Of a DNA stretch of 38,528 nt, positions 1-38,528 are shown piece by piece. The translations under genes and the position numbers were made by a program. The notes under the pieces are model-generated. The model was given only the letters and a program-made list of their open reading frames with translations. It had not been told where the DNA came from and searched no databases. The DNA is from Desulfuromonadales bacterium (lineage in GTDB: Bacteria > Desulfobacterota > Desulfuromonadia > Desulfuromonadales > JACZKF01): NCBI GenBank assembly GCA_029289095.1, contig JARFUG010000001.1:91590-130117 (forward strand), read 5' to 3'. Within the stretch, counting starts at the first letter, position 1, and each line of letters starts with the position of its first letter.

Positions 1-1730
<1,730 letters not shown>

Positions 1731-1805
1731 CTTTTTCCGTCTCCTCTGGGCTTCGCCAAACAGGGAAACCCGTTTGAATCTTTTTAATAAGTCTATATCC
1801 GCAAC

Positions 1806-3629
1806 CTAGTTTTTCAATTGGCGATTAAGCTGCATCCGTTCGCCCTGCAGCGCCGCGAGACGGCTCAGATCGCCGGCCTCTTCGGCGCTCCGGATCAGAG
1901 CGTCGAGCTCCCGCAGCCGACTGCGAAGGCGCTCTTTCTCAACGGCGCGGCGACAGTCCTCGACAAGGGGCGCTCCCATCTCGGCCAGATGCCCCGTATC
2001 CTGGATCAGAACGGCAGCCAGAAGCCCCTGCTGCTCCGGCGTCAGCGGTTCTCGGATCAGCCCCTGGTCGAGAGGGAGCCCCTTCCCGGCGAAGTCCAGA
2101 ACCTGCCCGGCCACAGCACGATGGTCCTCGTCGAGAAAGAGGGTGTGCACCCCCTCCTCGTCGACCTTGCGGCGCACCCCTTCATCCTCGATCATCAGGC
2201 GCAGGAGCCACTGCTGCGCCTTGTGGGCGGCGCCCGGTGTTTTGCGAGCCGCTCGCTGAGGAGTGCGGCCGGGAGCGGGCCCCGGGGTGATCGGTATCCC
2301 AACGCCGGCTGGATGAGCCTGAGAAACTCCCCGCGGTACCGGCTCACCACGCGAGGCGCTGCGTCTGAGCACCGCCTCGTCGACCCCCGTAAGGGACGCC
2401 AGTTCCTTGAAATAGAGGTCCCTTTCGATGTCGCCGGGCAAAAGGGCGATGCGCGCTGCGACTTCCCGGGCCGCCCTGGCTCTTCCCTCGATCCCCTCAC
2501 CCCTCGCGGCGAGCTCGGCCTGCATGAAGACCTCCAAAGCGGGCCGTGCGGCCGCCAGGCGCTGCCCGAAGGCGTCAGCGCCCCGTTTCTGTACGAAAGA
2601 GTCGGGATCCTCTCCTGGTTCGAGGTCGATCAACGCCGGATGCACCCCTTCGGTCAAAAGCGCCTCCATCCCCCGGAAGGCCGCCTTGCGACCGGCTTCG
2701 TCCTGATCGAAAAGCAGAAGAAGCCGGGGCGCATAGCGCTTGAGGAGCCGTGCATGGTCGGCGGTCAGGGCTGTGCCGCACGTCGCCACGACGTTGTGGA
2801 TTCCGGCGCGCGCCAGGGCGAGATGGTCGAAGTATCCCTCGACGACGATCGCCTCGCCGCTGTGGCGCATCGCATCCTTTGCCTGATAGAGGCCGTACAG
2901 GAGGCGCCCCTTGTGATAGAGGCGCGACTCCGGGGAATTGATGTACTTGGGGAGGGCATCGTCGAGAACCCGTCCCCCGAAGGCCGCCACCCGTCCCTGC
3001 GAATCGAGGATCGGAAAAAGAAGACGGCGGCGAAACAGATCGTAATCGCCTCTGCCCTCCTTACCCGGGCGAATCAGGCCGAGTTCGCGCCCCCAGCGCG
3101 GATCGAACCCCTTCTGTTCCAGGTGGGCGGCAAGACCGTCCCATCTTTCAGGGGCGTACCCGAGACGGAAGGTTCGGGCGATCTCGCCGTCGTACCCTCG
3201 TGCTTTCAGATAGCGTCGACCCGGAGCCCCCTCGGGGGACTCGATAAGAATGCGGTGATAGAAGTCGCAGGCGACTTCGACGATGCGCGCAAGCCGCTCG
3301 GTCTCCTCCCTGCGGCGAAGCTCTTCCGGAGTGGGAGCCTCGGTCTCGACCGAGATCCCGGCCTTCTCCCCGAGACGGCGCACCGCCTCCGGAAACGAGA
3401 GTCCCTCCATGCGCATGAGGAACGAAAAGACGTTCCCTCCGACCCCGCAGCCGAAACAGTGAAAGATCTGCCTCACCGCATTGACGTTGAAGGACGGGGT
3501 CTTCTCGGAGTGAAACGGACAGAGCCCGAGATGATTGGCGCCCGACCTCTTCAGGGGAAGATAGGAAGAGACGACCTCCACGATGTCGGAGCGGTCCCGG
3601 ATCTGCTGAATCGTCTCCTCGGGGATCAT
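1806..3629 (-). CDS. dnaG: DNA primase DnaG
   Basis: Synthesises RNA primers for lagging-strand replication. 607 aa, normal length. N-terminal CHC2 zinc finger with Cys37, His40, Cys58 and Cys61 (LCPFHSEKTPSF, HCFGCG). The catalytic TOPRIM fold is at about residues 258-320, with Glu264 (VVEGYFDHLALARAG) and the DxD pair Asp308/Asp310 (LLFDQDEAGRKA). The C-terminal third is the variable DnaB helicase-binding region. The ATG overlaps the mutS2 stop by one base (TAATG), implying translational coupling. rpoD follows after 75 nt. Confidence 0.97.
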   Translation of the reverse strand: MIPEETIQQIRDRSDIVEVVSSYLPLKRSGANHLGLCPFHSEKTPSFNVNAVRQIFHCFGCGVGGNVFSFLMRMEGLSFPEAVRRLGEKAGISVETEAPTPEELRRREETERLARIVEVACDFYHRILIESPEGAPGRRYLKARGYDGEIARTFRLGYAPERWDGLAAHLEQKGFDPRWGRELGLIRPGKEGRGDYDLFRRRLLFPILDSQGRVAAFGGRVLDDALPKYINSPESRLYHKGRLLYGLYQAKDAMRHSGEAIVVEGYFDHLALARAGIHNVVATCGTALTADHARLLKRYAPRLLLLFDQDEAGRKAAFRGMEALLTEGVHPALIDLEPGEDPDSFVQKRGADAFGQRLAAARPALEVFMQAELAARGEGIEGRARAAREVAARIALLPGDIERDLYFKELASLTGVDEAVLRRSASRGEPVPRGVSQAHPAGVGIPITPGPAPGRTPQRAARKTPGAAHKAQQWLLRLMIEDEGVRRKVDEEGVHTLFLDEDHRAVAGQVLDFAGKGLPLDQGLIREPLTPEQQGLLAAVLIQDTGHLAEMGAPLVEDCRRAVEKERLRSRLRELDALIRSAEEAGDLSRLAALQGERMQLNRQLKN

Positions 3630-6022
3630 TAACTCCTCAGCTCGACGAGCGTGACATTGTCTCCCCCCTGGGAGGGATCGGCGCCGTGAAAGGCGCTCAC
3701 CTCCCGGTGCCTGGCCAGCTCATCGCGCACGGCCCGCCTCAGGATCCCCTCGCCGCTGCCGTGGACGATCTCCAACTGCTTCATGCCGTGCAGCAGCGCA
3801 TCGTCGAGAAAGCGCTCGAGAAGAGGGAGAGCGGCATCGACGCGCATCCCCACCAGAACCAGGCGCGGCTGGAACCCCTCGCGCTCGATATGACTCCTGA
3901 GCGTCCCTCCTTTTTTGCCCTTCCCGGCGAAACGGCGCGGAGAAGGCTGTTCGAGCTCGAGCAGAGGACGCCGCAGCTTCTTTCCGGCGATGGTGAGCTC
4001 GACCTCATCGCCGACGATCCGCACCACCTCCCCTTCGGTCCCCAGTGCCGGGATGCGCAGGATTTCGCCGGCTCGCACCCCCCTGGGAACCTTCCCCTTG
4101 CGGGGCGGCTCGGGCCGAAGCGCCGCAACATCCTGCCGCACCTGCTGAAGCTCCCCGGAAAGACGCGCCCGTTCCGGGGGCGCAGCGCCCACTTTTCGGG
4201 CCTCGTCGAGCAAACTCTTCAAAGAGCGTTCGGCCACCTTGAGACGTTCCTCGCCTCGCCGGGCGGCTTTCTCCAGAACGGCGCGCTTCTGCTCTTCGAG
4301 CTCGCGCAGCAGGCGCCTGCGGCGCTCGCGTTCCCCCTCCGCCTCGGCACGCAGGCGCCGCGCCTCTTCGAGTTCGATCTCCAGGCTCTTTCGCAGGCGA
4401 TTGAGCTCCTCGATAAGTGCGAGCCCCTCTCGCTCCCCCTCTCCGAGGTATCGCCCCGCGGTCGCAAGAACATCGTCGGGGAGCCCGAGACGCCGCGCAA
4501 TGGTGAAGGCGTTGCTCGCTCCCGGAATCCCGTAATGGAGGCGGTAGGTGGGAGCGAGCGACACGCTGTCGAACTCCACCGCCGCGTTTTCCGCCCCCTC
4601 GCGCAGGTGGGCATACCCCTTGAGGAGGTTGAGGTGCGTTGTGAGGATCACCCGGGCCCCTCGCGACCTGAGCGTATCGAGAACGGCCTGCGCCAGCGCC
4701 CCTCCCTCGGCCGGATCGGTGCCGGTTCCCGCCTCGTCGAGAAGAACGAGGGAGTCGTCGTCGGCCTCGGCCAGAATGCGCGCGATACGGATCAGATGGC
4801 CCGAGAAGGTGGAGAGGCTCTCCTCGATGCTCTGCTCGTCGCCGATATCGGCAAAAATCCGTCCGAAAAGGTGAACCCGGCTCTCTTCCCTGCAGGGGAG
4901 GTGCAGACCGGCGCGCGCCATCAGCAGAAGAAGGCCGGCAGTCTTCAGGGTCACCGTTTTCCCCCCCGTGTTGGGACCGCTGATCACCAGGGTGTCGCGG
5001 CCCTCGCCGAGGCGTATGTCGACCGGGACCGCCTCGATCCCCCGGGACGTGCCGTCGACATTGAGCAGAAGGAGCGGATGACGCGCTTCGACAAGTTCGA
5101 CGAGGGGCTCTTTCGTCAGGCGCGGCGCGCTCCCCTTGCAGGCGAGGGAAAACCGTCCGCAGGCTGCGGTAAAATCGAGGTGCGTCAGGATCTCCTGATT
5201 GGCCCCCAGCGCCTCGGCATCGCGCCTGACCAGATCGCAGAGACGCCGCAGGATGCGCTCGATCTCCCGCTGTTCGTCGCGGAGCAGTTTCTGCAGCCGG
5301 TTGTTCTCCTCCAGCACAGCCGTCGGTTCGACGAAGAGGGTCTGGCCGCTGGCCGACTCGTCGTGGACGAACCCCTTGACCTGCCCGCGATGATCGGCGC
5401 GCACCGGCACAACGTAACGACCGCCGCGCTCGGTGACGATCTTCTCCTGGAATGCGGAAGCGAGACTTTCGTTGCCGAGCAGACGCTCCAGCATCCGGCG
5501 GATGCGGACGCGGGTCTGCTGAATGTCGTGGCGCAGGTCGCCGAGCTCGAAAGAGGCGCTGTCGAGGATTTCACCCCTTGCTCCGATCGCGGCGCGGATC
5601 TGCTGCCGCAGGTCGTTCAAGGGGGTGAGCCCTGCGGCGATAGCGGTGAGACGGGGGGCGTGCCGGGCCTGATCGAAGTAGCGCCTGCACTCGATGGCTG
5701 CCTCTGCCGAGGCAAGAACATCGAGAAGTGCATCCGGAGCAAGCCAGGCCCCCTCCGCCCTCAGCAGTCGCAGCGTCTGCTTCAGATCCCTGCTGCCACC
5801 TACCGGCGGCGCCCCTTCGGAGGCCAGAAGCGCGGTCATCTCCGAGGTCTGCGCCAAGGAATCGGCGGCCGCGGAATCGTCCGCATGAGGCCTGAGCGCC
5901 TCTGCCCTCTGCCGACCGGGAGAGGTCGCCGTAAAGCCGGCCAGAATCGCCGTGATCTTGTCGAATTCGAGAACCCTGAGGGTTTCTTCCATCATCAAAG
6001 AATTGCCGTTGCGCTGCGCCAT
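3629..6022 (-). CDS. mutS2: Endonuclease MutS2 (MutS-like ATPase with Smr domain)
   Basis: MutS2 family protein, implicated in suppression of recombination and, in some bacteria, in rescue of collided ribosomes. 797 aa from the ATG at 6020-6022, chosen because it overlaps the cvpA stop as TAATG; a longer reading from 6031 adds only three residues inside cvpA. Walker A is GPNTGGKT near residue 350 and Walker B is LVLLDEAGTGTDPAEG near 425. A long charged coiled coil follows (about residues 520-640). The C-terminal Smr domain has the HGSGEG motif in place of the common HGxGxG, while the usual LDLRG-type motif is degenerate (LVGMRVDAA). That raises doubt about nuclease activity. Confidence 0.95.
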   Translation of the reverse strand: MAQRNGNSLMMEETLRVLEFDKITAILAGFTATSPGRQRAEALRPHADDSAAADSLAQTSEMTALLASEGAPPVGGSRDLKQTLRLLRAEGAWLAPDALLDVLASAEAAIECRRYFDQARHAPRLTAIAAGLTPLNDLRQQIRAAIGARGEILDSASFELGDLRHDIQQTRVRIRRMLERLLGNESLASAFQEKIVTERGGRYVVPVRADHRGQVKGFVHDESASGQTLFVEPTAVLEENNRLQKLLRDEQREIERILRRLCDLVRRDAEALGANQEILTHLDFTAACGRFSLACKGSAPRLTKEPLVELVEARHPLLLLNVDGTSRGIEAVPVDIRLGEGRDTLVISGPNTGGKTVTLKTAGLLLLMARAGLHLPCREESRVHLFGRIFADIGDEQSIEESLSTFSGHLIRIARILAEADDDSLVLLDEAGTGTDPAEGGALAQAVLDTLRSRGARVILTTHLNLLKGYAHLREGAENAAVEFDSVSLAPTYRLHYGIPGASNAFTIARRLGLPDDVLATAGRYLGEGEREGLALIEELNRLRKSLEIELEEARRLRAEAEGERERRRRLLRELEEQKRAVLEKAARRGEERLKVAERSLKSLLDEARKVGAAPPERARLSGELQQVRQDVAALRPEPPRKGKVPRGVRAGEILRIPALGTEGEVVRIVGDEVELTIAGKKLRRPLLELEQPSPRRFAGKGKKGGTLRSHIEREGFQPRLVLVGMRVDAALPLLERFLDDALLHGMKQLEIVHGSGEGILRRAVRDELARHREVSAFHGADPSQGGDNVTLVELRS

Positions 6023-6513
6023 TATCGCCACTCGGCGAAGAAGCGACGGCTCTCCTGAAACGCCGCCTCGCCGAGATCAACAAAAGAGGGGGCGAGCCGG
6101 GAATCGATCAGCATGCCTTCAAGGATCTCGGGAAGTTCCGTCAGAGAGAAGGTAAAGAGGATCACCGCCACCAGCAGGCCCCCCTGGGCCAATCCGAAGA
6201 AGCCACCGGCAACCCGATTGAGCCCCCCGAGAAAGAGAAGCCGGACAAAACGCGAGAGCAGATAACCCAGAAGGGCAAAGAAAAGGACGGTACTGATGAA
6301 GAGCAGGGCAAAAGCGGCCACCGCGGCAAAGCGGGAGGAAATTTCAAAGACCGACATCAGCACATCCCCGAGAGGCGCATGAAAGCGAAAGGCGATGAGC
6401 GCGCCGAGCAGCAGTCCGGCCAGCTCACAAACCTCCCTCAGCAGACCCCGCCACACCCCTTTGATCAGGAAGCCTGCCAGGACCGTCAGGATGCCTATGT
6501 CGAGGTAGTTCAT
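6022..6513 (-). CDS. cvpA: CvpA family membrane protein
   Basis: Small integral inner-membrane protein of the CvpA (colicin V production) family, 163 aa. It begins MNYLDIGILTVLAGFLIKGVWRG-like, with about four hydrophobic helices (residues 5-22, 28-46, 62-86 and 100-122) and a soluble C-terminal tail rich in Glu and Arg. The N-terminal D-(x)n-G-(x)n-KG-xxRG pattern is typical of the family. The biochemical role is unsettled in most bacteria. It is 22 nt downstream of yqeY and overlaps mutS2 by one nucleotide. Confidence 0.85.
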   Translation of the reverse strand: MNYLDIGILTVLAGFLIKGVWRGLLREVCELAGLLLGALIAFRFHAPLGDVLMSVFEISSRFAAVAAFALLFISTVLFFALLGYLLSRFVRLLFLGGLNRVAGGFFGLAQGGLLVAVILFTFSLTELPEILEGMLIDSRLAPSFVDLGEAAFQESRRFFAEWR

Positions 6514-6535
6514 CGAACCTTTTGGTCTCCCCTCC

Positions 6536-6982
6536 TCAGCGCGAAAGGCGCGCCTTTACCTTCTCGCTGACTTCCCGTCCATCGGCCCGGCCGGTCGTGC
6601 GGGCGGTCACGATCTTCATGATCTTCCCCATGTCCTTCATTGAGGCGGCGCCCGTCTCGGCCACAGCCTCCTCGATGAGTGCCTCGATCTCCTGGGGGGA
6701 GAGCTGCGCCGGCAGGAATTCCTGAATGATGGCGAGTTCCTCCTCTTCCTTGCGCGCAAGATCGATCCGGTCGTTCTCCCGGTAGACCTGGGCCGACTCC
6801 CGGCGCTGCTTCACCAGGGTCGAAAGAACAGAGACAACGTCCTCATCTCCCAACTCCCGGCGCTCGTCAATCTCTTTATTCTTGATCGCCGTGCGCATCA
6901 GGCGGATGGCGCTCAGACGCAAAGAGTCCTTGGCCCGCATGGCCTCCTTCATCGCTTCGCTGAGACGCTCTTTCAGATCCAT
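6536..6982 (-). CDS. yqeY: GatB/YqeY domain protein
   Basis: 148-aa single-domain YqeY protein, related to the C-terminal tail domain of GatB. Such proteins may act in amino-acid transfer to tRNA or its quality control, but the free-standing form has no firmly assigned reaction. The sequence is all-helical. It starts MDLKERLSEAMKEAMRAKD, contains ARKEEEELAIIQEFLPAQLS in the middle, and ends in the conserved MKDMGKIMKIVTARTTGRADG stretch. It is the first gene of the yqeY-cvpA-mutS2-dnaG-rpoD unit. In related genomes this position often follows rpsU, which is absent here. Confidence 0.93.
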   Translation of the reverse strand: MDLKERLSEAMKEAMRAKDSLRLSAIRLMRTAIKNKEIDERRELGDEDVVSVLSTLVKQRRESAQVYRENDRIDLARKEEEELAIIQEFLPAQLSPQEIEALIEEAVAETGAASMKDMGKIMKIVTARTTGRADGREVSEKVKARLSR

Positions 6983-7020
6983 GAGTTCGGCTCCTTGTTT
7001 TCCCGGAGAAACGCAAAGAA

Positions 7021-7043
7021 GGGCAACCGGATTTCCGGCGCCC
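7021..7043 (-). terminator. GC-rich hairpin between hisIE and yqeY
   Basis: Inverted repeat with arms GGGC-CCGGA and TCCGG-GCCC around a short A/T loop, followed on the minus strand by TTCTTTGCGTTT. It could terminate transcripts leaving hisIE. Because it also lies downstream of the proposed yqeY promoter, it could instead be a leader hairpin. The T-tract is broken, so the call is weak. Confidence 0.35.
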
Positions 7044-7059
7044 TGCTCAGCAATTGGAC

Positions 7060-7088
7060 ATGATAGACCATTCGTATGGGGAATTCAA
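7060..7088 (-). promoter_or_regulatory. Sigma-70-type promoter for the yqeY-dnaG-rpoD operon
   Basis: On the minus strand, TTGAAT (-35, at 7083-7088) is followed by a 17-nt spacer and TATCAT (-10, at 7060-7065), matching the consensus in 4 and 5 of 6 positions. It leaves a leader of roughly 70 nt before the yqeY ATG at 6982. Confidence 0.5.
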
Positions 7089-7095
7089 TCCCTCT

Positions 7096-7794
7096 TCATC
7101 CTTTTTTCCCCCGGCCCTCTTTCTCTTCGATACCGGAGAATCCGAAGCGCCTGCGCAGCTCGGCATAGACACGCTCGGGTGGAAGATCGTAATGGCCGAG
7201 CAGAACCAGCGTATGAAAGAAAAGATCGGCCGTCTCGCTGACGATCTCGTCGCGGTTGCCGCCCTTGCCCGCCACAGCGGTCTCCGTCGCCTCCTCGCCT
7301 ATCTTGCCCAGAATCTTGTCGAGCCCCCTGGCGTACAGAGAGGCGACATAGGACTTCTCGGACGGATTTCTCCTGCGCTCCTGAATGACGTGGTAAAGCG
7401 CATCGAGTATATCGGTGCGGGCGTAAAGTGAGGCGGCGTCGGCGGTCTTCTCCCCTTCCAAACGCAGCCCTTCTCCCTCAACGACGGTGTAGAAACAGGA
7501 GCGGCGCCCCGTGTGGCAGGCCGCCCCCTCCTGCTCGACATCGATCAGCAAGGCGTCGCCGTCGCAGTCGAGGCGGATCTGCCGCACCGTCTGCACATGC
7601 CCCGAGCTCTCCCCCTTCATCCACAGCGCCCGGCGCGAGCGGGACCAGTAGTGGACCTTCCCCGTCGCCACCGTCTTTTCGAGCGCCTCGCGGTTCATCC
7701 ACGCCATCATCAACACCTCGCCGTTGTCGGCGTCGCGGGTGATGGCGGCCACCAGGCCGTTCTCGTCGAATTTGATCTGGTCGAAAAGAGACAT
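7096..7794 (-). CDS. hisIE: Bifunctional phosphoribosyl-AMP cyclohydrolase / phosphoribosyl-ATP pyrophosphatase HisIE
   Basis: Catalyses histidine-pathway steps 2 and 3, in a 232-aa fusion. HisI occupies about residues 1-115 ([20 protein letters not shown]; metal/zinc residues in DCDGDALL and [14 protein letters not shown]). HisE covers about 125-215 ([39 protein letters not shown]). The start at 7794 ([15 protein letters not shown]) is preferred over the upstream in-frame ATG at 7914, because the extra 40 residues would lie inside the palindromic repeat at 7823-7943. Fusion explains the lack of a separate hisE. It is the last gene of the his operon. Confidence 0.95.
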
Positions 7795-7822
7795 GGGTTT
7801 TTTCGCCTTTAAGTAGGTCGTA

Positions 7823-7943
7823 AGGCCGATCAAAAATGTCCAGATGCAAGGCGCCCGAGATCCTTCGCCCTGAGGCGTACACCAGTACGGCGCAAGGGAG
7901 AAGGGTGAGGGCAACGCCGCAGGTGGGCGTTTTTCATCGGCCT
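7823..7943. repeat. 121-bp imperfect palindrome between hisF and hisIE
   Basis: The outer ends read AGGCCGATCAAAAATGTCCA on the plus strand and AGGCCGATGAAAAACGCCCA on the minus strand. Similarity continues inward to a centre GTAC-ACCA-GTAC at 7877-7888, whose midpoint equals that of the whole element. An RNA copy would fold into a long interrupted hairpin. The right edge includes two bases of the hisF stop codon. The look is that of interspersed elements I recall from Desulfuromonadales genomes, but copy number cannot be checked here. Confidence 0.8.
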
Positions 7944-8709
7944 AAAGCCGTATGGCAACGCCGTGCTCGCGCAGATATTCCTTGCACTCGCGGATGGTGT
8001 GCTCCCGGAAGTGAAAGATGCTGGCGGCCAGGGCGGCGCTTGCGCCCCCTTCGACGAGCCCCTCTCGGATGTGCTCCAGGTTCCCCACGCCGCCGGAGGC
8101 GATGACTGGAATGCGCACCCGGTCGCTCACCGCCCGGGTCAGGGGGACGTCGTAGCCGTCGCGGGTGCCGTCCCTGTCCATGGAAGTCAAAAGGATCTCC
8201 CCCGCGCCGAGCCTCTCCATGCGGGCGGCCCACTCGACGGCGTCGATCCCCGTCGGGTTGCGCCCGCCGTGGGTGAAGACCTCCCAGCGCGTGTCGTCTC
8301 CTTCACGAACACGGCGGGCATCGATGGCCACGACGATGCACTGGGAGCCGAAACGCTCGGCCGCCTCGCGCACGAAATCTGGGCGATGCACCGCGGCGGT
8401 ATTGATGGAGACCTTGTCCGCCCCGGCATTGAGAAGGTTGCGGATGTCGGCAATCTCGCGCACCCCTCCCCCGACAGTCAGGGGCATGAAGACGCGCTCA
8501 GCGGTGCGGGCGACGACCTCGAGGATGATGCCGCGCTTCTCATGCGAAGCGGTGATGTCGAGAAAGGTCAGCTCGTCGGCCCCTTGCGCGTCGTAGGCCT
8601 CGGCCGCCTCCACCGGATCTCCGGCGTCGCGAAGTTCGACGAACTGGACCCCCTTGACCACGCGGCCGTCCTTGACGTCGAGACAGGGGATGATGCGTTT
8701 TGAAAGCAT
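7942..8709 (-). CDS. hisF: Imidazole glycerol phosphate synthase subunit HisF
   Basis: Cyclase half of IGP synthase. It uses ammonia from HisH to convert PRFAR to imidazole glycerol phosphate and AICAR. 255 aa (beta/alpha)8 barrel with catalytic Asp11 ([12 protein letters not shown]) and Asp130 (VVAIDARR), and phosphate-binding loops LTVGGGVRE and VIASGGVGN. The start [11 protein letters not shown] is canonical. It lies between hisA and hisIE, each gap filled by a different repeat. The stop codon TAG sits on the boundary of the 121-bp palindrome. Confidence 0.98.
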
Positions 8710-8725
8710 AGAGCTCCTTGCGTCG

Positions 8726-8802
8726 CAGGTTTCAGGCTCCAGGTTTCAGGTTTCAGGTCAGGCATTTAAACCTGATTCCTGAAACCTGGCGCCTGATGCC
8801 TG
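8726..8802. repeat. Heptamer word element between hisA and hisF
   Basis: The left arm is a 7-bp periodic array (CAGGTTT, CAGGCTC, CAGGTTT, CAGGTTT, CAGGTCA). The right arm is the reverse-complement pattern (AAACCTG, ATTCCTG, AAACCTG, GCGCCTG, ATGCCTG). Together they form an inverted repeat around GGCATTT. The element starts 4 nt after the hisA stop and ends 16 nt before the hisF start, so it fills nearly the entire gap. Confidence 0.9.
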
Positions 8803-8806
8803 TGCC

Positions 8807-9535
8807 TTATCTGCCCTTAGTCAACTCAACGGCCGTCCGCAGGTCGAGCGCTCCGGTGTAGATCGCCTTGCCGGTGATCACCCCCACCACCCCCGAATCC
8901 TCGACGGCCATGAGGTTTTCGATGTCCTTCAGGCTCGAGACCCCGCCGGAGGCGATGACGGGGATGGAGATCGATTCGGCAAGCTGGCGGGTCGCCTCGA
9001 TATTGGGACCCTGCATCATGCCGTCGCGGGCGATGTCGGTATAGATGATCGCCTCGACCCCGTACCCTTCCATCTCGCGGGCGAGTTCGGCGGCGCTCTT
9101 CTCTGTGACATCGGCCCAGCCGCGCACGGCCACCTTTCCTCCCTTGGCGTCGATCCCCACCACGATGCGTCCGGGAAAGAGGCGGCACGCCTCGGCGACG
9201 ATCTGCGGGTTTTCCTTGGCTACGGTGCCGAGGATCACTCGGCCGATCCCTAACTCCAGATAGGCCTCGATCGTCTTGAGGTCGCGAATGCCGCCGCCGA
9301 GCTCGGTGGGGATGTCGATTGCGGCGACGATGGCCGCGATCGCCTCGCGGTTGCGCGGAACGCCGGCGAAGGCGCCGTCGAGATCGACGATGTGCAGCAG
9401 CTCTCCTCCCTCGCGCTGCCAGTGCAGAGCCTGGGCGCCGGGGTCGTCCGAGTAGACGGTGTCCTTCTCCATGAGCCCCTGCTCCAACCGGACGCAGCGC
9501 CCTTCCTTCAGATCGATTGCGGGTATAACGATCAT
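8807..9535 (-). CDS. hisA: Phosphoribosylformimino-AICAR-P isomerase HisA
   Basis: Isomerises ProFAR to PRFAR, the substrate of HisHF. 242-aa beta/alpha barrel, usual length. Catalytic Asp8 ([14 protein letters not shown]) and Asp129 (VVGIDAKGG) are present, along with the phosphate loops ELGGGIRD and VIASGGVSS. An AAGGAT ribosome site precedes the ATG. Heptamer repeats flank the gene on both sides. There is no sign of the dual-substrate PriA form. Confidence 0.98.
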
Positions 9536-9556
9536 TGTAAATCCTTAAAGGCAGTA

Positions 9557-9634
9557 TCCAGGAGCCGGAATCCAGAATCCAGAATAAAGCCTTTGATTTT
9601 CTACCGGCTCCTGGCTCCTGGCTTCTGGCTCCTG
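9557..9634. repeat. Heptamer word element between hisH and hisA
   Basis: Left arm heptamers are TCCAGGA, GCCGGAA, TCCAGAA, TCCAGAA. Right arm heptamers are GGCTCCT, GGCTCCT, GGCTTCT, GGCTCCT. The arms are reverse-complementary in pattern around an AT-rich spacer (TTTGATTTT). The element begins about 4 nt after the hisH stop. It shares its word family (CCAGGAG) with the elements at 14398, 24059 and 24863. Confidence 0.9.
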
Positions 9635-9638
9635 CTTT

Positions 9639-10259
9639 TCACATTCTTCCAAAATTCTCCAGGATCTTCAGTCCCACCTGCTGGCTCTTTTCCGGATGGA
9701 ACTGGGTCGCCATGACGTTGTCCTTCCAGATGCTCGAACAAAAGGGGATGCCGTAACCGGTCTCGGAGGCCGTCACCTCCGGATCTTCCGGAACGACGTA
9801 GAAGGAGTGGACGAAGTAGACCGAAGAGCCGTTCTCGATCCCGCGGAAGATCGGAGCGGAACGGGTGATGGCGATCTGGTTCCACCCCATGTGCGGCACC
9901 TTGAGCTCTTCTCCCTTTCCGCGCATCCCCTCGGGAAAACGCACCACCTTTCCCGGGATGACCCCGAGCCCCCGGTGGCGTCCGAACTCTTCGCTTTCAG
10001 TAAAAAGGAGTTGCAGCCCCAGGCAGATGCCGAGAAAGGGTCGCCCGCTCTCCACATGGGCGAGAATCGGTTCGACGAAGCGCCCCTCGCGCAGATTCGC
10101 CATGCAGTCGCGAAACGCGCCGACGCCTGGAAGCACGAGGCGCTCGGCCTTCTCGACCTCACGGGGGTCGTCGGTCACTTTTGCTTCGAAACCGACTTTT
10201 TCGAACCCCTTCTGCACGCTGCGCAGGTTCCCCATGCCGTAATCAATGACGGTGATCAT
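9639..10259 (-). CDS. hisH: Imidazole glycerol phosphate synthase subunit HisH (glutaminase)
   Basis: Class I glutamine amidotransferase that supplies ammonia to HisF. 206 aa. The triad is visible: nucleophile Cys79 in FLGICLGLQLL, with His188 and Glu190 in QFHPEKS. The N-terminus [15 protein letters not shown] is canonical. Its ATG overlaps the hisB stop (TGATG), suggesting coupled translation. Confidence 0.98.
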   Translation of the reverse strand: MITVIDYGMGNLRSVQKGFEKVGFEAKVTDDPREVEKAERLVLPGVGAFRDCMANLREGRFVEPILAHVESGRPFLGICLGLQLLFTESEEFGRHRGLGVIPGKVVRFPEGMRGKGEELKVPHMGWNQIAITRSAPIFRGIENGSSVYFVHSFYVVPEDPEVTASETGYGIPFCSSIWKDNVMATQFHPEKSQQVGLKILENFGRM

Positions 10260-10849
10260 CAGTCCAGCGATCCCTTGGTGGAGAGGACACCCTTGACCCT
10301 GGGATCGCGCTGCGTGGCGTCGTCGAGGGCGCGGCCGAGGGCCTTGAAGATAGCCTCGACGATGTGGTGCAGATTGCTTCCGTAGTGCAGATTCACGTGC
10401 ATGTTGGCGCCCGAGTGGTTGCAGAAGGCGACGCAGAACTCCTCCACCAGCTCCACGTCGAAGGCGCCGACCTTCGCCTTGGGCATCTCGACATTGTAGA
10501 CGAGATAGGGGCGCCCCGAAAAATCGATGTGCACCGAAACAAGGGCCTCGTGCATCGGCATCGTTCCCTGCCCGTAGCGCCGGATGCCGGCCTTGTCGGC
10601 CAGGGCCATGCGGAACGCCTTGCCGAGGCAGATGCCGAGGTCTTCGACGGTGTGGTGATCGTCGATGTGGATGTCCCCCGTTCCTTTCACCGTCAGGTCG
10701 AAAAAGCCGTGCCTGGCGATGTGGGTCAGCATGTGGTCCATGAAGGGGACCTGGGTCGAGATCTCGCTCTGTCCCGATCCGTCCAGGTCAAGCTTGATGT
10801 GAAAATCGGTCTCGGCGGTGTTGCGGTCGACAATGGCGCTTCGGCTCAT
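10259..10849 (-). CDS. hisB: Imidazoleglycerol-phosphate dehydratase HisB (monofunctional)
   Basis: Dehydrates IGP to imidazole acetol phosphate. 196 aa from the ATG at 10847-10849 ([15 protein letters not shown]), supported by AGGAGA 5 nt upstream. An in-frame ATG at 10906 would extend into the repeat and is rejected. Mn-binding motifs [24 protein letters not shown] and [11 protein letters not shown] are present, as is the C-terminal [16 protein letters not shown]. It has no phosphatase domain, so histidinol-phosphate phosphatase must be encoded elsewhere. The product's usual next enzyme, HisC, is also absent from the operon. Confidence 0.97.
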
Positions 10850-10883
10850 TCGGATCTCCTTCGCACGAAGAGGCAAACCATTT

Positions 10884-10961
10884 ACCACCAAGACGCCAAG
10901 CCACAAAGAAAGTCTTTGTTAAAAAAATTATTCTTGGTGCCCTTGGTGACTTGATGGTGAC
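10884..10961. repeat. Octamer/nonamer word element between hisD and hisB
   Basis: The left arm contains ACCACCAAGACGCCAAGCCA. The right arm contains TTCTTGGTGCCCTTGGTGAC followed by TTGATGGTGAC, roughly its reverse complement, with an 8-9-bp word spacing (CCAAGANG / CTTGGTGNC). The spacer is AT-rich with long A/T runs. It lies 23 nt after the hisD stop. In related operons hisC often sits at this junction; only the repeat is present here. Confidence 0.8.
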
Positions 10962-10984
10962 GTTTTTTTTGCTCTGTGCTTGCT

Positions 10985-12280
10985 TTAACTCTGCCGCATC
11001 CGAATCGCTACGGAGCGGGCATGGGCATCGAGCCCCTCAAGTTCGGCGATATGAACAATCTCCTTCCCCAGTCGCTCGAGGCCGCCGCGGGAGAACGAGA
11101 CGATGCTCGACTTCTTGACGAAGTCGTCGACCCCAAGAGGGGAGAAGAAGCGGGCCGTCCCCCCCGTGGGGAGGGTGTGGTTGGGGCCGGCGAGATAATC
11201 CCCGGCCGCTTCGGGGGTATAGTGCCCCATGAAGATGGCGCCGGCATGGCGGATGCGCGGCAGGATCTCGAAAGGGTTGTCTACGGCAAGCTCCAGGTGT
11301 TCGGGGGCGATGCGATTGGAGAAGTCGATCGCCTCGTCGAGATCGCGCGCGACAATGACGGCGCCGTAGTTCTCGATGGCCTTGCGGGCGATCTGCTGCC
11401 GGGGCAGAGCCGCAAGCTGCTCCTCCACCGCCTCGCGCACCTTCTGCGCAAACGCTTCGTCGGTGGTGATGAGGACCGAAGAGGCGAGTTCGTCGTGCTC
11501 TGCCTGCCCCAGCAGATCGGCGGCGAGATGGGCGGCGTCGCCGCTGCCGTCGTTGATGATGAGGATCTCGCTGGGGCCTGCGATCATGTCGATGTCGACC
11601 TGGCCGAAGACCATCTTCTTGGCCGTCGCCACGTAGATGTTTCCAGGACCGGTGATCTTGTCGACCCGGGGGATCGTCTGCGTCCCGTAGGCGAGAGCCG
11701 CCACTGCCTGGGCTCCGCCGACCTTGAAGATCCGATCGACCCCCGCGAGGTGGGCCGCGGCGAGCACATGAGCGTTGGCTTCGCCGCCGGGCATCGGAAC
11801 GACCATGACGATCTCACGGACCCCTGCGACCTTTGCCGGAACCGCATTCATCAGGACCGAAGAGGGATAGGCCGCCTTGCCGCCGGGGACGTAGATCCCC
11901 ACGCGGTCGAGGGGGCGCACCATCTGCCCGAGCAGGATATCTTCCTCGGCAGTGGAGAGCCACGTCTCGGTCTTCTGTTTGGCATGGTAGTCGGCAATGC
12001 GCCCCGCCGCCAGGCGAAGGGCGTCAAGAGATCGCGAATCAACGGCGGCAAGCGCCCTGTCGATCTCTTCAGGAGTTACCTGCGCCGACTCGGAGGTCAA
12101 CTCGAGACGGTCGAAGCGCACCGTATAATCGAAAAGGGCCTCGTCCCCTCGTGCACGCACATCGGCAATAATGGAGGCGACGGTCTCCTCCACCCCCTTC
12201 GGCGGGTTCTCCCCCCGCTCCACAATCTGGCGAAGCGCCGTCTCGAATCCGGCATCGGTGAAACGCAGCAGTTGAATCAT
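10985..12280 (-). CDS. hisD: Histidinol dehydrogenase HisD
   Basis: Zinc-dependent NAD enzyme that oxidises L-histidinol to histidine in two steps. 431 aa, typical length. Recognisable stretches are RVGIYVPGGKAAYPSSVLMN, FKVGGAQAVAALAYGT, KITGPGNIYVATAKK, MIAGPSEILII, the zinc/substrate region LLGQAEHDELASS, the catalytic NRIAPEHLEL and GPNHTLPTGG. It is separated from hisG by a heptamer element and from hisB by a nonamer element. Confidence 0.98.
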   Translation of the reverse strand: MIQLLRFTDAGFETALRQIVERGENPPKGVEETVASIIADVRARGDEALFDYTVRFDRLELTSESAQVTPEEIDRALAAVDSRSLDALRLAAGRIADYHAKQKTETWLSTAEEDILLGQMVRPLDRVGIYVPGGKAAYPSSVLMNAVPAKVAGVREIVMVVPMPGGEANAHVLAAAHLAGVDRIFKVGGAQAVAALAYGTQTIPRVDKITGPGNIYVATAKKMVFGQVDIDMIAGPSEILIINDGSGDAAHLAADLLGQAEHDELASSVLITTDEAFAQKVREAVEEQLAALPRQQIARKAIENYGAVIVARDLDEAIDFSNRIAPEHLELAVDNPFEILPRIRHAGAIFMGHYTPEAAGDYLAGPNHTLPTGGTARFFSPLGVDDFVKKSSIVSFSRGGLERLGKEIVHIAELEGLDAHARSVAIRMRQS

Positions 12281-12292
12281 ATTCCTGAATCC

Positions 12293-12386
12293 GTGAGGAG
12301 TGAGGGGTTAGGAGTGAGGAGAAACTTCTTAAAGTATTGTTTTTGCATTGGAATTTACTCCTCACCCCTCACGCTTCACTCCTCAC
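12293..12386. repeat. Heptamer word element between hisG and hisD
   Basis: The left arm has GTGAGGA, GTGAGGG, GTTAGGA, GTGAGGA. The right arm has ACTCCTC, ACCCCTC, ACGCTTC, ACTCCTC, AC. These are 7-bp periodic and mutually inverted around an AT-rich spacer. The hisG stop codon TGA is itself part of the outermost GTGAGGA word on the minus strand. Confidence 0.9.
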
Positions 12387-13048
12387 TGACTTATCCTGAC
12401 GTCCTCTCCGATCACCTTCTCGAGGCCCTCGATGATCGGAACGATGCGGGCGTGCTTTGTCTTGAGGCTCGCGCGGTTGACGATGAGGCGGGTGGTGATT
12501 TCTGCGATGGTCTCCACCTCGGCCATGCCGTTGTCGCGAAGCGTCGCTCCGGTGGAGACGAGGTCGACGATGCGCTCCGAAAGGCCCACCAGGGGCGCCA
12601 GTTCGATGGAGCCGTAGAGCTTGATGATCTCGACCTGCACCCCCTTGGCGGCGAAGTAGCGCTCGGTGAGGTTGGGATACTTGGTCGCCACGCGGATATT
12701 GGACCAGCTCGCCGGATCGTCGTTCTTGCGCAGCTCTCTGGGCTCCGCGACGACCAGGCGGCAGTAGCCGAACTTCAGATCGAGGGGCTCGTAGAGATCT
12801 TTTCCCTGCTCCAGAAGCGTGTCTTTTCCGACGACCCCCAGGTCGGCGCAGCCGTACTCCACGTAGGTGGGAACGTCGGTGGCACGAACCGCCATGAAGC
12901 GCAGTCTGCTCTGAGGGTTTTCGAAGACGAGCTTGCGGCTGTTTCCCTCCTCCATCTCCGGGCAGGTGATGCCGATACGGGAGAATAGCTCCATCGAGTC
13001 CTGCATGATCCGCCCTTTGGGCAGCGCGAAGGTGATCCAGTCACTCAT
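12383..13048 (-). CDS. hisG: ATP phosphoribosyltransferase HisG, short form
   Basis: First and committed step of histidine synthesis: ATP plus PRPP to phosphoribosyl-ATP. At 221 aa it is the short form, which lacks the C-terminal histidine-binding domain and normally requires HisZ for activity and feedback control. No hisZ is in this window. Motifs include TFALPKGRIMQD at the N-terminus, DLGVVGKDTL, and the PRPP-binding region DLVSTGATLRDNGM. It follows murA directly (23 nt). Its stop codon lies in the adjoining heptamer repeat. Confidence 0.97.
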   Translation of the reverse strand: MSDWITFALPKGRIMQDSMELFSRIGITCPEMEEGNSRKLVFENPQSRLRFMAVRATDVPTYVEYGCADLGVVGKDTLLEQGKDLYEPLDLKFGYCRLVVAEPRELRKNDDPASWSNIRVATKYPNLTERYFAAKGVQVEIIKLYGSIELAPLVGLSERIVDLVSTGATLRDNGMAEVETIAEITTRLIVNRASLKTKHARIVPIIEGLEKVIGEDVRISQ

Positions 13049-13071
13049 GGCAAAATGTCCTTGATCTCTGG

Positions 13072-14379
13072 TCAGGCATCGCCTGCGAGCCCGACGACCT
13101 TCAGGGGAGCGGGGACGGCCTCCTTCACCTCCGAAACCCTCCTGATATCGGCGCCGAGCTCATTGAATTTCTCCTCGAGACGCTCGTAACCGCGGTCGAG
13201 GTGATAGATGCGGGAGATTTCCGTCGTGTTGTCCGCCGCCAGGCCCGCCAGAACGAGAGAGGCGCTCGCCCGAAGATCGGTGGCCATCACGGGAGCCCCC
13301 AGCAGCGACTTGACTCCGCGGACGGCGGCCGTGTGTCCCTCGATGGCGATATCCGCCCCCATGCGCTGCAATTCGCACACATGCATGAAGCGGTTCTCGA
13401 AGACGTTCTCGGAGATGATGCTCGTACTGTTTCCGAGCGTCATCAAGGCCATGAACTGGGCCTGCATGTCGGTGGGAAACCCGGGATACGGCTGCGTCTT
13501 GATGTTCACCGAAGTGATCTTCCTGGGACCGCGCACCCGGATCGCCCCTTCTTCCACGAGCACTTCGACCCCGGCCTCGCGCAACTTGCCGAGCAGGGCG
13601 TCCTGGTGGGCCGGCACGGCCCCGATCACCCGCACATCGCCGCGGGTCATGGCGGCGGCGATCATGAAGGTCCCCGCCTCGATGCGATCGGGCATGACGG
13701 CGTACCCGAGGGGGCGCAGTTCATCCACCCCCTCGATGACGATGGTGTCGGTCCCAGCGCCGCGAACCTTGCCTCCCATGCAGTTGATGGCATCGGCGAG
13801 TTCGACGATCTCCGGTTCGGCTGCGGCGTTCTCCAGCGTGGTCACTCCCTTGGCAAGGGCCGCTGCCATCATCAGGTTCTCCGTCCCCCCGACGGTGGGG
13901 AAATCGAGATAGATCCGCGCTCCCTTGAGCCGCCTGGCCTTCGCCTCCACATAGCCATGGTCGAGGGTGATCTTCGCCCCCATCGCCTCCAGCCCCTTGA
14001 GGTGCAGGTTGATGGGGCGTGCGCCGATGGCGCATCCTCCGGGAAGGCTCACCCTGGCATGGCCGAGGCGGGCCAGCAAAGGGCCGAGAACGAGAACCGA
14101 GGCGCGCATGGTGCGCACCAGGTCGTAGGGAGCCTCGACGCTGGCGATGCGGGTGGCGTCCACAGTGAAGACGCCGCCCTCTCGCCGCACCTCGGCGCCG
14201 AGAATGGTCAGGAGCTTCTCAACCGTGCCGATGTCCCTCAGATTGGGAACATTCGAAACCCGGTGCACCCCGGGCGCGAGCAATGTGGCGAAAAGAAGGG
14301 GAAGAGCCGAATTTTTCGCCCCGCTGACGCGCACATCCCCTTTGAGTCTGTTGCCTCCATGAATGACGATCTTGTCCAT
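13072..14379 (-). CDS. murA: UDP-N-acetylglucosamine 1-carboxyvinyltransferase MurA
   Basis: Transfers enolpyruvate from PEP to UDP-GlcNAc, the first committed step of peptidoglycan synthesis in the cytoplasm. 435 aa. Lys22 ([12 protein letters not shown]) and catalytic Cys116 ([16 protein letters not shown]) are present; Cys rather than Asp predicts the fosfomycin-sensitive type. Other conserved parts are [27 protein letters not shown] and [16 protein letters not shown]. It lies between prmC and hisG. Confidence 0.98.
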
Positions 14380-14397
14380 TTCAAAAATCCTTTGAGT

Positions 14398-14476
14398 AGC
14401 CAGAATTCAGAATCCAGGAGCCAGAATAAAATGCCTTTGAATCCCTCCTGGCTCCTGGATTCCGGCTCCTGGCTAC
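14398..14476. repeat. Heptamer word element between prmC and murA
   Basis: Left arm words are AGCCAGA, ATTCAGA, ATCCAGG, AGCCAGA. Right arm words are TCCTGGC, TCCTGGA, TTCCGGC, TCCTGGC, TAC. The outermost bases form the inverted repeat GTAGCCAG ... CTGGCTAC, and the prmC stop codon TAG lies inside the right end. Confidence 0.9.
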
Positions 14477-15321
14477 TGCTTTTTCCCTCCGACCACGCGG
14501 ACCACTCCGGCGTAATCGGATCGGGTGAAGATGTTCGAGAGTCCCGATTGCAAGAAGAGTTCCGAAACGGCCTGCGCCTGGCCGATTCCCACCTCCACCA
14601 CGAGCCACCCTCCGGGGGCGAGGCTGCCGGTCGCCTGAGAGGCCAGGAGCCTGTAGGCGTCGAGACCGTCGGGACCGCCGTCGAGAGCGAGACGCGGCTC
14701 GTAATCGCGCACCTCGGGCATGAGGGCTCCGATCTCTGCGGCGGGGATGTAGGGGGGATTGGAGACGATGAGTCCCCATGGCCCCTGCGGCAGTGCGCGG
14801 AGGTCGCCCCGGCAAAAGACGACGCGCTCGTGCAACTGATGTTGCCGGGCGTTCTCCTGAGCAATCGCCAGCGCCTCGGAGCTGAGGTCGATCCCCTCTA
14901 CCCGGGCTCTGGGGAGTTCCGAGGCGAGCGCCAGCGCGATGGCGCCGCTTCCGGTTCCGACATCGAGAATCGTCTCCGCCCCCGACCCGACCCGAAGGGC
15001 CTCCTCCACCAGGACCTCGGTATCGGCGCGGGGAACAAGAACGGCGGGAGAGACCCGAAGGGGAAGAGACCAGAACTCGGCCTTCTCCAGGATGTACTGG
15101 AGCGGTTCGCGCCGCGCCCGGCGCCGGACCATCTCGCGAAAGGCGGCCAGTTCCGCCGACTCCAGGGGACGGTCGAACTGCAGGTAGAGGCCGACCCGGT
15201 CGAGCCCCAGCACCTTGGCGAGAAGGAGCTGTGCATCGAGGCGTCCCCCCTCGATCCCCTTGTCTCCGAGGTATCCTTCGGTCCACTGCAGGATTTTGAG
15301 GACGGTCCAGACTTCGGACAC
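14473..15321 (-). CDS. prmC: Peptide chain release factor N5-glutamine methyltransferase PrmC
   Basis: Methylates the glutamine of the GGQ motif in release factors RF1/RF2. 282 aa. The helical N-terminal recognition domain covers residues 1-85. The SAM-binding fold has DVGTGSG (120-126) and VEGIDLSSEA. The catalytic NPPY motif is at 188-191 (LIVSNPPYIP). Its substrate gene prfA is immediately upstream (3-nt gap). The final codons KKQ-stop run straight into the repeat, so the last few residues may have been altered by its insertion. Confidence 0.97.
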   Translation of the reverse strand: MSEVWTVLKILQWTEGYLGDKGIEGGRLDAQLLLAKVLGLDRVGLYLQFDRPLESAELAAFREMVRRRARREPLQYILEKAEFWSLPLRVSPAVLVPRADTEVLVEEALRVGSGAETILDVGTGSGAIALALASELPRARVEGIDLSSEALAIAQENARQHQLHERVVFCRGDLRALPQGPWGLIVSNPPYIPAAEIGALMPEVRDYEPRLALDGGPDGLDAYRLLASQATGSLAPGGWLVVEVGIGQAQAVSELFLQSGLSNIFTRSDYAGVVRVVGGKKQ

Positions 15322-15324
15322 GGG

Positions 15325-16392
15325 TCAACCCTCCAGGCCGCTGAGCGCCTCGGCATGGTGACTGGTGAGAAGGGAGTCGACGATCTCGTCGATATCCCCC
15401 TCCATGATCGCCTCCAGGCGATAGAGGGTAAGTCCGATGCGGTGATCGGTGCAGCGCCCCTGGGGAAAGTTGTAGGTGCGGATGCGCTCGCTGCGGTCCC
15501 CCGATCCCACCTGGCTCTTGCGGTCGGCGGCCATTTTCGCCTCCTGCTCGGCGATCATGCTGTCGAGGATGCGCGATTGGAGGATCTTCATCGCCTTGGC
15601 CTTGTTCTTGTGCTGGGACTTCTCGTCCTGGCACGCCACGACGACGCCCGTGGGGATATGGGTGATGCGCACCGCCGATTCGGTCTTGTTGACGTGCTGC
15701 CCACCGGCCCCGGAAGCGCGGTAAACGTCGATGCGCAGGTCCGAGGGATCGATCTGCACGTCCACATCCTCAGCCTCGGGAAGAACCGCCACCGTGCAGG
15801 CCGAAGTGTGGATGCGTCCCTGCGCCTCGGTGGCGGGGACGCGCTGCACGCGATGGGCGCCGCTTTCGAACTTGAGCCGCGAGTAGACGCGGTCGCCGCT
15901 GATCAAGGCGATGACCTCCTTGAATCCCCCCGCGTCCGACTCGGAGGCGCTCAGGATCTCCACGCGCCAGCGGCGCCGGTCGGCATAGCGCGAGTACATG
16001 CGGAAGAGATCGCCCGCAAAAAGGGCCGCCTCCTCGCCGCCGGTCCCTGCGCGGATCTCGAGGATGATGTTCTTGTCGTCGTTGGGATCTTTGGGCAACA
16101 AAAGAAGCCGCAGCTCCTTTCCGATCTCGTCGAGGCGGCTCTCCAGTTCAGGGAGTTCGGCCCTGGCCATCTCGCGCATCTCGGGGTCGCCGTCGCGCAA
16201 CAGCTCGCGATTTCCCTCGATCTCCTCGCCGATTTTCTTGTAGAGAAAGAACTTCTCCACGATCCCGGCCAGATCGGCATGCTCCTTGGTGAGGGCACGG
16301 AACTGGTCCTGCCGGGAAACGACGGAGGGGTCCGAAAGGAGCCCTTCGACTTCCCGGAAACGATCAACAACAGTTTCAAGCTTGTCGAACAT
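15325..16392 (-). CDS. prfA: Peptide chain release factor 1
   Basis: Class I release factor that recognises UAA and UAG and triggers peptidyl-tRNA hydrolysis on the ribosome. 355 aa from the ATG at 16390-16392 ([12 protein letters not shown]). An upstream in-frame start at 16419 lies among repeat sequence and is rejected. The GGQ motif is at 230-232 ([19 protein letters not shown]). The PAT tripeptide at 186-188 ([10 protein letters not shown]) marks it as RF1 rather than RF2. The ribosome site is weak. Confidence 0.97.
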
Positions 16393-16428
16393 ATGTATAT
16401 CCCGTGGGGGTGAACCCATGCACGCCTT

Positions 16429-16448
16429 GGGCGTGATGAATCACGCCC
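16429..16448. repeat. Perfect 20-bp palindrome at the thyX 3' end
   Basis: On the plus strand GGGCGTGAT, a 2-nt loop, then ATCACGCCC. It directly abuts the thyX stop codon TAG. A looser palindromic stretch (GGGGGTGAACCC) follows towards prfA. There is no T-tract, so it is unlikely to be an ordinary intrinsic terminator; a short interspersed repeat is more likely. Confidence 0.7.
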
Positions 16449-17135
16449 CTACAGATCCTTGAATTCTTTTCTGACCTGCGCCGCCTCGCCGCAGCTCATC
16501 TCCCCCTCGGGGCACGCTCCGCGAAGACATCCCGGCCCCGCATCGGCAAAGATCAACGGAGCGGCCGCACGCACCTGGCGCAGCATCCGCAGCGCCATCT
16601 CCCGGATCTCCCATTGAGCCCGGCGACAACAGCGAAGCTCGAAGAAGTGCCGGAGCTCCCTGGCGTTCATCGTCATGACGATCTTCGTCTCGGCCGCGTT
16701 GGGGAGGACGAAACGCGCGTCTTCGGCCGGCACTCCGGCGTCGAGCATCCGGCGGTAGACCTCGTGGATCTCGTCGAGCAGGCTGTCGTAACGCTCCCGA
16801 AGCTCCGGTTGTGCGGCGATGGAGGGGGGAGTCACCGCGGCGAAGCGCTCCTTGTGGGAGACGTAGCGCTGGCTCTGCTGGGAATAGGACGCGAGGCGGT
16901 GCCTGACAAGCTGATGCGAGCAGGCTCGGCTGATCCCCTCGATACCGAAGGTGAAGGAGGCGTGCTCGAGGACGGAATAGTGTCCGGAGGAAAGGATCTT
17001 GGCAAGGAGGGACTGCCGGTCCTGTCGGCTCTTCTCGAGGAGACGATCGATGGAGGCCGCCGAATAGCACAGGCGCGCCGCAGCCGTGACGACCTCTTCC
17101 GGTTCGGGAGTGTGGGTGAGAAGCTGAACCAACAT
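16449..17135 (-). CDS. thyX: Flavin-dependent thymidylate synthase ThyX
   Basis: Makes dTMP from dUMP using methylenetetrahydrofolate, FAD and NADPH. 228 aa. It carries the ThyX signature RHRLASYSQQSQRY (residues 78-91). Other features are SVLEHASFTFGIEGISRACSH and the C-terminal FFELRCCRRAQWEIREMA. The last 35 residues are Cys-rich (Cys in PGCLRGACPEGEMSCGEA), a tail seen in some ThyX proteins and of unknown role. It lies between rpmE and prfA. Confidence 0.97.
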   Translation of the reverse strand: MLVQLLTHTPEPEEVVTAAARLCYSAASIDRLLEKSRQDRQSLLAKILSSGHYSVLEHASFTFGIEGISRACSHQLVRHRLASYSQQSQRYVSHKERFAAVTPPSIAAQPELRERYDSLLDEIHEVYRRMLDAGVPAEDARFVLPNAAETKIVMTMNARELRHFFELRCCRRAQWEIREMALRMLRQVRAAAPLIFADAGPGCLRGACPEGEMSCGEAAQVRKEFKDL

Positions 17136-17206
17136 CGATTACATTCCCCTTTGCCGAAAGGGGTCGGCGAAGGTCGCAGAACCGGAAGGGGCGAGAGCGG
17201 TACGGG

Positions 17207-17237
17207 AAAAACGGCAGACGGCCCCGAAAGGCCGTCT
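17207..17237 (-). terminator. Intrinsic terminator after rpmE
   Basis: On the minus strand AGACGGCC and GGCCGTCT form a perfect 8-bp stem with a 6-nt loop, followed by GCCG and TTTTT. It lies 8 nt beyond the rpmE stop and would separate rho-rpmE from thyX, at least partly. Confidence 0.7.
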
Positions 17238-17245
17238 TCGGTCCA

Positions 17246-17449
17246 TTATTTTCCGTATTTCTTGCGGAAGCGTTCGATTCGGCCTGCCGTATCGATGAGC
17301 TTCTGCTTGCCGGTGAAGAACGGGTGGCAGGAAGAGCAGATCTCGGTCATGATCTCTCCTCCCTTCTTGGTGGAGCGGGTCTCGAAAACATTGCCGCAGT
17401 GGCACTTCACGGTCGCCGGTTCGTACTTGGGGTGAATACCTTCTTTCAT
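17246..17449 (-). CDS. rpmE: 50S ribosomal protein L31 (zinc-binding form)
   Basis: 67 aa. This is the C+ (zinc) form, with Cys16 and Cys18 (KCHCGN) and Cys38 and Cys41 ([14 protein letters not shown]). A strong AAGGAG lies 6 nt before the ATG. It follows rho with a 125-nt gap, a common gene pair. Confidence 0.97.
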
Positions 17450-17574
17450 GATTTCTCCTTGAATGCCTGGCGTGTACAGGCCGAATCGCGCCGCAGCGCG
17501 GATGAACTTCGTTTTTTACCACTTTCGCCCCTTCGGTTCAAGAACTTTCTCGGCCAGAGGCGCCCGCCGGGACT

Positions 17575-18822
17575 TCAGCGATTCATGCTCTCGAAAAACT
17601 CCTGATTGTCCTTGGCTTCTGAGAGCTTCTCCAGCAGGAACTCCATGGCATCGACGACGTTCATGCTCGAGAGGACCTTGCGCAGCAGCCAGATTCGCTG
17701 CAGGGTGGCGGCGGGAACGAGGAGCTCTTCGCGGCGCGTCCCCGACTTGTTGACGTCGATGGCGGGGAAGGTTCGCTTGTCGACGAGACGGCGGTCGAGG
17801 TGGACCTCCATGTTGCCGGTCCCTTTGAACTCCTCGAAGATGACCTCGTCCATCTTGCTGCCGGTGTCTACCAGAGCGGTGGCGATGATGGTGAGGCTTC
17901 CACCCTCTTCAATGTTGCGGGCGGCGCCGAAGAACCGCTTGGGTTTGTGCAGGGCGTTGGAGTCGACGCCGCCCGAGAGGATTTTCCCGGAGGGAGGGAC
18001 GACGGTGTTGTAGGCGCGGGCCAGACGGGTGATCGAATCGAGAAGGATGACGACGTCGCGCTTGTGCTCCACCAGGCGTTTGGCCTTCTCGATGACCATT
18101 TCGGCCACCTGCACGTGGCGAGTCGCCGGTTCGTCAAAGGTGGAGGAGATGACCTCGCCGTTCACCGAGCGCTGCATGTCGGTCACCTCCTCGGGGCGCT
18201 CGTCGATGAGCAGTACGATGAGGTAGACCTCGGGATGGTTGGTGGTGATCGAGTTGGCGATGTTCTGCAGCAGCATCGTCTTGCCGGTGCGCGGCGGCGC
18301 GACGATCAGACCGCGCTGCCCCTTGCCGATGGGGGTGGCCAGATCCATCACCCGCATGGAGAGGTTCTCGGTCGTCGTCTCGAGGGTGAAGCGGTTCTCC
18401 GGATACAGGGGGGTCAGGTTGTCGAAGAGGGTCTTGTCGCGGGCGACAGCGGGGTCCTCGAAGTTGACCTCCGAGACCTTGAGCAGGGCGAAATAGCGCT
18501 CGCCCTCCTTGGGGGGGCGGATCTGCCCCGACACCGTATCGCCGGTGCGCAGGTTGAATCGCCGGATCTGGGAGGGGGAGACGTAGATGTCGTCCGGACC
18601 GGGGAGATAGTTGGCATCGGGGGCGCGCAGGAAACCGAACCCGTCGGGGAGGATCTCGAGGACCCCTTCGCCGAAAATCGCCCCGTTCTTCTCTGAAGTC
18701 GCATTCAGAATGGCGAAGATCATGTCTTGTTTGCGCAGGCCGGAGGCGCCCTCGATCTTCAGATCCCTGGCGATATTGGCCAGATCGATGATTTTCTTTT
18801 CTTTCAGCTCTTTCAGGTTCAT
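17575..18822 (-). CDS. rho: Transcription termination factor Rho
   Basis: Hexameric RNA-dependent ATPase that terminates untranslated transcripts. 415 aa from the ATG at 18820-18822 ([20 protein letters not shown]), supported by GAGGAG 5 nt upstream. A longer reading from 18888 adds 22 unlikely residues. It has the N-terminal Rho_N helix domain, an RNA-binding cold-shock-like domain ([18 protein letters not shown], about 51-69), Walker A APPRTGKT (175-182), Walker [17 protein letters not shown] and the C-terminal R-loop region. A long leader of about 280 nt precedes it. Confidence 0.98.
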
Positions 18823-19101
18823 GTGTTCTCCTCGGCCGCACGGGACTGTTGCGACGAACCGCACTGGTGGTGTCGGGGGGTGGGCCATGCCGGCAGGCTG
18901 TCGATTGGAAGTTGAGGATTCAAGAGTATATGATCTGTTTGATCGTCGTTTTGGGCAGGGTGGCGCAGAACGGCAGGGGAAGACGTCATCCCGGTGAAGC
19001 GAAACCAGACGATGCTTTCGCCACAGATCCGCCGGTGAGCGATTTCGATTTATCTCTTCTTTAGTTTGTCTGGATGGCTCGAAAGGAAAAAATTTTTCTT
19101 C
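18823..19101 (-). promoter_or_regulatory. Long untranslated rho leader
   Basis: Between the candidate promoter and the rho ATG lie about 280 nt with no convincing gene. In E. coli, rho is autoregulated by termination in its leader. The length here would allow the same, but I see no conserved element that proves it. Confidence 0.35.
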
Positions 19102-19130
19102 TAGATATCGGAAGGCTTTTTTGCAGTCAA
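19102..19130 (-). promoter_or_regulatory. Candidate rho promoter
   Basis: On the minus strand TTGACT (-35, 19125-19130), a 17-nt spacer, then TATCTA (-10, 19102-19107). The -35 is strong and the -10 is a weak match. The local sequence is visibly AT-rich compared with its surroundings. Confidence 0.4.
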
Positions 19131-19179
19131 CTCCCTATTTACCCCATCCATCGAGGTTTGTCAATTGGGATTGAATAAA

Positions 19180-19213
19180 TTTCCCGCCGGCAGGAACGCC
19201 CGCCGGCGGGAAA
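19180..19213 (-). terminator. Intrinsic terminator after the lipoprotein gene
   Basis: Perfect 12-bp stem: TTTCCCGCCGGC and GCCGGCGGGAAA with a 10-nt loop, followed on the minus strand by TTTATT. It lies 5 nt past the stop of the lipoprotein gene and isolates it from the rho leader. Confidence 0.75.
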
Positions 19214-19218
19214 CGACG

Positions 19219-20007
19219 CTAGCGGGGCCGCAACGGGATATTGAGCCCGGGGTTGAGGGAGGAGGAGATCCTCTGAAAGAGATTCTGGTAGAGCCCCGGG
19301 AACTGGTCGCGAACCAGAATTCCCCTGCTTGGCTCTGTGAGAGCCCGCTCGAGTCCCGGCAAAGAGATGAACTTGATGCGCACCTCGTCCGTCCGGTTGA
19401 CGTCGGCCTCGAGAAAATCAGCGTACTGAAGGGGCAGGAAAGGGTCTCCGGCCTCGCCCGCGTATTCCCATGCCATCTCGCCGGAGGGGAGGACGACCGC
19501 CGCCGTGACCAGGATCGAATTGTAGGGGGCCTCGAGATAGGTGACGAACGGCGCACGATCCCTTCGCCTCTCTACCCTTTCGACCCCGCCCATGATCACC
19601 ACGAGCAGGGCGTCCACCATATGCTCGGACGAAAGACGGGCAGCGGTCGCCCCGTCGAAATGGTAACGGCGATAGACCGCATCACCCTCGCCCCTCAAGG
19701 CGCTCCCCCGGACCAGACTTGCGAACAGGGCGCGGGGGTTGCCGTCGACCTGGCGGATATCGAAATACCCCTTCCTGTCGCGCAGGATGGAGATGAGCCG
19801 ATCGTCTTTTCCGGCGTTTGCCCGATGCAGCAGCTCGATGAGCTCCCTGCGTTCGGGGTGGGTGATGGTGGAGCCCTCGTCGAGCATCAAAGGGAGAACG
19901 CCCAGGGTCCTCACCCGCTCGCGGTATTCATCCTTGGGCAGTTTGTACGTTCCGCCGGCGCATCCGATCAGAAAAAGCGGCAGCAGAAGCAGAGCGATCC
20001 GTTTCAT
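19219..20007 (-). CDS. Putative lipoprotein of unknown function
   Basis: 262 aa from the ATG at 20005-20007, chosen because GGAGG lies 7 nt upstream and the protein then begins with a lipoprotein signal peptide (MKRIALLLLPLFLIGC). The lipobox is LIGC with lipidated Cys16; Ala at +2 suggests outer-membrane sorting. The mature part is mixed alpha/beta with no catalytic motif I recognise. One segment (YNSILVTAAVVLPSGEMAWE) resembles periplasmic assembly lipoproteins in character only. It lies 65 nt downstream of gluQRS on the same strand and ends at a strong terminator. Confidence 0.8.
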   Translation of the reverse strand: MKRIALLLLPLFLIGCAGGTYKLPKDEYRERVRTLGVLPLMLDEGSTITHPERRELIELLHRANAGKDDRLISILRDRKGYFDIRQVDGNPRALFASLVRGSALRGEGDAVYRRYHFDGATAARLSSEHMVDALLVVIMGGVERVERRRDRAPFVTYLEAPYNSILVTAAVVLPSGEMAWEYAGEAGDPFLPLQYADFLEADVNRTDEVRIKFISLPGLERALTEPSRGILVRDQFPGLYQNLFQRISSSLNPGLNIPLRPR

Positions 20008-20072
20008 CCATCGACCTCCATTCATACGGGTACCTGTGATCCTTTCAATAGAGCGCATAGGCGCAGAAACCT

Positions 20073-20984
20073 TTATGGAATACGTTCAACTCTTTCCGAG
20101 CGGGCGGGGACGGCGCACAGTTCGAAATGCATTCCCCCCCAGGCGAGAACTTCGGCGCCGGGCGCCCCCTTCAGCTCCGCCGGAACTTTCTGCCCGAGAA
20201 AGCACAGGGCATGCCACAGCACGGACGGATCGAGCGGTCCGTAGTCTCCGTGGCGTTTGCTGATCTTCTCTCCGAGCGAATCGAGAGCCAGGGGAAGATG
20301 AATGTAGTGCGGAACGGGCAGATCGAGGCAGGAATGAAGGTAGATCTGCCTCGGAGTCGATCCGAGAAGATCCTCCCCGCGCACCACCTGGTTGACGCCG
20401 CTGTCGGCGTCGTCGACGACGACCGCCAACTGGTAAGCGAAAAGACCGTCTGCCCGGCGCAAAACGAAATCGCCGACACGGGTCGCCAGACACTGCTCCA
20501 CCGGACCGAAGACCCCGTCGCAGAAGGCCACCGCCCCCTTCGGCACCCGCAGACGAAGCGCCCTGGGCGGGCGCCCGGGCGAAAGGCCCTGCCGGCAGGT
20601 GCCGGGGTAGACCGGTCCCTCCTCACCTGGGTGGGGCGCGCTCGCCAGGATCTCCTTTCGCGAACAGCCGCAGGCAAAGACAAGGCCCTTTCGCTCGAGA
20701 TCCGACAACACCTCTTCGTAGCGCCCGGTGCGCCGGCTCTGATAGAGGACTTCACCGTCCCACTCGAATCCGAGCCGCTCCAGGACGTCCAGGATCTCCT
20801 CGGCGGCTCCGGGCACGACGCGCGGCTGGTCGAGATCCTCGATCCGCACTCTCCAGAGACCTCCGGAGCGCCGGGCGATGCAGTAACTTCCGACGGCGGC
20901 CACAAGAGAGCCGAAATGCAGGGGGCCGGTCGGACTCGGCGCAAAGCGCCCAACGGGATGAGAGAAGATGGATCCGGCGGTCAA
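20073..20984 (-). CDS. gluQRS: Glutamyl-Q tRNA(Asp) synthetase
   Basis: Truncated GluRS paralogue that attaches glutamate to queuosine in the anticodon of tRNA-Asp. 303 aa: catalytic domain only, with no anticodon-binding domain. HIGH-region RFAPSPTGPLHFGSL, zinc ligands in ACGCSRKE and YPGTCRQG, and the KMSKS-equivalent KISKRHGD are present. The start is TTG at 20982-20984, with AGGAG about 10 nt upstream; no ATG gives a complete N-terminus. Confidence 0.93.
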   Translation of the reverse strand: MTAGSIFSHPVGRFAPSPTGPLHFGSLVAAVGSYCIARRSGGLWRVRIEDLDQPRVVPGAAEEILDVLERLGFEWDGEVLYQSRRTGRYEEVLSDLERKGLVFACGCSRKEILASAPHPGEEGPVYPGTCRQGLSPGRPPRALRLRVPKGAVAFCDGVFGPVEQCLATRVGDFVLRRADGLFAYQLAVVVDDADSGVNQVVRGEDLLGSTPRQIYLHSCLDLPVPHYIHLPLALDSLGEKISKRHGDYGPLDPSVLWHALCFLGQKVPAELKGAPGAEVLAWGGMHFELCAVPARSERVERIP

Positions 20985-21013
20985 GGTGGGAAAACTCCTT
21001 GGAGAACAGACGA

Positions 21014-21043
21014 ATGATGCCCGCCGTGGAGCCCGGCTGTCAA
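21014..21043 (-). promoter_or_regulatory. Candidate gluQRS promoter
   Basis: On the minus strand TTGACA (perfect -35, 21038-21043), an 18-nt spacer, then CATCAT (-10, 21014-21019). It is about 30 nt upstream of the TTG start. Confidence 0.45.
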
Positions 21044-21127
21044 GTGCTCAACGCCCCCGCAGTCCAAAAAACGTTGATCTCCGAAGCAGATAGGCCCCTC
21101 GCACCCCCCGCGTATACGTCTTTTTGG

Positions 21128-21172
21128 TTGACTTTTCCGATGTTCCTATTGTAACTCTTCAAAGTAAGAGTT
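21128..21172 (+). promoter_or_regulatory. rrf2 promoter with overlapping inverted-repeat operator
   Basis: TTGACT (-35, 21128-21133), an 18-nt spacer, then TAACTC (-10, 21152-21157). The -10 overlaps the perfect inverted repeat AACTCTT-CAAAGT-AAGAGTT (21153-21172), which sits 16 nt before the TTG start. This geometry suits autorepression by the encoded Rrf2 protein. The sequence ACTCTTCAAA recurs at 21772-21781. Confidence 0.6.
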
Positions 21173-21188
21173 CGCGAAGGAGACAATC

Positions 21189-21623
21189 TTGATCATTACC
21201 CGCGCCACCGAATATTCCATCCGCGCCCTGCTCTACCTCTCGAAGCAACCCAGGGGGGAGATCGTCTTCAAGAAAGACATCTGCCAGAGTCAGGACATCA
21301 CACCGGCATTTCTCACAAAAATCCTCCAACCATTGATCAAGGCGGGGATTGTCGGCTCTCAGCGCGGCGTCGGCGGCGGGTTCTACCTGCTGAAGGACCC
21401 CGAGGAGATCACTCTTCTCGATGTTGTAAGAGCCGAGGAAGGCCCCCTCTTCCTCAACCACTGCCTTGAACGTCCCGGGGTCTGCCGCAAGGACTGCTAC
21501 TGTGCCGTTCACGCCGCCTGGAAGGAAGTGCGCGAGCAGATGATGAGCATTCTCGACAGCTACTCCTTCGCCCGCCTCGCGCGCCAGGAAGAGGCGAATC
21601 TGAAGAACATTCTCTCCGCGTGA
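21189..21623 (+). CDS. Rrf2-family transcriptional regulator (IscR/CymR-like)
   Basis: 144-aa winged-helix regulator. The N-terminus ITRATEYSIRALLYLSKQP and the wing region GSQRGVGGGFYLLKDPEEITLLDVVRA-like are typical of Rrf2. Cys92, Cys99, Cys103 and Cys105 (HCLERPGVCRKDCYCAVH) are close to the three-Cys Fe-S site of IscR, so an iron-sulfur or thiol sensor is likely. The start codon is TTG with AAGGAGA 5 nt upstream. The position directly before the sulfate-assimilation genes suggests it senses sulfur or cysteine status. Isc-type regulation is the alternative, but no isc genes are near. Confidence 0.9.
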   Translation: MIITRATEYSIRALLYLSKQPRGEIVFKKDICQSQDITPAFLTKILQPLIKAGIVGSQRGVGGGFYLLKDPEEITLLDVVRAEEGPLFLNHCLERPGVCRKDCYCAVHAAWKEVREQMMSILDSYSFARLARQEEANLKNILSA

Positions 21624-21638
21624 GCCCCCTTCATCCGA

Positions 21639-21673
21639 AGCAAAAAGGCCGCCTTTATGGCGGCCTTTTTGCT
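21639..21673 (+). terminator. Bidirectional intrinsic terminator after rrf2
   Basis: Perfect stem AGCAAAAAGGCCGCC / GGCGGCCTTTTTGCT with loop TTTAT. The A-tract and T-tract within the stem allow use on either strand. It separates rrf2 from the downstream operon, which therefore needs its own promoter. Confidence 0.85.
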
Positions 21674-21747
21674 TCCCCCGCCGAAACCGCCATACGAATG
21701 TCTCCGCATTTTACACTAAAAAAGTTAAGAATATTTCCAGATAATTC

Positions 21748-21781
21748 TTGACACGTTTGATCTATTTTACTACTCTTCAAA
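21748..21781 (+). promoter_or_regulatory. Promoter of the sulfate-assimilation operon with shared motif
   Basis: TTGACA (perfect -35, 21748-21753), a 17-nt spacer, then TACTCT (-10, 21771-21776). The -10 overlaps ACTCTTCAAA (21772-21781), the same ten bases found at the rrf2 operator and at nearly the same distance from the -35. Unlike the rrf2 site, it has no complementary right arm. Confidence 0.6.
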
Positions 21782-21828
21782 CATCGCCCCAAAAATCAAG
21801 TTTATTCTTTGCGGGAATTCACTTTCTC

Positions 21829-22605
21829 ATGTTGATCGATCCGGCGAAAATCGAAGAACTCCTGAGCACCCCCCTTTCCTTCGGGGGAGATGCGGAACTG
21901 CGCCGTCAGGATGGGGTCTTCTGGGTGGGTTCGTCCCTTCCGGTGCGCCAGACGCTCGAAACGATCTACGAGAGCGACTGCATCGAACCGACGGGTCTTT
22001 TCATTCTCACCTTCGAGACCGAAGAACATTTCCGCAGAGGCGAGGAACTGGTCCGCCTTCTGAAGAAAAATTTCCGTGGCTTTATCCTGGGGCGATTCTG
22101 CGAACCTCCGTCGGACGCCGCCCTTGAACTCGCCTATGGAGCGGGCATCGATCTCATCGATCTTCCTCGCGAAACGCCACAAAACCTGCATACCCGCTGG
22201 CGCAAGGCGCTCGACCATGCGAGAAGCGTCTTTCCTCGCTGGTCCGTCCTCTCCTCCGTCTCCCCCCGCCTGGAGCCGGAAAGCGCCATGGTCGAAATCG
22301 ACGCCCTGCTGGCCAATGAAATCATGCCGATCGTCACCCTGAGCGAAAAGACCGATCGAACGGCGCAGCAGATCGCCAGCATCTATGAGCATCTCGCCGG
22401 CGGCTGGTCCCGCGCCGGGGTGGCGCTGCAGCCGCTGCGTCCGCTGCTCCACCTGGCTACCCCCTTTGAAGCGCCCGCCCCCCGCCGCGGACTCGGCGCC
22501 CTCCTCGACCGGGTGGAAGAGGCGCGAATTCGCACCAGCAGCGATCTTCGCCGTCACCTGCGGGTGCGGCGCACCGAAGAATCGTTCGAATCGGCGGGGC
22601 TGTAA
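21829..22605 (+). CDS. Conserved-looking protein of unknown function, coupled to the DASS transporter
   Basis: 258 aa from the ATG at 21829 (MLIDPAKIEELLSTPLSFGG). A longer reading from 21748 would start in the -35 element, so it is rejected. Alternating hydrophobic strands and helices (TGLFILTF, FRGFILGRF, AYGAGIDLIDLP, NEIMPIVTLS) look like part of a beta/alpha barrel. It has one cysteine pair at most and no P-loop, signal peptide or membrane segment. Its stop overlaps the transporter start (TAATG), so a role tied to anion uptake or sulfur handling is likely. I do not recognise the family. Confidence 0.75.
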   Translation: MLIDPAKIEELLSTPLSFGGDAELRRQDGVFWVGSSLPVRQTLETIYESDCIEPTGLFILTFETEEHFRRGEELVRLLKKNFRGFILGRFCEPPSDAALELAYGAGIDLIDLPRETPQNLHTRWRKALDHARSVFPRWSVLSSVSPRLEPESAMVEIDALLANEIMPIVTLSEKTDRTAQQIASIYEHLAGGWSRAGVALQPLRPLLHLATPFEAPAPRRGLGALLDRVEEARIRTSSDLRRHLRVRRTEESFESAGL

Positions 22606-24053
22606 TGTCCGACAACTATGTCGAGAAACCGCTCAAGATCGACCGGCGTCCCCTGTGGCGGGTGCTGGCCGATCGCACCCGACGCTATCAGATTCTGGCG
22701 GTCGTCTTCGTCATCCTGGCCATCCTCTTCGCCCTGGAGCCCCCCGAAGGGCTGAGCACCGCCGGACACCGGGCGCTGATCCTCTTCGCCGGCTGCACTT
22801 TTCTCTGGATCTCGGGGATCATCCCCCTGGCGGTCACCTCTTTGCTGGCCATGGCCGCCATCCCCCTTATGGGGATACTGGAAAGACGGCAGACCTTCGC
22901 CCTGTTCGGCAACGAGGCGCTCTTTTTCATCCTTGGGGCCTTCATCCTGGCCGCCGCCATGACGAGCTCGGGGCTCTCGGCCCGATTGGCGCGCTCGATG
23001 CTGGTGCGTTTCGGGAAAACGCCGACACGCCTGGCGCTGACGGTCTTTTTGCTTTCGGCCTTTCTCTCCTTCGCCATGAGCGAACACGCGGTGGCTGCGA
23101 TGATGTTCACCGTGGTGGCGGCCATCGTGCGAAGCCTCGATCTTCCCCCGAGCGGAAGCCGCTACGGCAAGCTTCTCTTCATGTCCATCGGCTGGGGGTG
23201 CGTCATCGGCGGCATAGCCACCTTCCTCGGCGGCGCCCGGGCGCCTCTCGCGGTGGGGATGCTGCGCGAATCGACGGGGCTCGACTTCACCTTCTGGGAG
23301 TGGACGGCGGCGGCCCTCCCCATCGTCTTGCCGCTGATGCTCGTCGGCTTCGTCTTTCTGCATTGGGTCTTCCCGAAGGACATCGCCTCGGTGGAGAAGG
23401 GAATCCAGTTTCTGAGCCGTCAACGCCTTGAAATGGGGCGCATCACCATTCAGGAGAAAATCGTGGCGGCGATCATGGTGCTGACCCTTGCCGGCTGGAT
23501 CTTTCTCGGCAGAGAGCTCGGGTTGGCCAGCATCGCTATCGTGGCCACCGCCGCACTCTTCGTCTTCAACGTCGTCACCTGGAAGGCGATCGAGGAATAC
23601 GTCAACTGGGGGGTGATTCTCATGTACGGCGGGGCCATCACCCTGGCCGCCGCCCTCGACCGAAGCGGGGCGGCCCAGTGGATCGCCGACCAGGGGCTCT
23701 CGGGGCTTTCCGACTCCCCCTTTCTGGTGATCTCGGTCATGGCCATGCTCTCGCTCGTTCTGACCGAGTGCATCAGCAACGCCGCCGTCATCGCCATCCT
23801 GATGCCGATCGGCATGAGCCTGGAGGCGACGATGGGGATCGACCCGCGCCTGATGACGCTGGCCATCGCCCTGCCCTCCGGGCTCGCCTTCTGCCTCCCC
23901 ATGGGGACGCCGGCCAACGCCATCGTCTTCTCCTCGGGCTTTCTCAAGGTGCGCGAGATGATCCTGCCGGGGCTCGTCGTCCAGGTTTTCGCCATGATCC
24001 TCTTTCTGGCGACCGCCCGGTTCGTCTGGCCGCTGATGGGGCTGGGGATCTGA
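22605..24053 (+). CDS. DASS/SLC13-family anion transporter (probable sulfate permease)
   Basis: 482-aa inner-membrane protein with about 11-12 hydrophobic helices and a 25-residue cytoplasmic N-terminus. It has the divalent anion:sodium symporter family layout, two inverted halves. The paired hairpin motifs are SEHAVAAMMF near residue 157 (in place of the usual SNT) and CISNAAVIAILMP near 388; PMGTPANAIVF follows near 435. The family carries dicarboxylates, phosphate or sulfate. The sulfate assignment rests on its place at the head of the cys genes. The N-terminal SNT substitution is worth noting for ion coupling. Confidence 0.85.
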   Translation: MSDNYVEKPLKIDRRPLWRVLADRTRRYQILAVVFVILAILFALEPPEGLSTAGHRALILFAGCTFLWISGIIPLAVTSLLAMAAIPLMGILERRQTFALFGNEALFFILGAFILAAAMTSSGLSARLARSMLVRFGKTPTRLALTVFLLSAFLSFAMSEHAVAAMMFTVVAAIVRSLDLPPSGSRYGKLLFMSIGWGCVIGGIATFLGGARAPLAVGMLRESTGLDFTFWEWTAAALPIVLPLMLVGFVFLHWVFPKDIASVEKGIQFLSRQRLEMGRITIQEKIVAAIMVLTLAGWIFLGRELGLASIAIVATAALFVFNVVTWKAIEEYVNWGVILMYGGAITLAAALDRSGAAQWIADQGLSGLSDSPFLVISVMAMLSLVLTECISNAAVIAILMPIGMSLEATMGIDPRLMTLAIALPSGLAFCLPMGTPANAIVFSSGFLKVREMILPGLVVQVFAMILFLATARFVWPLMGLGI

Positions 24054-24058
24054 GGTTC

Positions 24059-24119
24059 AGGAGCCAGGAGCCAGGAGCCAGGAGCCAGGAGCCAGGAGCC
24101 AGGAGCCAGGAGCCAGGAA
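24059..24119 (+). repeat. Tandem heptamer array (AGGAGCC x8)
   Basis: Eight exact, contiguous copies of AGGAGCC (24059-24114) plus a partial ninth. The array starts 5 nt after the transporter stop codon and lies about 45 nt before cysH. There is no reverse-complement arm. This is the same word family as the elements at 9557, 14398 and 24863, here perfectly homogenised. Confidence 0.97.
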
Positions 24120-24163
24120 AAGTTTATCCATCGTTACATCCAACTCGTTTTTGAGGATTGATC

Positions 24164-24859
24164 ATGATCGAAAAGCTCCCCGAACTTCCCGAGAACGCCA
24201 CCGCCGAGCAGATCCTGCGAGCCGGGGTCGAGGCCGCCGGCGGCCCCGTCTCCCTCGCCTGCTCCTTCTCCGTCGAGGACATCACCATCATCGATCTGGC
24301 CAAGGAGGCGGGGATCGACATCGGCGTCTTCGCCCTCGACACCGGACGGCTCAACGAGGAGACGTACGAGGCGGCCGAGGCGGTGAGGGAGCGCTACGGG
24401 ATCGCCATCGACTGGTACTTCCCCGAGCGCGAAGCCGTCGAGAAGCTCGAGCGCGAGAAGGGGCTCTTCTCTTTCCGCGAGAGCCTGGATAACCGCCACG
24501 AGTGCTGCCGCATCCGAAAGGTGGAGCCCCTGAACCGCGCCCTTGACCCCCTTGCGGGATGGATCACGGGGCTTCGGCGCGAACAGAGCGTCACCCGGAC
24601 CGATTTGACGCCGCTGGAGATCGACGCCCCCCACGGCGGCATCGTCAAGATCAACCCCCTCATTGCCTGGACGGAAGCCGAGGTGTGGGCCTACGCCGAG
24701 AAGAGGCGCATCCCCGTGAACCGCCTCCACCGTCAGGGTTACCCCTCCATCGGCTGCGCCCCCTGCACTCGCGCCATTCGCGAAGGGGAACACCCCCGGG
24801 CGGGGCGCTGGTGGTGGGAAGATCCGGAGAACAAGGAGTGCGGACTGCACAGGCGATAA
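24164..24859 (+). CDS. cysH: Assimilatory APS reductase (CysH family, [4Fe-4S] type)
   Basis: Reduces adenylyl sulfate (APS) to sulfite and AMP with thioredoxin. 231 aa from the ATG at 24164, with GAGG 7 nt upstream; the TTG at 24158 is less likely. Cluster ligands Cys114-Cys115 ([10 protein letters not shown]) and Cys198/Cys201 ([11 protein letters not shown]) place it with APS reductases rather than cluster-free PAPS reductases. Catalytic Cys226 is in KECGLHRR. The substrate loop is [10 protein letters not shown]. Repeats lie directly on both sides. Confidence 0.95.
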
Positions 24860-24862
24860 ATC

Positions 24863-24897
24863 AGAATCCAGGAGCCAGAATCCAGGAGCCAGGAGAA
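24863..24897 (+). repeat. Heptamer word array between cysH and cysD
   Basis: AGAATCC, AGGAGCC, AGAATCC, AGGAGCC, AGGAGAA: an alternating 7-bp array starting 3 nt after the cysH stop. There is no inverted partner. Its last AGGAG is the only purine-rich ribosome-site-like sequence before cysD, although at 13 nt it is far from the ATG. Confidence 0.9.
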
Positions 24898-24908
24898 AAA
24901 AGACCGTT

Positions 24909-25808
24909 ATGAAAATGACCCATCTCAAACAGCTCGAAGCCGAGAGCATCCACATCATCCGCGAGGTCGCCGCCGAGTTCGACAATCCGGTGATGCTCTA
25001 CTCCATCGGGAAGGACTCGGCCGTCATGCTCCACCTGGCGCGCAAGGCCTTCTATCCGGCCAAGCCCCCGTTTCCGCTGATGCACATCGACACGACGTGG
25101 AAATTCCGCGAGATGATCGAGTTTCGCGACCGCATGGCGCGCGAGTGCGGCTTCGACCTGCTCGTCCACATCAACGAGGAGGGGGTGCGTCAGGGGATCG
25201 GCCCCTTCACCCACGGCTCGGCCCTGCACACCGACATCATGAAGACCGAGGCCCTCAAGCAGGCTCTCACCAAGTACAAGTTCGACGCCGCCTTCGGCGG
25301 CGCCCGGCGCGACGAGGAGAAGTCGCGGGCCAAGGAGCGGATCTTCTCTTTCCGCACCGAGAGCCACCGCTGGGACCCCAAGAGCCAGCGCCCCGAGCTG
25401 TGGAACATCTATAACGCGAAGGTCCGCAAGGGCGAGAGCATCCGGGCATTTCCGCTCTCCAACTGGACCGAGCTCGACATCTGGCAGTACATCTATCTGG
25501 AGCAAATCCCCATCGTCCCGCTCTACTACGCCAAGGAGCGCCCCGTGGTCGATCGCGACGGGATGCTCATCATGGTCGACGACGAGCGGATGGAGCTCAA
25601 GCCCGGCGAGAAGGTCGAGATGAAGTCGGTGCGCTTTCGCACCCTGGGGTGCTATCCCCTGACCGCCGCCGTCGAGTCGAACGCCGCCACCCTCCCCGAG
25701 ATCATCCAGGAGATGCTCCTCACCCGCACCAGCGAGCGCCAGGGGCGTCTCATCGACCACGATCAGTCGGGGTCGATGGAGAAGAAGAAGCAAGAAGGAT
25801 ACTTCTGA
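24909..25808 (+). CDS. cysD: Sulfate adenylyltransferase subunit 2 (CysD)
   Basis: Catalytic PP-loop subunit of ATP sulfurylase, which forms APS from ATP and sulfate with CysN GTPase. 299 aa. PP-loop [18 protein letters not shown] (about 31-48), [32 protein letters not shown] and the conserved C-terminal [10 protein letters not shown] are present. The last six codons and stop form one arm of a perfect 19-bp hairpin. The ribosome site is poor or is supplied by the repeat. Confidence 0.97.
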
Positions 25809-25832
25809 GTGGCCTCAGAAGTATCCTTCTTG
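25791..25832 (+). repeat. Perfect 19-bp inverted duplication of the cysD 3' end
   Basis: CAAGAAGGATACTTCTGAG (25791-25809, the last cysD codons, stop and one base) is followed by the 4-nt loop TGGC and the exact reverse complement (25814-25832). No T-tract follows, so it is not a standard terminator. Because the left arm encodes the conserved C-terminus, the right arm is most simply an inverted copy. Confidence 0.95.
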
Positions 25833-25834
25833 TT

Positions 25835-26244
25835 AGCTGAAAGCTGGAAGCTTTAAGCTGTAAGCGGGGAGGAGAAAATGGACTTCGAAAAAACTGGATG
25901 TCTGGACACGGTCTTGCCGCCTATCTGTAGAAATCTACAAAAACTGGGGATTCAAAGATCAAATTACCCGGGCATCCCTATCCGTTCCCAGCAATATCGC
26001 GGAAGGAATGGTTAAACAAACCAATCTTGAAAAGGCACAATTTCTTCATATCGCCAATGGCTCATGTGCCGAATTACGGACGCAAACCTACATTGGATTG
26101 AAATAGGCTATATCCCCGAGAAACAGGGCGCAGACTGGATCAAAGAGACAAAAGTAATCAGCGCCATGTTAATGGGTTTGATAAGAAGATTACAAAGCTA
26201 ATAATTTTTTCTCTTTCAGCTTACGGCTTACAGCTTATAGCTCG
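25835..26244. mobile_element. Heptamer-arm element carrying a four-helix-bundle pseudogene
   Basis: The left arm is AGCTGAA, AGCTGGA, AGCTTTA, AGCTGTA (25835-25862). The right arm is CAGCTTA, CGGCTTA, CAGCTTA, TAGCTCG (26217-26244), the inverted pattern with the same 7-bp period. Between them lies a single AT-rich gene remnant (25878-26201). It splits cysD from cysNC, which are normally adjacent. The layout is that of a mobile unit with terminal inverted repeats and one cargo gene, but no transposase is present. Confidence 0.65.
25878..26201 (+). pseudogene. Frameshifted four-helix-bundle protein (S23 / 23S rRNA intervening-sequence family)
   Basis: Reading across frames gives MDFEK, then KLDVWTRSCRLSVEIYKNWG, FKDQITRASLSVPSNIAEGM and GSCAELRTQTYIGL, then IGYIPEKQGADW up to LIRRLQS-stop. 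This is the family's full about 107-aa layout. There are two lesions: one extra A in the six-A run at 25888-25893, and one missing base near 26099-26104 that creates TAG. A good GGAGGAG site precedes the ATG. The sequence is clearly more AT-rich than its neighbours. The family includes proteins encoded in rRNA intervening sequences and is structurally related to Avd of diversity-generating retroelements; its function is unsettled. Confidence 0.88.
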
Positions 26245-26259
26245 AAAACGGAGTTTTCG

Positions 26260-28146
26260 ATGGCTCACCAATCCGATCTGATCGCCAGCGACATTCTCGC
26301 CTACCTGAAAACGCAGGAAGAAAAGGGGATGCTGCGCTTCATCACCTGCGGCAGCGTCGACGACGGCAAGAGCACCCTCATCGGGCGCCTGCTGTGGGAT
26401 TCGAAGATGATCTTCGAGGACCAGCTCGCCTCGCTGGAGGCCGACAGCCGACGCGTCGGGACGCAAGGGGAGAACATCGACTACGCCCTTCTGCTCGACG
26501 GGCTGCAGGCCGAGCGCGAACAGGGGATCACCATCGACGTCGCCTACCGCTTCTTCTCCACCGACAAGCGCAAGTTCATCGTCGCCGACACCCCGGGTCA
26601 CGAGCAGTACACGCGCAACATGGTCACCGGGGCCTCCACCGCCCAGGTCGCCATCATCCTCATCGACGCGCGCAAGGGGGTCCTCACACAGACGAAGCGC
26701 CACAGCTATCTCGTCTCGCTCGTCGGCATCCGCCATGTCGTTCTGGCCATCAACAAGATGGACCTGGTCGACTACAGCGCCGGGCGCTTCGAAGAGATCC
26801 GACGCGAGTACGAGGCTTTCGCCGCGGGGTTGGGCTTCGACCAGATCGCAGCCATCCCCATCTCGGCGCTGAACGGCGACAACGTGCTGGTGCGCAGCGA
26901 AAAGACCCCCTGGCACCAGGGACCGACGCTGATGGACTACCTCGAGACGGTGCAGGTCGCCGACGCCGCGGCCCAGAAGCCGTTTCGGATGCGGGTGCAG
27001 TGGGTCAACCGCCCCAACCTCGACTTCCGGGGCTTCTGCGGCACCGTCGCCTCGGGGATCGTCCACCCGGGGGACGAGGTCGTCGTCACCTCCTCCGGGA
27101 AGACGTCCCGCGTTGCGCGCATCGTCACCATGGACGGCGACCTCGAAAGAGCCGCCGCCGGGCAGGCGGTCACCCTGACGCTCGAAGACGAGATCGACAT
27201 CAGCCGAGGCGATACCCTGGCGACCCCGGAGATCCCCCCCTACCATGCCGACCGCCTCGAGGCGAAGATCGTATGGCTGCATGAGGATCCGCTCCTGCCC
27301 GGGCGAAGCTACCTCCTCAAGGCCGGCTCCTCCACCGCCCCCGCGCAGGTGGCCGAGCTCAAATTCAAGGTCAACGTCAACACCCTGCAGCAGGAGGCGG
27401 GCAAGTCGCTGCGCCTCAACGAAGTGGGAGTCTGCTCGCTGACCCTCGACAAGGCGATCTCTTTCGATTCGTACCGGGAGAACCGGGGCACGGGGAACTT
27501 CATCCTCATCGACCGCCTCACCAACGCCACCGTCGGCGCCGGAATGATCCACCAGCCGCTGCTTCGCTCCGGCGCAAGCCACTGGCAGAGCCTCGATCTC
27601 GACAAGAAAGCCCGCGCCGAAATCAAGGGACAAAAGCCGCGGGTGCTGTGGTTCACGGGGCTGGCCGGCGCGGGCAAGTCGTCGCTGGCCAACCTGGTAG
27701 AGAAGAGGCTGCACTCCCTGGGGCGCCATACCTACATCCTTGACGGCGACAATCTTCGTCGGGGGCTCAACCGCGATCTCGACTTCGGCGATGCCGATCA
27801 GGTCGAGCATGTGCGCCGCACCGCCGAGGTGGCCCGGCTCTTCGTCGACGCCGGGATGATCGTCCTGGTCGCGGTCACCTCTCCCTTCCGCCGAGAGCGC
27901 CGCGCCGCCCGCGAACTCTTCGAGCCGGCGGAGTTCGTCGAGATCTTCGTCGACACCCCGATCGAACTGTGCGAAGAGAGGGAACCCGACGGGATCTACC
28001 AGAAGGCGCGCATCGGCGAACTCCACGACGTCAGCGGCGTCGACTTGACGTACGAGCCGCCGGAGCAGGCTGAAATCGTCGTCAGCGGCGCGGAAGGTTC
28101 CGCCGAACAGATCGCCGAACGCATCGTTCGGCAATTCTGGGGATGA
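26260..28146 (+). CDS. cysNC: Fused sulfate adenylyltransferase GTPase subunit / APS kinase (CysNC)
   Basis: 628 aa. The N-terminal CysN is an EF-Tu-like GTPase that drives APS formation by CysD: GSVDDGKST (31-39), ADTPGHEQYTRNM, NKMDLVDY, then beta-barrel domains to about residue 445. The C-terminal APS kinase makes PAPS: P-loop GLAGAGKSS near 467, DGDNLRRGLNRDL, and EEREPDGIYQKARIGEL. The ATG follows GGAG at 6 nt, within a small hairpin CGAAAAC-GGA-GTTTTCG (26243-26259) that puts part of the ribosome site in the loop. PAPS production beside an APS-type reductase suggests a second use for PAPS. Confidence 0.96.
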   Translation: MAHQSDLIASDILAYLKTQEEKGMLRFITCGSVDDGKSTLIGRLLWDSKMIFEDQLASLEADSRRVGTQGENIDYALLLDGLQAEREQGITIDVAYRFFSTDKRKFIVADTPGHEQYTRNMVTGASTAQVAIILIDARKGVLTQTKRHSYLVSLVGIRHVVLAINKMDLVDYSAGRFEEIRREYEAFAAGLGFDQIAAIPISALNGDNVLVRSEKTPWHQGPTLMDYLETVQVADAAAQKPFRMRVQWVNRPNLDFRGFCGTVASGIVHPGDEVVVTSSGKTSRVARIVTMDGDLERAAAGQAVTLTLEDEIDISRGDTLATPEIPPYHADRLEAKIVWLHEDPLLPGRSYLLKAGSSTAPAQVAELKFKVNVNTLQQEAGKSLRLNEVGVCSLTLDKAISFDSYRENRGTGNFILIDRLTNATVGAGMIHQPLLRSGASHWQSLDLDKKARAEIKGQKPRVLWFTGLAGAGKSSLANLVEKRLHSLGRHTYILDGDNLRRGLNRDLDFGDADQVEHVRRTAEVARLFVDAGMIVLVAVTSPFRRERRAARELFEPAEFVEIFVDTPIELCEEREPDGIYQKARIGELHDVSGVDLTYEPPEQAEIVVSGAEGSAEQIAERIVRQFWG

Positions 28147-28178
28147 AGGGCGGAAGGGTTTGCGCGAAAAGGGTCGGC

Positions 28179-28223
28179 GTCCGATCCGTCCGACAGGGCC
28201 GATCGGACAGATCGGTCCGATCG
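28179..28223 (+). repeat. Nonamer word array between cysNC and the sulfite reductase gene
   Basis: Five 9-bp words: GTCCGATCC, GTCCGACAG, GGCCGATCG, GACAGATCG, GTCCGATCG. The sequence is partly self-complementary (TCGGACAGATCGGTCCGA). It lies 32 nt after the cysNC stop. On the minus strand the array reads as an artificial Ile-Gly-Pro-rich peptide. Confidence 0.85.
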
Positions 28224-28310
28224 AGCGCGACCGCCCCGAAGTGAAAATCTGCACCTGCCCGAGCACAAAGCAGAAACTGCGTTAGAATTTAGTGATTTGG
28301 AGTCTTTCGG

Positions 28311-29618
28311 ATGACCATTGACTGGCAGCGCCTGCGCATCGAGGGCGTCTACAAGCAGAACGAGGACGGTCAGCTCATGCTGCGGACCAAAGTCCCGGCG
28401 GGCGTCCTTTCGGCCGAGCAGGCCATCAAGGTCGCCGACATCGCCGACCGTTTCTCCAATGCCTCGGTGCACCTCACCACCCGCGGCAGCATAGAATTCC
28501 ACTGGCTGCAACTGGGCGATCTCCCCGAAGTCCTGCGCCTCCTGGCGGCGGTGGGACTCACCTCCCGTGGAGCGTGCGGCGGAGCGGTGCGGGGCGTCTC
28601 GTGCAGCACCACCTTCAGCGAAGGGTTCGCCTTCGCCCAGGTCCTCGCCCGGAAGATTCATCGGCATTTCGCCGGCAATCCGCACTTCGAAGACCTTGCA
28701 AAAAAGTTCAAGGTCGGCGTCGATGCCGGATACGCCCGCTCCCGTCACCTGATCCAGGATGTCGGGCTCGTCTTTCTCGGAACCGGGGACGAAGGGCGCG
28801 ACCTCTACGACGTCTGGCTCGCAGGGGGACTCGGGCGCGAGCCACAGCAGGCCTTCCTGTATGCCGAGCGCATCACTGAGGCGCAGATCATCCCGCTGAT
28901 CGAAGCGGTCCTTCGCCTCTATCGCCGGCATGCCCCGAAAGGAAAGCGTCTCAAATTCGTCGTACGCGAGATGGGAGAGACGACCTTCCGCCGGCTTCTG
29001 GAAGCTGAGCGCGCCCGGGGTCCGGCCGAACTCGAGCTCGCCGATGCGGTGGAGAAGCGCCTCACCGCCCTCCCCCACGGGCCGCGTACGATTGTTGAAG
29101 CGGCGATCTTTGCCGGACAGCTCTCCACCGGGGCCCTTCGGGGACTTGCCGGGATTGCCGAACGTTTCGCCGACGGCTACATGGCGCTGACCGCCGACCA
29201 GAACGTGGCTTTTCTCCTGTGCGACTCCAGTGGTGAATCGGAGGCGAAAGGCGCACTTGGCGCCTGCGGTTTCGCCGGAGGGGCTCCGGAAGAGAGGGTG
29301 AACTTCCGCATCTGCCCCGGCGCTCACGAGTGCCGCATGGGACTTGCCCCCACCCGCGACATCGCACGGCAGGCATTATCCATCATGGGGGAAGGAAAAA
29401 TGGACCTGACGTGGGCCATTGCCGGATGCCCCAACTCCTGCGCCCAGCCGCAGCTTGCCGAAATCGGGATCGTTGCCGTCAAGAAGGCTCCCGGCGCCGA
29501 TGGTGTGCGCCGCCCCCTTTTCGACCTCTACAGGCGACGCTCGGAGGGGTTCGGAGAAAAAATCGCAGAGCAGCTCGATCTGGAAGAGCTCCTGAGAGCG
29601 ATTCAGGAGTTGGAATAA
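28311..29618 (+). CDS. Nitrite/sulfite reductase, ferredoxin type (probable assimilatory sulfite reductase)
   Basis: Reduces sulfite to sulfide with six electrons using coupled siroheme and [4Fe-4S]. 435 aa, shorter than plant or cyanobacterial enzymes (500-600) but complete in motifs. The two-fold repeated ferrodoxin-like half begins LMLRTKVPAGVLS and VHLTTRGSIEFHW. Cluster ligands are Cys335 and Cys341 (RICPGAHECRMGLAPTRD) and Cys373 and Cys377 (AGCPNSCAQPQLAEIGI). GGAG is 8 nt before the ATG. Sulfite rather than nitrite is inferred from its place between cysNC and cysK. Confidence 0.9.
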   Translation: MTIDWQRLRIEGVYKQNEDGQLMLRTKVPAGVLSAEQAIKVADIADRFSNASVHLTTRGSIEFHWLQLGDLPEVLRLLAAVGLTSRGACGGAVRGVSCSTTFSEGFAFAQVLARKIHRHFAGNPHFEDLAKKFKVGVDAGYARSRHLIQDVGLVFLGTGDEGRDLYDVWLAGGLGREPQQAFLYAERITEAQIIPLIEAVLRLYRRHAPKGKRLKFVVREMGETTFRRLLEAERARGPAELELADAVEKRLTALPHGPRTIVEAAIFAGQLSTGALRGLAGIAERFADGYMALTADQNVAFLLCDSSGESEAKGALGACGFAGGAPEERVNFRICPGAHECRMGLAPTRDIARQALSIMGEGKMDLTWAIAGCPNSCAQPQLAEIGIVAVKKAPGADGVRRPLFDLYRRRSEGFGEKIAEQLDLEELLRAIQELE

Positions 29619-29637
29619 AACAGAAAACCAATAGGCC

Positions 29638-29737
29638 TCTCACGCAAAGGACGCAAAGCGCAAAGAATTTCAGTTTGCATCAAGATTTTCTTTGCGGTCT
29701 TTGCGCCTTGAGCGAGCGCAGCGAGCGGGCGTGAGAC
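29638..29737. repeat. Octamer/nonamer word element between the sulfite reductase gene and cysK
   Basis: The left arm is CTCACGCAAAGGACGCAAAG then CGCAAAGAA. The right arm is TTCTTTGCGGTCTTTGCGCC. The outer ends CTCACG / CGTGAG also pair. Between the right arm and its outer end an extra palindromic segment, GAGCGAGCGCAGCGAGCG, is inserted. The element starts 19 nt after the stop. Confidence 0.85.
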
Positions 29738-29768
29738 AGATCCTGACTTCAAAAAGGAGAATACCGAC

Positions 29769-30722
29769 ATGGCCCAGATCTACACCGACAACTCCCTCGC
29801 CATCGGCCGCACCCCCCTGGTGCGCCTGAACCGCCTCGCCCCCGAGGGGACGACGATCCTCGCCAAGATCGAGGGGCGCAACCCCGCCTACTCGGTCAAG
29901 TGCCGCATCGGCGCCTCCATGATCTGGGACGCCGAGAAAAAGGGGCTTCTCGGCCCCGGCAAGGAGATCGTCGAGCCGACCAGCGGCAACACCGGCATCG
30001 CCCTCGCCTTCGTCGCCGCCGCCCGCGGAATTCCCTTGACCCTGACGATGCCCGAGACGATGAGCCTCGAGCGCCGCAAGGTCCTCAAGGCCTTCGGCGC
30101 CAACCTGATCCTCACCCCCGGTCCCAAGGGGATGTCCGGCGCCGTTGCCGCGGCCGAAGAACTTGCCGCCTCCGACCCGAACCGCTACGTCCTGCTGCAC
30201 CAGTTCAAGAACCCGGCGAACCCCCAGATCCACGAACAGACGACCGGCCCCGAGATCTGGGAGGACACCGACGGAAAGATCGACATCTTCGTCTCGGGCG
30301 TCGGCACCGGCGGCACCATCACCGGCGTGTCGCGCTACATCAAAAAGACCAAGGGGAAAGCGATAACCTCCATTGCGGTGGAGCCCGTCGACAGCCCCGT
30401 CATCAGCCAGAAGCTCGCCGGGGCCGAGCTCAAGCCCGGCCCCCACAAGATCCAGGGGATCGGCGCCGGCTTCATCCCCGACACCCTCGATCTCTCCATG
30501 GTCGATGCGGTCGAGCAGGTCACCAACGATGAAGCGATCGACTTCGCCCGCCGCCTCGCCCTCGAAGAAGGGATCCTCTCCGGCATCTCGTGCGGAGCGG
30601 CAGTCGCCGTGGCGGCGCGCCTCGCCGCCCGCCCCGAGAACAAGGGCAAGACGATCGTCACCGTCCTCCCCGACTCGGGCGAGCGCTATCTCTCAAGCGT
30701 CCTGTTCGAGGGGATCGTGTAA
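29769..30722 (+). CDS. cysK: Cysteine synthase A (O-acetylserine sulfhydrylase)
   Basis: PLP enzyme joining sulfide and O-acetylserine to cysteine, the last step of the local pathway. 317 aa. PLP-binding Lys44 ([14 protein letters not shown]), the substrate loop [15 protein letters not shown] and phosphate cradle [14 protein letters not shown] are present. The C-terminal [13 protein letters not shown] and [11 protein letters not shown] follow. GGAGA lies just before the ATG. It ends at a strong terminator that closes the operon. Confidence 0.98.
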
Positions 30723-30752
30723 GCTCTTCTCCCGATTGATACTCCTCCTCGA

Positions 30753-30782
30753 GGCCGGATGCTATGCGTCCGGCCTTTTTTT
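30753..30782 (+). terminator. Intrinsic terminator after cysK
   Basis: Stem AGGCCGGA / TCCGGCCT with a 9-nt loop, followed by a run of T to 30782. It lies about 30 nt after the cysK stop. Confidence 0.85.
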
Positions 30783-30892
30783 CTGCACTGGGCGCATCTG
30801 ACGACTAAACCTCGGGACCTGGCGGTTGCGATCCCCGCGGAAGATGATAAGGGCAAAGAAAGCTCCGAAACTCTTTCGCAAAGAGGGATCCC

Positions 30893-31918
30893 GTGAAAAT
30901 CCTTCAGAACCGTGAGCAATTTTCCTGTGACGCGTACCGCGCCCATGCCGTGCCCCTTGTTCAGGCTCTCGAGAATTCTCCCTTTGGCGCGCTGAAACGC
31001 TGGCGGAAAAATGGATTCGCCGCAGGGGTTCTGATGTACCTGCTGATGGGGAGATATGACGCCGTCGTCACCGTCGGGCATCGGGCGGCCTGCACTTTCG
31101 GCGCCATGCGTCGGATCTTCGGGGAGAGAAAAATCCCCCATCTGGCCACCGAATTCTTCTTCGAAGACGAAGGCTCCAAGGCATCCGTGCGCCAAAGACT
31201 CCTGAGGCTCATCTATCGCTTCGTCCTGAAGAAGGTCGATACCGTCGTCGTCAACGCCTCGGGCGAAATCGTCCCCTATGCGCGCCTCTTCGCCCTGCCG
31301 GAGTCGCGGTTCCGCTTCATTCCCTGGCCGAGCAACATCGACAATCCCGCAATCTCCACGGAGACCGACAATTCCATTCTTGCGGTAGGACGCAGCCTTC
31401 GCGACTGGGACGCCCTCTTCAAAGCCGTCGAAGGGCTGCCGTACAAAACCGTCGTGGTCGCCTCTGCGCAGGAGATCCGGGATCTCGAAATCCCCGTCAA
31501 TGTCGAAGTCCATCTCGACATCCCGCGCAACGTCTACCTCGGCTTTCTTGAGAGGGCTGCCGTCGTCGTCATTCCCCTCATCGAAACGATCCGTTCGACC
31601 GGACAGGCCTCATTTCTGGAGGCGATGGCTTACGGAAAGCCGGTGATCGTCACCGACGTCGTCGGGGCGCGAGACTATATCATCGACGGACAAAACGGCC
31701 TCACATACCGCCCCGGCGATCAGGAGGATCTGCGAAGAAAAATTGTCGTTCTGATGCAGGATGACGCTCTCAGGCGGAAATTGGCGCAGGCAGGGCTGCA
31801 GTCGATCGCCACACGGTTTAACAGGAACGAATATGCCCGGGAGTTTCTCGCCCACTGCAGATCTCTTGTCGACGGGAAGAGGAACGCCGGCGCAGGCAGG
31901 CAGCCCCTGGCGCCGTGA
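30893..31918 (+). CDS. Glycosyltransferase, GT-B fold (family 4-like)
   Basis: 341 aa starting at GTG 30893, with GAGGG 5 nt upstream. The C-terminal nucleotide-sugar domain shows ILAVGRSLRDWDALFKAVEG, then VYLGFLERAAVVVIPLIETI and the GT4 signature SFLEAMAYGKPVIVTDVVG with ARDYIIDGQNGL. The N-terminal acceptor domain is divergent, with a possible membrane-associated hydrophobic/basic stretch (LMYLLMGRYDAVVTVG; RLIYRFVLKKVDTVV). Acceptor and sugar are unknown. It is isolated between terminators, with no other polysaccharide genes nearby. Confidence 0.85.
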   Translation: MKILQNREQFSCDAYRAHAVPLVQALENSPFGALKRWRKNGFAAGVLMYLLMGRYDAVVTVGHRAACTFGAMRRIFGERKIPHLATEFFFEDEGSKASVRQRLLRLIYRFVLKKVDTVVVNASGEIVPYARLFALPESRFRFIPWPSNIDNPAISTETDNSILAVGRSLRDWDALFKAVEGLPYKTVVVASAQEIRDLEIPVNVEVHLDIPRNVYLGFLERAAVVVIPLIETIRSTGQASFLEAMAYGKPVIVTDVVGARDYIIDGQNGLTYRPGDQEDLRRKIVVLMQDDALRRKLAQAGLQSIATRFNRNEYAREFLAHCRSLVDGKRNAGAGRQPLAP

Positions 31919-31995
31919 AGTGATAGATATCGGCAGGTTCGAAGATTTCCGCTAGAATGGCTGTTATGGGGATTACCGTTCCGAAAGGGGCCGCC

Positions 31996-32256
31996 ATGGC
32001 CCTTCATCTCTCTTCCGAGTATCGGGAAGGACTTCTTGCAGGGGTCGTGAGTTTCCTGGACGCAGCGCGTGCGCCGAAAAATCCTTACGACTTCTTCGAC
32101 GCCTACACGAAACACTACGCCTGGGACATCGGCTTCCAGTCAGCAAGAAGCCGCATTCGGGACCGCGGCTTCTTGCCCGAAGAGGTGGATGCCGCGCGGA
32201 AAGAAGGGGTGGAGGCGCTTTTCAGGCTCCTCGATATCCAGGGAGGAGAACCATGA
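31996..32256 (+). CDS. Small protein of unknown function upstream of phhB
   Basis: 86 aa from the ATG at 31996 (MALHLSSEYREGLLAGVVSF), which has AAGGGG 5 nt upstream. In-frame ATGs at 31957 and 31966 lack a ribosome site. It is mostly helical, with no Cys pair, membrane segment or motif I recognise. Its stop overlaps the phhB start (ATGA), so the two are translated together. It is probably real because of that coupling and its coding-like codon use. Confidence 0.65.
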   Translation: MALHLSSEYREGLLAGVVSFLDAARAPKNPYDFFDAYTKHYAWDIGFQSARSRIRDRGFLPEEVDAARKEGVEALFRLLDIQGGEP

Positions 32257-32579
32257 CCGAACTCAAAGCGCGCCATTGCGTCCCCTGCGAAGGTGGGACG
32301 CCGCCGCTCGGCCAGGAAGAAATCGACGGACTGCTCCCAGCACTCGACGGCTGGGAACAGGAGGGTGTATCGATCTTCAAACTCTTTGGCTTCAAAAACT
32401 ACGGCCGCACGATGGCCTTCGTCAACGCCGTTGCCTGGATTTCCATCCAGGAGAACCACCATCCAGACCTGCAGGTCGGCTACAACACCTGCCGCGTCGC
32501 ATACACCACGCACGCCATCGGCGGCCTCTCCGAAAACGACTTCATCTGCGCGGCCAAAGTCGAGGCGCTCCTGGCCTGA
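32253..32579 (+). CDS. 4a-hydroxytetrahydrobiopterin dehydratase family protein (PCD/DCoH)
   Basis: 108 aa pterin-4a-carbinolamine dehydratase fold. The active-site motif ENHHPDLQVGYNTCRVAYTTH (20 residues from E to T, then H) has both histidines of the HHP motif and the distal His. It would recycle pterin after aromatic hydroxylation or act in molybdopterin/pterin metabolism. No phenylalanine hydroxylase is in the window. The protein begins with an extra CVPCEGG segment, a possible metal or thiol site seen in some bacterial members. Confidence 0.9.
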   Translation: MTELKARHCVPCEGGTPPLGQEEIDGLLPALDGWEQEGVSIFKLFGFKNYGRTMAFVNAVAWISIQENHHPDLQVGYNTCRVAYTTHAIGGLSENDFICAAKVEALLA

Positions 32580-32586
32580 GACGAAA

Positions 32587-32877
32587 TCATTCCGGGAGGC
32601 GAAACCCCTTCCCTGCAAACTGGATATTGGCCGGGTCGTTGCTGCGGGGAGGAGAGACGGCATGAACACCGCCGCACTCCGGGCACCCGCCGACGAAGGT
32701 GGCCAGGATGAATCCGGCTCCGCACCCCTGGCAGAACGTCGGGAGGCCGCCGCCCGGGATCGACCGGGTCCTCAAAGCCCCGCCGTGCGCCTGGGCGACG
32801 AATTCAACGAGCTCCCGCCCTTCCGAGAAAGGCCCGGCCCCACCATTTCCGCCACTGCCACATCCGCAGCTTCCCAT
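32587..32877 (-). CDS. Small zinc-ribbon protein
   Basis: 96 aa, start ATG at 32875-32877 with AGGAG 8 nt upstream. The N-terminus is Cys/Gly-rich (MGSCGCGSGGNGG). The C-terminal half has a CxxC...CxxC zinc ribbon (FCQGCGAG and GCPECGGVH). The function is unknown. It is convergent with phhB, with only 7 nt between stops and no terminator. An FNR/HcpR-like palindrome about 85 nt upstream hints at control by redox or nitrosative stress. Confidence 0.75.
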   Translation of the reverse strand: MGSCGCGSGGNGGAGPFSEGRELVEFVAQAHGGALRTRSIPGGGLPTFCQGCGAGFILATFVGGCPECGGVHAVSPPRSNDPANIQFAGKGFRLPE

Positions 32878-32959
32878 ATCACAAACTCCTGTCGTGTTGA
32901 GGTGAAAAGACCATCCTGCCGGATTGTCTTCACTCTAGCGGCTGTCGCCCTGCGATTGT

Positions 32960-32973
32960 ATGACCCAGGTCAA
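32960..32973 (-). promoter_or_regulatory. CRP/FNR-family-type palindromic site upstream of the zinc-ribbon gene
   Basis: ATGACC-CA-GGTCAA on the plus strand, which is TTGACCTGGGTCAT on the minus strand. It is a near-perfect palindrome with TTGAC-N4-GTCA spacing, as for FNR-superfamily regulators such as HcpR. It is centred about 90 nt upstream of the zinc-ribbon start. Confidence 0.4.
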
Positions 32974-33000
32974 AAGCGAAAACTTCTTTGAACTGCAGCG

Positions 33001-33073
33001 ATCCGCAGATTTCGCAGATTGCGCAGATTTCAGAGCATGAGGCAATCTGCGAAAATCTGTGTAATCTGCGGAT
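33001..33073. repeat. Nonamer word element downstream of selO
   Basis: The left arm has CGCAGATTT, CGCAGATTG, CGCAGATTT. The right arm has AATCTGCGA, AAATCTGTGT, AATCTGCGG. The outermost ATCCGCAGA / TCTGCGGAT pair perfectly. The element sits 8 nt after the selO stop, filling the space between selO and the zinc-ribbon promoter. Confidence 0.9.
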
Positions 33074-33081
33074 GAACAGTT

Positions 33082-34701
33082 TTACGAACTGCACGAAAGC
33101 ATCGAACAGCCGGCCCGATGGCGCGCCCACTCGGGGCGCTTCTTTGCGAACTCATCCCGACCCGGCTGCTCGTCGTAGGGACGGCGCAGCACATCGAGGA
33201 GCGTCTCGATCAAAGAGAAATCCCCCTCTTCGGCCTTGTCGATGGCGAGCTGGGCGAGATAGTTGCGAAGGACGTACTTCGGGTTGACGGAGTTCATCGC
33301 GCGACGGCGTTCGGAGACGGAAAATCCGTCGCGATGCACCCGGGCAAGATAGTTCTTCAGCCATCTTCCAATCCGCCCCCGCTTCTCGGCGGTGAGCTCT
33401 TCGGGGCAATAATACGCCTCCCCGAGAGGGGCGATGAGCTCGTCGTCGCTCGACGAATCGTCCCCCTCTACCATGGGCAGAGCACGAAAGAAGAGAGTCA
33501 TGTCGGTCTCCGCCAGCGTCAGGACGGTCAGGAGTTCCCCGACGAGCTCGCGGTCGGTGAGCGGCTCGAAACGCTCCAGCCCGAGTTTCGAGGCCATCAT
33601 CGCCTCCCAACCCTGCCGGTACGACTCACTGTAGAGCTCAAGGGCCTGCTCCAGCGGTTCGACCTCTCTTGTCAGCGGATAGACGGCCGAGGCAAGTCGG
33701 GCGAGATTCCACAAGGCGATCTGCGGCTGATTGCCGAAGCGGTAGCGCCGCCCTTGGGCGTCCGTGGTGTTCGGCGTCCAGTCCGGATTGTAGTCCTCGA
33801 GCCACCCGTAGGGCCCGTAATCGATGGTGAGGCCGAGGACCGACATGTTGTCCGTGTTCATCACCCCGTGAACGAACCCCACCCGCATCCAGTGCACGAT
33901 CATCTGCGCCGTGCGGCGGCAGACCTCCTCGAACCAACTGAGGTAGACGGCGGGTGAAGGCTCGCCGAGATGGGGAAAGTCGGTGCGGATGGTGTAATCG
34001 AGAAGCCGGCGCAACATATCGATCTCCCCCCGGGCGGCGAAGATTTCGAAATTTCCGAACCGGGTGAAAGACGGCGCGACCCGGCAGACGACCGCTCCGG
34101 GTTCAGCCTTCGGACGGCCGTCATAGAACATGTCGCGCACGACCGCCTCTCCCGTCAACACGAGGCTGAGCGCCCGGGTCGTCGGGACTCCAAGGTGGTG
34201 CATCGCCTCGCTGCAGAGGAACTCCCGCACCGACGAGCGCAACACGGCGAACCCGTCCCCCCGCCGCGAATACGGCGTCGGACCTGCCCCCTTGAGCTGC
34301 AGAGCCCAGCGCTCGCCCCGACTGTTGACGATCTCGCCGAGGTTTATGGCGCGCCCGTCTCCGAGCTGTCCCGCCCAGTTCCCGAACTGGTGCCCGCCAT
34401 AGCAGGTGGCGTACGGGTCTGCTCCCATTGGAAGACGGTTGCCGGCAAAGACCTGAGCGAAGTCGTCGTGGCGAAAGGCGCCCTCGGGAAGATCGAGCAG
34501 CCGCCCGACCTCCGGCGAATGGGCGACGAGTTTCGGCTCCTTCACCTGGATCGGGCTCACCCGGGAGTAGCAGGCCCCAGTCACTTGGCGCGGGCGGTTC
34601 GCCGTCTCGGAATCCCCTGGGAGCTCACGCACGAAGCGGTTGTCGAAGGCGAAAGTGTCGAGACCCGCCAGGAAGGGATGGTGATTCTGCGATGATTTCA
34701 T
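33082..34701 (-). CDS. selO: Protein adenylyltransferase SelO (YdiU family)
   Basis: Pseudokinase-fold enzyme that transfers AMP from ATP to protein hydroxyls; linked to oxidative-stress responses. 539 aa. It shows ATCYGGHQFGNWAGQLGDGR, ALQLKGAGPTPYSRRGDG and HGVMNTDNMSVLGLTIDYG with the metal-binding Asn/Asp. The C-terminus GCSMLSCSS has Cys where many eukaryotic SelO proteins have selenocysteine; the stop is TAA, so no recoding is involved. The ribosome site is weak. Confidence 0.95.
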   Translation of the reverse strand: MKSSQNHHPFLAGLDTFAFDNRFVRELPGDSETANRPRQVTGACYSRVSPIQVKEPKLVAHSPEVGRLLDLPEGAFRHDDFAQVFAGNRLPMGADPYATCYGGHQFGNWAGQLGDGRAINLGEIVNSRGERWALQLKGAGPTPYSRRGDGFAVLRSSVREFLCSEAMHHLGVPTTRALSLVLTGEAVVRDMFYDGRPKAEPGAVVCRVAPSFTRFGNFEIFAARGEIDMLRRLLDYTIRTDFPHLGEPSPAVYLSWFEEVCRRTAQMIVHWMRVGFVHGVMNTDNMSVLGLTIDYGPYGWLEDYNPDWTPNTTDAQGRRYRFGNQPQIALWNLARLASAVYPLTREVEPLEQALELYSESYRQGWEAMMASKLGLERFEPLTDRELVGELLTVLTLAETDMTLFFRALPMVEGDDSSSDDELIAPLGEAYYCPEELTAEKRGRIGRWLKNYLARVHRDGFSVSERRRAMNSVNPKYVLRNYLAQLAIDKAEEGDFSLIETLLDVLRRPYDEQPGRDEFAKKRPEWARHRAGCSMLSCSS

Positions 34702-34824
34702 CGTGGATCTTCTCTCGGATTCGGATAGATGATCTTTATTGTCTCATTTCAAAGCTCCTGGCGGCAATCCCTCACCATTCTATTTCATGTCGGCCGTCAA
34801 ATTTCTTGCTCACCGCGGCCACGC

Positions 34825-35220
34825 TCACTTCCGAAGAGCCTGACGATCTCTTTTGGTCACGGCAGCCGCCAAACGAACAGATGAGGACAACGCCCTCATT
34901 GTGAACGGTTTCTGAAGGTAATCCGCAGCGCCTCCGCGATACGCGGCCCATACCCGTTCGCGTGATCTGGAACCCGTCACGACGATGACCGGAATGGCGG
35001 GGTCACGCTCCTTCAACTCATGCATCATCGCAAGCCCATCCATCCCAGGCAGGTCGATATCGGTGATGACCAGATCGATCGTCTCTTCGGCCGACTTTGA
35101 CAAAGCCTCTTCGGCACTCGAGGCGGTGACGACCCGATAGCCCTCCGTCAGCAGCAGAGTCACGATAAGCCTCTGCAGCGCCGGATCATCATCCACCACC
35201 ATAACAGAAAGCGACTCCAT
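34825..35220 (-). CDS. Stand-alone response-regulator receiver protein
   Basis: 131 aa, one REC domain and no output domain (CheY/Spo0F-like). Acidic pocket Asp10-Asp12 (MVVDDDPALQ), phosphoacceptor Asp near residue 54 (LVITDIDLPGMDGLAM), conserved Thr in IPVIVVTGSRS and Lys in YLQKPFTM. AGGAGG precedes the ATG. No histidine kinase is adjacent, so the partner is unknown. The C-terminal TKRDRQALRK tail is basic. Confidence 0.93.
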   Translation of the reverse strand: MESLSVMVVDDDPALQRLIVTLLLTEGYRVVTASSAEEALSKSAEETIDLVITDIDLPGMDGLAMMHELKERDPAIPVIVVTGSRSRERVWAAYRGGAADYLQKPFTMRALSSSVRLAAAVTKRDRQALRK

Positions 35221-35645
35221 TGAATTCCCCTCCTTGTTTTTATTCTCTTAATCCGAACGTGTTGCTTTGTCGCGTTTGGGTTTAGGAATTGCCTGGGAAT
35301 GGCGCTTTTGCTAATCTTCATAAATCGGATCATCCATTGCTCCCGCCTTGCAAGACTTGCGACATCCAGGTATGTCGCGCTTCCTGCACTCCCCTATCTG
35401 TGGGAGCCGGGCCAACACAAGAATGTTTTCTTCCTTACGCACGGTCGGCGTCGACAATCGGAGGTGTGATCGCGCCAGGAAGCTGTCTTGCTGCAGTATG
35501 GACGCTGGGAAGTGCCGGCTCTCTTCGGAGGAGCAGGGCTCCCTCCTACCTCCAGCGCCTTCATTTGGGCGCATTTTGCAGGCCATCATAGCGTATCTTT
35601 CAACGCTCTTCAATTTTTTTCTACGCATTTCACCATTGAGAACTT
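35221..35645. other. Gene-free 425-bp region between the divergent receiver and CI-like genes
   Basis: No ORF here has convincing coding character. Small hairpins are visible: CGACAT-N6-ATGTCG on the minus strand (plus strand about 35366-35383), CTCCC-N8-GGGAG (about 35391-35409), and GGAGGAGC-AGG-GCTCCCTCC (about 35537-35556). The region must contain promoters for both flanking genes. A structured RNA is possible, but I do not recognise a known riboswitch. Confidence 0.4.
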
Positions 35646-36119
35646 ATGGACTCTGAAAAAACAGATAAATCCCCTCCCGAATCCGTCATAAACCGCTTTT
35701 CCGAGCGCCTGTCCCTGACGCTGCAGGGAAAGAGCATACGCGGTTTTGCACGCGACTGTGGACTTTCCGAAGGCGTTTTGCGCAGCTATTTACGCGGAGA
35801 CACCTATCCAAGTCTCGACCGCCTCGACGCCATCGCCCGTGCTGCCGGAATCAGCGGCGGCTGGCTCGCCACCGGCGAGGGGCGAATGCGCTCGGCCGAC
35901 ACCTTCGAAGCGAGAGAGTCCAGAGAAGAATACCGCCCGATGAACCAGCAACTGCTCGGAGACATCATCGAGCAGGTCGAGTTCTGTCTCCAGGAACGCG
36001 GGACAGAACTCGCGCCGGCCAAGAAAAAAGAGCTCATTCTCATGGCGTACGACCTCTTTCTACCCGTGGGCAAGATCGATTCCGACACGATCATCCGCCT
36101 CCTCAACCTTGCCAGATAG
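35646..36119 (+). CDS. Phage CI-type helix-turn-helix regulator without peptidase domain
   Basis: 157 aa. The N-terminal HTH (about residues 16-80: VINRFSERLSLTLQGKSIRG, FARDCGLSEGVLRSYLRGDT, YPSLDRLDAIARAAGISGGW) resembles phage CI/Mu-type repressors, including the LATGEG end. The S24 self-cleaving peptidase domain of full repressors is missing. Residues 98-157 are a helical segment (LGDIIEQVEFCLQERG...) probably used for dimerisation. No other phage genes are near, so it may be a domesticated regulator. The start lacks a good ribosome site. Confidence 0.8.
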   Translation: MDSEKTDKSPPESVINRFSERLSLTLQGKSIRGFARDCGLSEGVLRSYLRGDTYPSLDRLDAIARAAGISGGWLATGEGRMRSADTFEARESREEYRPMNQQLLGDIIEQVEFCLQERGTELAPAKKKELILMAYDLFLPVGKIDSDTIIRLLNLAR

Positions 36120-36203
36120 ATCAAAAGCCGATTTCTACAGCGCCCAACGGTATGCCGCCGAAAAGCGGCGCCGGCAAGACGTCCTCACCTCCCAGTGGCG
36201 CCA

Positions 36204-36232
36204 TTGACATCGGCCCTTCGGATGCTTATCTT
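36204..36232 (+). promoter_or_regulatory. htpG promoter
   Basis: TTGACA (perfect -35, 36204-36209), a 17-nt spacer, then TATCTT (-10, 36227-36232), 47 nt before the htpG ATG. This is sigma-70-like; no clear sigma-32 or CIRCE element was seen. Confidence 0.6.
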
Positions 36233-36279
36233 CTGATCTCATTGAAAAGATTCGAATCTCGACAGGAGGAATCAGACCC

Positions 36280-38181
36280 ATGAGCGTGAGCAAGCGCAAG
36301 TTCAAGGCCGAGGTGAACAAGATCCTCGACCTGATGATCCATTCCCTCTATTCCCACAAGGAGATCTTCCTGCGGGAGCTGATCTCCAACGCCTCTGACG
36401 CCGTCGACAAGGCGCGCTACGCCTCTCTCACCGACGCATCGCTCGGAATCGAGGGGGCCGACTGGAAAATCAGGCTGATCCCCGACAAGGAGGCCGGGAC
36501 GTTGACAGTGCGCGACAACGGCATCGGCATGACCCGCGACGAGGCGGCCGAGGCCCTCGGCACCATCGCCCATTCGGGGACGAAGGAGTTCATGAAGCTC
36601 CTCGAGAGCCGCGACGTGAAGGACAACCCAGAGTTGATCGGCCAGTTCGGCGTCGGCTTCTACTCGGCCTTCATGGTGGCCGACCAGGTGACCGTCGTCA
36701 CCCGCAAGGCCGGCGCCGCCCCGGGCGAAGCCGTCATCTGGCGTTCGGAGGCCGACGGCACCTACACCCTCGAGGATACCGAGAAGGCCGAACGGGGGAC
36801 CGACGTCATCCTGAAGATCAAGGAGGACGCCCGGCAATACCTGGAGGAGTGGGAGCTGCGCAAGATCGTCAAGCAGTACTCGGACTTCATCGAGTACCCG
36901 ATCGTCATGGACGTCGTTCGCTCCAAGCCCGACCCCGACGACAAGGAGAAGAGCGTCTCGGAAACGACGGAGGAGACCCTCAACTCGCGCAAGGCGATCT
37001 GGCTCAAGGAAAAGTCCGAGATCACCGCAGAGGAGTACAACGAGTTCTACAAGCACCTCTCCCACGACTTCACCGACCCCCTGCGCACGATCCACTACCG
37101 CGCCGAGGGGACGACGGAGTTCTCGGCTCTTCTCTACCTGCCGAAGAAGCGCCCCTTCGACATCTTCTACCAGGACTACAAGATCGGCCCAGCCCTCTAC
37201 GTGCGCCGGGTTCAGATCATGGACCACTGCGAGGCGATGCTCCCGACGTACCTGCGCTTCGTCAAAGGGGTGGTGGAGTCCTCGGATCTCCCCCTCAACG
37301 TCAGCCGCGAGATCCTGCAGGACAACCGCACCGTCGCGGTCATCCGGAAAAACCTGACCAAACGGATTCTCGACACTCTCGCCGAGATGAAGCGCGACGA
37401 CGCCGAGGCCTACGGCGCCTTCTACGAGGAGTTCGGCCGCATCCTCAAAGAAGGAATTCACCACGACTACGAACGCCGCGAGACGATCGCCGATCTGCTC
37501 CTGTTCGAATCGACGAAAACCGAAGCCGGCAAGAAGATCACTCTGGCCGAGTACATCGAGCGGATGCAGCCCGAACAGAAGGAGATCTACTACATCACCG
37601 GCGCCGATCGCGCGAGCGCCGAGTCGTCCCCGTACCTGGAGATCTTCAAGGAGAAGGGGATCGAGGTCCTCATCATGACCGACGATTTCGACGACATCAT
37701 CATCACCGGCCTCGGCAGCTACAAGGAGAAAGAGTTCCACTCGGCGATCAAGGGGGACCTCGACCTCGGAGAAGGGAACAAGGAAGAGCAGAAGAAGGAG
37801 TACGGAGATCTTCTGGAACTGATGAAGGAAGAGCTCAAAGGGCTTGTCGGCGAAGTGCGCATCTCGGGGCGCCTCAAGGATTCGGCCGTCTGCCTGGTGG
37901 CCGGCGAGCACGACCTCGATCCGAAGATGGTCAAGATGTTCGAGGCGATGGGGCAGGTCGTCCCCAAGGGGCAGCGCGTCCTGGAAGTCAACCCCAACCA
38001 CGAGCTGATCGGCCGGATGAAGACGCTCTTCGCCGCCGACCGCGGCAGCGCGCAGCTCAAGGAGTATGTCGGCCTGCTCTACGACCAAGCCCTCCTGCTC
38101 GAGGGGGACCGGCCGCGTGATCCGGTCGCGTTCGCCAGGGCGATGTCGAAGCTCATGGCCGAAGGGGTGGTCAAAGGCTGA
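36280..38181 (+). CDS. htpG: Molecular chaperone HtpG (Hsp90)
   Basis: ATP-dependent cytosolic chaperone. 633 aa, normal length. The GHKL ATPase domain has ELISNASDAVDKARY, VRDNGIGMTRDEA, TIAHSGTKEF and GQFGVGFYSAFMVADQV. The middle domain includes the catalytic-arginine region LPLNVSREILQDNR. The C-terminal dimerisation domain ends near LYDQALLLEGDRPRDP. AGGAGG lies about 10 nt before the ATG. It is a single-gene unit with its own promoter and terminator. Confidence 0.98.
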   Translation: MSVSKRKFKAEVNKILDLMIHSLYSHKEIFLRELISNASDAVDKARYASLTDASLGIEGADWKIRLIPDKEAGTLTVRDNGIGMTRDEAAEALGTIAHSGTKEFMKLLESRDVKDNPELIGQFGVGFYSAFMVADQVTVVTRKAGAAPGEAVIWRSEADGTYTLEDTEKAERGTDVILKIKEDARQYLEEWELRKIVKQYSDFIEYPIVMDVVRSKPDPDDKEKSVSETTEETLNSRKAIWLKEKSEITAEEYNEFYKHLSHDFTDPLRTIHYRAEGTTEFSALLYLPKKRPFDIFYQDYKIGPALYVRRVQIMDHCEAMLPTYLRFVKGVVESSDLPLNVSREILQDNRTVAVIRKNLTKRILDTLAEMKRDDAEAYGAFYEEFGRILKEGIHHDYERRETIADLLLFESTKTEAGKKITLAEYIERMQPEQKEIYYITGADRASAESSPYLEIFKEKGIEVLIMTDDFDDIIITGLGSYKEKEFHSAIKGDLDLGEGNKEEQKKEYGDLLELMKEELKGLVGEVRISGRLKDSAVCLVAGEHDLDPKMVKMFEAMGQVVPKGQRVLEVNPNHELIGRMKTLFAADRGSAQLKEYVGLLYDQALLLEGDRPRDPVAFARAMSKLMAEGVVKG

Positions 38182-38193
38182 TTAAGCTCATCG

Positions 38194-38226
38194 GGAGCCG
38201 GGGGAAATCCTCCGGCTCCTTTATTT
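38194..38226. terminator. Terminator between htpG and the convergent transporter gene
   Basis: Stem GGAGCCGGGGG / CCTCCGGCTCC (one mismatch) with loop AAAT, followed by TTTATTT in the htpG direction. The convergent gene ends 13 nt further on, so it may serve both. Confidence 0.7.
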
Positions 38227-38238
38227 CCTCCCCTCCGC

Positions 38239-38528
38239 CTACCCTCCCCGGAAGAGATCATAGTAGAAAAACCCTGCATAGAACCCGTAGAAAAGGCCGA
38301 CGCCGATCATGATCAGCGACCACACCGGCCCGGGGCGAAACTCGGCCGGCAGGCGGGTGCGGTTTATGTACAGGGTCAGAAAAACGACCACCGGCATGTG
38401 GGTGGCGGTGATGATCCCGGCTATCGAGAGGATCTGTACGGGGTCGCGAACGGCCCAGAAAAGGGCGATGGGGGCAAGCGTGAGGACGACGACGATATAG
38501 AGGAGCCTCGTCCTCAGTCGGTTTGCGG
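38239..38528 (-). CDS. C-terminal part of an Nramp-like divalent metal transporter (5' end outside window)
   Basis: About 95 aa visible on the minus strand, ending at TAG 38239-38241. Three hydrophobic segments: LLYIVVVLTLAPIALFWAV, then IAGIITATHMPVVVFLTLYI, then PVWSLIMIGVGLFYGFYAGF, with the loop NRTRLPAEFRPG between the last two. This resembles the C-terminal helices of Nramp/MntH-type carriers, where the unwound metal-site helices would lie upstream and unseen. Another multi-helix permease is possible. Confidence 0.55.
   Translation of the reverse strand, partial: ANRLRTRLLYIVVVLTLAPIALFWAVRDPVQILSIAGIITATHMPVVVFLTLYINRTRLPAEFRPGPVWSLIMIGVGLFYGFYAGFFYYDLFRGG

Follow-up and report, generated by a model that had tools for sequence, protein, structure and literature searches.

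An inverted heptamer unit between cysD and cysNC: S23/IVP genes and many intergenic heptamer repeats as probable components of a single class of mobile DNA

Introduction

Short heptamer repeats and small four-helix-bundle genes have been described together in the intervening sequence of the Coxiella 23S rRNA gene, where tandem GACAGAT heptamers precede an S23p ORF and the insert has inverted ends (PMC4990558). Elsewhere, heptamer repeats have been given other roles. The GGGAATC heptamers of Xanthomonas and the GGGGA(C/T)T heptamers of Nostoc were described as G-quadruplex sites, with 70-75 convergent pairs per genome; such pairs are frequent in Xanthomonas, and the authors generally saw no association with mobile elements (PMC4692102). 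The TAACTGA repeats of Beggiatoaceae (PMC4679880) and the heptanucleotide families of Geobacter metallireducens (PMC2700814) were described as possible regulators. A link between heptamer repeats and free-standing IVP genes was not found in the open literature, subscription journals and most preprints lying outside the search.

Here we describe such a link, starting from a 38,528-nucleotide stretch of a Desulfuromonadales genome (hereafter the window) and extending to IVP genes of many phyla.

Results

The initial annotation of the window had noted inverted heptamer arms around the remnant of a four-helix-bundle gene between cysD and cysNC, and the sequence confirms this arrangement:

24909-25808, plus strand: cysD, upstream neighbour of the unit, 88-92% identical to relatives' cysD
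25792-25831, unstranded: cysD 3' end duplicated in inverted orientation over 17 bp, AAGAAGGATACTTCTGA / TCAGAAGTATCCTTCTT, with a 6-nt loop
25835-25865, plus strand: left heptamer arm, AGCTNNA, about 4.4 units, agctgaaagctggaagctttaagctgtaagc
25878-26201, plus strand: decayed S23/IVP four-helix-bundle gene (PF05635 / TIGR02436), with an intact orthologue at the same site in genome G010 (L030/L066)
26213-26242, minus strand: right heptamer arm, the reverse complement of the left arm, ctttcagcttacggcttacagcttatagct
26242-26260, unstranded: small palindrome TCGAAAACGGAGTTTTCGA, also present in L055, L066 and L080, whose loop holds the cysNC ribosome-binding site
26260-28146, plus strand: cysNC, downstream neighbour of the unit

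The unit is thus intergenic and does not lie inside a 23S rRNA gene. Reverse complementarity of its arms scores 18, against a mean of 7 in random window stretches (maximum 12 with the left arm as query), and the window genome has no other triple array of AGCTNNA. The remnant matches PF05635 at 75 bits (curated cut-off 33.8) and carries one internal TAG. Alignment with the intact G010 copy (L030/L066) shows that one nucleotide has been inserted just after the start and that 18 nt and, further on, a single nucleotide have been deleted; both single-nucleotide changes shift the frame. G010 retains the intact gene within the same arms at the same junction, and G011 (L042) has the order cysD, arms, intact IVP gene, cysNC, with AGCTGTA/AGCTTTA arms. 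Because intact copies occupy the same junction in both genomes, the window unit is, by this comparison, the ruin of an element still intact in relatives; with its reading frame lost, it would now be an inert relic. The fold-back copy of the cysD 3' end abuts the left arm, is perfect over 17 bp in the window and similar in G010 (L066), and looks as though insertion duplicated its flank in inverted form.

The intact orthologue L030 scores 104.8 bits against PF05635 and 105 against TIGR02436 (cut-off 24). Its predicted model (pLDDT 97.5) resembles the four-helix bundle of Xcc0516 (2gsc; TM 0.83-0.90), and residues W11, R39, S43, N47, G51, E73 and T76 (L030 numbering) are invariant. Relatives of the protein have been crystallised as pentamers. 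Searches of PADLOC defence families gave no match, and phage records likewise contained no match, leaving a phage origin unsupported.

Intact PF05635 genes in general have inverted heptamer arms, with strong enrichment over other genes and in members from many phyla, as the initial annotation had anticipated for periodic inverted arrays. Among 246 pooled distinct PF05635 genes, a period-7 array lies within 300 bp on at least one side in 176 and on both sides in 92; at the same genes, period 8 is found in 23, period 9 in 9 and other short periods in at most 9. At roughly one IVP gene in four no array can be detected, which counts against a unit of arms and gene. When IVP genes are compared with control genes drawn from the same loci, period-7 arrays are present on either side of 127/187 IVP genes and 38/239 controls (OR 11, p=1.5e-28), and on both sides of 65/187 and 6/239, respectively; the control rate exceeds zero because many of these genomes hold gene-less arrays. 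For 50 distinct IVP genes of the order, such arrays occur at 32 upstream and 32 downstream flanks, compared with 0-3 per side for other short periods (a signal at lag 14 is a harmonic of 7) and 0/1000 base-shuffled flanks, while control gaps gave 15 matches, of which about 4 are leaked IVP flanks. Period-7 arrays also occur at 47/82 loci from named genomes (Gammaproteobacteria, Verrucomicrobiota, Planctomycetota, Bacteroidota, Bacillota, Caldisericota, Nitrospirota and others), at 20/30 Xanthomonadales loci and at most cyanobacterial plasmid IVPs.

Arm units of the putative element are 7-bp tandem repeats, sometimes of 8-9 bp, and upstream arms are purine-rich and G-rich. In the 85 elements with both arms readable, the consensus heptamers are reverse complements at 6/7 positions or more in 50 (p<1e-4), against 2.4% of mismatched pairs and 9/85 in direct orientation. 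The heptamer is common to 14% of pairs at 60-70% protein identity and over long distances is only weakly associated with protein sequence (Mantel r 0.11), a value on which we reject a simple protein-heptamer code and consider direct recognition of one fixed heptamer by IVP unlikely. Across elements it is the period and the pairing that are conserved, and heptamer sequence turns over.

Several further observations concern the variety of units. The window holds an inverted pair with a 9-bp period at 33004-33031 and 33044-33070 (CGCAGATTT / AATCTGCGA), and some IVP genes (L200, L202) are likewise flanked by 9-bp period arms. Long AGTAGGG arms delimit an IVP unit on a plasmid of Nostoc edaphicum (L255), where it separates nrdB from nrdA and is oriented opposite to both. 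The neighbourhood of surface-polysaccharide (nucleotide-sugar) genes seems to be rich in IVP units, as many as five per 30 kb (L009, L011, L013, L019, L024; G403:C1:473626-503296 and similar regions).

Related copies indicate that arms and gene travel together. In Pseudoalteromonas (60 genomes, 20 with IVP), genes at different sites with at least 80% protein identity have a common arm heptamer (at least 6/7 positions) in 17/17 pairs, a share that falls to 76% at 70-80% identity and 5% below 50%. The same two unlike arms, AGCCGTC upstream and AGCTATC downstream, recur at different sites in L328/L329 and in L088/L091/L274. Such sharing between sites could also arise by recombination between pre-existing arrays. 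The units of L180 and L193 are 94% identical over 377 bp and their flanks lack homology, and genome G269 carries the same element at three places together with tandem, internally deleted derivatives that keep the heptamers. In the latter genome, L191 and L192 (G269:C1, about 3.06-3.09 Mb) contain tandem 215-bp units of truncated IVP gene plus heptamers beside full copies. Plasmid copies of Calothrix brevissima share a longer segment, so boundaries cannot be read from them. Between the arms of the cysD, suhB and f61 units lies solely the IVP gene of about 115 aa, with no transposase there, and sites with an empty or gene-less relative display no obvious target-site duplication by eye; both observations weigh against a mobile unit.

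Orthologous sites add inversion and gene loss. At the site shared by L170 and L179, both flanks match in inverted order (flank 93%, unit 94% identical). At a locus compared in four related genomes, the gene has opposite orientations in G096 and G165, while G132 and G193 lack it and retain only the same short two-heptamer inverted residue; with flanks 90-93% and the two genes 94% identical, these opposite orientations fit inversion in place. Between suhB and trmJ in Pseudoalteromonas, the arms (CCGTCAG)n and (TGATAGC)n enclose a gene block of 403 bp in L289 and L294 but a mere 2 bp in L288 and L290, whose arms and outer flanks are otherwise the same; suhB is 97-99% identical among all four. Absence of the gene from L288 and L290 is more simply read as loss, because the outlier L294 also carries it. 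Other species have IVP genes at suhB|trmJ in either orientation and with other heptamers, and in L293 and L295 a different repeated insert, gagaagtgaatgagaag...cgcagcgtctctttatctctttgtg, replaces the IVP unit between degenerate arms. Across 20 pairs the dN/dS of IVP is 0.03-0.20, so selection maintains the protein.

Occupancy of the cysD|cysNC junction itself varies. In 30 sampled cysD loci, cysD and cysNC abut in about 14; two, the window and G010, have arms and gene; and about 14 have other inserts, several of them clear inverted arrays, each with a private heptamer (AGCTGTA, GGGACGC, GGCCCGA, ACTGATA and others). Arms at one site without the gene, which the initial annotation had named as evidence against a tie between the two, therefore do occur here, although the cases that can be traced, at other sites, are ones of gene loss. 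IVP genes also occupy this junction in Pseudomonas, Halopseudomonas, Modicisalibacter and one Opitutales genome. Independent, repeated targeting of the junction is not claimed, since a single resident IVP lineage is not rejected (p-AU 0.56).

The window also holds arrays without a gene:

8726-8802 (8726/8770), unstranded: gene-less inverted heptamer pair of the same architecture, CAGGTTT
9552-9634 (9552/9606), unstranded: gene-less inverted heptamer pair, CAGAATC/CAGGAGC family
12293-12387 (12293/12357), unstranded: gene-less inverted heptamer pair, GTGAGGA
14401-14478 (14401/14445), unstranded: gene-less inverted heptamer pair, CAGAATC/CAGGAGC family
24058-24118, unstranded: unpaired array of 8.7 perfect CAGGAGC units
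24862-24895, unstranded: unpaired CAGAATC-CAGGAGC array

Like the known heptameric intergenic repeat families, the arrays are period-7 tandem units in intergenic DNA. The pairs at 9552/9606 and 14401/14445, the array at 24862 and the CAGGAGC run at 24058 belong to one genome-wide family (CAGAATC/CAGGAGC), to whose units those at 8726/8770 and 12293/12357 are related without being the same. Counts for the whole genome come from samples and pattern searches; one such search returned 110 matches to CAGAATCCAGGAGC with at most one mismatch and 0 for the reversed control pattern. At twenty sampled places, elements of the CAGAATC family end on both sides in the consensus GCAGAATCCAGGAGCCAGGAG, whose limits are sharp; the majority are situated after a stop codon and before a start codon. 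The seven elements with both ends readable span 89-228 bp and have mutually unrelated interiors. Along some arrays the heptamer shifts, to AAGACGG in L367, GTGAGGA in L380 and AGGAGCT in L375; in these and in L383 the common CAGGAGC type at the outer end gives way, without loss of the 7-bp phase, to a private heptamer further in, a pattern that growth of arrays from the inner side would leave.

No IVP gene with CAGAATC-type arms was found in the window genome; GTGAGGA-type heptamers do flank IVP genes in G020, G021 and G039 (L023, L010, L035). The only intact IVP gene of the window genome (L001, G000:C29:102244-102558) has a longer N-terminus, a 173-aa frame and flanking repeats of a GTACGGGCCTTCGGCCC hairpin with no heptamers, and forms with its relatives L050_15263 and L051_12301 a separate, long-branched clade. 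Long perfect arrays persist in the IVP-less genomes G409 and G359. Given these and the more than 100 CAGAATC-type matches without a matching IVP, arms may proliferate without the gene; array density in IVP-less and IVP-rich genomes is highly variable in a small sample. The initial annotation had placed all pairs in one class, with those lacking cargo derived from full units. Where descent can be traced, as at suhB|trmJ and in G132/G193, gene-less pairs do appear to be cargo-less forms of full units. The window's other pairs share the architecture of the AGCT copy but, belonging to other heptamer families, are by sequence not its derivatives.

Discussion

We consider it probable, at roughly 70%, that what lies at cysD|cysNC is the decayed remainder of a small mobile unit composed of an arm, an S23/IVP gene and an inverted arm. 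Comparison among genomes documents, at the level of sequence, co-occurrence of arms and gene, co-transfer, in-place inversion, cargo loss and purifying selection on the protein. As for mechanism, IVP, as an Avd-like oligomeric helical bundle, might bind the arms of its own unit, either folded or single-stranded and in DNA or RNA form, and recruit host replication or recombination enzymes, by which the unit would be copied or moved. Slippage, or copying from a hairpin template, could lengthen the arms and let them drift in 7-nt steps; this would account for a conserved period and inverted pairing alongside a heptamer sequence that is not conserved. Recombination between arms could invert the unit, and deletion of the hairpin loop could remove the gene. 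A broader proposal, to which we give slightly less than even odds, is that S23/IVP proteins serve the mobility or maintenance of a transposase-free class of elements whose ends are set by the 7-nt period and mutual complementarity and not by a fixed sequence, with much intergenic heptamer content and the rRNA intervening sequences being its product or debris.

The most serious competitor, though an unlikely one, holds that it is primarily the arrays that move or expand, and that recombination carries the IVP gene, as a passenger, in and out between existing arms. Arm-only families outnumber gene-bearing ones in the window genome, they can have sharply bounded common termini around unrelated interiors, and arms are present in genomes without IVP, all of which such a passenger would explain. 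Across bacteria, however, the gene has arms far more commonly than do random genes or gaps, the IVP protein is under purifying selection, and presence of the gene in both L289 and the outlying L294 makes loss in L288 and L290 simpler than entry.

Only a little less plausible is an insert acting at the RNA level, with no active transposition, in which the arm stem within an operon transcript is trimmed by RNase III; under the same reading, IVP or the stem might serve the host, in regulation or after domestication, cysDNC being one possible instance. The protein family and inverted ends are those of the 23S rRNA intervening sequences excised by RNase III (PMC4990558), inserts sit between stop and start codons of operon genes, and persistence at cysD|cysNC in several phyla has been long, with one clade not rejected. 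Such an insert is harder to reconcile with gene orientation going either way at the same site, with the many relatives at cysD|cysNC that lack gene and arms or have gene-less arms, and with arm complementarity that is often imperfect.

The initial annotation had also looked to Avd, which works together with a reverse transcriptase, for a mechanism in which template copying writes the arms. The predicted L030 fold does match Bordetella phage Avd (4dwl, TM 0.78-0.84; Avd chains of 8ub7 also match), but this partnership is very improbable: no RVT_1 domain was found in the window genome (G000) or in G011, G193 and G352, of which G011 has nine PF05635 matches at E<=1e-3 and G352 four IVPs with long perfect arrays, and the proteins fall outside the bAvd sequence family (L019 at 18 bits against a cut-off of 40; other tested sequences without a match). 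The proposed Avd-type mechanism is thus left unsupported.

Chance or ordinary slippage in AT-rich intergenic DNA has a negligible claim, for although simple repeats of heptamers are reported in excess between the genes of many bacteria (PMC4692102, PMC4679880), the specificity of the period, the matched inversion and the enrichment over shuffled sequence, other periods, other intergenic gaps and other genes rule it out.

Returning to the mobile unit, a so far unrecognised class of mobile DNA appears to comprise both the IVP gene family and many of the heptamer repeats that lie unexplained between genes. If this is true, a widespread protein family of unknown function gains a genomic role, the heptamer repeats so far reported as separate cases (Xanthomonas, cyanobacteria, Beggiatoaceae, Geobacter, Coxiella) gain an origin, and known mobile DNA gains a unit that lacks a transposase and whose ends are not a fixed sequence. 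The suhB|trmJ junction of Pseudoalteromonas and the cysD|cysNC junction offer concrete test systems.

Comparison with known systems

The 23S rRNA intervening sequences of Coxiella and Leptospira, with their S23p/IVP ORF, share the protein family and terminal inverted repeats with the units described here. The present units differ in lying between protein-coding genes without rRNA context, in having long arrays on both sides, and in being seen inverted, gene-less and at many sites.

Avd of diversity-generating retroelements (PF22296) shares a four-helix-bundle fold with the predicted IVP model (TM about 0.8), but the units described here have no reverse transcriptase and no template or variable repeat, and the protein sequence lies below the bAvd cut-off.

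MITEs, IS elements and REP/RAYT systems are likewise short and dispersed, with inverted ends and non-autonomous derivatives that have deleted their cargo. In contrast to these, the arms of the cysD, suhB and f61 units enclose no transposase, the ends are defined by period and not by a fixed sequence, the interiors of one genome-wide family (CAGAATC) are mutually unrelated, and no target-site duplication was obvious by eye. Fixed terminal repeats common to copies are found within the window genome (CAGAATC family) and within Pseudoalteromonas, and not across lineages.

The published heptamer repeats of Xanthomonas, Nostoc, Beggiatoaceae and Geobacter metallireducens and the cyanobacterial STRR resemble the present arrays in their 7-bp units and intergenic location. 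GGGAAT/GGGATTC-type arms flank the Xanthomonadales IVP genes L351, L352, L358 and L360, and IVP genes on Nostoc/Calothrix plasmids have heptamer arms as well. Those repeats have been read as regulatory or G-quadruplex sequences, whereas the arrays described here are linked to IVP genes.
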